DNA from: Eubacterium sp.
GTDB taxonomy: Bacteria > Bacillota > Clostridia > Lachnospirales > Lachnospiraceae
Assembly (NCBI GenBank): GCA_024684035.1
Contig: JAIKXQ010000073.1
Span: 1-64,000, forward strand
Length of the DNA: 64,000 nt
Direction: 5' to 3'
Part shown: piece after piece, positions 1-64,000 of the stretch
How positions within the stretch are numbered: position 1 is the first letter of the stretch
How the letters are laid out: each line of letters begins with the position of its first letter
Made by a program: the position numbers and the translations under genes
The notes under the pieces: model-generated
Databases searched by the model: none
What the model saw: the letters and a program-made list of their open reading frames with translations, nothing else
Told to the model about the DNA's origin: nothing

Positions 1-87
1 GTTGAGGTGGAACTGAATTTCGGAGAACAGAAGAAGGTCATGGAGCGGATTATCGGAGAAATGATGGAGGGGGATTCGGATGAGTAA
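1..87 (+). CDS. C-terminal end of an upstream ORF, possibly a second serine recombinase
   Basis: Open frame 1 from the window edge (VEVELNFGEQKKVMERIIGEMMEGDSDE*) overlapping the start of the next recombinase; identity is inferred from context only. Confidence 0.35.
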   Translation, partial: VEVELNFGEQKKVMERIIGEMMEGDSDE

Positions 88-1702
88 GTGGGTTATCGGA
101 AAATACATCCGCCTGTCCGATGCTGACCGGGATCTGATGAAGAAGGAAGGCAAGACGGAAAGCGAGAGTGTATCCCATCAGAAGGCGCTGATCCAGAACT
201 TCGTAAATGAAAAGGATGAACTGAAAGACTGTGAGCAGTATGAGTTTTTTGATGACGGTTTCTCCGGTACCAACTTTGACAGACCATCCTTTGAAAAACT
301 GATAGAGCAGATAAAGAAGGGGAAGATCAACTGCGTCATAGTGAAGGATTTTTCCCGCTTCGGGCGTGATTATATCGAACTGGGGGATTATCTGGAAAGG
401 ATATTCCCCTTCATGGGAGTGAGATTCATCTCCATCAATGATCATTATGACAGTCTGGATTACAAGGGTACCACCGGCGGCCTGGATGTGGTCATGAAGA
501 ATATTGTATATGATTATTACAGTAAGGATCTGTCGGTAAAGGTTAAGACTGCAAAACGCGCCAAGATGAAGCGAGGCCTTTATCTTGGCGGTCATGTTCC
601 TTATGGCTACAGACGCTGCAAGGATGACAAGCACAGGATCGAGATAGATCCGGAGGCAGCTGAGGTTGTCAGGGAGATATATGATGCCGCTCTGGATGGA
701 ATGAGGACCGTGGATATTGCTGCTCAGCTTAATGATAAGGGATATGATACTCCGGCGGCATATTATCGGAGAACGAATCCGGGAACGAAGAAGTTTGCCA
801 ATACATCGAAGTTGAGTTGTTGGAATATTTACTCTGTGAATAAGATCCTGCAGAACAGGGTTTATTATGGAGTGGTTGTGGGACATAAGCGTGAGGCGAT
901 AGCGCCGTGCAGCTCGCATACCGTTTCGGTACCCGAGGATGAACAGATCACAGTTGAGAACTGTCATCCGGGGATTGTCACGAAGGAAGAGTTCCTTGAA
1001 GTCCAGAAGCGGTTCAGGAAGCAGTATCCGCAGAAGGATGAGAGAAGGTATGGCAAGACACGTCCTCTTGTGGGTAAGGCTGTCTGCGGAACATGCGGAA
1101 GGTCGATGAACTTCAGGTCGTATGTCGCATATGGCAGGGAATACAGCTATATCCTCTGTCCTCATGCCAAACATCAGAAAGCCGGACAGTGCTGCAGGAA
1201 ATACTGCCGGGAAGCGGATGTGAATGAAATGATCTGGCATTCGATTAGGAACCTGATTGATATGGCGGACGGAGCGGCGAAGAAAGCAAAGAAGCGGTCG
1301 GATAAGGCTGAGAGTGAGAACCTGCGCACGGCGAAGAAGCTGGCGAAGCTTCAGAAGGATAAAGAGAAATGCGAGTCGGAGCGGTTTTCCAATGTTGACC
1401 GGTTTATGGCCGGGGAACTGGAAAAGGATGATTACCTGAGAGTTCGGCAGGAACTGTCCCGGAAGGCGGAAAGTTTGGATCAGCAGATAGCTGAGGTTGC
1501 CGCAAAGCTTCATGAGAGTGAAGCGGCTGCCGATGATGGTATCCGTGATGCAGTTGCCACGATGAAGAAGTATTCCGGGAAACAGGAACTGACCAAAGAG
1601 ATAGCGGATGTGTTCATTGATAGGATTCTGATATATGATCCGAAGCATATCGAGATTCAGTGGGAACTTCCGGATGAAGTAATAAAGTTCATAGAAGGAT
1701 AG
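80..1702 (+). CDS. Large serine recombinase (resolvase N-terminal domain, recombinase domain, zinc ribbon, coiled coil)
   Basis: N-terminal YIRLSDAD, DDGFSGTNFDRPSFEKL, VKDFSRFGRDYIELGDYLE motifs; CGTCGRSM and CPH..C zinc-ribbon cysteines. Confidence 0.95.
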   Translation: MSKWVIGKYIRLSDADRDLMKKEGKTESESVSHQKALIQNFVNEKDELKDCEQYEFFDDGFSGTNFDRPSFEKLIEQIKKGKINCVIVKDFSRFGRDYIELGDYLERIFPFMGVRFISINDHYDSLDYKGTTGGLDVVMKNIVYDYYSKDLSVKVKTAKRAKMKRGLYLGGHVPYGYRRCKDDKHRIEIDPEAAEVVREIYDAALDGMRTVDIAAQLNDKGYDTPAAYYRRTNPGTKKFANTSKLSCWNIYSVNKILQNRVYYGVVVGHKREAIAPCSSHTVSVPEDEQITVENCHPGIVTKEEFLEVQKRFRKQYPQKDERRYGKTRPLVGKAVCGTCGRSMNFRSYVAYGREYSYILCPHAKHQKAGQCCRKYCREADVNEMIWHSIRNLIDMADGAAKKAKKRSDKAESENLRTAKKLAKLQKDKEKCESERFSNVDRFMAGELEKDDYLRVRQELSRKAESLDQQIAEVAAKLHESEAAADDGIRDAVATMKKYSGKQELTKEIADVFIDRILIYDPKHIEIQWELPDEVIKFIEG

Positions 1703-1709
1703 GCGGTGG

Positions 1710-1743
1710 AGCCGGTTGGAGAGATCTGACCGGTTCTTTTTTC
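1710..1743 (+). terminator. Intrinsic terminator after recombinase
   Basis: AGCCGGT...ACCGGTT hairpin followed by a T run. Confidence 0.6.
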
Positions 1744-1787
1744 GTTGAAAAAACGCACAATTTATGGTACAATAAGTTATCTGTTTT

Positions 1788-2033
1788 GTGAAACTGATTG
1801 AGAACAGGATAAGAGCGAATATGGTGAGAAACAATATTGAAATAGATGTAAAAGTAAAATGCATAGAAGAAGGGACTACACAGGCAGCGGTGGCTGAGCA
1901 GATCGAAACCACCAAGTCCTACGTGAACCGCGTCATCAAGAAGCCAAACGGAGTGGTGAATAATACGTTTGTGCAGATGATGGAGGCTCTGGGGTATGAT
2001 ATTGAGCTACATTATGTGAAGAGGGAAGAGTGA
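1788..2033 (+). CDS. Small helix-turn-helix DNA-binding protein
   Basis: TTQAAVAEQIETTKSYVNRVIKK reads as an HTH; 4-bp overlap with the next ORF. Confidence 0.7.
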   Translation: MKLIENRIRANMVRNNIEIDVKVKCIEEGTTQAAVAEQIETTKSYVNRVIKKPNGVVNNTFVQMMEALGYDIELHYVKREE

Positions 2034-3214
2034 AAATGGTTACTGATTATGATATTCAGAAAGAACTTTTAAATCGCAAAGTATATTCGGCATGGCAGTT
2101 TATTGTTTACACAAAGAAAAACATTGAAATTGTAGAATACTGCTATTCAACAATCAAAAATATAATTGAAAAAATGACTGTTAAAACAGTTAGATGGGAG
2201 CAGAATCTCTTCTCTGATTTTGTTGAGGATGTTGTTGACGGAAAGAGAGTAAAGACGGTCTCCGTTACAACTGATAACCAGCCTATATATGAATTACGAG
2301 TTGCCGGCGAAAAGATTGATCCTTGGTTTTTGTTCGATAAGTTGTTGAGGGATTTTTATCAATATAGCATGAACAGTTTAGATTCAATTGCACAGATAGC
2401 AAATGCTGGACTACTTGGAAACAGAGGGAAAAAAGTAGATTCTGTGGATTTTCAAAAGATGGCATCAACTTTTGCACAACAAACATATAAGACTGATTTC
2501 CCTCTGGTAGCAGCATGGTTTGACGGAGTAAATACATCAGATGAGTTCAAGTACATTGAAGCTATAAATAATAGGACAAAACATACAGCTGATATAGCTA
2601 ATAAACTCGCAATGGGCATACTGGGAAGTGGCAATAAAACAGAAATAGGACCCTTTTTTAGAAAGGATAGTCAGCACGATAAGCGAGAACTTACAGACCA
2701 GTTACAAGCTACCATTGATTTTATTCACAGCGAATGGGATTCGTTCTTGAATGCTTTTTGTTCAGAGGTTACTCTTGAAAAATATGTTGATAATCGACAA
2801 CATGAAATTGATGGAGTATATCAGCAACGATTGAAGGACGAGCCAGATCAGGACTTGTCGTATGCATTCATACAAACCGAAAATGATTTTAGTAGTATGC
2901 CATCAGAATTGTATATACTGTTTGCATATGATAGAGAGGGAGAGATAGCAGCTCATGTTTGTCCTTTTGATAGTATATTTGTCAGAAAAGGTGAACATGA
3001 GATTCTGGGAAGATACACCGCATCAGATGTAGTTGGCGATGACTGCCTGCTGCAATACCGAAAGTATGTTAAGGATGAGAGTACGCCTGGAGTTGTATGC
3101 ATGTTTAATGCAACTCAAGAAAAAACCATTTTTTATCACAGTAATCCTTTTTTTACGGTCACATCAGTGTCAAATGATGATGAATTTATTAAAAGATGTT
3201 CGTTGCCGTTTTGA
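2030..3214 (+). CDS. Protein of unknown function; weak HEPN-like helical region
   Basis: Long ORF translationally coupled to the HTH gene (GTGA overlap); FLFDKLLRDFYQYSMNSLD...INNRTKHTAD resembles HEPN-like helices but only weakly. Confidence 0.6.
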   Translation: MKMVTDYDIQKELLNRKVYSAWQFIVYTKKNIEIVEYCYSTIKNIIEKMTVKTVRWEQNLFSDFVEDVVDGKRVKTVSVTTDNQPIYELRVAGEKIDPWFLFDKLLRDFYQYSMNSLDSIAQIANAGLLGNRGKKVDSVDFQKMASTFAQQTYKTDFPLVAAWFDGVNTSDEFKYIEAINNRTKHTADIANKLAMGILGSGNKTEIGPFFRKDSQHDKRELTDQLQATIDFIHSEWDSFLNAFCSEVTLEKYVDNRQHEIDGVYQQRLKDEPDQDLSYAFIQTENDFSSMPSELYILFAYDREGEIAAHVCPFDSIFVRKGEHEILGRYTASDVVGDDCLLQYRKYVKDESTPGVVCMFNATQEKTIFYHSNPFFTVTSVSNDDEFIKRCSLPF

Positions 3215-3245
3215 TCTGTAAACCGAAACTCTGCCATCCGAAAAT

Positions 3246-5258
3246 ATGGCGGAAAAATCTTTTAGACCTATGTTGACATACTCTGACGAGGCCCACCACG
3301 TGCCTGCCAATACGTATCAAAAGATTATGCATCATTTCACTCCAAAGCTTTGGCTTGGTATGACGGCCACACCGGATAAGCGGGACGATCATATCGAGGG
3401 GAGAAATGTGTATGAGTTGTTCGATTATAACATTGCCTGTGAGATTCGTCTTCAGCAGGCAATGGAAGAGAATCTTCTGTGTCCTTTCCATTATTTTGGA
3501 CTTACTGACCTGGCTATTATCGGAGATGATGAGGAAGATCACAGGGATTTTCATATGTTGACAAGCGATGAGCGCGTGAAACACATTATCGAGCAGGCCG
3601 GTTATTACGGATACAGCGGAGAGAAAGTAAAGGGATTGATCTTTTGCAGCGGGATCCGCGAATCTGAGGAATTATCACATAAGTTTAATCAGATCGTGAA
3701 TCCTTCTACCGGAAAATTTTTTCGAACAATTGCGTTGAACGGAAGCGCCAATGAAGAAGAACGGCAGAATGCCTTTGAGAGACTTGCATTAGATGAGAAT
3801 GATCCGCAGGTTTTAAGTGGGAGGGCGGAACCTCTCGATTATATCTTTTCCTATGAGATTCTGAATGAAGGTGTGGATATCGTTGAGGTAAATCAGGTAA
3901 TTATGCTTCGGCCGACCCAGTCACCGATCGTATTCATTCAGCAGTTGGGACGAGGATTACGAAAAGCTGAGGGTAAAGAATATGTTGTAATTCTGGATTT
4001 CATCGGAAATTATAACAATAATTTCATGATACCTATTGCCTTGTCCGGTGACAGAACCTACAACAAAGACAACATTCGCAGATATATCATGGAAGGCGGA
4101 CGAATCATTCCCGGAGCATCAACGGTACATTTTGACGAGGTGAGTCGAAAACGGATTTTTGCTTCGGTAGACAAGGCCAATTTCAGTGATATTCGTTTGA
4201 TCAAGGAAAACTACGTAAATCTGAAAAATAAGCTTGGACGAATTCCTGCTCTGGCGGATTTTGATGCATACGGCGAGATGGACGTGGTTCGGATTTTTGA
4301 CAACAAGAGCCTCGGTTCCTACTATAAATTCCTTGTTAAGTATGAGAAGGAGTACACGATCCGTCTGTCAAAGGATGAGGAAAAAATCGTAGAGTTTGTT
4401 TCTCAAAAGCTCGCAAACGGAAAGCGTTTGCAGGAACTTCAGATGTTGAGAAATGTGCTGGCCTATGCGAGAGGTCTTTCAAGAATCGGTTTGTTTGCCG
4501 GTCTGAAAGCTGATATGGCGAAGGTTGGAAAAGAGATCTCCGACGATCAGAGGAAAAACCTCGTAAACGTGTTGACGAATGAATTTCCGGCAGGTGTTGC
4601 AAAGAAAACATACGAGAAATGTGTCTTTATTGAAAAGGATAAGACAGATTATGTACCGACAGAAACGTTGATGGAGATGCTCTCCAACGATGACTTTTAC
4701 AACATCATGCAGGAATTGATCGATTTCGGAATTTCCAGATACAAAAGAGATTACAGTAACTGCTTCGGAGATACCGATTTGGTGCTTTATCAGAAATACA
4801 CGTATGAAGATGTGTGTCGACTCCTGAACTGGGAGAAAAATGAAGTACCATTGAATATCGGTGGATACAAGTTTGATAAGAAGACAAATACATTTCCTGT
4901 GTTTATCAACTATGATAAAGCAGAGGATATCAGCGACACGACAAAGTATGAGGATCACTTTGTAGACGGTTTCAGAGACAAACTGATAGCTATTTCCAAG
5001 TCAGGGCGAAGTATGGAGTCCGAAGATGTACAGAACTTCCTGAAGGCAAAAGAACGCGGCATTAGGGTTGAACTTTTTGTTCGCAAGAATAAGGATGATA
5101 AGATTTCCAAGGAATTTTATTATCTTGGACCGATGGAAGCTACCGGGGCGGCAAGACAATTTACGATGCCGAATACAACGTCGACAGCTGTGGAGATTGA
5201 ATGGAAACTGGATGTGCCTGTACGTGAGGATATTTACGAATACATTGTAGGAGCATAA
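3246..5258 (+). pseudogene. 5'-truncated DEAD/DEAH helicase with DUF3427-like C-terminus
   Basis: Starts at the DEAH box (YSDEAHHVPANTYQKIMHHFTPKLWLGMTATPDKRDD); no Walker A upstream; helicase C motifs FIQQLGRGLRKAEGK; C-terminal DUF3427-like region. Confidence 0.75.
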
Positions 5259-5348
5259 GTTTTGTTAACGAATACAAGTCATGGCTTCACTCCGGCAAGA
5301 AAAGAATTGTATTACTGGAATCCGACGTAGACGTATAAGATAGAGGAA

Positions 5349-5780
5349 ATGATAAGAAAAGAGAGCGTTATGAAGACGATCAGAGTTGTTGCAGCGGTAA
5401 TAAAGACGTGGAATGAAGAGGGAACACCCCTTATTTTCGCAACCCAGAGAGGATATGGAGAGTATAAAGACGGATGGGAATTTCCCGGCGGAAAGATTGA
5501 ACCAGGAGAAAGTCCTCAAGAAGCATTGAGGCGAGAAATTAAAGAAGAACTTGAAACAGAGATTTCTGTTGGAGAATTGATAGATACGATTGAGTATGAT
5601 TATCCGAATTTTCATCTGTCCATGGATTGTTTCTGGTGTGAGATTACAAAGGGAAATCTTGTGTTGAAGGAACATGAGGCCGCCAGATGGCTAACGAAAG
5701 AACAACTTGATGAAGTGGATTGGTTGCCGGCAGACATTACGCTGATCGGGAAGATACGGGAAGAACTGGTTGCCGGATGA
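5349..5780 (+). CDS. NUDIX hydrolase (MutT-like (deoxy)nucleoside triphosphate pyrophosphohydrolase)
   Basis: NUDIX box GGKIEPGESPQEALRREIKEELE. Confidence 0.92.
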   Translation: MIRKESVMKTIRVVAAVIKTWNEEGTPLIFATQRGYGEYKDGWEFPGGKIEPGESPQEALRREIKEELETEISVGELIDTIEYDYPNFHLSMDCFWCEITKGNLVLKEHEAARWLTKEQLDEVDWLPADITLIGKIREELVAG

Positions 5781-5966
5781 TATATACTGTCAGGGTAATG
5801 GACAGACAGAGTACGAATGTATTGAAGAAGCTTACGAAGAATGTTGTAAAGGATCATTCTAAGATTTGGGAATCGGTGGAGGAAGGCGGTCCGAGAGGGA
5901 TTTGATTCCGCAGGGGGAATGATGGAATCGACTGAGAGTTCTTTTACTTTACGGAAGGAAAATCGC

Positions 5967-7181
5967 ATGAAAGTTACCGTGGCAATTGATTCGATGAAGG
6001 GATCTCTGGGTTCTGTGGAGGCCGGAGAGGCGATCCGGCGGGGGATTCTGCTGGCAGATAAAAGCGCGGAAGTGCGTGTCTGTCCGATCGCGGACGGAGG
6101 TGAGGGCACTGTTGAGGCTCTGACCTTGGGGCTTGGCGGAAGGATGGAACAGGTGTCTGTGACAGGTCCGCTCGGAGCAAAAATAACTGCGCGGTACGGA
6201 ATCCTTCCGGAAGACTCTGGGTTTAACGGAAACTCCTTGAGTGAAGACGAAAGAACGGATTTGTCCCGTTTGTCCGATACAGGAGGGAAGACTGCCGTGA
6301 TCGAGATGGCAGCCGCAGCCGGCATCACCTTGATTGGAGAAAGCGAGAGGAATCCTTTGTGCACGACAACCTACGGTGTCGGTGAGATGATCCGGGATGC
6401 GATCGAAAAAGGGTGTAGACATTTCATCGTCGGTATCGGAGGTTCTGCGACGAATGACGGCGGAATCGGTATGCTTCAGGCTCTGGGGTTCAAATTTACG
6501 GACGGGACTGGAAAGGACGTTCCCTTTGGCGCGCAGGGATTAGGTCTGCTGAAGACATTGAGCGATGATGCGGCTCTTCCGGAACTGGCAGAGTGTACAT
6601 TCCGGGTGGCCTGTGATGTCTCGAATCCTTTATGTGGAATTAACGGATGCAGCGCCGTCTTCGGCCCGCAGAAGGGAGCTGATTCCGATATGATCCGGCA
6701 AATGGATCAGTGGCTTGCTTCTTATGCTGCCCTGGCCGGAGTGAGATATCCCGGGGCAGATCCGGAAGAACCGGGAACGGGAGCAGCCGGAGGTCTCGGC
6801 TTTGCGTTCCGGACTTTTATGAATGCGGTACTGGAATCCGGAATAAAGATTGTTTTGGAGGAGACAAAACTGGAAGACTTCATCCGGGATTCGGATCTGG
6901 TCATCACAGGAGAAGGGCGGCTGGATTCCCAGACGGCAATGGGAAAAGCTCCAATTGGCGTCGCAAAGATCGCGAAGAAGTATGACATTCCGGTGATTGC
7001 TTTTGCCGGAGCAGTCGCGCCGGATGCGGGGATTTGCAATGCGAACGGGATCGATGCCTTTTTTCCGATTCTCCGAAGAGTATCAACACTTGAAGAGGCG
7101 ATGGATCCTGCAGTCGCAAGACAGAATCTGACAGATACCGCAGAGCAGGTGATGCGGCTCTACCTTCGTGCAAGGCGGTAA
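5967..7181 (+). CDS. Glycerate kinase
   Basis: MKVTVAIDSMKGSLGSVEAGEAIRRGI, GIGGSATNDGGIGMLQALG, GEGRLDSQTAMGKAPIGVA. Confidence 0.95.
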   Translation: MKVTVAIDSMKGSLGSVEAGEAIRRGILLADKSAEVRVCPIADGGEGTVEALTLGLGGRMEQVSVTGPLGAKITARYGILPEDSGFNGNSLSEDERTDLSRLSDTGGKTAVIEMAAAAGITLIGESERNPLCTTTYGVGEMIRDAIEKGCRHFIVGIGGSATNDGGIGMLQALGFKFTDGTGKDVPFGAQGLGLLKTLSDDAALPELAECTFRVACDVSNPLCGINGCSAVFGPQKGADSDMIRQMDQWLASYAALAGVRYPGADPEEPGTGAAGGLGFAFRTFMNAVLESGIKIVLEETKLEDFIRDSDLVITGEGRLDSQTAMGKAPIGVAKIAKKYDIPVIAFAGAVAPDAGICNANGIDAFFPILRRVSTLEEAMDPAVARQNLTDTAEQVMRLYLRARR

Positions 7182-7236
7182 TATCCGGTTTACATTTATA
7201 TTGATTAAAAATGAAGGAACAGGGAAGTGGAGTGAC

Positions 7237-8349
7237 ATGTTTGTTATTGAGGGGTTAATCAACAGAATAAAGCAGATTCGGGGGTATTACGGGGAGCGTT
7301 ACGATGAGGGTGAATACTATGAATTCTGTACGAATTGCGATGCAAATCTTACCCTTCAGAAGGGATACAGCCCTTCGCTGAAATACTGGTATTGCAGGGG
7401 GTGTGGTCAGCTTCAAATCAACCCTGATATGGAATCAGATATCGTCTGGTACTGCGACCGATGTGAGGCGGTTTTAACCGATCAGGAAGGATTCACGGAG
7501 GAAGCAGGTGAGTGGAAATGTACGAAGTGTGGTTACGTGAGCAAATTAGACTCTAAAAATATTTTTCTGACAGAGGAAGAGCGCGAGGAGGAGATGAAAA
7601 ATCCTTACCGTGGGCTTTCGAAAGAGGATCTCTTGCGTCTACATTTATATACGAATCGCGAACCGGTCGGCGGCAGAGAAGATGTTTTTCGAATCTGTGA
7701 GAAGGAGACCGGGCGGAGCTATATAGAGAAACGGCTGATGACATATGAGAAAAGCATCTACGAATTTCTTCTGGATCATCCGGTAGCGCATATGCCCCGG
7801 ATCAGAGAAGTATTTGAGGGGATGAACAGGCTGATCGTGATTGAGGAATATATCGAAGGACGGACGATCGCCGAGTTGCTGGATGAATCTCTGATTTCGG
7901 AAAAGAGAGCGATCGAAATTGTGAAAGATCTTTGCGTCATTCTTGATGATCTGCACCACCTTTCCAATCCGATCATTCACAGGGATATCAAGCCGTCGAA
8001 TATTATCCTGTCTCCGGAGGGGGAAGTGTACCTGTTGGACATGAATGTGGCGAAATGGTACGATCCGGATCAGAAGGATGACACCAGATATCTTGGAACG
8101 GAGCATTACGCGGCGCCGGAGCAGGTCGGCTATGGCTTATCCGCCTCGTCTCCCAGAACGGATATTTATGCGGTCGGTGTACTGATGAATGTTATGATTA
8201 CCGGCAGGTATCCGAAGGAGCAGCCTGCCATTGGAGAGCTTCGGAAGATCATCGAACGCTGTACGAGCCTGGAGGTTGCGCAGAGATATACGGAAAAAGA
8301 ACTGCTCGATGCTTTGGAGTTGTATGAAAGGAAAAATGATGCAAGATAA
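7237..8349 (+). CDS. Serine/threonine protein kinase with N-terminal zinc ribbons
   Basis: CxxC pairs at the N-terminus; kinase motifs HRDIKPSNIIL, LLDMN, GTEHYAAPEQ. Confidence 0.9.
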   Translation: MFVIEGLINRIKQIRGYYGERYDEGEYYEFCTNCDANLTLQKGYSPSLKYWYCRGCGQLQINPDMESDIVWYCDRCEAVLTDQEGFTEEAGEWKCTKCGYVSKLDSKNIFLTEEEREEEMKNPYRGLSKEDLLRLHLYTNREPVGGREDVFRICEKETGRSYIEKRLMTYEKSIYEFLLDHPVAHMPRIREVFEGMNRLIVIEEYIEGRTIAELLDESLISEKRAIEIVKDLCVILDDLHHLSNPIIHRDIKPSNIILSPEGEVYLLDMNVAKWYDPDQKDDTRYLGTEHYAAPEQVGYGLSASSPRTDIYAVGVLMNVMITGRYPKEQPAIGELRKIIERCTSLEVAQRYTEKELLDALELYERKNDAR

Positions 8350-8797
8350 ACCGACGAATGAACTCAATGCTCAGCTCAAGGAGAAAAAGATTGATGAATT
8401 TGATTCCTATATAAAAGAAAACTGCCGCTACATGGCAGACGACAAGCGGGCCTTCTACTATTATGTGACGGATGTGTTGAAAAAGAAGGGGATCAAACTC
8501 CATGATGTGTATGTCTCTGCAGATGTGTCTGAGTCTTACGGAAGCAAGATTGTCAGGATGGAGAAACATACCCGTAACCGGGATATGATCATCCGGCTCT
8601 GTCTGGCAGGACATTTTTCTACGGATGAAATGAATCGTGCATTAAAACTCTATGGGTTCAGTGAGCTGTATTCGAAAAACGCAAGAGATGTCATTCTGAT
8701 CCTGATGATTAATGACCGTGAATTCGAAATCTATGAAATCAATGAAAAACTTCAGTCCAAAGGGTATGAACCGCTGAAGTCAGATAAGAGTGATTGA
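8336..8797 (+). CDS. Small protein partner of the kinase (HTH-like, function unknown)
   Basis: ATG overlaps the kinase stop; DVYVSADVSESYGSKIVRMEKHTRNRDMIIRLCLAGHFSTDEMNRALKLYGFSELYSKNARD pattern. Confidence 0.75.
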   Translation: MMQDKPTNELNAQLKEKKIDEFDSYIKENCRYMADDKRAFYYYVTDVLKKKGIKLHDVYVSADVSESYGSKIVRMEKHTRNRDMIIRLCLAGHFSTDEMNRALKLYGFSELYSKNARDVILILMINDREFEIYEINEKLQSKGYEPLKSDKSD

Positions 8798-8805
8798 TAC
8801 AAAAA

Positions 8806-8839
8806 TCCCCACCGTTTCGGTGGGGACTTTTGTTTTTTT
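8806..8839 (+). terminator. Intrinsic terminator
   Basis: TCCCCACCGTTTCGGTGGGGA plus T run. Confidence 0.85.
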
Positions 8840-8966
8840 AATCTGCTATTCTATCTGCAGAAACACACAACGAAAGGTTACGCGGCGTGATTAAAAAGTA
8901 ATTTGATTCTTGTAATTCATGAACTTACCATAAGAAACGGAGGTCACACAACAAAGGAGATACAAC

Positions 8967-9287
8967 ATGAGAGAAAAGCTGAGTTTGGGGCAGTTTATTT
9001 CTACCAGGCGAAAGCATATGAGATTGACCCAGGAGGAACTTGCGGATCAAGTAGGAGTTTCCAAATCCGCGATTGCCAAGTGGGAGACGGACGGTGGACT
9101 GCCGGATCGCGATAACCTGCGACGAATTTCGGAGGTTATGGACGTCTCGGTGGATGAGCTTCATCGGATCATTGAACAGCCGGAGGCAAATCATAAAGAC
9201 TTTTTTGATGTAAACATCACGCTGGAGGTAATCAAAGCTCTGGAGTCGTATGGTTACAAAGTAATCCGTCCGGGGGAAGAAGTGTAG
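8967..9287 (+). CDS. XRE-family helix-turn-helix regulator
   Basis: LGQFISTRRKHMRLTQEELADQVGVSKSAIAKWETDGGLPDRDNLRRISEVMDVSVDEL. Confidence 0.92.
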   Translation: MREKLSLGQFISTRRKHMRLTQEELADQVGVSKSAIAKWETDGGLPDRDNLRRISEVMDVSVDELHRIIEQPEANHKDFFDVNITLEVIKALESYGYKVIRPGEEV

Positions 9288-9337
9288 CGAGTTTTTTCAG
9301 AAGACAATTGTGTAGCAGGGGAAGAAAGGAGAAGGTT

Positions 9338-10750
9338 ATGGCTCATTGTATGAATTGTGGAAATGAGATTCCTGAGGGAACAAAGTTTTGTCCGGAATGC
9401 GGAGCGAAGGTTCCCGTGCAGGAATCGACATTGATGGGGGCAAATACTTACGCAGAGGGACAGAATCAGCAGAATCAGGATTTAACGCAGGGATTTTTTG
9501 AACAGAATATCAGCAACCCAAATAGTATGTCGCAGGCAAATCAAGCTTTTGAGCCGGTGAAAACAGGATCCGGGATTAAAAGATATGCGAAGTTTTTTGG
9601 TATTGGATTGTTTGTGGTTGCATTGCTTTCTTTTGGCGTGCATATGCCATTCATTTCTATTGTTTTATCCGGTTTGATTATCGGAGTCGCAGTCTTCTGT
9701 CTTCGCCGGAAATATCAGCTGAAAGGATTCACAATAGCTGCTCTGGTATTGTCCAGTCTGTGCCTCTTGAGCGGAGTGGACGCTGCCGGAAAGTATGGTT
9801 TGTTTGATACCCATAATCATGGAGCCGCGAGAGAAGCGAAAGCCGCAGAGACGGAAGTGAAGAATAAAAATTCAAAAACCGGACAGACGAAGAATGCCAA
9901 AGGGACGGAGAAAGCAGTAACGAAAAAAACAACGGTGACGGCACAGCCGACAGAAACGCCTGTGGGAGCAAAGACCGAACGAGAGCAGGCAAGCGATTAT
10001 AATGATGCGACCAATAAAGAATACAGATGCGCAGGATATGTCGTTCATTATCCCTCGACATGGACAGAAGGAGATTCAGAAGGTACGTTTTATTCAGAAA
10101 CAGGAGGGTGTTGCGGTTACTTTAGTGTCGTTAGTGTGGAGGGCAGTTTTAGCACAAAACAGGAATTGGAAGAGAATATAGCAGAGTATCTTGATGGAGT
10201 GAAAGAAGGATTTCAAGATTTTACCTCCTCGGAAATTAGCTACTGTAATCATGATACGACAGGCCTTCCCTGTGCTTTAGTGAAAATTACCGGGACGATA
10301 CAAGACTTAGGTGCAAGCGGAATCGTCATGTATATGATAGACGAAAATAATAAAAGGGTTCTTATCGTTTCATATCTTGAAACTGAGAATACAGAAGTAA
10401 GTCACATGAATGATGCAGTCGAAGCCATGAGTAAGATAACAAAAGACGAATCGGCGGAGAGTAAACAGGAAGGCTCCGGAGATGCGAGAAGTGGTATTCG
10501 ACCTGAAATCAAAGAAGCAATCGATAATTACGAGAGCTTCATGGATAAGTATGTAGAGTTTATGGAATCATATGATTCCTCAGACGCCACGATGCTGATG
10601 GAGTATGCGGATATTCTGGCAGAGTATTCAGAGTTTTCCAAATCCTGGGAGGAGATCAAGGAAGAGGATCTTACGGATGAAGAGCTTGACTACTATCTGG
10701 AAGTTTCATCGAGAGTATCAGAGAAGCTGTTAAAGGTATCGCAAAAATAA
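9338..10750 (+). CDS. Zinc-ribbon domain membrane protein
   Basis: MAHCMNCGNEIPEGTKFCPECGAKVP zinc ribbon followed by transmembrane helices and an extracellular-type domain. Confidence 0.85.
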   Translation: MAHCMNCGNEIPEGTKFCPECGAKVPVQESTLMGANTYAEGQNQQNQDLTQGFFEQNISNPNSMSQANQAFEPVKTGSGIKRYAKFFGIGLFVVALLSFGVHMPFISIVLSGLIIGVAVFCLRRKYQLKGFTIAALVLSSLCLLSGVDAAGKYGLFDTHNHGAAREAKAAETEVKNKNSKTGQTKNAKGTEKAVTKKTTVTAQPTETPVGAKTEREQASDYNDATNKEYRCAGYVVHYPSTWTEGDSEGTFYSETGGCCGYFSVVSVEGSFSTKQELEENIAEYLDGVKEGFQDFTSSEISYCNHDTTGLPCALVKITGTIQDLGASGIVMYMIDENNKRVLIVSYLETENTEVSHMNDAVEAMSKITKDESAESKQEGSGDARSGIRPEIKEAIDNYESFMDKYVEFMESYDSSDATMLMEYADILAEYSEFSKSWEEIKEEDLTDEELDYYLEVSSRVSEKLLKVSQK

Positions 10751-10789
10751 ATAGAGTTAATCTCTGCGATTAATGATTACGAACATACA

Positions 10790-10825
10790 GGGGCGGTCAC
10801 CGTTTGGTGGCCGCCCTTCTTCTAT
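10790..10825 (+). terminator. Intrinsic terminator, between convergent genes
   Basis: GGGCGGTCACCGTTTGGTGGCCGCCC hairpin. Confidence 0.75.
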
Positions 10826-10876
10826 TGATGGAAACCGATGGAAGGAATTATGTCTCTGGGATAATTCTTCGCGCGT

Positions 10877-11677
10877 TTACTCTCGCCTCATGCGATCGAC
10901 ATCGCCTTTTAGGAATAGATTTCCGTTTACATTGTTCTTGATGGGCTGCAGTTTGTTTGCTTTGACAAAGTGGCTGATATTCTGCCGGCTGCATTCCAGA
11001 ACTGTGCAGGCCTGAGAGGTGTCGTAGGTATAATTCTGAACGAGGACTTTGATGTCATCGAGCGTCAGAGGAATCGTCTGCCCGGTTTCATATAAGATTT
11101 TGGCTGGGATGTCAATGGAATTATTGAAGGAAAAACAATAGCCGTCCGCCCGGATCATTCCCGATGATTTCAATAATTCATTGCCAAGGACTTTGTCCAT
11201 TTCCGGTATACTTTGCAGCTGTTCCTGCGATAGAACCTTCGTCTCTCCGTTTTGAAAGAAGGCGAGAAGTCGGTTGTCGGGGAGAATCGCAGCTTCCCGA
11301 AGATTTGTCTTCTGACGGCTTTGAACATAATCCGGCAGGGTGTCTGTTTTTCTTATATAGAGGCTGTCCTGGGAACATTTGCCCCGGGAAAGCTCCAGAA
11401 ATTTGATTTCATCATATTCTTTCAGCTTGTGGGTTTTCAGAATACTCTGGATATTCTGACGTCCGCTGGGGATCACTCGTTCCCTGACCCACAGAAAGGA
11501 GAATTCACGGGGGATTGTATAAATCCCCTTCTTTACAAAGGCGGTGAATAGAAACGGCGCGCTCCACTCATCCAGATCGTCTTCCAGTTCGATGACGCAG
11601 GATTTTTCTTTTTCATAATACAGAAGAATGCCGACGCTCAACCTGGTTTCTTCATCGAGGATTTCATAAATTTTCAT
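10877..11677 (-). CDS. HipA-kinase partner: HipA-N1/HipS-like domain + DUF2442-like domain + C-terminal HTH
   Basis: LWVRERVIPSGRQNIQSILKTHKLKEYDEIKFLE (HipA N-subdomain-like); LPDNRLLAFFQNGETKVLSQEQL...IDIPAKILYETG (DUF2442-like); QACTVLECSRQNISHFVKANKLQP (HTH-like). ORF is open from 11695; ATG at 11677 preferred. Confidence 0.65.
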   Translation of the reverse strand: MKIYEILDEETRLSVGILLYYEKEKSCVIELEDDLDEWSAPFLFTAFVKKGIYTIPREFSFLWVRERVIPSGRQNIQSILKTHKLKEYDEIKFLELSRGKCSQDSLYIRKTDTLPDYVQSRQKTNLREAAILPDNRLLAFFQNGETKVLSQEQLQSIPEMDKVLGNELLKSSGMIRADGYCFSFNNSIDIPAKILYETGQTIPLTLDDIKVLVQNYTYDTSQACTVLECSRQNISHFVKANKLQPIKNNVNGNLFLKGDVDRMRRE

Positions 11678-12470
11678 AGATTCTGTACCTCTCATAAATC
11701 ATTTTCCAGATGTTTTCCAGGAATGCGTCAGAAAGAACGCTTTCCAGGCCATCAAAAAGATACGTTTTGTCTTCATCTTTGAGATGGTTCGGGAACAGAT
11801 CATTTTTATTCGCAATGAGAGAAAGATTCTCATAGCAGGAATAGGAACCGATGAAATTGTTGCACGGTTTGTCAGCATGAACATCAAAGTGCAACGCTTC
11901 CTGATCGTTTTTGCAGGGATAGATCAGAGAAAGTCCATGATCAAAGAGGGGAGCAATGCGAATGGATTTGCTTCTCGGATTTCGCAGAATTTCTATATTT
12001 GCGCCGTGGCGGTCCCTGTTCAGGATGAAGTAGTCGACAGCGATCATCCGGTCGATGGTCTGCTGCCAGCCGCATCGCACGCAAAAATCATAATGGGATT
12101 CACCGGGCAAAGCATTTGCACGATAATAGTCATCCAGTGCAATTTTGCTCTCGCCTCTTTTTTTGAAATCCTCAGACGCACATACATACGTATCTAAGGG
12201 GCGGCCTTCGACCTCGATCCCGGCGTGAATGAGTTCGTAATCCAGATGCTCGACGCCGAGAAGAGTGAGCAAGCGATCGACAATGATTTCGTTTACACAT
12301 TCATGGCCGATAACGCCTTTTACGGAATCATAATTCGAGAGCTTATAATAGGTTTTTCGTCCATGGAAGAACGATTCAGATTTCAAAAAAGTGCCGGCAG
12401 TACCGCTGGAGCTTCGGACATGAGACCATTTCAGGAAGGAGAGATCCTGCTTTTGATTTATGACATTCAT
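11664..12470 (-). CDS. HipA-like Ser/Thr kinase lacking the N-terminal subdomain
   Basis: Catalytic motif YFILNRDRHGANIEIL, metal-binding LFDHGLSL, loop SSSGTAGTFLKSE and YYKLS; overlaps partner start. Confidence 0.8.
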   Translation of the reverse strand: MNVINQKQDLSFLKWSHVRSSSGTAGTFLKSESFFHGRKTYYKLSNYDSVKGVIGHECVNEIIVDRLLTLLGVEHLDYELIHAGIEVEGRPLDTYVCASEDFKKRGESKIALDDYYRANALPGESHYDFCVRCGWQQTIDRMIAVDYFILNRDRHGANIEILRNPRSKSIRIAPLFDHGLSLIYPCKNDQEALHFDVHADKPCNNFIGSYSCYENLSLIANKNDLFPNHLKDEDKTYLFDGLESVLSDAFLENIWKMIYERYRIYENL

Positions 12471-12512
12471 TGTGTGTGGCCTCCCTTTAATGATAAGTGT
12501 AAGAAAATGCTA

Positions 12513-12565
12513 ATTTGACGTATGACAAATGGAATCAGAATAATTTTATCATATATTTGACGTAT
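12513..12565. repeat. Direct repeat ATTTGACGTATG x2 (12513-12524, 12554-12565)
   Basis: Identical 12-mers, 41 bp apart start to start. Confidence 0.85.
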
Positions 12566-12576
12566 GTAAAATAACA
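12547..12576 (-). promoter_or_regulatory. Predicted promoter of the HipA-like operon (TTGTTA-N18-TATGAT on minus strand)
   Basis: -35 at 12571-12576, -10 at 12547-12552; a copy of the ATTTGACGTATG repeat fills the spacer. Confidence 0.6.
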
Positions 12577-12655
12577 ATACGAAAAAACGAAATATATTTG
12601 TCGACCGACAAGTAAAAACGAAAGAAAGGTAGGCTCGATATCGGGGAAAAGAAAA

Positions 12656-12724
12656 TTAGGTATTGACAAAATACCTAACACGAGTAAAATGAAGATATAA
12701 GTTAAGTATTAAATAAACACCTAA
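12656..12724 (+). promoter_or_regulatory. NrtR operon promoter with two inverted-repeat operators
   Basis: TTAGGTATT-gacaa-AATACCTAA (12656-12678, perfect) overlaps -35 TTGACA (12663-12668); -10 TAAAAT (12685-12690); second imperfect site TTAAGTATT-aaata-AACACCTAA (12702-12724). Confidence 0.7.
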
Positions 12725-12775
12725 CCTCACGGCGAGAGGTTGATTCGAATTGCAAGCGATACAGGGGAAGAGAAA

Positions 12776-13621
12776 ATGGCAGGAACAGATCTTAGAAATA
12801 GAGATGGACTTACGGAGCAGGAGTTTCTCGCGAAGTACAGCCCGGGGGATTACAAGAGGCCGTCGGTGACGGTGGACACGCTGATCCTTGGAATGAACGA
12901 GGATTATTCAGGGATGAAGATCCTACTGATCAAGAGAGGCGATCATCCATTCATGGGATGCTGGGCACTTCCGGGAGGTTTTGTCTCCGAGAATGAGACG
13001 GCACATCAGGCGGCGGCTAGAGAATTACAGGAGGAAACGGGACTCTCCGGAATTTATCTGGATCAGGTCTACACCTTTTCCAAACCGGACAGAGATCCGA
13101 GGACATGGGTGATATCCATTGCCTATCTGGCGTTGATTCCGGATCTGAGGGAAGTGGAAGGTGCGGATGACGCGGCGGATGCGGCCTGGTTTGATCTCCG
13201 GTTCACGGATGAGAAGATTGAGATCAGCAATGAGGAGAAGGGAGTACAGATCTCCTACGATCTGAGACGTGAGGCATTTCGGAACGGCGCTATGCGGTAC
13301 GAGAATTACATACCTACGCTGACCGGTGAGGATGCCCTTGCATTTGATCATGTGGAGATCCTGATCGAGGCATTCAAGAAACTGCGGAAAGAAATCCTCT
13401 ACAATGATCAGGCCTTCTGCATGGTAGAAGAGAATTTCACCCTTCCGGAACTGCAGGCTGTCTATGAGGCAGTGCTTGGACATGAGTTATACAAGAAGAG
13501 CTTCCGCGATATGGTCAAGGGAAAGGTCTCCGAGACGGGACGAATGAAACAGTCGAAAACGAAGAACGGCAGAAAATGTAAAGAATACAAAATGAGCGAA
13601 TGTGAGGAGGAATTGAGATGA
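12776..13621 (+). CDS. nrtR: NrtR-type NUDIX transcriptional regulator of NAD metabolism
   Basis: NUDIX domain (LPGGFVSENETAHQAAARELQEETG) plus C-terminal FTLPELQAVYEAVLGHELYKKSFRDMV winged-helix signature; upstream of pncA and pncB. Confidence 0.85.
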   Translation: MAGTDLRNRDGLTEQEFLAKYSPGDYKRPSVTVDTLILGMNEDYSGMKILLIKRGDHPFMGCWALPGGFVSENETAHQAAARELQEETGLSGIYLDQVYTFSKPDRDPRTWVISIAYLALIPDLREVEGADDAADAAWFDLRFTDEKIEISNEEKGVQISYDLRREAFRNGAMRYENYIPTLTGEDALAFDHVEILIEAFKKLRKEILYNDQAFCMVEENFTLPELQAVYEAVLGHELYKKSFRDMVKGKVSETGRMKQSKTKNGRKCKEYKMSECEEELR

Positions 13622-14151
13622 GCAAGGTATTGGTAGTGGTTGATATGCAGAAGGATTTTGTGGACGGTGCCCTTCGCAATGAGGAGGCTATTGAGATTGT
13701 TCCCTATGTAAAGGAGAAGATTCGCAAAGCAAAAGAAGAAGGGACAACAGTAATTTTTACACTGGATACACACGACGAAGGCTATATGGGAACCGAGGAA
13801 GGAAAGAATCTTCCGGTTCCGCACTGCATCCGCGGAAGTGAGGGATGGAAGATTCTGGATGAGCTGGAACCGGAGAAATACGGCGACGAGTTTTTTGAGA
13901 AGGAGACCTTCGGATCCACGGCGCTTGCCCGGTATTTCACAGAGAATAAAGAAGAGACTGATGAGGTGGAATTTATCGGCGTTTGCACGGATATCTGCGT
14001 GATCTCTAATGTCCTTCTGACGAAGGCTGTATTGCCAAACAAGGTGATCACGGTAGATGCTGCGGGCTGCGCAGGTGTTACACCGAAGGCTCATCAGACG
14101 GCACTGGATGCCATGAAGGCCTGCCATATCCGGGTGGTAAACGAAGGATAA
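13618..14151 (+). CDS. pncA: Nicotinamidase / cysteine hydrolase
   Basis: VVVDMQKDFVDGAL, TLDTHDEGYM, VEFIGVCTDICVISN. Confidence 0.9.
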   Translation: MSKVLVVVDMQKDFVDGALRNEEAIEIVPYVKEKIRKAKEEGTTVIFTLDTHDEGYMGTEEGKNLPVPHCIRGSEGWKILDELEPEKYGDEFFEKETFGSTALARYFTENKEETDEVEFIGVCTDICVISNVLLTKAVLPNKVITVDAAGCAGVTPKAHQTALDAMKACHIRVVNEG

Positions 14152-14335
14152 TGAGACCGAAATGCGGGGCGAATTTCCTGTTCGAGGCTAATCATGGATA
14201 TGAGCTAAGAAAGGAAAAGTTTGAGATTTCCTGATAAAAAAATACGTGCGATCAAAAGCGCAGAAAAACAGAGCCGATTTTGGGATTGAAAACAATAGAA
14301 AAGTTTAAAGATTGAATGGATGGGAGAATAAAACT

Positions 14336-15544
14336 ATGAAATTACAGCCGATTATTACAAGTCTTCTGGAGACAGATCTTTATAAATTCAGTATGGGAAT
14401 GACCATTTATCATCAGTTCCCGTCATATAGAACAACATGGACCTTTAAGTGCAGAAACAAGGATGTGCACTTCACAAAAGAGATGGTGGAAGAGATTCGC
14501 GAACAGATCCGCGCATACTGCAATCTGAAATTCAACGAGGATGAGCTGGAATATCTCGGAAACATTCAGTGGCTGAAACGGGACTATGTGGAATTCCTGA
14601 GACTCTGGCACCCGGTTTTCGAGGACTTCGAGATCACAGATGACGCGCCCTGCGGCCTTGCCATAGAGGCGAAAAGCACCTGGCTGAATTCCTCCATGTA
14701 CGAGATTCCGACGCTGGCTATCGTCAACGAAGTATTTTTCCGCATGAACTACGATTATGAGGATCTGCTCGACTCCTACAAAGAGAGGCTGGAGGCAAAG
14801 TGCAGACGTCTTCGTGAGAATGAGATCTGCCTCGGAAATTTCTCTGAGTTCGGCCTTCGAAGAAGACTCTCTGCCGAGGCACAGGAACTTGCGATTGAGC
14901 AGATCAAGGAGGCCGCAAAGAACAGCAAATCCACGTTTGTCGGAACATCCAACGTTTACCTTGCAAAAAAATACAACATTGCGCCGGTGGGTACCATGGC
15001 TCACGAGTATATCATGTGTGCCGGTCAGGGAAACAACAAACACAATGCCGCCTACTCCAACTGGTACGCCCTGGATGCGTGGATCCGCGAGTATTCGGTA
15101 TTGAATGGAATTGCGCTGACGGATACCATTGGAACGGATATTTTCCTCAAAGATTTCCAGCTCACTTTCGCCACGATGTTCAGCGGTGTGAGACACGACT
15201 CCGGCGATCCCTATGAGTGGGGCGAGAAGATGATCCGTCATTATCAGTCGCTTGGTATCGATCACAAGACCAAGACTCTGCTTTTCTCGGATAGCCTGGA
15301 TTTTGACAAGGCTGCAGCACTGTACGAGCACTTCCACGACAATGCGAAAGTAGCCTTCGGAATCGGCACCTACATTTCCAACGACACGAAGGTTCCTGCT
15401 TTGAATATCGTCATGAAGACAACCGAGTGCAACGGACATCCGGTGGCAAAAATCTCGGATACTCCCGGAAAAGGAATGTGCAAGGACGAGGAATATGTAC
15501 AGTATCTCCAGAGAACGCTGAAGTGGAGACTGGAGAGAGAGTAA
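14336..15544 (+). CDS. pncB: Nicotinate phosphoribosyltransferase
   Basis: LLETDLYKFSMGMTIYHQFP, GTSNVYLAKKYNIAPVGTMAHEYI, FSGVRHDSGDPYEWGEKMI. Confidence 0.95.
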   Translation: MKLQPIITSLLETDLYKFSMGMTIYHQFPSYRTTWTFKCRNKDVHFTKEMVEEIREQIRAYCNLKFNEDELEYLGNIQWLKRDYVEFLRLWHPVFEDFEITDDAPCGLAIEAKSTWLNSSMYEIPTLAIVNEVFFRMNYDYEDLLDSYKERLEAKCRRLRENEICLGNFSEFGLRRRLSAEAQELAIEQIKEAAKNSKSTFVGTSNVYLAKKYNIAPVGTMAHEYIMCAGQGNNKHNAAYSNWYALDAWIREYSVLNGIALTDTIGTDIFLKDFQLTFATMFSGVRHDSGDPYEWGEKMIRHYQSLGIDHKTKTLLFSDSLDFDKAAALYEHFHDNAKVAFGIGTYISNDTKVPALNIVMKTTECNGHPVAKISDTPGKGMCKDEEYVQYLQRTLKWRLERE

Positions 15545-15574
15545 AAACTCAGAACAAAAAATATAAAAAAGTGC

Positions 15575-15603
15575 TTGCGTTTCCCCTTGATCCATGTTAT
15601 GAT
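15575..15603 (+). promoter_or_regulatory. tRNA promoter
   Basis: TTGCGT-N17-TATGAT, 7 nt before the mature tRNA 5' end. Confidence 0.75.
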
Positions 15604-15610
15604 CATCTAC

Positions 15611-15682
15611 GGTTGATTGGTCAAGGGGTTAAGACGCCGCCCTCTCACGGCGGAAACAGGGGTTCGATTCCCCTATCAACTG
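15611..15682 (+). tRNA. tRNA-Glu (anticodon CTC)
   Basis: Cloverleaf: GGTTGAT/ATCAACT acceptor, CCGCCCTCTCACGGCGG anticodon arm, AGGGGTTCGATTCCCCT T-arm. Confidence 0.93.
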
Positions 15683-15684
15683 CG

Positions 15685-15717
15685 AAGGATGTCGAAGTGA
15701 TTCGACATCCTTTTTTT
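15685..15717 (+). terminator. Terminator after tRNA
   Basis: AAGGATGTCGAA gtga TTCGACATCCTTTTTTT. Confidence 0.9.
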
Positions 15718-15916
15718 GCGTTCTTAGAAGTTTTTATAAACGGAAAAAGAAAGATACACGGGGTGAATTTGTGGATAAGAGCATGACATATACCCTTAAC
15801 CCGTGGATAACACAATAGAAAACGATAAGAATCGTTGATAAAATACTGTAAAGAAGACTGCTTGATTTCGCGCTGATTGTAAGGAAACACGGAAGGAGAG
15901 GGAGAAAGAATCAGAA

Positions 15917-17335
15917 ATGCTTACCTATGATTTTGAACACATCGACGGACCGATCTATGAATATCTTTACAGATGTATAAAGAACGATATTCTGTCCGGT
16001 AAGCTGAAACCGGATGAGAAGCTTCCCTCCAAGCGGATGTTTGCCAACAACAACGGCATCAGCACCATCACGATTCAGAATGCCTACGATCAGCTGATCA
16101 GTGAGGGGTACGTCTATACGAAGAAGAGAAAGGGCTACTATGTCGCAAACCTGGAAGGTGTGATGCGTCCCGTGGCGGCAGAGGAAGTACATTATGACAT
16201 TGAGCTTCCGAAGTCGGAAGATGTTGAATATGATTTTTCGAGAAACGGCATCAATCCGGATAATTTTCCCTTCACGGTGTGGACCAGGCTGTCGAGGGAA
16301 GTTATGTCCATCCGAAAAGATGATCTGATGACGATTTCCCCGCCCACCGGAGTGCGTGAATTGCGGGAGGCAATTGTGGAACATCTGAAGTCTTTTCGGG
16401 GAATGCTGGTGGATCCCAATCAGATTGTGGTCGGCGCAGGAACGGAGTACCTGTATGGTCTGGTGATTCAGCTTCTTGGAAAAAACAGGAAATTTGCCAT
16501 TGAGAATCCGGGTTACCGGAAACTGACCTGGATCTACAGACAGAGGGACGTGGAATGCCGGTTTGTCTCACTGGATGAAAACGGAATGACTGTGGATGGT
16601 CTGGAAGAGAGTGGAGCGGACGTGGCACATATCTGTCCGAACCATCATTTCCCCACAGGTATCACGATGCCGGCCGGCAGGAGGCATGAAATTCTCTCCT
16701 GGGCGAATGAAAAGGAAGGACGATACATCATCGAGGACGACTACGACAGTGAATTTCGCCTTGAGAGAAAACCGATTCCTACACTCTTTTCTGTTGACGG
16801 TTGTGAAAAAGTCATCTATATGAATACTTTTTCGAAGTCCCTGACCCCAACGATCCGAATCAGTTACATGATTCTGCCGGTGCATCTGGCAAATCGATTT
16901 TACAGGGAGATGTTTTTTTACGCGTGTACGGTTTCCAACTTCGAACAGTATACGCTGGCGCAGTTTATTTCCAGGGGGTACTTCGAGAAGCACATCAATC
17001 GCATGAGACTCTATTATATCCGTCAGCGAAGAAAAATTATCGACGTGATTCGCAGCAGCCATCTGGGTGAGGAGTGCAGGATCATTGAGAATGACTCGGG
17101 GCTTCATTTTCTGGTACAGCTTGATACGGAACTGCCCGATCTCACGGTGGAAGAGAGACTGCAGGAGAAAGGCGTGAAGATCCGTGCCCTCTCAGACTAT
17201 TATTTTACGGAGGAAAACACCAGGCAGCATTGCTTTATTGTGAATTATTCAAATCTGAATGAAAATGAAGTGCTTCAGGTGATGGAGCTGATCAGGCAGA
17301 CACTAAAAGAGGAAGACTGCGAAAATACTTTTTGA
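15917..17335 (+). CDS. MocR/GntR-family regulator with aminotransferase-like domain
   Basis: GntR wHTH (KLPSKRMFANNNGISTITIQNAYDQLISEGYVYTKKRKGYYV) plus PLP aminotransferase domain (YMNTFSKSLTPTIRISYMI). Confidence 0.93.
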   Translation: MLTYDFEHIDGPIYEYLYRCIKNDILSGKLKPDEKLPSKRMFANNNGISTITIQNAYDQLISEGYVYTKKRKGYYVANLEGVMRPVAAEEVHYDIELPKSEDVEYDFSRNGINPDNFPFTVWTRLSREVMSIRKDDLMTISPPTGVRELREAIVEHLKSFRGMLVDPNQIVVGAGTEYLYGLVIQLLGKNRKFAIENPGYRKLTWIYRQRDVECRFVSLDENGMTVDGLEESGADVAHICPNHHFPTGITMPAGRRHEILSWANEKEGRYIIEDDYDSEFRLERKPIPTLFSVDGCEKVIYMNTFSKSLTPTIRISYMILPVHLANRFYREMFFYACTVSNFEQYTLAQFISRGYFEKHINRMRLYYIRQRRKIIDVIRSSHLGEECRIIENDSGLHFLVQLDTELPDLTVEERLQEKGVKIRALSDYYFTEENTRQHCFIVNYSNLNENEVLQVMELIRQTLKEEDCENTF

Positions 17336-17537
17336 AGAGTTTTGTTACAGATGCCAATTATCCGGGACGATTTCTAGACGATATTTCCTTTACAGGGATT
17401 TTTCCGCTTTTTTTGGGAAAGTCAGAGCGTGATTTGAATTGACAGTCGGAAAAGAAGGATTGCTTTACGTAAGTATACGGGACAATCTGGATTCCGGTTT
17501 TACGTGTGCAGGAAGTTTGATTTGCAGGAGGTCCGGA

Positions 17538-19655
17538 TTGAAAAAACTGAAAACAGTAGTATCGGCCATGCTCATATTGCTGTTGACTCTATGTTGGAGC
17601 GTTCCGATCCATGCCGGAGAAAAGAAGAATTCGCAGACCGTTGTCAGGGTCGGCTACGTAGAGATCAGCAATATGATGGAGGGGATGAGTGACGACGTCG
17701 AGAAGTCGGGACTTGCCTATGATTATCTTCAGCAGGTTTCCTATTACACCAACTGGGAATATGAATATGTGTACGGAACCTGGGATGAGATTCTGGAGAA
17801 GCTCTACAACGGCGAGATCGATGTCATGGCTAATATTTCGAAGTCTGATGAGCGCAAGGGAAAGATTCTTTTCCCGGATTACGCCATGGGCGTCGAGAAC
17901 TATTATATTTATGTAAAAGAAGATGATGCATTGCTCGCCGGAGGTGTTAACGGACTGAAGGGAAAGGTTGTCGGGGTAAACCGGAGTTCTGTCATGGAGA
18001 GTATGCTCTGTGAATGGAACGAAAACGGCGAGTATCAGATCAAGCTCAGGACGTATTCGGGAAATGAGAAACGCTATGAGGATTTCTTCGATGGAGTGAC
18101 AGACGCGACAGTTGAGGCAGATAATGCAGTCCTTACGGATAAGAAGATGATTCCTATGACAAGGATCGGAAGTTCGGAGTATTATCTTGCGGTTTCGGCG
18201 CAACGTACGGATCTCTTGCGTCAGCTCAATGATGCTCTTGATAAGATTGCATCCACGAATCCGAATTTCACGAAACAGCTGTCGGATACCTACTTTCCGG
18301 ATGTGAATGTCAGCACGACCTTGCGAACGGATGAGAGGAAGTGGCTGGCGGATCACCATGAGATCCGTGTTGGTTACCTGCGGGATTATCTTCCCTTTTC
18401 AAAAAAAGACGAAAATGGTGAAGTACATGGAATCCTGATTGATATGCTTCAGGAAATAGAAAGTGCTCTGAACTTCGGAGAAGATGCGACTTTCCGGTTT
18501 GTTGATTTCAGCAGCTCGAAGGAGATGTTGAAGGCTCTGCAGGAAGAGGAAATCGACGCGGCGTTTCCGTTTGAGAGAAACGTTTCGCTGGCAGATGAAC
18601 AGCAGGTGTATCTCACTTCTGAGGTGATCAATACGCAGATGAATCTGATCTGCAGAGGTGAGTATAGAAACGAGTCAAAGATTCATACTATCGGAGTTCA
18701 GAAGGGAAATGACATTCAGGAGGCGATTACAAAGAAACGCTTCCCGCAGGCGTCGATTCTGTACTATGACAGTTTTGAAGAACAGCTGGAGGCAGTCCGT
18801 GACGGCAGAATCGATGGGGTTCTGTTCAGTGACTACCGAAAGGATGTATATCTGAACCGTGCCAGATACAATGGACTGAATACGGTAAGACTCGGTGAGG
18901 AGAGCAGCAGATGCATGGCAGTCAAGAAAGGCAACTATGAGCTGCTTTCTATTCTCAACAGGGGTATTACCTATCTTCCGGTGAACTATGCGGTCATCGA
19001 TACATACAAGTATAAAGAAACCGTTCTGGATTACAGTTTTGAAGATTATGTTCTGGAGCATCCCTTTGAGATTGCTGTTCTCGGAATCATTATAGTTGCC
19101 GCCATTACAGCGACAATTGTCTATATCCTTGGATTGCACAGCAAGCGGAAGTTGCTGGACGAGATGGCTCACAAGGACAGTATGACCGGCCTTTTGAACC
19201 GCAGAGCTTATGATGAATATACAGATCTGCATGACGACACAAACGGGGAAGCGGATCTTATGATTCTTGCCATGGATCTGAACGGACTCAAACAGGTGAA
19301 TGACACCTGCGGACATGAAGCCGGCGATGAACTGATTATCGGAGCAGCCGGGTGCATGAAGTCCGTGCTCGGAAGATACGGAAAGGTGTACCGGATCGGC
19401 GGTGATGAATTCGTGGCTGTTGTTCATCTGGATAAAGTTCATGATGGAAGTCTTCTACAGGAACTTAAGAGATCTTTTGCCGGATGGAAGGGAGCGAAAT
19501 GCTCAAATCTCTATGTCGCCGTCGGTTATTGCTACGGCAATGAAAAAGATAATCTGACCATTAAGGAAATGGTGAGAATCGCGGATTGCAGGCTCTACGA
19601 AGAAAAGAAGAAATTTTATGAGAAATCCGGCCATGACCGCCGGAATCGCAGATGA
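17538..19655 (+). CDS. Membrane diguanylate cyclase with two periplasmic-binding (SBP_bac_3-like) sensor domains
   Basis: TTG start with AGGAGG RBS and signal peptide; two SBP-like domains (VRVGYVEIS..., IRVGYLRDYLPFSKKD...), transmembrane helix, GGDEF domain with YRIGGDEFVAV. Confidence 0.88.
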   Translation: MKKLKTVVSAMLILLLTLCWSVPIHAGEKKNSQTVVRVGYVEISNMMEGMSDDVEKSGLAYDYLQQVSYYTNWEYEYVYGTWDEILEKLYNGEIDVMANISKSDERKGKILFPDYAMGVENYYIYVKEDDALLAGGVNGLKGKVVGVNRSSVMESMLCEWNENGEYQIKLRTYSGNEKRYEDFFDGVTDATVEADNAVLTDKKMIPMTRIGSSEYYLAVSAQRTDLLRQLNDALDKIASTNPNFTKQLSDTYFPDVNVSTTLRTDERKWLADHHEIRVGYLRDYLPFSKKDENGEVHGILIDMLQEIESALNFGEDATFRFVDFSSSKEMLKALQEEEIDAAFPFERNVSLADEQQVYLTSEVINTQMNLICRGEYRNESKIHTIGVQKGNDIQEAITKKRFPQASILYYDSFEEQLEAVRDGRIDGVLFSDYRKDVYLNRARYNGLNTVRLGEESSRCMAVKKGNYELLSILNRGITYLPVNYAVIDTYKYKETVLDYSFEDYVLEHPFEIAVLGIIIVAAITATIVYILGLHSKRKLLDEMAHKDSMTGLLNRRAYDEYTDLHDDTNGEADLMILAMDLNGLKQVNDTCGHEAGDELIIGAAGCMKSVLGRYGKVYRIGGDEFVAVVHLDKVHDGSLLQELKRSFAGWKGAKCSNLYVAVGYCYGNEKDNLTIKEMVRIADCRLYEEKKKFYEKSGHDRRNRR

Positions 19656-19721
19656 ACAGGGCACAAATCTTTCGGATATTTATCAATAGCGAATACGAGT
19701 CGGTAGAGTGTAAATACAGAT

Positions 19722-19774
19722 AAGAACAGCCGTGGGGCTGCCGCCAGATGCGACAGCCCCACGGCTGTTCTTTG
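19722..19774. terminator. Bidirectional terminator
   Basis: Perfect 19-bp stem AAGAACAGCCGTGGGGCTG / CAGCCCCACGGCTGTTCTT. Confidence 0.9.
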
Positions 19775-19869
19775 TATTGGAAGAGGTTTCGCACATCATT
19801 GATAAGGTACTATAAGCTCCCTTCTGAGCTTTGAAATGTAATAGTAATAGTCCGCCGGATCGTTCAGGA

Positions 19870-21936
19870 TCAGATGTCTGTGTCCTCTGTCTGTTTCTGA
19901 TCAGACTTCTCGTCGGTGTTTTTCTCACGGCTTTGATCCGTCATCTGAGGCGGGTTTCCGCCCATACCGCCCCGGGACTGCGTCGCCGCGCCGGTTTCAT
20001 CTACGGTGGTGACAATGCCGGAGAGTGTAGCAGTTCCGGTGGTTTTTCCGTTGATCTGAATGTTGTAGCTCTTATGGTCTTCCAGTGAAGCGGACGCATA
20101 CACTGCAGAGGAGAATTCTTTGGTGGAAGTGTAGCTGATTAGTTCCTTTCCGCTCTCGTCAGTGATGGCAAAGTCTGTGCCGGCCTTCTGTTTCTCGCTG
20201 AAGATGACTGTGAGATCGTGGACGGTGGTCTGATCTGAGTCGGAAATGCTCTGAAGCATTCCGGAGCTTCCCAGAGCGAGAAGGCTACCACCGGTCATAA
20301 TATAAGTTCCGAGGTAATCAAGGGATCCGTTTCCGTCATTGGTCGGACCTTCGACGATGATATCTCCTCCTGTCTGGGTGATACAGGTGTTGGAATCCAG
20401 ACCGTCACCGTCTGCGCTGATGAGAATGGTTCCGCCGTTAATGAAGAGGTAGCCACTGGAAGTCTCCATCATACCGCCTCCGAAGTTACCTCCGTCCGGG
20501 AACTGCGGCTTCTCGGAATTCTCGGAATTCTCATGGTTGGCATTTTCTTCTGCCTGCGAAGCATCGTCGTTGGACGTTTCCTTGTCAGGGCGCTGCGGTT
20601 TCTGGGATTTGTCGTTATCTTCGGCATTTTCCGTAGAACTGTTCTCCGATGCTGCATCTGTATCTCCGGATGGTTTTTCAAATTCGCCATCTTCAGGCTT
20701 AAAGTCCCGGTCAGGTTTCTGGAAATCTCCGTCTTCCGGTTTAAAGTCACCGGACGGCGGCTGGGAGAACCGGCCGTTTTCTTCGGAAGTTGCATCCATT
20801 TCACCGCCAGCAGTATTGATGCCGTCATCAGAAGCCTTCAGGTCAAAGGTGCCGTCATTGATGAAAATGCAGGGGGCTTCCAGAGCCTCATAGCTTTTGT
20901 ACACATTGATAGAACCGTTGTTAAACAGAAGAACAGAGCCGGCAGAGATTCCCTTGCCTTCGGCGGAGATATTGAACTCGCCATTTTCAACCTGTATCTG
21001 GTTTACCGCCTGAAAGGCTTCATCACCGGAAGTTACATTGAAACTTCCATCGGTGATATAGATGAAGCCCCTGTTCTCATCCTCGTCATTCGTAGATTTG
21101 AAGGCGTCGCCCTGTGTATTCAGGTTGAAGTTTCCGTCTGTCACCTCCAGGGCGTCTTTCCCTACAAAGCCGTCGTCTGCAGCGGTGATGTCATAGGAAC
21201 CGCCAAGAATGCGCAGATCGTCTTTGCTGTGGACGGCATCCTTGAAGGCCGCGTTGATGGTCAGAGAACCTTCGCCGTTCAGAACGAGATCGGATGCGCT
21301 GTAAATGACGGCATCAAGTTCTTCATTATTGTGAGTTTCTGCATCTGAAAGGCTGTTTTCGGTTCCTTTCTCCAGAGAAATGGTGACTTTGTCGGCTTCT
21401 GCCACATTGATGACCGGTCCGTCACTGCAAGTGATATCGACACCGTTCAGAATGATGCGAACATCTTCGGTCTTCTGTGTGGAAACGGTGATCGAGCCAT
21501 CTGTCAGAGTTCCGGTAAAGACGTATGTGCCTCCGGAGGTGATGGTGATTTTGGTTCCTTCGTATGTTACTCCGTCACCGTTTACAGAGACAGAATCATT
21601 GCTTAATGCGATGCTGGTGTAGGATCCGGACGTCCAGTTTGTGTAGACGTCATCATCTTTTATTGTAATCATATCGGCAGTTACTGCTGTTTTTACCGCG
21701 GCAGCATCCGCGGCTGAAAGTGCGGCAGCGGAAGTCAATGTGACAGAGGCTTCGCCGTCATGTGTGAAGACCGCCGCATTTGTAGTTTTAACATCGAGGG
21801 TACCGGAGGACGTGGATGAAACAGATGACGTTAATTCGGTATTCAGTGCATTGGAGAGGCCGCAGCTGACCAGAGAAGTGCTGAGTGTTGTAAGTAAAAG
21901 CGTGGCAAGTATTGCTTTATATGTATTGTTTTTCAT
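19870..21936 (-). CDS. Cthe_2159-like (carbohydrate-binding domain) lipoprotein
   Basis: Lipobox LVSCG; repeated beta-helix-like SGGSYDITAADDGF/DGNFNLNTQGDAFKST units; acidic low-complexity insert. Confidence 0.75.
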   Translation of the reverse strand: MKNNTYKAILATLLLTTLSTSLVSCGLSNALNTELTSSVSSTSSGTLDVKTTNAAVFTHDGEASVTLTSAAALSAADAAAVKTAVTADMITIKDDDVYTNWTSGSYTSIALSNDSVSVNGDGVTYEGTKITITSGGTYVFTGTLTDGSITVSTQKTEDVRIILNGVDITCSDGPVINVAEADKVTISLEKGTENSLSDAETHNNEELDAVIYSASDLVLNGEGSLTINAAFKDAVHSKDDLRILGGSYDITAADDGFVGKDALEVTDGNFNLNTQGDAFKSTNDEDENRGFIYITDGSFNVTSGDEAFQAVNQIQVENGEFNISAEGKGISAGSVLLFNNGSINVYKSYEALEAPCIFINDGTFDLKASDDGINTAGGEMDATSEENGRFSQPPSGDFKPEDGDFQKPDRDFKPEDGEFEKPSGDTDAASENSSTENAEDNDKSQKPQRPDKETSNDDASQAEENANHENSENSEKPQFPDGGNFGGGMMETSSGYLFINGGTILISADGDGLDSNTCITQTGGDIIVEGPTNDGNGSLDYLGTYIMTGGSLLALGSSGMLQSISDSDQTTVHDLTVIFSEKQKAGTDFAITDESGKELISYTSTKEFSSAVYASASLEDHKSYNIQINGKTTGTATLSGIVTTVDETGAATQSRGGMGGNPPQMTDQSREKNTDEKSDQKQTEDTDI

Positions 21937-21947
21937 AATTCATTTCC

Positions 21948-22625
21948 TCACAGTTCCTGAATATTTTCAGCGATTTTTCCGCAGACAATGGAGAGATTTC
22001 CGTTCCGTGTGCGGATGTTATCGATCATTTCTTTTTCTTTTTTCTGATCTTTCAGGCAGATGCGGTAATTCAGTTCGTACATACTTCCGAGGTTGACGGT
22101 TTTTACCCGCTCCAGGGAACTCTTTCTTGTGTATTCGCGGAAGATATCATCGAAGATACCTGTGTAATCCAGATCTTCCGGAATGGTTACTTTCAGTGAG
22201 CGAAACTCCCGGTCGTTTCCGGCAAAACCGGATTTCATCAGGAGAATAAAAAGGAGGGCGATGACTGTTGTGATCATTACTGCGAAGAGAATCTGCCCCA
22301 TTCCGCAGGCCAGGCCGACAGCCATGGCAAAGAAAATCGAGAGGATTTCCTTTGAGGTTCCGGGGGCAGAGCGGAAGCGGACAAGGGAGAAGGTTCCGAG
22401 GACAGCTACGGCGCTGCCAAGGCTTCCGCTGGTCATCAGGATGACGGCTTCTACCAGAGCAGGGAGAAGAGCGAGGGTGACGACAAAACTCTTTGTGTAG
22501 TGGTCACTGGATTTCATATAAACCAGCGATATGATGAGTCCGAGAATCAGAGCGGTACCGAAGCAGATGGCCGCGGAACTGATGGACAATGTTCCGTTTG
22601 AGGTATCGAGGATGGTAGAAAACAT
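21948..22625 (-). CDS. DUF4956-type membrane protein
   Basis: Multiple transmembrane helices, FSLVRFRSAPGTSKEILSIFFAMAVGLACGMG; next to a VTC-domain gene. Confidence 0.82.
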   Translation of the reverse strand: MFSTILDTSNGTLSISSAAICFGTALILGLIISLVYMKSSDHYTKSFVVTLALLPALVEAVILMTSGSLGSAVAVLGTFSLVRFRSAPGTSKEILSIFFAMAVGLACGMGQILFAVMITTVIALLFILLMKSGFAGNDREFRSLKVTIPEDLDYTGIFDDIFREYTRKSSLERVKTVNLGSMYELNYRICLKDQKKEKEMIDNIRTRNGNLSIVCGKIAENIQEL

Positions 22626-22642
22626 ATGGGGGACCTCCTGTT

Positions 22643-23593
22643 TTATGATGATTGCAGTAAAATGCGGTCGGGAGTGGCAGATGTGTCCGGATCCCGGCAG
22701 ATCACCCGTGGTGAGGGGATCTGCCGAGAATCTATGTAGGCCCGACCGTATTTAGAGAAGGAGGTCGGATAGATTTTGCATGCACTGAGCAACTGCACAA
22801 TAGGGAGAGGAATGGAACCGGAAGCTTTCAGCTCCATGAGGTAGCCAAAGTCTTTGTCCAGTATTTTTCCATGATCCCCGAGGGTGAGATCCAGCTCGTC
22901 GGTTCGATAGCGGATATTCCTGTCGATGGTCAGCCGAAAGCTGTGATCAAAGGTGCCCATATAGGAATCCCTGTCATAGCAGAGCACCATTGCCGGAATC
23001 GGGTGGTAGAAATCCCGGAAATAGGTGAGCTCCCTGCCGATCTGTGTGGAAGGTAGAGTTTCGGGAAGTTTCCGGTCGGAGTTTCCATCCGGATCAATAA
23101 AGGCAGTTGCCTCTGCGCAGGTGAGGGTGGTGCGCCGTTTGTAGACAATGCCATTGAACTTTTTCTTGATTTCCAGAAACGTCTGACTGTCCGCTTTGGG
23201 TACACCGTAGCTTCGGAGCCGGAGCTTTTCCTTGTATTTCGGTTTCTGCATGGAGCGGTTGACCAGATCATGATTGGGGGTATCGTAATAGATATTCAGG
23301 ATCTGACTGTGGGGGAAGGCTCCGTCCGGTTCGATCAGCAAAGAAGCGGCCTCCAGAAACTGCAGGTATTGCTCTTCTGTCATGCGGTACTTGATCTCTT
23401 TGCGGGCAAATGTGAGGATCGGTTTTTCACCTTTGATTTTGATAAGGATCACATCCTTTCCTGTTCGTTGGATCTGTAAATCCCTTTGGTTTTGTGTTGC
23501 TCTGAGAATAGTGTAGAAAAGAATTGTGTTTGATATGTGGGAAAAATGTGTGCGACTTGTGGGGAAAATATGAAGAAAGTGTGAGTGGATCAA
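22643..23593 (-). CDS. VTC-domain polyphosphate polymerase-like protein (true start may be downstream of 23593)
   Basis: RKEIKYRMTEEQYL, YYDTPNHDL, KEKLRLRSYG, EIKKKFNGIVYKRR, RDSYMG...RLTIDRNIRYR, LMELKASGSIPLPIVQLLSACKIYPTSFSKYGRAY. Confidence 0.88.
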   Translation of the reverse strand: MIHSHFLHIFPTSRTHFSHISNTILFYTILRATQNQRDLQIQRTGKDVILIKIKGEKPILTFARKEIKYRMTEEQYLQFLEAASLLIEPDGAFPHSQILNIYYDTPNHDLVNRSMQKPKYKEKLRLRSYGVPKADSQTFLEIKKKFNGIVYKRRTTLTCAEATAFIDPDGNSDRKLPETLPSTQIGRELTYFRDFYHPIPAMVLCYDRDSYMGTFDHSFRLTIDRNIRYRTDELDLTLGDHGKILDKDFGYLMELKASGSIPLPIVQLLSACKIYPTSFSKYGRAYIDSRQIPSPRVICRDPDTSATPDRILLQSS

Positions 23594-23755
23594 TTTGCGG
23601 AAAAAAGGATTTAGCGTTACTTAATGATTTTGAATTAAAAAGAAAATGGGTTGAATTAGTATAAATTCAGATGGAGGTGCCGAAATATTAAGTAGATGAT
23701 TTACGATTCGGAGATATGCGTTATCGGAAGAGCGAAAGGATTTGGAGGTGCTGTC

Positions 23756-24286
23756 ATGCGTGGGATGAAAGTCAGTCATTGCGGTATCACACAGTTGAAT
23801 ACCGAGGCCATTGTAAACGCCGCAAACGAGAGGCTTCAGGCAGGAGGCGGAGTCTGCGGGGCGATCTTTGAAGCGGCGGGTATTCGGCAGCTGAAGGAGG
23901 CCTGTGATAAGATCGGACACTGTGATACAGGAGAGGCTGTCATCACCCCGGGGTTCGACCTGAATGCGAAGTATATCATCCATGCAGTGGGACCCAGATG
24001 GAAGGACGGAAAGAGCGGAGAGATCGAACTCCTGTATTCCGCGTACTACACAGCCCTTGAACTGGCAGTGAAGAACAACTGCAAGTCCATCGGATTTCCT
24101 TTGATTTCTTCCGGTGTATTCGGCTGTCCTTATGATCATGCATGGGAGACCGCCATTGCCGCCTGCAGAGATTTTCAGGATGAGCACCCGGATCAGGAGA
24201 TCAGCATAGTTTTCGCGATTCCGGACGATGAGATCATGGAATTCGGAGAGGTTATGCTGGACACTATGGGACTTCTGATCTGGTGA
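23756..24286 (+). CDS. Macro-domain protein (ADP-ribose-binding / O-acetyl-ADP-ribose deacetylase-like)
   Basis: CGITQLNTEAIVNAANERLQAGGGVCGAIFEAAG and FPLISSGVFGCPYDHAWETA. Confidence 0.93.
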   Translation: MRGMKVSHCGITQLNTEAIVNAANERLQAGGGVCGAIFEAAGIRQLKEACDKIGHCDTGEAVITPGFDLNAKYIIHAVGPRWKDGKSGEIELLYSAYYTALELAVKNNCKSIGFPLISSGVFGCPYDHAWETAIAACRDFQDEHPDQEISIVFAIPDDEIMEFGEVMLDTMGLLIW

Positions 24287-24373
24287 GGACGATTGCAGGC
24301 CGGTGGAGCCGGTGAGCGAAGATCTAAAAAAGGATTGAAGCAGCACCAGATAAATAAAGATATGCGTACCGAA

Positions 24374-24414
24374 AGCGATGCCTATGCCTACAGAGACAGG
24401 CGTCGCTTTTTTTG
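24374..24414 (+). terminator. Terminator after the macro-domain gene
   Basis: AGCGATGCCT...AGGCGTCGCTTTTTTT. Confidence 0.75.
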
Positions 24415-24450
24415 TCTCATAGGAAATTCGGAGGAATTTCCTATGGAGGA
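24415..24450 (+). repeat. Intergenic repeat family, copy 1 (hairpin module only)
   Basis: TCTCATAGGAAATTCGGAGGAATTTCCTATG; 12-bp perfect arms. Confidence 0.7.
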
Positions 24451-24585
24451 TCTTCTTGTTTAAAATCAGAAACTCCCCACGCATGGTTTTACATATGAAA
24501 AGAAAAAGCGCATAATAAGTTCCGTGTAGTTAAGTGTTTGGATGCATGTGCCTTTGAGTCATGCGGGTAGTTAGGAGTGATTTTT

Positions 24586-25953
24586 ATGAATAAGGATCTG
24601 ACGGTGGGAAAACCGGCGACCGTACTGAGAAGCTTTTGTCTGCCTCTGTTCGGAAGCATTATTTTCCAACAGCTGTACAATATTGCGGACAGTCTGGTGG
24701 CGGGAAAGTTTATCAATGAGAATGCGCTGGCTTCTGTGGGAAACAGCTATGAGATCACGTTGATCTTCATCGCATTTGCCTTCGGTTGCAACATCGGATG
24801 TTCTGTCATCACGTCAATGTTCTTCGGTGCGAAGAATTATAGCAAAATGAAGACGGCGGTATCGACGTCTCTCATTGCCAGTGCGGTGATCTGCGGTGTG
24901 CTTATGGCCATCGGCATCGGTTTCTGCGATGATCTGCTTCGGCTGATTCGTACGCCGGCAGATGTTTTTGCAGATTCGAAACTCTATCTGGATATTTATG
25001 TTTGGGGACTTCCCTTTGTTTTTTTCTATAATATCGCCACAGGTATTTTTTCCGCCCTGGGGGATTCGAAGACGCCCTTCTATTTTCTGGCGGTATCTTC
25101 TGTCTCCAACATCGGAATGGATATCCTTTTCGTCGCAGGCTTTGATATGGGAGTCGCCGGCGTTGCCTGGGCCACCTTCATCTGTCAGGGAGTGAGCTGC
25201 CTGTTGGCTATGCTGGTGGTGCTTCGGAAAGTGAAGAGTATTCCAACAGCAAAAGGTTTCACATGGTTTTCCTGGAAGATCTGCGGGGACATCGCGAAGA
25301 TCGCTGTTCCAAGCATCCTGCAGCAGAGTTTTATCTCTGTGGGAAATATCATCATACAGGGTGTCATAAACGGATTCGGACCTGGAGTTATGGCCGGATA
25401 TTCCGCTTCCGTAAAGCTGAATAACCTGGTGATCACATCCTTCACGACCCTGGGCAACGGCATCTCCAACTATACGGCGCAGAATCTGGGCGCCGGGAAG
25501 AAGGAGCGGATACCGGAGGGATTTAAGGCCGGGCTTAGGCTGGTGTGGACAGTTACCGTGCCGATTGTCATCCTGTATCTCACCTGCGGAAGAACGCTGT
25601 TGATGTTCTTCATTGATAAGCCCTCGGCGACGGCCATGAGTTCCGGACTGATGTTTTTGAGAATTGTAACGCCCTTCTACTTCATAGCTGCAGTGAAACT
25701 CACGGCAGACGGAGTTCTTCGGGGTAGTTCTATGATGGGAAAATTTATGATCGGCACTTTCACAGATCTGATCCTTCGCGTCGTGCTTGCCTTTGTTCTG
25801 TCAGGAACGGCACTCGGCTCCACGGGAATCTGGTGTGCCTGGCCCATCGGCTGGACCGTGTCCGCCGTATGTTCCCTGTTCTTTTATCTCTACGGACCGT
25901 GGAAGGTGAGAAAAGAGAGCGAAAGTGGAATAGTGACAGGTCAGCATCGATAA
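24586..25953 (+). CDS. MATE-family efflux transporter
   Basis: DLTVGKPATVLRSFCLPLFGSIIFQQLYNIADSLVAGKFINENALASVGNS and multi-TM architecture. Confidence 0.95.
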   Translation: MNKDLTVGKPATVLRSFCLPLFGSIIFQQLYNIADSLVAGKFINENALASVGNSYEITLIFIAFAFGCNIGCSVITSMFFGAKNYSKMKTAVSTSLIASAVICGVLMAIGIGFCDDLLRLIRTPADVFADSKLYLDIYVWGLPFVFFYNIATGIFSALGDSKTPFYFLAVSSVSNIGMDILFVAGFDMGVAGVAWATFICQGVSCLLAMLVVLRKVKSIPTAKGFTWFSWKICGDIAKIAVPSILQQSFISVGNIIIQGVINGFGPGVMAGYSASVKLNNLVITSFTTLGNGISNYTAQNLGAGKKERIPEGFKAGLRLVWTVTVPIVILYLTCGRTLLMFFIDKPSATAMSSGLMFLRIVTPFYFIAAVKLTADGVLRGSSMMGKFMIGTFTDLILRVVLAFVLSGTALGSTGIWCAWPIGWTVSAVCSLFFYLYGPWKVRKESESGIVTGQHR

Positions 25954-26085
25954 AACAGCGTTCGTATATTATAATTGATGGAGAAATGTTTGGTGGCGTA
26001 AGTTATGTATCGGGGAAATACCGGAAATCTATACTTTGATAATTCAGGAACCGGTATGCCCCTGAAAAGAGGGGGAGGGAAAGAA

Positions 26086-26559
26086 ATGAGTGAATTTGTT
26101 CGACGCGCGAAAGAAGAAGATATTCCGGCGGTCATTGAATTGCTGAAACAGGTAAACAAGACGCACTATGACGGAAGACCGGATTTATTTAAACTGGCAA
26201 CAAAGTATACGGAAGAGGAACTCCGGGAGATCTTCTGCAACGATCAGACGCCGGTATTTGTTTATGCTGATGAAAACGGACGGGTACTTGGACACGGCTT
26301 TTGTGTTCTGCAGCGCCCGGAGAATACAAGACTTCTCACGGATATCCAGACGCTGTACATTGATGATATCTGTGTGGACGAGGCTGCCAGAGGAAAGCAT
26401 GTGGGCGCGGCGATCTACGAGCATATCCTTGATTATGCACGTTCCTGCGGCTGCTATAACGTAACGTTGAATGTATGGAGTTGCAACCCTGGAGCCATGA
26501 AATTCTATGAAAAGCTGGGACTCGTACCATACAAATTAGGGATGGAGAAAATTCTGTAA
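26086..26559 (+). CDS. GNAT-family N-acetyltransferase
   Basis: YIDDICVDEAARGKHVGAAIYEHILDYARSCGCYNVTLNVWSCNPGAMKFYEKLGL. Confidence 0.93.
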   Translation: MSEFVRRAKEEDIPAVIELLKQVNKTHYDGRPDLFKLATKYTEEELREIFCNDQTPVFVYADENGRVLGHGFCVLQRPENTRLLTDIQTLYIDDICVDEAARGKHVGAAIYEHILDYARSCGCYNVTLNVWSCNPGAMKFYEKLGLVPYKLGMEKIL

Positions 26560-26631
26560 GCTATCGAACCTGCTTAAATCAAGAGCAGAGCATAATTTAT
26601 AAGAAAAATACAGATATTTACGCAATCAGGA

Positions 26632-26670
26632 AAGGTGATCACCTCTACATAGGAAGTGATCACCTTCTTT
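26632..26670 (+). terminator. Terminator
   Basis: AAGGTGATCAC / GTGATCACCTT perfect stem. Confidence 0.8.
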
Positions 26671-26725
26671 ATATTCTCCTGTGTTATAGTTTTGGAAGAA
26701 AGTTTTCTACCGGGGAGGAGAAAAA

Positions 26726-27388
26726 ATGCTGGACATTATCATCGTGGAAGATCACAAGGAGATCGCGGCTCTTTTGCTGGATTTCCTGCAGAATAGAAAC
26801 TACAGGGCGGAGGTCGCGTCCACCGGGGAGCGGGCGCTGGAGCTGTTCGAGGAACAGGGGGCGAAACTGATCATTCTGGATCTCATGCTGCCTGGATTAG
26901 ACGGCTTTTCGGTGTGCTCGAAGATCCGGGAAAATTCCAATGTGCACATTCTCATTGTGAGCGCCAGAGATACAAAGGAAGATAAGTTGAAGGGATTGAA
27001 TATCGGGGCAGACGATTTTATCGAGAAGCCCTATGACATCGATATTCTGCTGGCGAAGATTGATGGGATTTTCAAGCGCAAATACGGTGTCGATGAACTG
27101 CGGGATGCCAATATCGTGCTGAATATCGGAAAACAGAAGCTGGCCGTGGATGGGACGGAGGTGGAAGTCACTGCGAAGGAATTCGAGCTTCTGCGTCTCC
27201 TGATGGAGAACAAGGGAGTGAACCTGAAGAAGGAGTTTCTCTTTAATTCCATCTGGGGGTATGACAGTGATTCTGAGCAGCAGACACTGACGGTTCACAT
27301 CAAGCATCTGCGGGAAAAGATCGAAAAGGATCCGAAGCATCCGGTTCACATCATCACTCAGTGGGGAAAGGGATACCGCTATGAATAA
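26726..27388 (+). CDS. OmpR-family response regulator
   Basis: Receiver domain (LIILDLMLPGLDG) and winged-helix DNA-binding domain (HIKHLREKIEKDPKHPVHIITQWGKGYRYE). Confidence 0.95.
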   Translation: MLDIIIVEDHKEIAALLLDFLQNRNYRAEVASTGERALELFEEQGAKLIILDLMLPGLDGFSVCSKIRENSNVHILIVSARDTKEDKLKGLNIGADDFIEKPYDIDILLAKIDGIFKRKYGVDELRDANIVLNIGKQKLAVDGTEVEVTAKEFELLRLLMENKGVNLKKEFLFNSIWGYDSDSEQQTLTVHIKHLREKIEKDPKHPVHIITQWGKGYRYE

Positions 27389-28715
27389 GTTCAGACGGGT
27401 GATGATTCTTATTCTTTTGTCAGAACTTCTCCTTTTTTTCGGGGCAAACTTCTATGTCGGGTACGGCGACAGCAAGTCCGGAAAGAATGCAGGAGACGGA
27501 GCTTATCGCGTGGAAATACAGCGGGCGCAGAAGGATATGGAGGTGTTTGCGGCTGAAACTACTGATCAGGAGTCGGACGTGTCGAAGTCAACCGGAGGAA
27601 CTCCGGTTTTGTCTGAAGGTGGGGACACACGGATCACAGCGCTTCCTCAGGAGCGGCTGGATGAAATCGCGGGGGACTATTCGTTGATCCTCGGGATTCG
27701 GCCTTTCGATGTGGAAGAACTGGTCAACGAGGAATACCGGGTGGAGGAAGTCGGGGGCGTGCTCTATCGCTTCGTCTACAGAACCGGCGGGAATAACAGT
27801 GTGGCGAAAAGTATGAACGTAGTGTTCGCAATGGTTTTTCTGCTGACGATGCTCGTACTGGTTTATATCCAGCGAAAGATTCTGGCGCCTTTTAACAGGA
27901 TGACCGGTGTCACGGAAGATCTGGCAAGGGGAAATCTTGCCATGCCTCTTTCGCAGGAAAAGAGCGGCTACTTCAAATCCTTTCTCTGGAGTATCGACAT
28001 GCTTCGGGAAAAACTGACAGATGACCGCACCAGGGAAATGGCGCTTCAGAAGGAGAAGAAAACCATTGTTCTCTCTCTGGCTCACGATATCAAGACGCCG
28101 CTGTCGGCTATCGATCTCTATGTAAAAGCCTTGTCGGAGAATCTCTATGACACTGGGGAGAAAAAAGAGGCTGCCCTTAAGGGAATTGAGAAAAACGCGG
28201 ATGAGATCAAGAAATATGTCAACGAGATTGTCACAGCTTCCAGAGAAGACTTCCTGGATCTGTCTGTAAAGATTGGAGAAATCTATCTTTCAGAGGTCTT
28301 AAAGCCGGTGACGAAGTACTATGCGGATAAACTGAATCTTCTGTCGATAAACTTTTCCATCGACGTGTACCAGGATGTACTGCTCTCCTGCGACGGATCC
28401 AGACTCATGGAGGCCATGCAGAACTGTATGGAGAATGCCATCAAATACGGAGACGGCAGAGAGATCCTCATCGGGATCGAAGAGGAAGAAAACTGTAAGC
28501 TCATTACCATTGAAAACTCCGGATGCAACCTGAGCGCGGAGGAAGAAGACTCTATCTTCGATTCTTTCTACCGTGGAAGCAACAGTCAGGGGATTCAGGG
28601 CAGCGGCCTCGGACTCTATATCTGCAGGGAGCTTCTGCGCGCGATGGGCGGCGAAGCCTACGCACGGATCGGGGAAGATCTTTTCCGGGTTACGCTTGTG
28701 GTGCCTATGGTTTAG
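27381..28715 (+). CDS. Sensor histidine kinase
   Basis: HAMP, LSLAHDIKTPLSAI H-box, ATPase GSGLGLYICRELLRAMGG. Confidence 0.95.
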   Translation: MNKFRRVMILILLSELLLFFGANFYVGYGDSKSGKNAGDGAYRVEIQRAQKDMEVFAAETTDQESDVSKSTGGTPVLSEGGDTRITALPQERLDEIAGDYSLILGIRPFDVEELVNEEYRVEEVGGVLYRFVYRTGGNNSVAKSMNVVFAMVFLLTMLVLVYIQRKILAPFNRMTGVTEDLARGNLAMPLSQEKSGYFKSFLWSIDMLREKLTDDRTREMALQKEKKTIVLSLAHDIKTPLSAIDLYVKALSENLYDTGEKKEAALKGIEKNADEIKKYVNEIVTASREDFLDLSVKIGEIYLSEVLKPVTKYYADKLNLLSINFSIDVYQDVLLSCDGSRLMEAMQNCMENAIKYGDGREILIGIEEEENCKLITIENSGCNLSAEEEDSIFDSFYRGSNSQGIQGSGLGLYICRELLRAMGGEAYARIGEDLFRVTLVVPMV

Positions 28716-28769
28716 TATAACGGTTCTTAAATAACCCGGGCGAACGACGCACTGAAAAAATTCCGGGAC

Positions 28770-28801
28770 TTAAGGATTAGTTAAGAATTGGAATGGTAGC
28801 A
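28770..28801 (+). promoter_or_regulatory. Candidate response-regulator site (TTAAGGAT-TAG-TTAAGAAT) overlapping the promoter of the ABC permease gene
   Basis: 8-bp direct repeat with 11-bp period, 7 bp upstream of a -10-like TAGCAT (28796-28801). Confidence 0.4.
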
Positions 28802-28866
28802 TATCCATATACCCGAGAGGTGATCGGGGCACTAGCAGAATTATGTAATAAAAGGGGACGGTGGAC

Positions 28867-31248
28867 ATGTATTTTACCATTTTGAAAAAAGATCTGAAGC
28901 GGAAACGAACCATGGCCGTGATCATTTTTTTGTTCACGGTGCTGGCGGCCTGCTTCGTGGCCAGCGGCATCAACAACGCCGTGACAGTAATGAACGGAAC
29001 GGACTATTTCTTTGAGAAAGCCGGGGTCAGCAACTTCGTCATCGTAGATGCGGGGGACGGAAAAGCGCTACGCGAGGAGATGAAAAAACTCTCCTGCGTG
29101 AAGGGAATCCGACAGGACCGGGTCATCATGGCTCAGACTTCCAATGTCTGGAAGGATGAGAAAAACGAGAAATCCGAGATGCTCCTCATTCAGTCGGTGT
29201 ACAGGGACGGCCTTCGCTACTTCGATCAGGACAATGAGCGGATCACTTCGGTGAAGAAGGGGGAAATCTACCTTCCACAGAAGATGATCGACAGTTTCGA
29301 AGTAAAGTGCGGCGACACGGTTCATTTAAAACAGAATGGCATCACGAAGGATCTGGTGCTGGCAGGTACCTTAAAGGACGCTGTCATGGGAGCTCCCATG
29401 ATGGGAGGATCCAGAGTTTTGATCAGCAAAGAAGACGAAAAGGACTTCGTGAAAGCTTCTGATCTCTCGGTGCCTCAGGGATCCATCTTCTATATTCAGA
29501 CCACGGATGCGGACGCCGTGACGGAGAGCTGCTCGGAAGTTCCTTCCATCATTCAGTGTCTGCCGGGGAGCACTCTCCGGCTGGCCTACATCATGAGTAT
29601 GATCGTAGCTATGAGCGTGCTGGCCATCAGCGTCTGTCTGATCCTGGTAGCTTTCGTCGTTCTCAAATATGTCATCGCGTTTTCCATCAACGAGGAGTTC
29701 CGGGAAATCGGTGTCATGAAAGCCATCGGAATTACGAACAGAAAGATCCGGAGCTTATTCGTCGTGAAGTACGCCTGTATAGCACTGGCGGGATCTGTGC
29801 TGGGCTTCTTCGCAAGCATTCCCTTCGGGAATCTGCAGATCGAGGCGATCTCAAAAAATATGGTGCTGGGAAATGACGGAGGAATCTGGCTCAATATCGG
29901 GGGGGCTGTTTTTGTGGCGCTGCTGATGGTGTCTCTGGCATACTTCTCTACAGCGAAGGTGAAGAAGTACACGCCGCTGGACGCCATTCGGAGCGGAGAG
30001 ACGGGAGAGCGGTACGGCAAGAAAACAAAGATGAAACTTTCCGGAAGCAGACTTGGCAACGCACACTTTCTGGCGTGGAACGACGTGCTCAGCTATCCGA
30101 AACGGTACATCACCATTATGATCTCCTTCGTGCTCTGTTCCGTTTTTACCTTCGGACTGGTGCTGATGGCGGACACCATGCGAAGTGACAAACTGGTGGA
30201 ATCCTTCGGAACAAGAGGTGATGTCTATCTGTTGCCGGAGTCCATCCGTGAGGATAATCAGAATAAGATCATTGAGGCAAACGCCGCAGGAATAGCCTGT
30301 GAAACAGATCCTTATGACGACTCAGCTCATGAGATCGGGAAAAAACTGAAAGAAAACGGTATGCCCGGGCGTGTCAGCATCGAGCTTTTCTACTCCTACA
30401 AGATTGAAATAAACGGAAAAAAGAAGAATGCTTTTTTCGAGAAAAATCCCTATGTGAAGATGACGGATTACAAGTATGAAGAGGGCACGGCGCCGAAATA
30501 TGCCGACGAGATCGCCATTACGGACAAGATCCGCAAGGAATATGGCGTCGGCATCGGCGACAAGGTTGTGGTGGAGTTCAACACGGGGAAAAAGACCTGT
30601 CTGATCACGGCGGTTCACACCACCATGAATCAGCTGGGAGACTGCTTCCTGCTTCACACCGACGCGCCCACAAGGCCGGAGGATGTGGACATGACGATGT
30701 TGTACCAGGTTTCCTTTGACGACAATCCTTCCTCTGCGGTGATTGATCAGCGGGTGGAGAAATTAAAAGAAATTTTTGATTCGGACAATATTATGAACGC
30801 CACGGATTATGTTGTGGACTGTATGAAATCGGCGGATACCATGGATGCGGTGACCATGCTGCTTCTTGTCATCACTCTTCTGGTGGTTGTACTGGTAGCG
30901 ATTCTGATGGAGCGATCCTTCATTGCGGATGAGGAAGGAAGTATCGCGGTGCTCAGGGCCATCGGCTTTTCGGAGAGAGCAGTCATCCGGTGGCACGTCT
31001 GCCGCTTTATGATCGTGGCCGTAATCTCGGAGGTGGTGGCGGTTATTTTTACCCTTCCGGTGACCCATCTCTGGACAGATCCCATCTGGTCCATGATGGG
31101 ACAGACAAAGGTGGAATATAACTTCAAGCCGCTGTCTATGTTCGTGATTTATCCGGGTATTATCCTGGGTTGTACACTGGCCGCGGCTCTTGGAACAGCC
31201 GTTTACACGAGGAGGATCAAGGCGGCGGATGTGGTAAATATCGAGTGA
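28867..31248 (+). CDS. ABC transporter permease (FtsX-like, two FtsX domains)
   Basis: EFREIGVMKAIGITNRKIRSLFVVKY and GSIAVLRAIGFSERAVIRWHV FtsX motifs; ORF opens at 28861. Confidence 0.93.
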   Translation: MYFTILKKDLKRKRTMAVIIFLFTVLAACFVASGINNAVTVMNGTDYFFEKAGVSNFVIVDAGDGKALREEMKKLSCVKGIRQDRVIMAQTSNVWKDEKNEKSEMLLIQSVYRDGLRYFDQDNERITSVKKGEIYLPQKMIDSFEVKCGDTVHLKQNGITKDLVLAGTLKDAVMGAPMMGGSRVLISKEDEKDFVKASDLSVPQGSIFYIQTTDADAVTESCSEVPSIIQCLPGSTLRLAYIMSMIVAMSVLAISVCLILVAFVVLKYVIAFSINEEFREIGVMKAIGITNRKIRSLFVVKYACIALAGSVLGFFASIPFGNLQIEAISKNMVLGNDGGIWLNIGGAVFVALLMVSLAYFSTAKVKKYTPLDAIRSGETGERYGKKTKMKLSGSRLGNAHFLAWNDVLSYPKRYITIMISFVLCSVFTFGLVLMADTMRSDKLVESFGTRGDVYLLPESIREDNQNKIIEANAAGIACETDPYDDSAHEIGKKLKENGMPGRVSIELFYSYKIEINGKKKNAFFEKNPYVKMTDYKYEEGTAPKYADEIAITDKIRKEYGVGIGDKVVVEFNTGKKTCLITAVHTTMNQLGDCFLLHTDAPTRPEDVDMTMLYQVSFDDNPSSAVIDQRVEKLKEIFDSDNIMNATDYVVDCMKSADTMDAVTMLLLVITLLVVVLVAILMERSFIADEEGSIAVLRAIGFSERAVIRWHVCRFMIVAVISEVVAVIFTLPVTHLWTDPIWSMMGQTKVEYNFKPLSMFVIYPGIILGCTLAAALGTAVYTRRIKAADVVNIE

Positions 31249-31316
31249 TAGTGTCCGGAGTATGGACAGAGACGTCCATCCGGTTTCGGAGAGATATGCG
31301 CGATGAGTGATCTTAG

Positions 31317-31409
31317 AAAACGCTCCGCTTAGATGCGCACTCGCGCGATATGTAGATGCGTTGCATCCGCGCTCGGCGCGAGAATGTCGCTAGCGACATT
31401 CTTTTTTAA
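31317..31409 (+). repeat. Intergenic repeat family, copy 2 (long 3' module, inside the ABC operon)
   Basis: AACGCTCCGCTTAGATGCGCACTCGCGCGATATGTAGATGCGTTGCATCCGCGCTCGGCGCGAGAATGTCGCTAGCGACATTCTTTTTT. Confidence 0.9.
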
Positions 31410-31432
31410 ATACAGAAAGGAAGAATATAAAA

Positions 31433-32197
31433 ATGGCAAGTGTACTGGCGGTACAGAATCTGTGCAAGACATATGTGGTAGATAAGAGACAGAACAATGT
31501 TCTGAAGAATGTGAATTTTAATATCGAAGAAGGAGACATGGTGGCGATCATGGGACCTTCCGGCTCCGGCAAGTCCACACTGCTCTATGCGGTGTCCGGT
31601 ATGGATCGCCCCACCAGTGGGGAGATTGTTTTTTCCGGAGAGCGTATGCAGGAATTCAGCGAGAAGAAACTGGCGCAGCTGCGGCTCACAAGGATGGGTT
31701 TCATTTTTCAGCAGATGTATATGTTGAAGAATCTGACGATCCTGGATAACGTGCTTTTGCCGGCCATGGAGAACAGGGAGGCGAAGCTGTCCCGGAAGGA
31801 GAAGACGGAGCGTGCAAAAGAGCTGCTCCGCAAGATGTCCATCATCGACGTGGCGGACAATGACATCAATGAGGTATCCGGCGGTCAGCTTCAGAGAGCC
31901 TGCATCGCCAGAAGTATCATCAACAATCCTAAGATTCTCTTTGCGGATGAGCCCACAGGCGCATTGAACAGGGCGGCTTCCAACGACGTCATGGATGTGA
32001 TGGAGCGGTTGAATAAGGAAGGTACCACCATCATGATGGTCACCCACGACGCGAAGGTAGCGGCCAGATGTAAGCGGGTTCTCTACCTCGTGGACGGAAG
32101 CATCGTCGGAGAGTACAGGGCTCCGGAAGATGAAAGCTTAAGCCGTACGGACCGGGAGAGAAGACTGAATAACTGGCTCATGGAGCAGGGGTGGTGA
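31433..32197 (+). CDS. ABC transporter ATP-binding protein (LolD/MacB-like)
   Basis: Walker A GPSGSGKST, signature VSGGQLQRACIARSI, Walker B ILFADEPTGALN. Confidence 0.96.
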   Translation: MASVLAVQNLCKTYVVDKRQNNVLKNVNFNIEEGDMVAIMGPSGSGKSTLLYAVSGMDRPTSGEIVFSGERMQEFSEKKLAQLRLTRMGFIFQQMYMLKNLTILDNVLLPAMENREAKLSRKEKTERAKELLRKMSIIDVADNDINEVSGGQLQRACIARSIINNPKILFADEPTGALNRAASNDVMDVMERLNKEGTTIMMVTHDAKVAARCKRVLYLVDGSIVGEYRAPEDESLSRTDRERRLNNWLMEQGW

Positions 32198-32377
32198 CAA
32201 CGGGAATTCTTTAATATATAATAGGGAGATACGAAGTGATACAGGACAGGATGTATTGCGGCAACAGCGTGATCTCCCTGCAGGGTGAAAGGCCTGGAAG
32301 TGAACAACGACGGGATACGCTGCGATCGAATAGAATGACCGGGCAGAGCGCCGGTCAGAACTATGGAGGAAGAAAAT

Positions 32378-33271
32378 ATGTTTCAGGTATTTGTAGATTC
32401 AGCAGCGAATATCCCGGCGACGATTGTCAAGGAATACGGAATTCACGTGATCTCATTTGTAAATATGGTCAACGGAGAACCTCTCGTCTGCTTCAATCCG
32501 GATCTGACGGAGGAGCAGGAGCGTGAAGAGGGACGTAAGTATTACGACGCGATTCGCCAGGGAGCGGAAGTGAAAACTTCGCTGATCAGTACCGGTACCT
32601 TTGAAGATGAGTTTCGTCCGGTGTTGGAGGCCGGTGAGGATATCATCTATTTCAGCCTCAGTCACGGAATCAGCGGAAACTACAATGCGGCAAGGATTGC
32701 GGTGGAAGAGCTTGCTGAAGAATTTCCGGAGCGGAAAATCCGGCTGGTGGATTCACTGAACGCATCTCTTGCCCAGGGAATTCTCGGAATCTATGCGGTG
32801 GAGATGAGAGAGAAGGGAGAGGACATCGACACCATTGCAGACCGTCTGCAGGAATATGCGCACAAGATGAACGGACTCTTTACGGTGGAAGATCTGAAAT
32901 ACCTCTCCAGAACAGGAAGACTGAGTAACGCAAAAGCTTTCGTTGGTAATATTCTCGGCATCAAGCCTATTCTCAAGGGAAGCAAAGAGGGTGTCATTGT
33001 GGCTTTTCAGAAGGTTCGCACCAGAAAGAGATCGCTTGCCACGATCATTGACCTGGTTGTAAAGAATATCGAGAATCCGGAGGATCAGATCATCGGTATT
33101 GCCCATGCGGACTGCTATGAGGAATCTCTCTACGTAATGGAGCAGATTCAGGAAAAGGTAAAGGTTCGCCGGTTCATCAATACTTCCTATGATTACTGCA
33201 CAGGTTCCCATGTGGGTCCCGGAACGATTGCTCTGTTCTTTATGGCAAAGGACAGAGAACTGGATCAGTAA
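32378..33271 (+). CDS. DegV-family protein (fatty-acid binding)
   Basis: FVDSAANIP, VKTSLISTGTFEDEF, ISHGISGNYNAARIA-like, LKYLSRTGRLSNAKAFVGNILGIKPIL. Confidence 0.95.
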   Translation: MFQVFVDSAANIPATIVKEYGIHVISFVNMVNGEPLVCFNPDLTEEQEREEGRKYYDAIRQGAEVKTSLISTGTFEDEFRPVLEAGEDIIYFSLSHGISGNYNAARIAVEELAEEFPERKIRLVDSLNASLAQGILGIYAVEMREKGEDIDTIADRLQEYAHKMNGLFTVEDLKYLSRTGRLSNAKAFVGNILGIKPILKGSKEGVIVAFQKVRTRKRSLATIIDLVVKNIENPEDQIIGIAHADCYEESLYVMEQIQEKVKVRRFINTSYDYCTGSHVGPGTIALFFMAKDRELDQ

Positions 33272-33301
33272 TAACAATCAGCTTTTTTACGAAAAAACAG
33301 T

Positions 33302-33335
33302 GACGCTTTCACACAAGGTGGAGGCGTCTTTTTTT
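33302..33335 (+). terminator. Terminator after degV
   Basis: GACGCTTTCACACAAGGTGGAGGCGTCTTTTTTT. Confidence 0.75.
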
Positions 33336-33593
33336 CGCCCTTTTTCGCAAGAAAAACTACTAAAAGAGCCGGTAAATTTCCTGGCAGTATTTGCGCAAGA
33401 TTTGAGTAGAAGCGAAACCGTTTCTTTTTTACAGTAATATCAGATAAGAAACTCGTGTGACCAAATAGGTGTACAGAAATTTTTTTAAAAGATAGATCGC
33501 AGGAAAACGGCCGGTCGGGTGGGATAAAGCTCATAGAACCGGCGTACAGGCGTGACGGCAGGACTCTGTGATCCGAAAATAAAAAAGAGATAA

Positions 33594-35528
<1,935 letters not shown>

Positions 35529-35560
35529 AAAAAATCCTATATGTAGACTCCCATAAGGCG

Positions 35561-35592
35561 CGTACCCCGGTTCATCCGGGCCGGGGCGCATC
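35561..35592 (+). terminator. Putative terminator after esterase
   Basis: CCCCGGTTCATCCGGGCCGGGG hairpin without a clear T run. Confidence 0.4.
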
Positions 35593-35599
35593 AAACAAG

Positions 35600-35775
35600 A
35601 AAGAAACTCTCATAGTAACTATGGCCGCGGAAACGGTCTGCCCGGGCAAAAGGGCAGGCAGGAATCCGCGGCTGCTTTGTTTTGTAGCATAAAAAATGTC
35701 TCGGCATGCTCTATGAGACAGGCCGGTAGTCTGGTCGCTGCTCTCATTTGCATCCACGCACGGGATGAGATATAC
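35600..35775 (+). ncRNA. Candidate structured RNA / leader upstream of the glycosyltransferase gene
   Basis: Nested stems: CTCATAG (35609-35615)/CTATGAG (35711-35717); GCCGCGGA (35624-35631)/TCCGCGGC (35665-35672); GTCTGCCC (35636-35643)/GGGCAGGC (35652-35659). Confidence 0.4.
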
Positions 35776-35844
35776 TTTTATGAATAATAGTTGAAACGGG
35801 GGATAGCATACGTAAATTGATAAAGGGACTTAACGGGGGAAAGA

Positions 35845-36711
35845 ATGAAGCACGCATATATGATTATTGCCCATAAAAATGACGTGACTTTTTCGACATT
35901 GCTCAGGATGCTGGATCATCCGGACAATGACATCTTTATCCATTTTGATGCGAAGGTAAAAGATTTCGGAACGGAGGAAATGCAGAAAATCAGAAATTCT
36001 CTGAGCCATGCAGGGATCTGTTTTACCAGGCGTACTTCTGTGATATGGGGAGGATACTCACAGATTCGGAGTGAACTGATCCTTCTGGAAGCGGCTGTGG
36101 GACATGGTCACTATGATTACTATCATCTGATCTCCGGACAGGATCTGCCGATTCAGTCAACAGAAGAAATCAACAGTTTTTTTGAGAAAAACAATGGAAA
36201 ACAGTTCATAGAAACATTTTCTTTGAGCGAAGCCTGTATGGACCGGGTGAAGTATTTTTACTTCGCCCAGGAGAGAATGGGAAGAAAAGAGCTGAAAGAT
36301 CTGGGATTGTTCCTGAAGCTGATCATGAAGGCAACCTACGTGATTCAGAACAGACTTAAACTCTACCGGAACCGGAAGATCAGGTTCATGAGAGGAGCCA
36401 ACTGGTTTTCAATTACCCACGAGTTGGCGGAATACATTCTGGAGAACCGGAAGTGGATTAGAAAGACTTTCCGCTGGACCAGATGCTGTGATGAAGTCTT
36501 TTTGCAGACCCTGATTCATAACACAAGATTTGAAGATCAGATCTCCGAACAAGGATATCTTCGATGCATTGACTGGGATCGCGGCATGCCTTACATCTGG
36601 AAACGGGAAGATCAGGATTATCTGCAGAAGAGCCCGATGTTGTTTGCCAGGAAATTTGACAGCAATGTAGATCCGGACATCGTTGAAAAAATCTGTGAGG
36701 CATATGGTTAA
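35845..36711 (+). CDS. Beta-1,6-N-acetylglucosaminyltransferase-like (GT14, core-2/I-branching type)
   Basis: HAYMIIAHKND, HFDAKV, YYHLISGQDLPIQSTEEINSFF, FMRGANWFSITHELAEYIL. Confidence 0.88.
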   Translation: MKHAYMIIAHKNDVTFSTLLRMLDHPDNDIFIHFDAKVKDFGTEEMQKIRNSLSHAGICFTRRTSVIWGGYSQIRSELILLEAAVGHGHYDYYHLISGQDLPIQSTEEINSFFEKNNGKQFIETFSLSEACMDRVKYFYFAQERMGRKELKDLGLFLKLIMKATYVIQNRLKLYRNRKIRFMRGANWFSITHELAEYILENRKWIRKTFRWTRCCDEVFLQTLIHNTRFEDQISEQGYLRCIDWDRGMPYIWKREDQDYLQKSPMLFARKFDSNVDPDIVEKICEAYG

Positions 36712-36816
36712 TATAAAAGATAGTGTCCTTGTGAGATAAAGTAGGGTATACTATAAACAGGAAGGAAAGTTTATCATTTTTTGATAGCAAAGCTTTATGA
36801 CAGGGAGACAATAATT

Positions 36817-37881
36817 ATGAGAAAAAGAATGAAGACTTTAACAGCAGCACTGTGCCTGGGACTTGTTTTTTCCATGATGGCAGGTTGTACATCGTCAACT
36901 GCAAGCGACAGGAAGCCGGCTACAAAATCGGAGTCCTCTGAGTCCTCTGATAAGGATACGAAAAAGAAAGCAGAGCCGACAGAGTCGCTGAAAGAAGCAA
37001 AGGCCAATTCAGATAAGGTGGCAGAAGCTCTCAAGAAGACGGAAGCGCTGAAGAACAAGACAGATAATGGCGATCAGGACGGCAAAGATGATAAAGACGG
37101 TGAGGATAAGCCGGATACAAAGAAAAAGTCAGGCGGAAAAGTAACCGTGGATGAGCAGGTGCTCCTGGATCAGGATGGCGTCAAGGTTACGGCTCTTGAA
37201 TACACCACAGGTGATTACATGGGAGACGGAATCAAGCTCCGCATCGAGAACAATACAGACAAATCTCTGAGACTCGCCGCCGATGCGCTGATCGTAAACG
37301 AGTGCATGATCAACAGCATGCTTGCCGTGGAGGTGGCTCCCGGAAAGAAGGCGAACGAGACCATGTATCTCTCCAAGACAGATCTGGAGGCAGCCGGTAT
37401 CACAGAGGTCGGCCAGGTAGAAGTTTATTTCCGCGGTTATGATGAGGATACCTACGACACCATTGTAAAATCCGACTGCGTCACGATCCGTACATCTGCT
37501 TACGACCGTATGGATACAAAGGTAGATGATTCCGGTGATGAAATCTACAATGCAAACGGAATCCGGATCGTCTGCAAGTCATTGGGTGAGAGCAATGAGT
37601 TTTCATCAAAGATCCTTCTCTACATGGAGAATACATCCGACAAAAAAGTTACCATCAGCGCGGACGACGTATCCATCGACGGAACAATGACGAGAGCGTA
37701 TATGGCATCTGAAGTTTATGCCGGCAGGAGACGTTTTGATGGAATTATGTTCCTCGCTTCAAATCTTGAGGAGAATAACATCGAGAAGATCGAGAACGTG
37801 GAACTCAAATTCAAGATCTATGATACGGAAACTTATGAAACTATCGCTGAGACAGACACGATTAAGCTGCTGGCGAAGTAA
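36817..37881 (+). CDS. Secreted lipoprotein of unknown function
   Basis: Lipobox MMAGC; charged linker; two similar beta domains (VLLDQDGVKVTALEYTTG..., EIYNANGIRIVCKSLGES...). Confidence 0.8.
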   Translation: MRKRMKTLTAALCLGLVFSMMAGCTSSTASDRKPATKSESSESSDKDTKKKAEPTESLKEAKANSDKVAEALKKTEALKNKTDNGDQDGKDDKDGEDKPDTKKKSGGKVTVDEQVLLDQDGVKVTALEYTTGDYMGDGIKLRIENNTDKSLRLAADALIVNECMINSMLAVEVAPGKKANETMYLSKTDLEAAGITEVGQVEVYFRGYDEDTYDTIVKSDCVTIRTSAYDRMDTKVDDSGDEIYNANGIRIVCKSLGESNEFSSKILLYMENTSDKKVTISADDVSIDGTMTRAYMASEVYAGRRRFDGIMFLASNLEENNIEKIENVELKFKIYDTETYETIAETDTIKLLAK

Positions 37882-37966
37882 TTCAGCAACAATAAAGTCG
37901 AATATCTGTATAGAAAAGCTTACCGCCAAAGGCAAGGTGCAAAAATACAGCAAATAACGAATGATG

Positions 37967-38004
37967 AAGCCCCGTACCACTCAAAAAGTGGTTGCGGGGC
38001 TTTT
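37967..38004 (+). terminator. Terminator
   Basis: AAGCCCCGtaCCACTcaaaaAGTGGttgCGGGGCTTTT. Confidence 0.9.
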
Positions 38005-38009
38005 CTGAT

Positions 38010-38137
38010 CTCATAGGAAATTCCTCAGAATTTCCCATGAGACAAAACGCTCCGCTTAGATGCGCACTCGCGCGATATGTAGATGCGTTGCATCCGCGCT
38101 CGGCGCGAGAATGTCGCTAGCGACATTCTTTTTTAAA
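38010..38137 (+). repeat. Intergenic repeat family, copy 3 (full length: hairpin + long 3' module)
   Basis: TCTCATAGGAAATTCCTCAGAATTTCCCATGAGACAAAACGCTCCGCTTAGATGCGCACTCGCGCG...AATGTCGCTAGCGACATTCTTTTTT. Confidence 0.92.
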
Positions 38138-38161
38138 GAATGGAGGATGACTATGCTGTGT

Positions 38162-39271
38162 TTATTCACCTTCGTAATTGAGTACTGCTTCCACGAAGTG
38201 TTTTCTCTGATGGAGAATACAACCTCCCCGGTGCTCATCGCGAAGAAGTCCGTTCTCGTTAAGCATACGGAATAATCTGGACTTCAACGCATCCCGGATT
38301 GAGGTTTCCTTCACGTTGATATCCGAATATGGAGAGAAGGGACAGGGCTCTGCCGCTCCGTGAGAACTGATATGAAAGAGTCCTCTGCCGGCGGCGATGC
38401 AGCCGCCAAGTCGCTTCTCATCACCCGGGAAAGATACAAATATAATGTCCGGATAAGCTTCGCGAAGTCTTGTAAGTTCATATTCCAGAAACTCTCTCTC
38501 TTCATCCTTCGGTGCCAGCTCCTGACAGCTTTTGTCCACGGAAATGAATTCCACATAAATCACGGATTTACATCCGCGGGCTCGCAGACTCTCAATGAAC
38601 CTGTCACAGGTCACATCCCGAAAGTTCTTTGTCGTCACTGTAACCGATACGCCATAGAAAAGCTTTCTTCGGTTGAGTTCATGCATATTTTCAACAAGCC
38701 GTGCATACATTCCATCGCCCCGACGGGCATCGGTCTGTCTGCGTCCACCTTCAATACTGAGAAAAGGAATCAGATTTCGATGACGGTCAAAGAGCCCGAA
38801 ATACTTCTCGTTCAAAAAAACTCCGTTTGTAAAAACCGGAAAGAGGATGTCCGGCTGCATAGCGGCGGCCTCTATAACCTCCATTCTAAGAAGAGGTTCT
38901 CCGCCTGCCAGCAGAATGAAACTGATTCCCAGTTCTTCTGCCTCATCAAAAACTGTTTTCCATTCTTCATCTGAAAGCTGTTTAACGGCTTTTCTGTCTT
39001 CCGTGGCATGGAAAAATCTGGAGTAACAGCCGGCGCAGTGCAGATTGCAGGTTGAAGTGATACTTGCGATCAAAAACGGAGGAATATGTTCTCCCTCACA
39101 TTCAGCCGCCCGTCGCTTCTCAGCGGCCATCCTTGCGGCGGCGGCAAAGCCAGCCATAAAGGCACTTTCCTTTGGATTATCCTGCACTGCCCCGATCGCG
39201 TCTTCGATCACGCGCTCCAGGCCTCTTGTCATGTACTCTTGAACATTAAACAACTCACTGCTGATCGCCAT
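38162..39271 (-). CDS. Radical SAM protein
   Basis: STCNLHCAGCYSR (CxxxCxxC), FILLAGGEPLLR; preferred start MAISSELF. Confidence 0.92.
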   Translation of the reverse strand: MAISSELFNVQEYMTRGLERVIEDAIGAVQDNPKESAFMAGFAAAARMAAEKRRAAECEGEHIPPFLIASITSTCNLHCAGCYSRFFHATEDRKAVKQLSDEEWKTVFDEAEELGISFILLAGGEPLLRMEVIEAAAMQPDILFPVFTNGVFLNEKYFGLFDRHRNLIPFLSIEGGRRQTDARRGDGMYARLVENMHELNRRKLFYGVSVTVTTKNFRDVTCDRFIESLRARGCKSVIYVEFISVDKSCQELAPKDEEREFLEYELTRLREAYPDIIFVSFPGDEKRLGGCIAAGRGLFHISSHGAAEPCPFSPYSDINVKETSIRDALKSRLFRMLNENGLLRDEHRGGCILHQRKHFVEAVLNYEGE

Positions 39272-39557
39272 CACAAAAAACCTCCTCCGGCGCAACCGGC
39301 ACCGGGTCTTACTTATCTGTCATTCACCGGAAGAACGCGATCCTCGCACTTCTCCTGCCGGACAGACTATTATTCTATACATCGGATAAAAGTTTTAAAA
39401 TATGATAGCTTTTTGTTAGGTTTTTCATTATGTACGTATTTAAACCCCAAAGTATCAGTGGATGTTGACGTCGATTGGAATGAAGAGGAACGACCGCGGG
39501 GATTTTGTCTACTGTCATCAAGAGGAAAGCTGTATAATAGTATACAGGAGGGATGGC

Positions 39558-40403
39558 ATGAGTAGAGAAAAGAGAATGAAAAGAAAGAAGAAAGTCACGA
39601 AATGGATCGTGCTGGCAATGATTCTTTGTTTTCTGGGATGCAGTCTCTGGTCCTGGACGCCGGTGACGGAACGGATCACACTCGACCTGCTCAAGGGGAG
39701 AGGGAAAAAAGTGCGGCTTGTTTTGATAACAGATCTTCACAACTGCTGGTATGGAAAAGGGCAAAAGGATCTACTGAATCGCATAGACAGTGAGAAGCCG
39801 GACATAGTCCTGATCGGCGGAGATTTCTTTGATGACATCCTGCCGGATGAGCGGGGAAAAACTGTGGCGGAGGCTCTGGTGAAGAAGTATCCCTGTTATT
39901 ATGTCACGGGTAACCACGAATACAGACAGAACCGCGGTCAGGAGCGCAAAGAATATATGCGGAGCATCGGTGTGAAGGTACTGGCGGGGAATTGCGAGAC
40001 GATTACCGTGAATGAGACTACGCTGGATATCTGCGGCATCGATGATCCGGCCGGAATTCCCGGAGCGGATTGGGGAACGCAGATGTACTCCGCCTGGGCA
40101 CAGACAAGTCCTGAGCACGTTCGTCTGTTGCTTACTCACAGACCGGAGCCGGTGCATGCCTATGTTGAGTTCGATTATGATCTCGTTCTTGCTGGACATG
40201 CACATGCCGGACAGATTATGATCCCGTTTACGAACAGAGGGCTGTATGCTCCGTCTCAGGGATTGTTTCCGAAGTATGTCAGTGGAACCTATGAACTGTC
40301 CAATGGCTCGATCCTCGAGGTGAGTCGCGGACTTTCCAGAGAGAGAAATCCGTTTCCGCGCTTTTTCAACCATCCGGAAGTTGTTGTACTTGATCTTGTG
40401 TAG
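39558..40403 (+). CDS. Membrane-anchored metallophosphoesterase
   Basis: LITDLHNCWYG, IGGDFFDD, YVTGNHEY, LLLTHRPEP, LAGHAHAGQI. Confidence 0.95.
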   Translation: MSREKRMKRKKKVTKWIVLAMILCFLGCSLWSWTPVTERITLDLLKGRGKKVRLVLITDLHNCWYGKGQKDLLNRIDSEKPDIVLIGGDFFDDILPDERGKTVAEALVKKYPCYYVTGNHEYRQNRGQERKEYMRSIGVKVLAGNCETITVNETTLDICGIDDPAGIPGADWGTQMYSAWAQTSPEHVRLLLTHRPEPVHAYVEFDYDLVLAGHAHAGQIMIPFTNRGLYAPSQGLFPKYVSGTYELSNGSILEVSRGLSRERNPFPRFFNHPEVVVLDLV

Positions 40404-40483
40404 CGGTTCGAGAAAGGAAAAATCTGTTTGATGGCGTATCCGTTAGGGCTGTACACCTAAAAAATAAAATTACGACAGGAAGA

Positions 40484-40523
40484 AAGATCTCATCCCGTAA
40501 AGTAACGGGAAGGGATCTTTTTT
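40484..40523 (+). terminator. Terminator
   Basis: AAAGATCtcatCCCGTaaagtaACGGGaaggGATCTTTTTT. Confidence 0.85.
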
Positions 40524-40636
40524 AAACTCTTCAAATCCTTTGAATGCTTATAAAAATGCACGAAAAGACGATATGTTTTTTAGACCTTGTGTGTGCTTTT
40601 TTCATAAAAATATACAATGAAAAGGATGGTATAAAT

Positions 40637-42322
40637 ATGAGAAAGATGCAGAATTGGAAGATGCGTCAGAAGTTTTTGGCAACGATTGGCTTTATCGCGG
40701 TGATGGTTTTCATTTTGGTCGGTTTTTTCTTTTCCGGTTTCCTCAGAATGAGCAAGATGGTTGAGAGCTTCGGAGATGTTCAATATGTGAACATGAATGC
40801 GCAGATGTCCATGCGCAAGGATATTCAGACGATTAACAAGCGACTTCTCCTTACCATATATGTATCTGATCAGAATAAGCCGGAAGATACAAAGGCGGAC
40901 TTTGACGAGCGATTCGAGGAGATGCAGGGGAATATCACGACCATCGGCAAGACCCTTAACAATGACGAGCTGATCAGCACTCTTCAGGAAGAGTTTGAAC
41001 AGCTGAAGACAGATTCCTACAAGATCATCGATATGGTGTCCTCCGGTGATGTGAAAGGAGCCAGGGAGTTTTATAACAACGGATTCAACGACAAGACGTC
41101 AGAGGAATTTGTAAGTGCTCTGGGCGCGGTTGGAAATCTCTGTGATGAGCAGGCGACCGGAATGCTTAGTGAGGCAAGCAGTCTGAAGCGTAATATCGTG
41201 ATCTTCATGATTGTCATGGTAGCGGTATCATTTGTAATCAGCATGGTGGTATTCATGATGCTCGCGAATTATATTACGCGCAATCTTAAGACAGCAAGTG
41301 ACGCTATGGAGTGCATGAAGAACGGAGATTACAATATTGAGTTTGATCTTTCCAATGTCGGCAATGACGAGCTTGGTCAAATGCTTCGAAATATGGGCAC
41401 AATGACAGAGGGACTCAAGGTGCTGATTCAGGATGTGAGCCGCATCCTGACCGCAATGGCAGGCGGAAACTTTGCGATGCGTGTACAGAACCCGGAGGTT
41501 TATGTGGGTGACACGGTCGAGATCCGGGAAGGCTTTGATAAGATTTCGAATCAGCTGGCGGATATGCTCTCGAGCATGAACAAGGTTGCGCATCAGGTGA
41601 GCAGCGGATCCGAGCAGATCGCCAACGGATCCATGGCACTCAGCCAGGGAACTACAGAACAGGCATCGACGCTGGAAGAGCTTTCTGCTACGGTTTCCGT
41701 TCTGAATGATAAGATCAAAGAGAGTGCTGTGGCAGCGAAGGATGTCGAGGATTTCTCTGCAGGAGTGGCTGAAAAAGTCAGCGCTGAGAATGAGCAGATG
41801 CAGCTTGTGAAGAAGGCGATGGAGGAGATCGAGGACAAGTCGAATCAGATTGAGAATATCATCAAGGCTATTGATGATATTGCATTTCAGACCAATATCC
41901 TTGCACTTAATGCTGCTGTAGAGGCTGCCCGTGCCGGAGCAGCAGGTAAAGGTTTCGCGGTTGTTGCGGATGAAGTACGTAATCTTGCCGGTAAGTCCGC
42001 CGAGGCAGCGGCAGAGACATCCGGACTGATTGAATCCGCAATTCAGGCGATCCGGAATGGTTCGAGAATGGTTGTATCCGCGGCCGCGGCCCTTAATGAA
42101 GTGAAGGATAATTCCGTGAAGTCCAAAGAACTGGTTGCGCAGATCGCAGAGGAGATGCAGAACGAGGCCCGGGCGATTGCAGAAATCACCACAGGTCTGG
42201 AGCAGATCTCTCAGGTTATTCAGCAGAACAGTGCTACTGCTGAGAAGAGTTCCCAGTCCAGTGAGGAGCTGAACGGACATGCGAATGTCCTCAGAGACAT
42301 GGTGGATAAGATGACTTACTAA
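40637..42322 (+). CDS. Methyl-accepting chemotaxis protein
   Basis: Two TM segments with 4HB sensor, HAMP, conserved hairpin [47 protein letters not shown]. Confidence 0.97.
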
Positions 42323-42374
42323 CAACCCATGAAAGGTGTGTTATAGATAATATTGAATAACGTATAACGTGAGA

Positions 42375-42408
42375 GCGTCTCCGGAAGTTGATTTCCGGAG
42401 GCGCTTTG
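42375..42408 (+). terminator. Terminator
   Basis: GCGTCTCCGGAAgttgatTTCCGGAGGCGC. Confidence 0.75.
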
Positions 42409-42477
42409 TGTTATATTTGTAAAGTTTGTTGAAAAAAGAAGTAAGGATTCAAACCGATAACTGATAGGAGTTATACC

Positions 42478-43830
42478 ATGAATAAGGAGTTTTATGTTGC
42501 GCATTTGAAGCAGTACAAGGTAGCCGATCTGCGCATGTATCTCGAGATAATCTGTAATACACTGCTTGGGGATATGGATTTTTCCCTTGCGCTTCACGAG
42601 GATGAGCTTCCGGAGATCATTGAGAAAGAGCTTCCGCAGACCAAAGGAAAGATGGACGCGCTCTTTTCGAAGGAGACGCTGGATTTGTATCGCCGGCTTC
42701 AGGACTATTGTTTTTCCGAGGAGAATCTGAAAAAGGTTGAGACGAGGGAACTTCTTGCGGAAGCTCTTGCAGATGAGGCTGTATCGGAGGCACTCTGGCT
42801 CTGTCTGGCGGCAAGGGACGATGAGGCTGATGAATTTGCGGAAGAACTGGGCGCAACGGCGGATCTGGAGCGCATGCGGGCTGATGAGACGTTCCGCATG
42901 CGGAAATCCTATCTGGAGATGATTCGAAGATATGCGGAGGCTGCCGCAAATCTCTATGGTACGATTAGTATCGCAGAACTTGAGACTCTGATCCACTACT
43001 ATCATGCATCCTTTGAGAATCCGGAGAAATACCAGAGAGCAGACGGAGCTTACAGGCAGACAATCTTCCTTTCACCCGAGTATTTAAACGTGCTTACACT
43101 GCAGTATATCGTTGGAAACGCGGTTCCGCTGGTACAGCAGTCGCTGGACGGAATGGTAATGAACCGTTGTTTCGTGGATGCGTACAGGGAAGAGATTAAT
43201 GAGTTCACAGTCTACATGAAAGAGCTGTCTGATTCCGGAAAGGCCATCGGCGATTCGACCCTTGCTGATTTTCTGGAAACCCGCACGTATCCGTACCGGC
43301 GTCTTCAGGATAAGGCGATGATGAACCTGATGTATCTTCCGTCTGAGACAGAGTTTCTCAGATACGCGAACGAAATGGATATGACTGTTTGGGAGACAGA
43401 GGAAGAGGAGCAGTTCCGGAAGCTTCTGGAGGCAGAGGATGATCTCCCGGAAGCGGAGGCACGGGTGCTGATGACGGAACTTCGGGAGAAGCTCTGGGAT
43501 CACAATGTCAATGCTGTGGATTGGGAGAAAGAGGCCGCAATACAGTCGGCTCTGATTGTTCTGGAGAAGAACGGGATCAAAGTCGCGAATTCCGACGAAA
43601 GGCAGAAACTGGAAGATGCCCTTACGATTGTGACGGATCATCTGCGTATGTGGACGTACCGCGGCAATACAGCGGCAGAGTTGAGATCGGCAACTTCTAT
43701 GAAGGGTGCCGGAATCTCCGTGATTTCAGAGAAGCAGGAGACCATCACAAAGCCAAAAAAAGTGTATCCCAATGATCCCTGTCCTTGCGGAAGCGGGAAA
43801 AAATACAAGAAATGCTGCGGAAGAAAGTGA
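42478..43830 (+). CDS. SEC-C zinc-binding domain protein
   Basis: C-terminal [22 protein letters not shown]. Confidence 0.88.
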
Positions 43831-44088
43831 TATCTGTATACGACCCGACGAAACTGACGGCTGACAAGGGAAACAGGGGCTTAGTTGTCTGCCGGTATGG
43901 TCTTGGAAAATATATACAAAACTACCGTTTCCTTCCTAGTGGTGTTTGTTCATGTTTTTGCGATCCTGTCCCCCGGTATTCTTGACAGTACAAAAAGCAT
44001 TATGATACTATCCAATTATGATAAGGGTTTTAGAGTGAGGTATTGTCGCCTGTTGGTATAGCGTTTTTGTGGGGATCGGTAATTTCTT

Positions 44089-45837
44089 ATGCAGGAAAAG
44101 TTTGTTCTGAATGGTCATGAATTTAACATTTTTGTCACGACGCTGTTAAGGGAGGAACTCTCTGCCCAGGCAGCGCCTAAGGCGTTGGCTCCTTTTGCGG
44201 AGAAACACGGTATTGGTCGCGTGGAGATGGAAATCACGCTTAGTGTGAAGATGACTTCCACGACCGGGGAAGAGCGTCATGAGAGTATTATTCTGTATGA
44301 GAGTCCGACGGGATACGTCCGGGAGTATGCCTGGACGAAGGTGCATTGCGCAAGCGAAAGAGGACGTATTGTCACAAAAGTGTACCCGCGGCCGGAAGTG
44401 GGCTCCTGGACGGATACGGATGTGATGACAATCGATACGATCACTTCTGTGCTGATTCTTCATGTGGCCAGAGCCAATCTGCTTGACCGTCTGCAGGAGT
44501 CATCGGTTACGAACTACCTCACGATGCTTCCGAATTCAGGTGGGTACATGGATAGAGTGGGAGAAGCCTTTGCGGAAGGAAAGATTTCGGACTACAACGC
44601 CTACTATTTCAATCTCAAGGGAACGGGACTTTTGAATGTGCGTTACGGTCCCAGTGAGTGTGACTGGATTCTTCGGCGGTATGCGGATCACTGTAGAGCT
44701 TTCGTCAAACCGGATGAGTGCATCGGACATCTGGGCGGTGACAATTTCGTGGCAATGATCAGGAAAGATCGTGAGACCGAATTCGAGGCTTTTCTCTCCG
44801 GAACAGAGACGTATGCAGTCGTCGGCGAGACGAGGGTGCCGATTACGATCCGGTCAACCTGCGGAATGATGCGGATGGATGAAAAGCTTCCCGGTCCCTG
44901 GATGGTCATGGCTGGTATTGCCGTTGCACTGAATTACGCCAGAAAGCATAACTTGAATCTTGCAGAACTTACCCCGCAGATGATGGCACAGGCCAATCGT
45001 CAGAAAGAAATCCAGCAGGGATTCAACTATGCGCTGCGCAACAGAGATTTTGAGACATACTATCAGCTGAAGGTAGACATCAGAAACAACAGGATTGTGG
45101 GAACGGAGGTTCTCTCACGGTGGAGATTTGGGAATGAGATCATCGGCCCCTCCGAGTATATACCGGTTCTTGAACAGGCGGGGATGGTTGAGGAACTTGA
45201 TCTTTATGTACTGGAAGAGGCCTGCCGGAATCTCTGCAAGTGGAAACAGATGGGCAGAGACATTGTTCCGATGTCTGTCAATTTCTCCCGCAGAGATCTC
45301 TGTGATCCGCGGTTGGCAGACAAGATTATTGATGTGATCCGCAGGTATCAGGTCGACAGAAACGATATTCTGATTGAGATCACAGAGACGACAAGTGAGC
45401 GTGAGAAGGCGATGATGCTGACTTTCCTTCGGGAAATGGATAAGTACCAGATCGCCACATCCATCGATGATTTCGGAACGGGGTATTCTTCACTGAGTGC
45501 TCTTCGTGATTATCCGGTCAGCGAGATCAAGATCGATCGTTCCTTTATCAATCATCCGAGTCTGAAAGACAAAGATAAGGCCATCATCGGATCTATTATC
45601 GACATGGCCAACAGACTTCACGTGGATGTTATCACGGAGGGCGTTGAGAATATGGAGCAGGTCGAACTTCTCAAGGATCTCGGCTGCAACCGCGCTCAGG
45701 GATTTCTCTATGGAAGACCCCTTCCGAAGGAGAAATTTGAGAAAATGTTGGAACAGAAATATATCGAGATCAACAGCGGAACCGTTCAGGAGCCGGTGGT
45801 CAAAGAGAAGATACTTAAGGGGACTTATCCAAGCTGA
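44089..45837 (+). CDS. EAL-domain c-di-GMP phosphodiesterase with degenerate GGDEF
   Basis: LGGDNFVAMI in place of GGDEF; TEVLSRW, MSVNFSR, ITETTSE, SIDDFGTGYSSL in EAL. Confidence 0.9.
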   Translation: MQEKFVLNGHEFNIFVTTLLREELSAQAAPKALAPFAEKHGIGRVEMEITLSVKMTSTTGEERHESIILYESPTGYVREYAWTKVHCASERGRIVTKVYPRPEVGSWTDTDVMTIDTITSVLILHVARANLLDRLQESSVTNYLTMLPNSGGYMDRVGEAFAEGKISDYNAYYFNLKGTGLLNVRYGPSECDWILRRYADHCRAFVKPDECIGHLGGDNFVAMIRKDRETEFEAFLSGTETYAVVGETRVPITIRSTCGMMRMDEKLPGPWMVMAGIAVALNYARKHNLNLAELTPQMMAQANRQKEIQQGFNYALRNRDFETYYQLKVDIRNNRIVGTEVLSRWRFGNEIIGPSEYIPVLEQAGMVEELDLYVLEEACRNLCKWKQMGRDIVPMSVNFSRRDLCDPRLADKIIDVIRRYQVDRNDILIEITETTSEREKAMMLTFLREMDKYQIATSIDDFGTGYSSLSALRDYPVSEIKIDRSFINHPSLKDKDKAIIGSIIDMANRLHVDVITEGVENMEQVELLKDLGCNRAQGFLYGRPLPKEKFEKMLEQKYIEINSGTVQEPVVKEKILKGTYPS

Positions 45838-45858
45838 AGAAAAGAGAACTATGCTGAG

Positions 45859-45910
45859 GCTGTCATGCAAGTGGTGTTTGTTACAAACGCCGCTTCATGG
45901 CAGCTTTTTT
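45859..45910 (+). terminator. Terminator
   Basis: GCTGTCATG...AGTGGtGTTTGttaCAAACgCCGCT...CATGGCAGCTTTTTT. Confidence 0.85.
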
Positions 45911-45916
45911 CTGTTC

Positions 45917-46013
45917 TCACAGGTAAGTGCCTGGCATCCCTGTGAGACGGAACGCTCCGCTTAGATGCGCAGCTCGCAGATGGGAAGATCGCTTATGCGA
46001 TTCTGCCATGCGC
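45917..46013 (+). repeat. Intergenic repeat family, copy 4 (divergent hairpin + alternative 3' module)
   Basis: TCTCACAGG...CCCTGTGAGACGGAACGCTCCGCTTAGATGCGCAGCTCGCAGATGGGAAGATCGCTTATGCGATTCTGC. Confidence 0.8.
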
Positions 46014-46059
46014 AAAAGTCAGAAAATAAAGCGTTTTTTGATAAAAAATGAAAAAGCGA

Positions 46060-46088
46060 TTGACTCCATCTTCTGAATATGATATGTT
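46060..46088 (+). promoter_or_regulatory. Predicted promoter of the PadR operon
   Basis: TTGACT-N17-TATGTT immediately before the tandem repeat array. Confidence 0.55.
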
Positions 46089-46090
46089 TA

Positions 46091-46191
46091 CTACGACAGA
46101 CGTAGTACGACAGACGTTGCAACGATAGATAATGCAACGACAGACGATACAATGATAGATGATATAACGACAGATGAAGCAATGATCGTAT
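46091..46191 (+). repeat. Tandem array, about 7 units of ~15 bp (core ACGACAGACG / ATGATAGATG)
   Basis: Cores start at 46093, 46107, 46122, 46137, 46152, 46167, 46182 (periods 14,15,15,15,15,15). Confidence 0.85.
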
Positions 46192-46246
46192 AGCGGTTGC
46201 CTAGAACCGTTATACCGGCACAAACGTGGAAAGGAGGGAACTCTAT

Positions 46247-46576
46247 ATGACAGAAATCAGCAGTGATGTCATTCGAGGATATAATGACACGATTATTCTG
46301 TATCTGCTCCTGGATAAGCCATCCTACGGATATGAGATATCCAAACAGATCAAAGATATGTCGAATGGAAAGTATGTCATCAAGGAGACGACACTATATT
46401 CTGCTTTCACAAGAATGGGCAAGAACGGATTTATCGAATCTTTTTACCAGAATGCGGAAAACGGAAAACGGCGTACCTACTATCAGATTACGGATCAGGG
46501 CAGGGAGTATTACCGCATGAAATGTGAAGAGTGGAAGCTGACGAAAGAGGTCATTGAATCGTTTATCTCACATTGA
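46247..46576 (+). CDS. PadR-family transcriptional regulator
   Basis: LLLDKPSYGYEISKQIKDMSNGKYVIKETTLYSAFTRMGKNGFIESFYQNAENGKRRTYYQITDQGREYY. Confidence 0.95.
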   Translation: MTEISSDVIRGYNDTIILYLLLDKPSYGYEISKQIKDMSNGKYVIKETTLYSAFTRMGKNGFIESFYQNAENGKRRTYYQITDQGREYYRMKCEEWKLTKEVIESFISH

Positions 46577-46639
46577 AATTTGAGAACAGATGATGAATGA
46601 CAGAAGAGAGAAAAAAGCGCGAAGCGAAAAGGAGACATT

Positions 46640-47647
46640 ATGGAGACAATCAGAAACTATCTTGAGTCAATGTTTGCACAGCTTCCGAATACACCGGAAG
46701 TGTGGAATGCAAAGAATGAACTTAGCCAGATGATGGAGGATAAATACAACGAGCTCAGAGCACAGGGGAAAAGTGACAACGAGGCAGTCGGAATCGTGAT
46801 TTCGGAATTCGGAAACCTGGATGAGCTTGCAGAGAGTCTCGGAATTCAGAGATTTATGGGACAACAGGTAGAGCAGGGAAAGATTTTCGAGGAGAGCGAA
46901 GCGAAAAAACTGATCAGGGATATGTCCAGGGCGGCACTGATCCGCGGTATCGGTATTTTCTTTTTCATCATCTGCTGTGTCGGTCCGATTATCGGCTGTG
47001 CGATCGGTGATGCGGAATTCGGTGAGACTATGGCGGAGCCGATGGGAGTGGCATCCATGTTCATCTTCATTGCCCTCGGCGTGGGTCTCTGCATTGTGGC
47101 AGGAACCATGGACTCGAAATGGAGTTTTTTGAAGAAGGGCGGTTACCGGATTGATTATCAAACAGCCGAGGAGGTCGGCAGACAGATGGAAAACTATCGC
47201 ATGACTAATTCTCTCATGAAGGCTATCGGAGTTGCTTTCTGTGTACTTTGTTGTGTGCCGGTGATTGTGATGACTTACGGGGATAACAGCAACATGAAGG
47301 GATGCCTTGGAGGAGCGGCTATTTTCTTCATGGTGGGGATCGGTGTGATGCTCATGGTTGCAAGCAGCGGAAGAATGGCAGCTTTCCGTCTGGTTCTCGG
47401 TTTAAACGACAAGAGCACCATTGCAGGAAGTTATGTGCCGGGGCAGCAGGAAAACAAGTATTCCAATGAGACTGTGGCAAAGCTTATGTCCGTATACTGG
47501 CCGACAGTCACAGCAGTTTACCTGATCTACAGTTTCCTTACGTTCCACTGGTGGAAGAGTTGGATCATCTGGCCCATTGCGGCAGTGATTCAGGCTGTAA
47601 TTAACTCATTCTACGGTGTAAATAATCAGGGAGGAGAAAGACGATGA
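46640..47647 (+). CDS. DUF1700/permease-prefix-domain-like membrane protein
   Basis: N-terminal IRNYLESMFAQLPNTPEVWNAKNELSQMMEDKYNELRAQGKSDNEAVGIVISEFG plus TM helices; between padR and a DUF4097-like gene. Confidence 0.85.
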   Translation: METIRNYLESMFAQLPNTPEVWNAKNELSQMMEDKYNELRAQGKSDNEAVGIVISEFGNLDELAESLGIQRFMGQQVEQGKIFEESEAKKLIRDMSRAALIRGIGIFFFIICCVGPIIGCAIGDAEFGETMAEPMGVASMFIFIALGVGLCIVAGTMDSKWSFLKKGGYRIDYQTAEEVGRQMENYRMTNSLMKAIGVAFCVLCCVPVIVMTYGDNSNMKGCLGGAAIFFMVGIGVMLMVASSGRMAAFRLVLGLNDKSTIAGSYVPGQQENKYSNETVAKLMSVYWPTVTAVYLIYSFLTFHWWKSWIIWPIAAVIQAVINSFYGVNNQGGERR

Positions 47648-48423
47648 AGAGAGGAATATACACAGCAGTTCTTTCGATTCTGACGATCGCTGCAATTATC
47701 TGGGGCTCAGCGGTTCATCTTTTTGGAGTAACATCTGATTTTTCCTGGGGATCGAAGTGGCTGCCGGTGATCCATCTGGGAAGTGGCGGAAAGCAGGCCG
47801 GTTACACGGAAGATGTCGAGCCCTTCAAAAATCTGAATGTAGACGTAAATGCGGGAACCGTCACAGTCATTGCGGGAACTGAGTACTCTGTGGAGTACAA
47901 GGGCAGAGAAGCGCTGAAGCCGGAGATTAAGAAAGACGGCGATGAACTCAAGATCACACAGAAGAAAAAGAACAGTGGCTTTACCATAGCCGGGAATAAG
48001 GAAGAGATCATTATCACTGTTCCGGAGAAAAAGATCATTGATGAGTGTGTGATCAAGGCAGATCTGGGAAATCTGAAGATCAGAGATGTCCAGATTCTGG
48101 ATCTGGAGACGGAGACCGACGCCGGCAACGTGAATGTCAGCGGTTGTCAGCTGGAGAAGGTTTCCATGGACGCGGACATGGGAAATATCAATGTGAAGGA
48201 CAGCTCATTTACTGAATTCTATGCCGAGATGGAGATGGGAAATGCAAAGATCAATTCTTCGGAGGATCTTGGCAATGCGACTTTCAGGCTTCACGCAGAT
48301 CTTGGAAAAATCAAAGTCGACGGTGAGAATCAGGGAAATGACTATAAAGTGAAGGGATCTGACGGAAAGAAAGTGGATATCAGCGCGGATCTCGGAAATA
48401 TCAAAGTGAACTGGATTCGATGA
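47644..48423 (+). CDS. DUF4097-family beta-strand-repeat (LiaF/adhesin-like) protein
   Basis: Repeated ...ADLGNLKI / ADMGNINV / ADLGKIKV / ADLGNIKV beta units; 4-bp overlap with upstream gene. Confidence 0.88.
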   Translation: MKRGIYTAVLSILTIAAIIWGSAVHLFGVTSDFSWGSKWLPVIHLGSGGKQAGYTEDVEPFKNLNVDVNAGTVTVIAGTEYSVEYKGREALKPEIKKDGDELKITQKKKNSGFTIAGNKEEIIITVPEKKIIDECVIKADLGNLKIRDVQILDLETETDAGNVNVSGCQLEKVSMDADMGNINVKDSSFTEFYAEMEMGNAKINSSEDLGNATFRLHADLGKIKVDGENQGNDYKVKGSDGKKVDISADLGNIKVNWIR

Positions 48424-48472
48424 TACCCGGGAATTCCTGCAGAGCACTCATACAAAAATCTTGTATAAATCG

Positions 48473-48503
48473 ATACGCCGGCCACTGGCCGGCGTATATT
48501 TCT
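48473..48503 (+). terminator. Terminator
   Basis: ATACGCCGGCCactGGCCGGCGTAT. Confidence 0.85.
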
Positions 48504-48633
48504 TGATAAATACTTATTGATTATGATAGTATAGGTTTGCTGTAAAACAAATGGTAACTACAATCATGAAACGACTATCATTTCTATTTTACATGGGATA
48601 CAATGGCCTATATGGAAAGTGAGAATCAGTGGT

Positions 48634-49785
48634 ATGAATGATTTTTTTGATATGGACGAGTTTGAGGAGCATACCAGACGGGTTGAGCTCAGACAGAGAC
48701 GGGAGCGGATTCGTCGCAGAAGAAGAGTACGACGTCAGAGACGGATGATTCGAAGAGGTGCAGGGTTGCTTATTCTTCTGGCACTGATCGCGGGTATCGC
48801 GTCTGTCATATTTGGACATGATGAGAAGAATACCGGGAACTCTGCAGTTGTAGCGGGCAACGGAAAGGACGCAGATGAGTGGATGACCGTTTCAAAAAAC
48901 GTGACCTACGAGTTGTTTTTTCCCGAGAAGTTGACGGCTGTGACAAATGGAAAGGCCGGACTTCTTCAGACCTCTTCAGACCATCAGGCGGCGCAGGAAG
49001 AAAAAATACGGCAAGAGAAGGAACAGAAGGAAAAGGAGAGAATCGCCAGTCTGGAGAACGGCGGATACTTCTGGGCAAGCCCGAAGGGCGCTGTAGACGG
49101 AAAAGATTTTTATTATATGGAGCGGCCGCAGGATGATCCGGCTCTTCAGGAAGAGAAAGGAAAGGTGATCTATCTGACTTTCGATGACGGTCCCAGTGAT
49201 TATACATCGGATCTTTTGGATTTCCTGGATAAATATCCGGAGGTGAAGGTGACGTTTTTTGTGGTTGGGCTTCGGAGTGATCACTATGATCAGATCGGAA
49301 GAGCCGCGAAGGCGGGGCACAGCATTGCCGTTCACTCTTTTTCTCATGATTTCAAGAATATTTATCAGTGCTCGGAGAACTACTGGGAGGACTTCGAAAA
49401 GATGCAGAAGGTGATTGAAGAACAGACCGGATACCGGTCGCAGCTGATGAGATTCCCCGGAGGAAGCTCCAACAGCACCAGCGCACCTGTTTGCCAGGGA
49501 ATCATGACGAAGCTGACGAACGAGGCAAATGAAAAGGGTTACACCTATGTGGACTGGAACAATGCCAGCAACGATGCGGGAATGACGACAGATCCGAATC
49601 AGGAGATCGCTTACATCAAGCAGCTTCTCTCGGACACGACGCCGAATGTTGTTCTGAATCACGATTCCAAGGATTACACCGTCAAGGCAATGAAGACATT
49701 CATACCGTGGGCACTGGAGAACGGATATACGTTCCTGCCCATGTCGCCGAGGAGTTTTGCTTCACACCACACGGTGGTGAATTGA
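48634..49785 (+). CDS. Membrane-anchored polysaccharide (peptidoglycan) deacetylase
   Basis: NodB motifs IYLTFDDGPSDYT, HSIAVHSFSHDF, LMRFPGGSSN. Confidence 0.95.
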   Translation: MNDFFDMDEFEEHTRRVELRQRRERIRRRRRVRRQRRMIRRGAGLLILLALIAGIASVIFGHDEKNTGNSAVVAGNGKDADEWMTVSKNVTYELFFPEKLTAVTNGKAGLLQTSSDHQAAQEEKIRQEKEQKEKERIASLENGGYFWASPKGAVDGKDFYYMERPQDDPALQEEKGKVIYLTFDDGPSDYTSDLLDFLDKYPEVKVTFFVVGLRSDHYDQIGRAAKAGHSIAVHSFSHDFKNIYQCSENYWEDFEKMQKVIEEQTGYRSQLMRFPGGSSNSTSAPVCQGIMTKLTNEANEKGYTYVDWNNASNDAGMTTDPNQEIAYIKQLLSDTTPNVVLNHDSKDYTVKAMKTFIPWALENGYTFLPMSPRSFASHHTVVN

Positions 49786-49813
49786 ACGTAGAATTGATCA
49801 GATTATATGCGAA

Positions 49814-49856
49814 AAGGGATCGCCGCAGCGTATGCTGCAGGGCGATCCCTTTTTGT
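49814..49856 (+). terminator. Terminator
   Basis: AAGGGATCGCCgCAGCgtatGCTGcaGGGCGATCCCTTTTT. Confidence 0.9.
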
Positions 49857-49858
49857 TA

Positions 49859-49981
49859 TCTCATAGGAGATTCTTCCGAATTTCCCATGAGACAAAACGC
49901 TCCGCAGGATGCGCACTCGCGCAATATGTAGATGCGTTGCATCCGCGCTCGGCGCGAGAATGTCACTAGCGACATTCTTTA
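49859..49981 (+). repeat. Intergenic repeat family, copy 5 (full length)
   Basis: TCTCATAGGAGATTCTTCCGAATTTCCCATGAGACAAAACGCTCCGCAGGATGCGCACTCGCGCAATATGTAGATGCGTTGCATCC...AATGTCACTAGCGACATTCTTT. Confidence 0.92.
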
Positions 49982-49998
49982 GGATATGGTTCTGATTT

Positions 49999-50799
49999 TC
50001 AGAACGGGCGAAGGGTCGGGACGCGTTTCGAATAGGAGGCCAGAGATGTGAAGCCGCATTCCCTGGCGATTTCCTGCCCGACACGGATGTAGGCTCCGAC
50101 ATCGCCGGAGGCGTGTGCATCGGATCCGATGGTCAGAATGCGTCCGCCGCAGTCGTGGTAGAATTTCAGAAGTTTCGGGGTAGGCATGGTTGTTTGGATG
50201 GACTGGCGAAAACCGGAAACGTTCAGTTCAATTCCCTTGTCGCGTCGGATGATGATTTGAAAGAGGTGTTCAATTTTCTCCATGAATGGGCTGATGTCCA
50301 GGCTGAAACCGGCCTCTCCCATGTAGCGCAGAGGATAGGTGATGTGGCCGATCACATCATAGTCGTAGTTTTCCGCCAGATCAAGCAGCCAGTCCAGATA
50401 GTGATTGTAAACATCCCGGGGATCGCGCCGACGGAAATTGTAGTAGTAGACGTCCAGATCGTTTTCCATCTGGTGGATGGAACCGATGACAAAATCAAGT
50501 TCCGGATGATTCTGAAGGAAGGCGCCGGCAGCGGCCGGATTGGCCATGGGCTGTCCCAGTTCGGCGCCGATTACAACCCGGAGTTTATCCGCCCATTTTT
50601 CACGGCAGGCGAGAAGTTCCGGATAGAGTTCCCGGCAGTTCAGGATGTAGTCATAGGAATGTACGGTAAAAATGTCCATGTGATCGGTAAAGGCCAGTTC
50701 CTGAAGTCCCAGCTCGACTGCGCGCCGGCACATCTCTTCCGGATCTCCCATCCCGTCAAAGGAATAACGTGTGTGAGTATGATAATCTGCCAGATACAT
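49999..50799 (-). CDS. PHP-family histidinol-phosphatase
   Basis: YLADYHTHTRYSFDG, ELAFTDHMD, VIGSIHQ, ILTIGSDAHASGDVG. Confidence 0.92.
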   Translation of the reverse strand: MYLADYHTHTRYSFDGMGDPEEMCRRAVELGLQELAFTDHMDIFTVHSYDYILNCRELYPELLACREKWADKLRVVIGAELGQPMANPAAAGAFLQNHPELDFVIGSIHQMENDLDVYYYNFRRRDPRDVYNHYLDWLLDLAENYDYDVIGHITYPLRYMGEAGFSLDISPFMEKIEHLFQIIIRRDKGIELNVSGFRQSIQTTMPTPKLLKFYHDCGGRILTIGSDAHASGDVGAYIRVGQEIARECGFTSLASYSKRVPTLRPF

Positions 50800-50938
50800 G
50801 TAAACCTCCTGTATCGGATATGCGAATGAAAAAACCTTTGGTTACAAGTATATCACTATTTTTGCATCTGTTCACGGCAGGTATTGCCGACAAACGGGAT
50901 TCGTGAGAAAATATTGATATAGAAAGGGGAAATTTGCT

Positions 50939-52780
50939 ATGAACCTGGGCAATTTTTACAGTGGCAGAGAATTCGAGGCTTATGAATATCTGGGAGCGCA
51001 CACGGTGGCGGTGGGAACTGTTTTTCGCACCTATGCGCCGGCGGCGAAGGCAGTGAGCGTCATAGGCGAATTCAACGGCTGGACAGATACCCCTATGCAT
51101 CGCACGGAGGATGGAAAGTTCTGGGAAGTCTGGATCGATTCTGCGCGGGACGGGATGATGTACAAGTTCAGAATCTACAGGCAGGACGGAAGTTTCATGG
51201 ATCACGCGGATCCGTACGCTTTTTTTTCGGAGAAGAGACCCGGTACGGCATCGGTGATTTATGACAGAGAACGTTACAGGTTTGAAGATGCGGACTGGAT
51301 GTGGAACAGACGCGACCGCCGGAATGAGGCGATGAATATTTACGAGATGCACCTTTCTTCCTGGAGGAGGAAAGATAACCCTGAGGAGCTGGACCGGAGA
51401 ATCAATCATGCGAAAGAGACCGGGGAGTGCATCGATGTCTCGGATGGCTGGTATACCTACGAGGAAATCGCGGACCGGATCATTCCCTATTTAACGGAGC
51501 ATGGATACAATTATCTTGAACTCATGCCGCTGAATGAGTATCCTGCGGATGAGTCCTGGGGATATCAGGCACTTGGTTTTTTCAGCGCCACATCCAGGTA
51601 CGGCAATCCGGACGGCCTCAAGAGACTCATAGACCGGTGCCATGCGAAGGGAATCGGCGTGATTCTGGACGTCGTTACGGTACACTTTGCGGTGAATGAC
51701 TACGGACTCTACCGGTATGACGGAACACCGATCTACGAGAATCCGAATTTTTCCGTTGGAAGGAGCGAGTGGGGAAGCTGCAACTTCGACCATTCCAGGG
51801 GAGAGGTGCGAAGCTTCCTGAATTCAGCGAGTGAGTTCTGGCTTCACGATTATCACTTTGACGGTCTGCGGTTCGACGCGGTAGGAAATCTCATCTACTG
51901 GCAGGGAGATGAGCGTCGAGGAGTGAATACAAATGCCACAGAATTCTTGCGGAGAATGAATGCCGGCCTCAAGGAGCGGGACGGAAATGTGATTCTGATT
52001 GCGGAGGATTCTTCGGCCTTCTCCGGAGTGACGAAGCCTGTGCGGGAAGGCGGACTTGGTTTCGATTATAAATGGGATATGGGATGGATGAATGACACCC
52101 TGGATTTCTTCCGGACAGAGAAGGATTACCGATCCGCGAATTATCACAAACTCACCTTCTCCATGCAGTATTTTTACAATGAGAAATATCTGCTTCCGCT
52201 TTCTCATGATGAGGTTGTACACGGAAAGGCAACGATCCTCCAGAAGATGGCGGGGGGATATGATGACAAGTTTCCGCAGATGAGGGCACTTTTTCTTTAT
52301 ATGTACGCCCACCCGGGAAAAATTCTGAATTTCATGGGCAATGAGTTCGGGCAGTTTCGGGAGTGGGATGAGAAGAAACAGCAGGACTGGTTCATGACCC
52401 GCTATCCGATTCACGACTCTCTGCAGCGTTTTGTGGATGACCTGAACAGACTCTATCTGGCACATTCGGCATTCTGGGAGCGGGATTATGACAGGAACGG
52501 GTTTGAGTGGATGGAAGCGGACGATACCCTGCAGTGTGTATATATTTTCCGTAGAATCTCTACTGCGGAAAAACTGTTATTTTTCTTCAATCTTTCCGGC
52601 TGGGATCAGTGTTACCGACTTTATCCGAAGGCAGTGACAAGGCTGGAGCTGCTCATCGATTCGGACGAAGATGTCTACAGCGGTGGAACGCATGACCCAC
52701 TTCGCAGGATTGAGGTGTCAACCAAAGGCTATGATATGTATCTGAAGGCCTTTAGTGGACGCTGCTACCGGTTGATTTAA
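50939..52780 (+). CDS. glgB: 1,4-alpha-glucan branching enzyme
   Basis: GH13: NIYEMHLSSW, DVVTVHF, GLRFDAVGN, IAEDSSAF, LPLSHDEVVHGK, FMGNEFGQFREWDE. Confidence 0.95.
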   Translation: MNLGNFYSGREFEAYEYLGAHTVAVGTVFRTYAPAAKAVSVIGEFNGWTDTPMHRTEDGKFWEVWIDSARDGMMYKFRIYRQDGSFMDHADPYAFFSEKRPGTASVIYDRERYRFEDADWMWNRRDRRNEAMNIYEMHLSSWRRKDNPEELDRRINHAKETGECIDVSDGWYTYEEIADRIIPYLTEHGYNYLELMPLNEYPADESWGYQALGFFSATSRYGNPDGLKRLIDRCHAKGIGVILDVVTVHFAVNDYGLYRYDGTPIYENPNFSVGRSEWGSCNFDHSRGEVRSFLNSASEFWLHDYHFDGLRFDAVGNLIYWQGDERRGVNTNATEFLRRMNAGLKERDGNVILIAEDSSAFSGVTKPVREGGLGFDYKWDMGWMNDTLDFFRTEKDYRSANYHKLTFSMQYFYNEKYLLPLSHDEVVHGKATILQKMAGGYDDKFPQMRALFLYMYAHPGKILNFMGNEFGQFREWDEKKQQDWFMTRYPIHDSLQRFVDDLNRLYLAHSAFWERDYDRNGFEWMEADDTLQCVYIFRRISTAEKLLFFFNLSGWDQCYRLYPKAVTRLELLIDSDEDVYSGGTHDPLRRIEVSTKGYDMYLKAFSGRCYRLI

Positions 52781-52817
52781 GGAAAAGCCGCTAAAGCAGT
52801 GGTCATCGGTACTCTTG

Positions 52818-52990
52818 TCTCATGGGAAATTCCTCCGAATTTCCCATGAGACAAAATGCTCCGCAGGATGCGCAGCTCGCAGATGGGAAGATCGCTTCGC
52901 GATTCTGCTCGCGCGCCTTTCGTCCGCTGCGCTCCCCTCAGGAATGAGGGGCTTGGGGAGTTGAGGTCCGCTTGCGGACTTTGTTCTATC
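52818..52990 (+). repeat. Intergenic repeat family, copy 6 (perfect 15-bp hairpin arms + extended 3' modules)
   Basis: TCTCATGGGAAATTC-CTCC-GAATTTCCCATGAGACAAAATGCTCCGCAGGATGCGCAGCTCGCAGATGGGAAGATCGCTTCGCGATTCTGC... plus CCCCTCA/TGAGGGG and GTCCGC/GCGGAC hairpins. Confidence 0.88.
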
Positions 52991-53122
52991 CCGCAAAAAA
53001 AATATTTGTATTGTTGAATAATTAACAAGCCTATGGTATAACAAGAGTGCATCGGAACAGGAGGTTCCGGTAGTAAATGCGTTATATCCGTTGAATGACG
53101 GAACAACAGCAGGAGGAAAAGA

Positions 53123-53719
53123 ATGAAAGAATACAGCAAAGTGCAGAAAATGGTGGGGACTGCCGTCCTCGCGGCAATTGTCGTGGTACTTCAGACAGTT
53201 GCAAGTGGAATTCATGTAGGACCGTTTACAATCACCCTTTCACTGGTGCCGATTATTATCGGAGCGATCATGTTCGGAGAACTGAGCGGAGCAATTCTCG
53301 GAGCAGTCTTCGGAATCGTCGTTGCCACAGCCGTTGTGCTTGGAGCTGACCAGGGTGGAGCAATGATGTTCAGTCAGAACCCGTTTGCGACGATTTTGCT
53401 CTGTCTGCTGAAGAGTACGGTGGCAGGTTTTGTTGCCGGACTGATCAGTCACAAGGTTGCGTCAAAGAATCTGATGCTCGGTGTTATCCTTGCGGCAATT
53501 GCAGCGCCGGTATGTAACACAGGAATCTTTGTACTGGGGCTTTCCACCATCTTCAACGATCTGCTTCATACATGGGCAGCGGGCAGTGGCTTCGGAAATG
53601 CTTTTGTATATATCATCGTTGGTCTTGTCGGAATTAACTTCCTGGTCGAGCTGCTTGTAGATCTTATTCTGGCACCGATCATTGTAAGTATCGTCAAGAC
53701 AATCCGCAGAGCGGCCTGA
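53123..53719 (+). CDS. ECF transporter S component (possibly pantothenate-specific, given coaX downstream)
   Basis: VQKMVGTAVLAAIVVVLQ..., IGAIMFGELSGAILGAVFGI, multi-TM; substrate is inferred from context. Confidence 0.82.
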   Translation: MKEYSKVQKMVGTAVLAAIVVVLQTVASGIHVGPFTITLSLVPIIIGAIMFGELSGAILGAVFGIVVATAVVLGADQGGAMMFSQNPFATILLCLLKSTVAGFVAGLISHKVASKNLMLGVILAAIAAPVCNTGIFVLGLSTIFNDLLHTWAAGSGFGNAFVYIIVGLVGINFLVELLVDLILAPIIVSIVKTIRRAA

Positions 53720-53776
53720 CCGTCTGGAAAAGACAGGGCATCTGCGCAGTCAATAAACAGAATACATACAACTTAT

Positions 53777-53807
53777 GCTCCGGATCTGCAACATCCGGAG
53801 CTTTTTT
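53777..53807 (+). terminator. Terminator
   Basis: GCTCCGGATctgcaacATCCGGAGCTTTTTT. Confidence 0.9.
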
Positions 53808-53808
53808 G

Positions 53809-53878
53809 TCTCACAGGAATGCTCCGCGTTCCCTATGAGACAAAACGCTCAGCGTAGATGCGCAAGCGTACTTTGTTA
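53809..53878 (+). repeat. Intergenic repeat family, copy 7 (divergent, short)
   Basis: TCTCACAGGAATGCTCCGCGTTCCCTATGAGACAAAACGCTCAGCGTAGATGCGCAAGCGTACTTTGTT. Confidence 0.8.
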
Positions 53879-53892
53879 ATGGAGGATAAAAA

Positions 53893-54684
53893 ATGATACT
53901 GGCAATCGATATCGGAAATACGCATATGGTACTGGGGTGTGTAAATGAACAGACGAATGAGGTGGTCTCTTCGATGAAGATGAGCACCGACCGGGTGGAG
54001 ACGGCTCACGAGTACGCGGCGGAGATTGTGCAGATTCTCGCTCTGGAAAGAATCAGTCCGGAGGATTTCTGCGGTGCGATTATTTCTTCGGTTGTTCCCA
54101 TGGTGACTACTGTAGTGAAAAAAGCTGTCGAAATCATTACAGGAGAGAAACCGCTGGTTCTCGGAGAGGGTACGGATATCGGGATGGAAGTGGACATGAA
54201 CGGAATACCGGCCGACGCCATTGCGGGGGATCTGCTGGCAACCGCCGTCGCCGCGAAAGAAGCCCATACACTTCCGGCGATCATTATCGATATGGGTACA
54301 GCGACAACGGTTACTGTTGTGGATTCACGGGGAATCTATATCGGTGGTGCGATCCTTCCGGGACCGGGAACGGCGATGAAAGGTCTGGTGTCAGATACTT
54401 CACTTCTGCCTGCCATCGATTTTACCGCTCCGGATCGTGCAATTGCGAAGGATACAATAAATGCCATGAAGAGTGGAATTATCTACGGGTCTGCAGGAGC
54501 TGTCGACGGAATTCTGGAGCGGTATGAAGAGGAACTGACAGCATCGGGAGAGACGAAACGTCCGATGATCGTTGCCACAGGCGGTATGGGCAGGATCATT
54601 GCTCCCTTCTGCAGACATGAGATTCTGGTGGATGATCAGCTTCTGCTCAAGGGACTGAGTATTATATGGAAGAAAAACAATTAA
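53893..54684 (+). CDS. coaX: Type III pantothenate kinase
   Basis: MILAIDIGNTHMVLG, IIIDMGTATTVTVVDSRGIYIGGAILPG, DTINAMKSGIIYG. Confidence 0.96.
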   Translation: MILAIDIGNTHMVLGCVNEQTNEVVSSMKMSTDRVETAHEYAAEIVQILALERISPEDFCGAIISSVVPMVTTVVKKAVEIITGEKPLVLGEGTDIGMEVDMNGIPADAIAGDLLATAVAAKEAHTLPAIIIDMGTATTVTVVDSRGIYIGGAILPGPGTAMKGLVSDTSLLPAIDFTAPDRAIAKDTINAMKSGIIYGSAGAVDGILERYEEELTASGETKRPMIVATGGMGRIIAPFCRHEILVDDQLLLKGLSIIWKKNN

Positions 54685-54707
54685 GTGGGATGGAGAAATA
54701 AGTAATT

Positions 54708-55190
54708 ATGAAGTACATGAAGCAATTTTCCATTATTCTGGCGGTGACATGTGTCGGTGAGATTTTGAAGTATTTCATTCCGCTCCCGATTCCCGCGAGT
54801 ATCTACGGACTGGTTCTCATGCTGGTTCTTCTTATCAGCGGACTGGTGAAGCTGGAAGACGTCAACGACGTGGCTACCTTTCTGATTGAAATTATGCCCA
54901 TGATGTTTATTCCTGCGGGCGTAGGCTTGATGACCGCCTGGAGTAAACTGCAGCCGGTTCTTTTACCTGTTCTTTTCATCACGTTTGCGACGACGGTTCT
55001 GGTGATGCTTGTAACCGGAAAAGTGACGGATGTATTGACAGCAGGTCAGCAGGTTGTGGATGAACAATTGGTAGCTGCAGAAAAAGAACTTGCCCGGATC
55101 GAGAAGGAAGAAGTCCGGTTGAAAGACGAGATTGCCTCTGTAAAGAAAACGGAACAGGAACAGAATAACGGCAGGGAGGAGCGGAGATGA
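54708..55190 (+). CDS. lrgA: LrgA/CidA-family membrane protein with charged C-terminal extension
   Basis: LPIPASIYGLVLMLVLLISGLVKLEDVNDVATFLIEIMPMMFIPAGVGLM; C-terminal EKELARIEKEEVRLKDEIASVKK. Confidence 0.92.
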   Translation: MKYMKQFSIILAVTCVGEILKYFIPLPIPASIYGLVLMLVLLISGLVKLEDVNDVATFLIEIMPMMFIPAGVGLMTAWSKLQPVLLPVLFITFATTVLVMLVTGKVTDVLTAGQQVVDEQLVAAEKELARIEKEEVRLKDEIASVKKTEQEQNNGREERR

Positions 55191-55888
55191 ACGCAAATTC
55201 AATAATTCTTAATTCCGCAACGGTTGGTGTGGTGCTCAGTATGATGACCTATGGTTTTGGCATATGGCTGAGAGGAAAAACAAAAATTGACTTCCTCAAT
55301 CCTCTGCTGATTTCCATAGCATCGATTATCGCAATCCTGCTGATTTTCAAAATCGACTACCAGTCCTTCAATGAAAGCGCGAAGTATCTGAGTTACCTGC
55401 TGACACCGGCCACGGTGGCACTGGCAATTCCTCTTTACAGGCAGCTGGACCTCTTAAAAAAGAATCTCAAGGCGATTCTGATCGGTGTAGCCTCCGGCGT
55501 ACTTACCTCGATGTCATCGGTACTGGCTTTTTGTGTGCTCTTTCGTTTGAGCCATGAAAACTATGTGACGCTGCTTCCGAAGTCAATCACCACAGCCATA
55601 GGAATGGATGTGTCAAAGGAACTCGGCGGATCCGTGACGATTTCTGTTGCTGTCATTATTATCACCGGCATTCTGGGAAACATGCTTGCCACGACGCTGA
55701 CAAAGCTTTTTCGAATCAAAAGTCCTATTGCCGTCGGCCTGATGTGCGGAACGGCCTCCCATGCCATTGGAACGGCGAAGGCGATGCAGATCGGTGAAAT
55801 CGAGGGCGCCATGAGTTCGCTGGCGATTGTAGTGTCGGGACTGATGACTGTTGTTGGTGCTTCTTTCTTCGCAATGATCGGAGCCTGA
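55187..55888 (+). CDS. lrgB: LrgB-family membrane protein
   Basis: NPLLISI, LLPKSITTAIGMDVSKELGG, GLMCGTASHAIGTAKA; 4-bp overlap with lrgA. Confidence 0.95.
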   Translation: MNANSIILNSATVGVVLSMMTYGFGIWLRGKTKIDFLNPLLISIASIIAILLIFKIDYQSFNESAKYLSYLLTPATVALAIPLYRQLDLLKKNLKAILIGVASGVLTSMSSVLAFCVLFRLSHENYVTLLPKSITTAIGMDVSKELGGSVTISVAVIIITGILGNMLATTLTKLFRIKSPIAVGLMCGTASHAIGTAKAMQIGEIEGAMSSLAIVVSGLMTVVGASFFAMIGA

Positions 55889-56115
55889 GGGTATACGAGC
55901 TGGCGCGTTTGTGATCGGCTGCATCAGGGATCCGGTAAACTAATTGTGAAGGTTGCTTGCACTTTATGTAATAGATAGGAAACAAAATCTAAATAATAGA
56001 TAAAATAAACCGCTCATCTGTTGACAATACAGCAGATGAGCGGTATTTTTTTTATCGGGTTCGATAAGAAAACAAATAGAAAAGTAACACTATGTGACTT
56101 ATTTACACGGTACTT

Positions 56116-56132
56116 TGTAACATAAATGTAAA
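56116..56132 (+). promoter_or_regulatory. WalR-box-like site TGTAAC-ATAAA-TGTAAA
   Basis: Matches the published TGTWAH-N5-TGTWAH consensus; lies upstream of TTGCAA (56150-56155)-N17-TACTAT (56173-56178). Confidence 0.6.
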
Positions 56133-56252
56133 AAACATTGGTAATTCTGTTGCAAATACGAAACAACTGTGCTACTATGTATTCGTATCGAAGAATTGTT
56201 TCGTAAATATTACGGGCGTGTGCAGTAACGCCACGTTGAGGAGGTTTTACGG

Positions 56253-57584
56253 TTGAATTCATTAAAACGAAGAATTATTGCAGCAACATTAAGTATGGCG
56301 CTGATCGGCGCGCAGGCACTTCCTGTAGGCGCTGATACAGCTGATGATATTGCGGCTGTTCAGGCTCAGCAGGAGCAGACAAACGCAGCACTGTACGATG
56401 TACAGAGTTCTATTGACAGTCTTGAAGGACAGAAGCAGGAGATTCTTGATCAGATCGACGGTTATGATCAGCAGCTGGTTCTGACCATGGCATCGATCCA
56501 GTCCCTGGATCAGCAGGTCGCTCAGAAAGAGAAAGATCTCGAAAAGACAGCCAAGGATCTCAAGAAGGCCCAGAAGGACGAGAAAGTTCAGTATGAGGCG
56601 ATGAAGAAGAGAATCCAGTACCTGTATGAGCAGGGCGGACGCAACGGTTGGGTTGACGTTATGATGGGAGATGTATCCCTGTCAGAGGGAATGGACAAAG
56701 TAGACAATACTCAGTCCATGTACAAATACGACCGCGAAGAGCTTGAGAACTACACAAAGACTGCTGAGGAAGTAAAGAAACTTCAGGCACAGCAGACACA
56801 GCAGAAATCTTCCCTGGAGGCTATGAAGCAGGAGCAGGAGGGAGCGAAAGCAAACCTCGAGGCGCTCAAAGAGCAGGCACAGGCTGAGAATGAAAACTAC
56901 GATCAGCAGATTGCTCAGGCACAGGCAACTGCGGATGAGTACTATGCTCTGATCGAGCAGCAGAACGCTCAGATCGCTCAGCTTCAGGAACAGAAAGCTG
57001 CTGAGGATGAAGCTGCCCGCCAGGCTGCTGAGGCAGAAGCTGCCCGTCAGGCCGCTGAGCAGGAAGCTGCTCAGAATGTGCAGACAAGCGGTGAGACATA
57101 CACAGGAAATGATGGCGACGCACAGTCCGATGCCGGCTATTCTGAGGACACAAGCTCTTACAGTGAGAGTACAGGTTCTTCTGAAGCTCAGACAACGGTA
57201 TCCGCACCGGTATCCGCACCGGTAAGCAACGGTACAGGCGTTTCCGGATCCGCAATCGCAAGCTATGCTTGCCAGTTCACCGGAAATCCTTATGTATGGG
57301 GTGGTACATCCCTTACAAACGGAGCTGACTGTTCCGGATTCGTTCAGTCTGTGTACAGACAGTTTGGAATCAACCTTTCCAGAACTACATATACACAGGC
57401 AAATGAGGGTGTTGCAGTATCCTACAATGATATGCAGCCCGGAGATGTTATCAACTATGGTTTCCATACAGCGATCTACATCGGAAACAACCAGATCGTA
57501 CACGCTGCAGATGAGAGCCTGGGTATCATCGTTCAGAGTAATCCGGCATATCAGCCGATCGTAACAATCAGAAGATTCGTCTGA
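56253..57584 (+). CDS. Secreted CwlO/PcsB-like coiled-coil NlpC/P60 (C40) peptidoglycan hydrolase
   Basis: TTG start after GAGGAGG; signal peptide; long coiled coil; C-terminal NPYVWGGTSLTNGADCSGFVQSVY...GDVINYGFHTAIYIGNNQIVHA. Confidence 0.93.
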   Translation: MNSLKRRIIAATLSMALIGAQALPVGADTADDIAAVQAQQEQTNAALYDVQSSIDSLEGQKQEILDQIDGYDQQLVLTMASIQSLDQQVAQKEKDLEKTAKDLKKAQKDEKVQYEAMKKRIQYLYEQGGRNGWVDVMMGDVSLSEGMDKVDNTQSMYKYDREELENYTKTAEEVKKLQAQQTQQKSSLEAMKQEQEGAKANLEALKEQAQAENENYDQQIAQAQATADEYYALIEQQNAQIAQLQEQKAAEDEAARQAAEAEAARQAAEQEAAQNVQTSGETYTGNDGDAQSDAGYSEDTSSYSESTGSSEAQTTVSAPVSAPVSNGTGVSGSAIASYACQFTGNPYVWGGTSLTNGADCSGFVQSVYRQFGINLSRTTYTQANEGVAVSYNDMQPGDVINYGFHTAIYIGNNQIVHAADESLGIIVQSNPAYQPIVTIRRFV

Positions 57585-57687
57585 AATTGAAAAGCACAGC
57601 TTTGCCTGTGTGAAAGAATTGAAATTAACTGATCGGGGAACTGCCTTCTGGCAGATGGTCAGTTGAGTAGGGAGTATTCTATATAAG

Positions 57688-57717
57688 CAGTCATGGCTTC
57701 GGCCATGGCTGTTTTTT
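57688..57717 (+). terminator. Terminator
   Basis: CAGTCATGGCttcgGCCATGGCTGTTTTTT. Confidence 0.9.
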
Positions 57718-57719
57718 CG

Positions 57720-57787
57720 TCTCATAGGAAATTCCTCCGAATTTCCCATGAGACAAAACGCTCCGCTTAGATGCGCAGCCCGCAGAA
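57720..57787 (+). repeat. Intergenic repeat family, copy 8
   Basis: TCTCATAGGAAATTCCTCCGAATTTCCCATGAGACAAAACGCTCCGCTTAGATGCGCAGCCCGCAG. Confidence 0.9.
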
Positions 57788-57924
57788 CACAGAATGAACA
57801 TATTTTCATCAAATTTGAATCACATTTTTCACAAAAATCCATCACAATCTGACCGTATGATAAGAACCATAGAAGACAGGCAACGCAGTGTTGTGAATAT
57901 AGAAAGACAGGAAAGGTGAAGATT

Positions 57925-59328
57925 ATGAATGGATACGATAATTTCAATTACGACGGAAACAATGATTTACACCGGAACAATACAGAAAGTAGTTTTTCAG
58001 AGGGCGAGCGGAACGGAGCTCACTTCGAGGGCAATGGAAATTTGAATAATGGCAGCCGCAGAGGAAATACAGGAAAAAGAAAACGCGGAAATTCCGGAAA
58101 GTTCATGACAGTCGTTGCCCTGGCAGCGGCCTTCGGCGTCACTGCCGGCGGAACGGCATACGGAGTAAATTACACAGCCGGAAAGCTTTTCGGAGGCGCA
58201 ACGGAGAGTCAGGCGCAGGCTTCCGGTACAAAGTCGGACACGAACAGTACCGCAGCTGAGGCCAGTCTCACAACAGCGAAAAAGACAAAGAGTATTGAGA
58301 CTACAACAACGAATACCTCAGGCGTGATGACGGTGGCAGATGTCGCAAAAGAGGCAATGCCATCCATGGTTACCATCTCCACGATGTCGGTGCAGGAGAT
58401 GCGCAGCTTCTTCGGAGGATCTCAGAAATATGAGGTGCAGGGCGCCGGAACCGGTGTGATCATCGGAGAGACCGATGAGGAAATCCTCATCGCCACAAAC
58501 AATCATGTAATCAGCGGAGCCCAGACCGTATCCATCGGCTTTGTAGATGAGTCGGTTGTATCTGCGGCAATTAAGGGGACGGATGCAGAGAACGATCTTG
58601 CTGTTGTGGCTGTAAAGAAAGCAGATGTGACAGACAGCACAATGGAGCAGATCAAGGTAATCACTGTTGGTGATTCCGACGAACTTCAGCTCGGAGAGCA
58701 GGTGGTGGCCATCGGAAACGCACTTGGCTATGGGCAGTCAGTTACCAGCGGTTATGTAAGTGCTTTGAACAGAACGCTGGATATGAGTGACGGGACAACA
58801 GATTACAATTCAACGGGACTGATCCAGACGGATGCCGCGATCAACTCAGGAAACTCCGGCGGCGCCCTTCTCAATATGAAAGGTGAACTCATCGGAATCA
58901 ACGAGGCAAAGAGTTCTGCCGGATCCGGAGAAGCCTCTGTAGACAATATGGGATTTGCGATCCCGATGTCCAAGGCAAAATCTATTCTCAGCGACCTTAT
59001 GAATCAGGAGACAAAGACCAGGTACGCGGAGAATGAGAGAGGACGTCTGGGTGTGAATGTAGCGGATGTCACAGCCGAATATGCACAGGCCTACAATATG
59101 CCGGAGGGTGTATGTATTACGGATACACAGATGGACAGCGCAGCGGCTCTGGCCGGACTTCAGCAGGGAGATGTGATCACGAAGTTCGGCGATACGGATG
59201 TAAAGACCGCCTCAGAACTCAAGGAAGCTCTTGCCTATTACACATCCGGAGATACTGTTGATGTCACTGTACAGAGAAATAGCAGTGGCCATTATGAGGA
59301 AATGACGGTAAGCGTCACCCTCCAGTGA
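57925..59328 (+). CDS. HtrA/DegP-like serine protease with PDZ domain
   Basis: NNHVI, DAENDLAVVAV, TDAAINSGNSGGALLN catalytic motifs; C-terminal PDZ (GLQQGDVITKFGDTDVKTASELKEAL). Confidence 0.95.
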   Translation: MNGYDNFNYDGNNDLHRNNTESSFSEGERNGAHFEGNGNLNNGSRRGNTGKRKRGNSGKFMTVVALAAAFGVTAGGTAYGVNYTAGKLFGGATESQAQASGTKSDTNSTAAEASLTTAKKTKSIETTTTNTSGVMTVADVAKEAMPSMVTISTMSVQEMRSFFGGSQKYEVQGAGTGVIIGETDEEILIATNNHVISGAQTVSIGFVDESVVSAAIKGTDAENDLAVVAVKKADVTDSTMEQIKVITVGDSDELQLGEQVVAIGNALGYGQSVTSGYVSALNRTLDMSDGTTDYNSTGLIQTDAAINSGNSGGALLNMKGELIGINEAKSSAGSGEASVDNMGFAIPMSKAKSILSDLMNQETKTRYAENERGRLGVNVADVTAEYAQAYNMPEGVCITDTQMDSAAALAGLQQGDVITKFGDTDVKTASELKEALAYYTSGDTVDVTVQRNSSGHYEEMTVSVTLQ

Positions 59329-59437
59329 AATGTTATTGTCTGCCATCCGTATCCATGAATTACCCCCCTATAATGTGTAGTACCTCTATAATCTGAATTA
59401 CACGACAGCGGATGGATTCAATATATAGATAATAAAG

Positions 59438-59491
59438 GACAGCTGTGAGAAAAACATACGATGGTTTTTCCCGCAGCTGTCTCTTTTTTTG
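59438..59491 (+). terminator. Terminator
   Basis: GACAGCTGtgagaaaaac...gtttttccCGCAGCTGTCTCTTTTTTT. Confidence 0.8.
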
Positions 59492-59493
59492 TG

Positions 59494-59549
59494 GTATAGG
59501 AAATTGCTTCGCAATCCCTATGAGACAAAACGCTCCGCGTACTTTGTTG
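59494..59549 (+). repeat. Intergenic repeat family, copy 9 (divergent)
   Basis: TATAGGAAATTGCTTCGCAATCCCTATGAGACAAAACGCTCCGCGTACTTTGTT. Confidence 0.8.
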
Positions 59550-59639
59550 AAAATATGTATGGAATATAAAATATATTTGAGATATGATGAAAGGGTATGA
59601 TATAAAAAACATGAATCAATCATTGAAGAGGAGAGCTTT

Positions 59640-61166
59640 ATGAGAGAAGGGCACAGAAATGCATCATCTATGGTGCAGAATCTACGAAGGTTATTTTGTT
59701 TTCGGGCAGCGCTGGTGATCTTGTTGACAGGGGCTGCCTTTCTTTTTCTGACTCCGAAAACGATATCGGCAGCCGTAAAGGCGATTCATGTACAGGGAAC
59801 GCAGTTGGTAGACAGCTCCGGTGAGCAGGTACAGCTCTGCGGCGTGAGTACACATGGCCTTCAGTGGTATCCGCAGTATGTCAATGAGGCGTCGTTTGCC
59901 AGTCTCAAGGGCATCTGGGGGGCAAATGTGGTTCGTCTGGCCATGTATACCGGTGAGGGCGGATATTGTACCGGGGGCGATAAGACTCGTCTGGAGCAGA
60001 TCATCGACACCGGTGTCAAGGCGGCAAACAATCAGGGAATGTACTGCATCATTGACTGGCACACCCTCAGCGACTCCAATCCACAGACATATCAGGGAGA
60101 GGCGGTGAATTTTTTTAGAAAAATGTCCGCGAAGTATGCCTCCTACAACAATGTCATTTATGAAATCTGTAACGAGCCCTGTAACGGAACGACCTGGGGA
60201 CAGGTGAAATCCTACGCGGATGCAGTTGTTGCGGCCATTCGGGCAAATGACAAGAAGGCTCTTATTCTCGTTGGAACGCCGAACTGGGCACAGTTGGGAC
60301 TCGACGGTTCTCTCTACAACGCATATTACAGTAACCAGACGGATACGGATCTGAATACGATTCTGAACAACAGGATCAGCGACAGTAACCTGATGTACAC
60401 CTGTCACTTCTATGCAACCACTCACGTGGACTGGCTTCGTGCCCGTGTGAACAGGGCGATCGACGCGGGACTTCCTGTATTCATTTCCGAATGCAGCATC
60501 TGTGATTCCTCAGGCGGCGGAAACATTGATTATACGCAGGCGGATGCCTGGAAAAATCTGATCGTCCAGCGAAGATTATCGTTCTGTGCCTGGAGTCTGT
60601 GCAACAAGGCGGAGACATCTGCATTGATCTCTTCGGGGTGTCAGAAGACTTCCGGGTGGTCGGATTCTGATTTGTCCACCACCGGAAAGTGGTTTAAGAA
60701 GTTTATCTGGAATCAGGGAGAATTGTCGAAGCCGACGCCCGAAGGCGCCATGTTCCGCCTCTATCATCCACATACGGGTGAGCACTTCTATACAAGCAGC
60801 CGGCTGGAGAGAAATACGCTGGTGAGCCGTGGATGGATTTATGAGGGAATCGGCTGGTATGCGCCGAAGAAATCCACGACACCGGTATACCGTCTGTACT
60901 ATCCTTTTACAACGGATCATCATTACACGTCCGATAAACATGAGTACGACACACTCATCAAGAAATACGGATGGAAGGGAGAGGGAATCGGCTGGTATTC
61001 CAGTGACAGTAAAGAGGTGCCGATCTACAGACAGTACAATCCGGGGGCACGTACCGGTGCGCATAATTATTCCGACAGCAAATACGAAAATGATGTGCTT
61101 GTTTCGAAACACGGATGGATTGCGGAAGGAATCGGCTGGTACGGAATCAAGCAGGAAAGCAGATAA
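59640..61166 (+). CDS. Secreted GH5-family glycoside hydrolase (endoglucanase-like) with C-terminal DUF5648-like repeats
   Basis: CGVSTHGLQWYPQYVN, VIYEICNEPCNG, VFISECSICD; three C-terminal EGIGWY repeats (FRLYHPHTGEHFYTSS...). Confidence 0.9.
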   Translation: MREGHRNASSMVQNLRRLFCFRAALVILLTGAAFLFLTPKTISAAVKAIHVQGTQLVDSSGEQVQLCGVSTHGLQWYPQYVNEASFASLKGIWGANVVRLAMYTGEGGYCTGGDKTRLEQIIDTGVKAANNQGMYCIIDWHTLSDSNPQTYQGEAVNFFRKMSAKYASYNNVIYEICNEPCNGTTWGQVKSYADAVVAAIRANDKKALILVGTPNWAQLGLDGSLYNAYYSNQTDTDLNTILNNRISDSNLMYTCHFYATTHVDWLRARVNRAIDAGLPVFISECSICDSSGGGNIDYTQADAWKNLIVQRRLSFCAWSLCNKAETSALISSGCQKTSGWSDSDLSTTGKWFKKFIWNQGELSKPTPEGAMFRLYHPHTGEHFYTSSRLERNTLVSRGWIYEGIGWYAPKKSTTPVYRLYYPFTTDHHYTSDKHEYDTLIKKYGWKGEGIGWYSSDSKEVPIYRQYNPGARTGAHNYSDSKYENDVLVSKHGWIAEGIGWYGIKQESR

Positions 61167-61224
61167 AGAATCGATAGAAGTATCATTGTTAAGGGAACGC
61201 TGTTTTTCAGGGTTCCCTTAATTA

Positions 61225-61255
61225 TGGTATAGGAAATTGCTCCGCAATCCCTAAA
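61225..61255 (+). repeat. Intergenic repeat family, copy 10 (remnant)
   Basis: TGGTATAGGAAATTGCTCCGCAATCCCTA, closely matching copy 9. Confidence 0.6.
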
Positions 61256-61422
61256 AAATACTGAAAATTCATCAATCTTCGTGTGTCCATGGTTTTACTG
61301 TCGTCACATTTGATGGTATAATACTTTTTTAGAATTACGGAAATGACAGAAAAGATGAGTGCAAATCATATAAAAGAGAAAAAGTACTCGTCAGTCTGGC
61401 CGCAGTCAGAGGAGGTTTACAC

Positions 61423-63045
61423 ATGAACGGTGCAGAAGCAATGGTAAAATGTCTGGAAGCAGAGGGGATCACACAGATCTTCGGTATTCCGGGCGTTGCA
61501 ATCGCCCCTTTCTATGAGGCGATGTATAATTCGAAGAACTTACAGCATATCCTGGTGAGACAGGAACAGGCAGCGGGACATGCTGCCAGCGGATATGCCC
61601 GCATTTCGAAGAAGCCGGCCGTCTGTGTCACATCCTCAGGCCCCGGCGCGACGAATCTTATTACTGCTCTTGCCACTGCCTATGCGGACAGTATTCCGAT
61701 GGTGGCAATTACGGGACAGGTAAACAGCAATCTTCTCGGAAGAGATGTTTTTCAGGAAGCGGACATGCGCGGAGCTACAGAGTCTTTCGTCAAGTACAGC
61801 TACCTCGTAAAAAACGCAGACGATCTTCCGAGAGTGTTTAAGGAAGCATTCTATATTGCCTCTACAGGAAGACAGGGCCCGGTTCTCATCGATATTCCCT
61901 GCGACGTGCAGATGGCTCAGTTGAAAAAAGAATTCAAATACCCGGAAGAAGTTAACATCCGGGGATATAAACCGAGTACAAAGGGAAACGGACAGCAGAT
62001 GGCAAAGGTGATCGCAGCCATCAACAAGGCGAAAAAGCCTTTGATCTGTGCCGGCGGCGGTGTAATCCTCGGTGACGGAGAGAAAGTAGTTACAGAATTC
62101 TGCGAGAAGTTTAATATCCCGCTGGTAACTACGATGATGGGAATCGGTGTCATGCCGAAGAAACATCCTCTCTATTTCGGTATGCTTGGCAACAACGGAA
62201 AGCCCTACGCGAACCGTGCTGTGGCAAACAGTGATCTTCTCATTGTTGCCGGCGCAAGAATCGCGGACCGTGCGGTGCCGAAGCCGGAGAATCTCGAGAA
62301 ACAGGTCAATGTCATTCACATCGACATAGACTCCGCAGAGATCGGTAAAAACCTTGGACCTACCATTCCGCTGGTGGGCGATATCAAGAACATTTTCAAC
62401 TCCCTTCTTGAGGCGGATATCAAGATCGATACGAAGGAATGGATCGGTACTCTGGAGGAGATCAAGACAAGCACAGTGGATCACAGAGTTTTCAGTAACC
62501 GTCTGGTTAATCCGATGATTCTTGTGCAGACACTCTCCGAGAAAATGGATGACAATGCTGTATATGTAGCGGATGTGGGACAGAATCAGCTCTGGTCTGC
62601 GGACAATTACGTGATGAAGTCCGGTCGTTTCATGACCACCGGAGGAATGGGAACCATGGGATATTCGATCCCGGCGGCCATCGGCGTAAAGGTCTGCGAG
62701 CCGGATCGTCAGGTTGTTGCCGTCTGCGGAGACGGAGATTTCCAGATGTCCATGTTTGAGCTTGGCACCATGGCTGTCAACCGGATTCCGCTGAAGATTC
62801 TCATAATGAGAAATCAGTATCTCGGACTGGTGCGTGAACATCAGGAGAAGACCTATGAGGGACATTATTCCGGCGTGCAGCTGCACAACTATCCGCACTA
62901 TGATCATTTGGCGGCGGCCTATGATATGGATTACTTCCATGCACAGGAGAACGAGGAGCTGGATGCGGAACTCGATCGATTCCTGAAGTGCAAAAATGCG
63001 GCCATCATGGTCTGCGAGATCGACAGTTTCAATAAAGTTAAGTAA
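61423..63045 (+). CDS. ilvB: Acetolactate synthase large subunit
   Basis: TPP enzyme: FGIPGVAIAPFYEAM, VRQEQAAGHAASGYARISKKPAVCVTSSGPGATNLITALATAYADSIPMVAITGQV, CGDGDFQMSMFELGTM; ilvN downstream. Confidence 0.92.
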   Translation: MNGAEAMVKCLEAEGITQIFGIPGVAIAPFYEAMYNSKNLQHILVRQEQAAGHAASGYARISKKPAVCVTSSGPGATNLITALATAYADSIPMVAITGQVNSNLLGRDVFQEADMRGATESFVKYSYLVKNADDLPRVFKEAFYIASTGRQGPVLIDIPCDVQMAQLKKEFKYPEEVNIRGYKPSTKGNGQQMAKVIAAINKAKKPLICAGGGVILGDGEKVVTEFCEKFNIPLVTTMMGIGVMPKKHPLYFGMLGNNGKPYANRAVANSDLLIVAGARIADRAVPKPENLEKQVNVIHIDIDSAEIGKNLGPTIPLVGDIKNIFNSLLEADIKIDTKEWIGTLEEIKTSTVDHRVFSNRLVNPMILVQTLSEKMDDNAVYVADVGQNQLWSADNYVMKSGRFMTTGGMGTMGYSIPAAIGVKVCEPDRQVVAVCGDGDFQMSMFELGTMAVNRIPLKILIMRNQYLGLVREHQEKTYEGHYSGVQLHNYPHYDHLAAAYDMDYFHAQENEELDAELDRFLKCKNAAIMVCEIDSFNKVK

Positions 63046-63057
63046 GGAGAGAAGGAC

Positions 63058-63531
63058 ATGAAGGGTATTTTTTCGGTATTGGTAGAAAACAAAGACGGTG
63101 TTCTCTCCGGTATAGCAGGACTCTTCGCCAGAAGGGGATATAACATCACCAGTCTTGCGGTGGGCGAGACGGAGCGGCACGATGTGTCCAGTATGACGGT
63201 GGTATCCAACGGAGATGCGAGAACCATCGATCAGATTGAGAAGCATCTCAATAAGAAACTGGACGTGATAAAAGTCCGCAGACTGGACGAGTCAAAAAGT
63301 ATCGAGCTTGAGATGATGCTGATCAAGGTTTCCTATAATATGACCAACCGTGCTTCTCTCATTGAGCTCTGCAGTGTCATGGGGGCGAGAATTGCACATG
63401 TATCGCCGAAAAACATGGTGATTGAGATGCACGCGGCACCTGACACAATCGTGGAATTCATCGATCTGGTTCGCAACTTCGGAATTCTAGAGGTTCAGAG
63501 AACCGGAACGATCGCGATGTCCAAGAGCTGA
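63058..63531 (+). CDS. ilvN: Acetolactate synthase small subunit
   Basis: ACT domain: FSVLVENKDGVLSGIAGLFARRGYNITSLAVGETERHDVSSMTVV. Confidence 0.95.
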   Translation: MKGIFSVLVENKDGVLSGIAGLFARRGYNITSLAVGETERHDVSSMTVVSNGDARTIDQIEKHLNKKLDVIKVRRLDESKSIELEMMLIKVSYNMTNRASLIELCSVMGARIAHVSPKNMVIEMHAAPDTIVEFIDLVRNFGILEVQRTGTIAMSKS

Positions 63532-63554
63532 GAGCGGGACAGAATGGTATAAAG

Positions 63555-63598
63555 AACAGCGGGATGTGGAGAAAAAACTCTTGTTCCGCTGTTTTTTT
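63555..63598 (+). terminator. Terminator after ilvN
   Basis: AACAGCGG...CCGCTGTTTTTTT. Confidence 0.8.
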
Positions 63599-63711
63599 AG
63601 ATGCAGAAACAAAGAATTCTGTTACAATAATGTAGATGCCGGATGCGCCTCCGTTTGAACGCGATCGCGGCAAAAAAAGCAAGAATTTTTATGAAATCGG
63701 GGAATACAACG

Positions 63712-64000
63712 ATGAAGAAGCAGGCATACAATCCATATCTGCCGCTGAATGAATATATTCCGGACGCAGAACCTCATGTGTTCGGAGACAGAATCTATAT
63801 CTACGGTTCGCATGACAAGGAGAACGGAGAGACGTTCTGTATGCGTCCGTATATCGTCTGGTCTGCACCGGTCACGGATCTCTCTGACTGGAGCTGCGTA
63901 GAGACAGTCTATGATCAGTCCGAGGATCCTCTCTACAACAGTGAGACGGAGATGATCTACACCTATGCGCCGGATGTGGTGCAGGGAAATGACGGACGTT
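63712..64000 (+). CDS. GH43-like glycoside hydrolase, 5' part (runs off window)
   Basis: NPYLPLNEYIPDAEPHVFGDRIYIYGSHDKENGETFCMRPYIVWSAPVTDLSDW...YAPDVVQGNDGR. Confidence 0.85.
   Translation, partial: MKKQAYNPYLPLNEYIPDAEPHVFGDRIYIYGSHDKENGETFCMRPYIVWSAPVTDLSDWSCVETVYDQSEDPLYNSETEMIYTYAPDVVQGNDGR

Follow-up and report, generated by a model that had tools for sequence, protein, structure and literature searches.

A kinase-first Hip module of Lachnospiraceae with a partner combining HipS-like, DUF2442-like and helix-turn-helix domains

The window, i.e., the whole stretch of 64,000 nucleotides of Eubacterium sp. DNA analysed here, carries two overlapping genes on its minus strand. The first (11664..12470, stop codon included) encodes a HipA-like core Ser/Thr kinase of 268 aa, the predicted toxin, and is preceded by a probable ribosome-binding site, GGGAGG (12480..12485, minus strand), recognised from the sequence. 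The second (10877..11677, stop codon included) encodes a 266-aa partner in which HipS-like, DUF2442-like and MerR/Xis-type helix-turn-helix (HTH) parts follow one another, and which is the predicted antitoxin and autorepressor. The 3' end of the kinase gene and the 5' end of the partner gene share 14 nt (11664..11677, minus strand). The preliminary description of this DNA had located both reading frames correctly, and all the motifs that it quoted were found. A longer in-frame start of the partner is possible at 11695, but the ATG at 11677 is preferred because this start is conserved: 71 of 86 loci have an overlap of exactly 14 nt. The overlap probably reflects translational coupling.

The kinase is a divergent member of the HipA superfamily, recognised by its modelled fold and by the PADLOC model PDC-M03A (3e-8), whereas its score against Pfam HipA_C (19.7 bits) falls under the curated cut-off of 30.5 bits. 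At the sequence level, its similarity to CtkA reaches E = 0.005 with the single sequence and 2e-5 with the family profile. The AlphaFold2 model (pLDDT 92.5, pTM 0.90) retrieved CtkA first in Foldseek (E down to 7e-9), followed by HipT of the E. coli HipBST system and HipA; CtkA is thus the closest solved structure to the kinase core (PDB 3AKJ/3AKK/3AKL, TM about 0.6-0.7), and no partner of the present type is reported for it in the records used. The HipA/CtkA/HipT kinase fold of the model contains the Lys, catalytic Asp and Mg-binding Asp motifs, the last two corresponding to NRDRHGAN (residues 151-158, 11997..12020, minus strand) and LFDHG (residues 175-179, 11934..11948, minus strand), and K43, N151, D153, R154, G156, N158 and D177 are invariant among 83 relatives. 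The N-terminal subdomain of HipA (N-subdomain-1) is indeed missing, as proposed from the sequence at the outset: the Gly-rich (P-) loop, in the SSSGTAG region, is already reached at residues 19-26 (12393..12416, minus strand), and the model matches CtkA and HipT. This loop is the sole low-confidence segment of the model (residues 19-25), and its adjacent serines S21 and S22 are more than 90% conserved; in HipA and HipT, the Gly-rich loop is mobile and serine-phosphorylated (PMC10627512). Not far away in the window, a gene unrelated to the HipA-like kinase (7168-8349, plus strand) encodes a eukaryotic-type protein kinase domain after N-terminal cysteine-rich, zinc-ribbon-like repeats, and the genome of the window has other HipA_C matches on contigs C116 (30406-30858) and C90 (27220-27438).

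The partner was modelled confidently along its whole chain (AlphaFold2 pLDDT 94.2, pTM 0.85), and a blind fold search of the PDB gave as top matches Shewanella HipA, NE0471 (2AUW), which we take to be a DUF2442 plus HTH protein, and MerR/Xis-type HTH proteins. With the full-length partner as query, Foldseek gave weak E-values (0.024 at best), because each match spans just part of a multidomain chain. A PDB sequence search retrieved chance matches only, and a BFVD fold search mostly matched short HTH proteins. In a profile-profile comparison with negative controls, the N-terminal 113 columns of the partner aligned with the N-terminal domain of HipA-like kinases that consist of a single chain (P = 9.6e-6, probability 83%); in the same comparison, its middle and C-terminal parts gave no alignment with that domain (0.2%). 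Fold matches and profiles therefore agree with the architecture first proposed, namely a HipS or HipA N-subdomain-1-like domain (residues 1-112, 11342..11677, minus strand) with invariant W63, R67, P70, R73-Q74-N75 and Y88, a DUF2442-like domain defined by profile matches and the fold match to 2AUW (residues 113-204, 11066..11341, minus strand), and an excisionase/MerR-type HTH (residues 206-266, 10880..11062, minus strand). Among 80 members of the partner family, DUF2442 was detected in 15 (best 4e-6) and HTH_17 in 58, and the HTH matches a PHROG excisionase at 1e-12. A stand-alone DUF2442 ORF (L042) also exists, and in one relative (L190:1039-2019, genome G200) the partner measures ~327 aa and carries an in-frame insertion that separates its HipS-like part from DUF2442.

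The two genes are conserved as neighbours. A scan of 85,462 GTDB species genomes with the kinase profile returned 421 kinase relatives; among the best 80 of these 421, which were inspected, the partner lies directly 3' of the kinase in all 79 testable loci, the contig of the 80th ending at the gene. Similarly, the kinase is found in 34 of 397 sampled genomes of Lachnospiraceae, and the partner adjoins it in 33 of 33 testable loci, so that the linkage is far above chance in both samples. The pair is widespread in gut and rumen Lachnospiraceae; a 399-genome sample of the phylum contained no full-length partner outside this family and one HipS-only relative. No natural fusion of kinase and partner was found. 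Within the family, the partner consists of the HipS-like domain alone (~113-125 aa) in five loci (genomes G048, G181, G331, G337 and G418).

Hip modules in which the kinase gene precedes that of a HipS-type antitoxin have already been described as hipIN, hipJS and hipMP (PMC8262856). Therefore, the gene order noted in the preliminary description is real, but it cannot be considered a novelty. The module of the window is a variant of the known clade-XI Hip modules (hipJS, hipIN/PDC-M03) with a fused antitoxin-repressor, and, as far as our searches extended, a kinase with a HipS-DUF2442-HTH partner is undescribed. In hipJS, as here, a short core kinase comes first and a HipS-type antitoxin gene lies downstream, a description that our five HipS-only loci fit; however, the hipJS antitoxin is HipS alone, whereas the partner in the window adds DUF2442 and an HTH and is accompanied by operator-like palindromes. 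In hipIN/PDC-M03, a kinase plus HipS-HIRAN pair, the gene order and the Couple_hipA/HipS-like start of the partner are shared, but a HIRAN DNA-end-binding domain stands in place of DUF2442-HTH, and the kinases are on separate branches. HIRAN was not among the frequent matches of the 80 partners. PDC-M03B does match 73 of these 80, and in the window partner the match (residues 65-106, model positions 73-114) is confined to the part that corresponds to Couple_hipA, the HipA N-terminal domain, in the full-length PDC-M03B protein, whose HIRAN is C-terminal. Stand-alone HIRAN ORFs are present in the genome of the window on contigs C96 (15944-16189) and C53 (4414-4581). As for hipMP, HipP was described as gamma-delta-resolvase-like (PMC8262856), and the 25 most frequent Pfam matches of the 80 partners include no resolvase family. 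The view that the module is a plain, already described member of hipJS or hipMP, for which the kinase-first order, the short kinase without N1, the HipS-like partner downstream and the resemblance of the basal HipS-only relatives to hipJS can be invoked, is hence quite unlikely, given the HipS-only antitoxin of hipJS, the resolvase-like HipP and the lack of any mention of DUF2442 in PMC8262856.

Other two- and three-gene systems are more distant. The hipBST modules of E. coli O127 and Legionella likewise comprise a core kinase without N1 (HipT), a HipS-like inhibitor related to HipA N-subdomain-1 and a separate DNA-binding function, but these are three proteins encoded in the order B-S-T with a Cro/C1-type HTH in HipB, in contrast to two proteins with the kinase first. 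On these features we rejected membership of hipBST, as we did that of hipIN and hipMP on those given above; hipBA was rejected because there is no upstream HipB HTH gene and the kinase lacks N-subdomain-1. HipAD/DS-6/PDC-M66, a HipA-like kinase with DUF3037, also has two genes, and its one partner, which is not HipB, has been predicted to bind both kinase and DNA; its partner domains are DUF3037/DUF1829, whereas the partner in the window has neither, and the absence of DUF3037 led us to reject this assignment too. Finally, dhiTA (DUF4160/DUF2442) is toxin-first like the window module, and its DUF2442 antitoxin represses its own promoter (PMC8198452), but its toxin is DUF4160, not a kinase, and no HipS domain was described there.

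Upstream of the kinase, k-mer counts revealed a palindrome with the consensus ATTTGACG-NN-CGTCAAAT, i.e., ATTTGACGNNCGTCAAAT. Requiring at least 12 of the 16 fixed positions within 200 bp upstream of the kinase, it is present in 85 of 87 loci with an HTH-bearing partner and in none of the five HipS-only loci (Fisher p = 4e-7; 1.8% in shuffled sequence), the consensus being derived from the same loci in which it was counted; this association is strong but confounded with phylogeny, since the HipS-only loci are the basal and most diverged lineages. Most loci have two palindromes ~42 bp apart. The first holds the -35 element TTGAC, with the -10 following 15-19 bp (~17) on in 58 of 68 two-site loci, and the second overlies the transcript start in the relatives with two sites. 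The window itself has three degenerate copies at successive spacings of 41 and 42 bp: ACTTGTCGGTCGACAAAT (12596..12613), ATTTTACATACGTCAAAT (12555..12572), which covers the -35 hexamer, and, nearest the start codon, ATTTGTCATACGTCAAAT (minus strand, 12513..12530). Between the latter two lies the sigma-70 promoter predicted for the operon, TTTACA-16-TAAAAT (12543..12570, minus strand). That such promoter-overlapping palindromes track the HTH points, at the sequence level, to the HipB-like role that had been assigned to the partner. Farther upstream, NAD-salvage genes diverge from the operon (12740-15544, plus strand; an NrtR-type NUDIX regulator, an isochorismatase/PncA-like protein and a nicotinate phosphoribosyltransferase), and a different palindrome, TTAGGTATT-TTGTC-AATACCTAA (12656-12678), overlaps a plus-strand promoter, TTGACA-16-TAAAAT (12663-12690), and is probably the NrtR-type operator of these genes.

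The losses observed within the family are one-way. None of the 397 genomes has a kinase-only locus, while loci with the partner but no kinase do occur, and two independent lineages have deleted the body of the kinase gene. In a genome of the same genus (G010), a deletion of ~0.7 kb has taken the ribosome-binding site and ~230 kinase codons, including all catalytic motifs, and left three operators, the promoter and an intact partner 98% identical to that of the window; the two partners differ by 2 synonymous and 4 non-synonymous codon changes, which are too few to judge whether the orphan stays under selection. An independent deletion in G393 (L182:1033-2400) spared the promoter, a candidate operator, the ribosome-binding site and a start codon, which are now joined to the last 33 codons of the kinase, and the partner that follows is intact. 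In addition, G341 has an orphan HipS-only ORF, and in G223 and G151 the kinase is missing and the partner has decayed. The loss of the kinase with retention of the partner is the pattern expected of a toxin and its antitoxin. It weighs, together with the conservation of the HipS-like inhibitor domain, against a regulatory switch without a toxin, in which the kinase would act on the partner or on some other regulator, with repression of this or other promoters by the partner. The HTH partner with its strong candidate operators could suit such a switch, and non-toxin-antitoxin kinases such as CtkA are among the relatives of the kinase; however, of the motif sites listed for the genome of the window (up to two mismatches), only those upstream of the kinase itself are densely clustered, and we find this alternative improbable.

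A phylogeny of the kinases groups the DUF2442-HTH loci into a single clade (UFBoot 94) that lies inside successive HipS-only lineages (88, 95 and 94). The simplest reading would be that a kinase-HipS pair arranged like hipJS gained the DUF2442-HTH tail and the operators once. Fusions of another kind were also encountered: in four loci (L056:2205-3556, L023:1264-2474, L029:540-1839 and L015:1032-2439), a HipB-HipS fusion of ~180-190 aa, which unites an XRE-type HTH with a HipS-like domain, is encoded upstream of a core kinase, these kinases forming a separate clade (UFBoot 99-100), and in a further locus (L022:452-1846) one chain of 465 aa comprises an HTH, a HipA N1-like domain and the kinase. 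The genes around the module rarely recur, as 366 neighbours fall into 298 clusters, the commonest of which occurs in 7 of 65 loci, and one copy, with its frame shifted near the start of the partner, is on the plasmid pNP95. The lack of a shared neighbourhood and the plasmid copy indicate that the module moves on its own.

This patchy distribution, with one plasmid copy and no shared neighbourhood, could also be expected of an anti-phage defence system, in which the same kinase-inhibitor pair would act by abortive infection: on detecting a phage factor, the DUF2442 or the HTH part would free the kinase. Indeed, both proteins match the PADLOC candidate pair PDC-M03, and a distinct HipA plus DUF3037 pair (DS-6/HipAD, PDC-M66) has been validated in defence (PMC13092281, PMC12548924). 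Nevertheless, the PDC-M03 match is limited to the core of the kinase and the HipS-like region of the partner, a location in defence islands was sought and not found (the immediate neighbours are mostly housekeeping genes and the PADLOC matches are single and scattered), and the phage records examined (INPHARED) contain no partner, only distant kinase matches and no record encoding both. A role in defence is thus possible but somewhat doubtful. A broader proposal, that an ancestral kinase-HipS pair captured DUF2442-HTH in a single event, together with a paired palindromic promoter, to give a single-chain antitoxin-repressor, and that a DUF2442 sensor frees the kinase upon a phage or other signal, so that Lachnospiraceae of rumen and gut would have here a distinct and widespread system for defence or stress, appears unlikely at present.

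We therefore regard the module as most probably a type II toxin-antitoxin operon with a fused antitoxin-repressor; fold, profile and synteny agree with the preliminary idea of a two-gene, kinase-first toxin-antitoxin or signalling system whose partner takes on the roles of HipS and HipB. According to this toxin-antitoxin model, the free kinase would stop growth by phosphorylating an essential target, which may, by analogy, be a translation factor of the tRNA-ligase type. The partner, translated from the conserved overlap, would do in one chain what hipBST assigns to two proteins, HipS and HipB. HipS is bound at the Gly-rich loop of HipT, where it blocks ATP (PMC10627512, PMC9325769), and by analogy the HipS-like domain may sit on the kinase beside this loop and keep it inactive. 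Trp65, the residue that serves as the plug in E. coli HipS, is apparently not conserved, its position corresponding, in a motif alignment made by eye, to the invariant R73 of IPSxRQN; thus, the chemistry of the contact between the HipS-like domain and the kinase should differ from that of E. coli HipBST. The DUF2442-HTH part would in turn bind the paired palindromes over the promoter and repress the operon, and a DUF2442 beside an HTH is plausible there because in dhiTA, where the toxin gene also comes first, DUF2442 serves as an antitoxin that represses its own promoter (PMC8198452).

These results also call for caution with defence-candidate models such as PDC-M03, which touch modules with other partner domains. 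The module is common and offers an exact 18-bp candidate operator, alleles from which the kinase has been deleted naturally, and well-defined residues for mutagenesis. If our reading holds, it shows that a plug-only kinase inhibitor, HipS, can become a full autoregulating antitoxin by domain addition, and the state before this addition survives in the relatives with a HipS-only partner.
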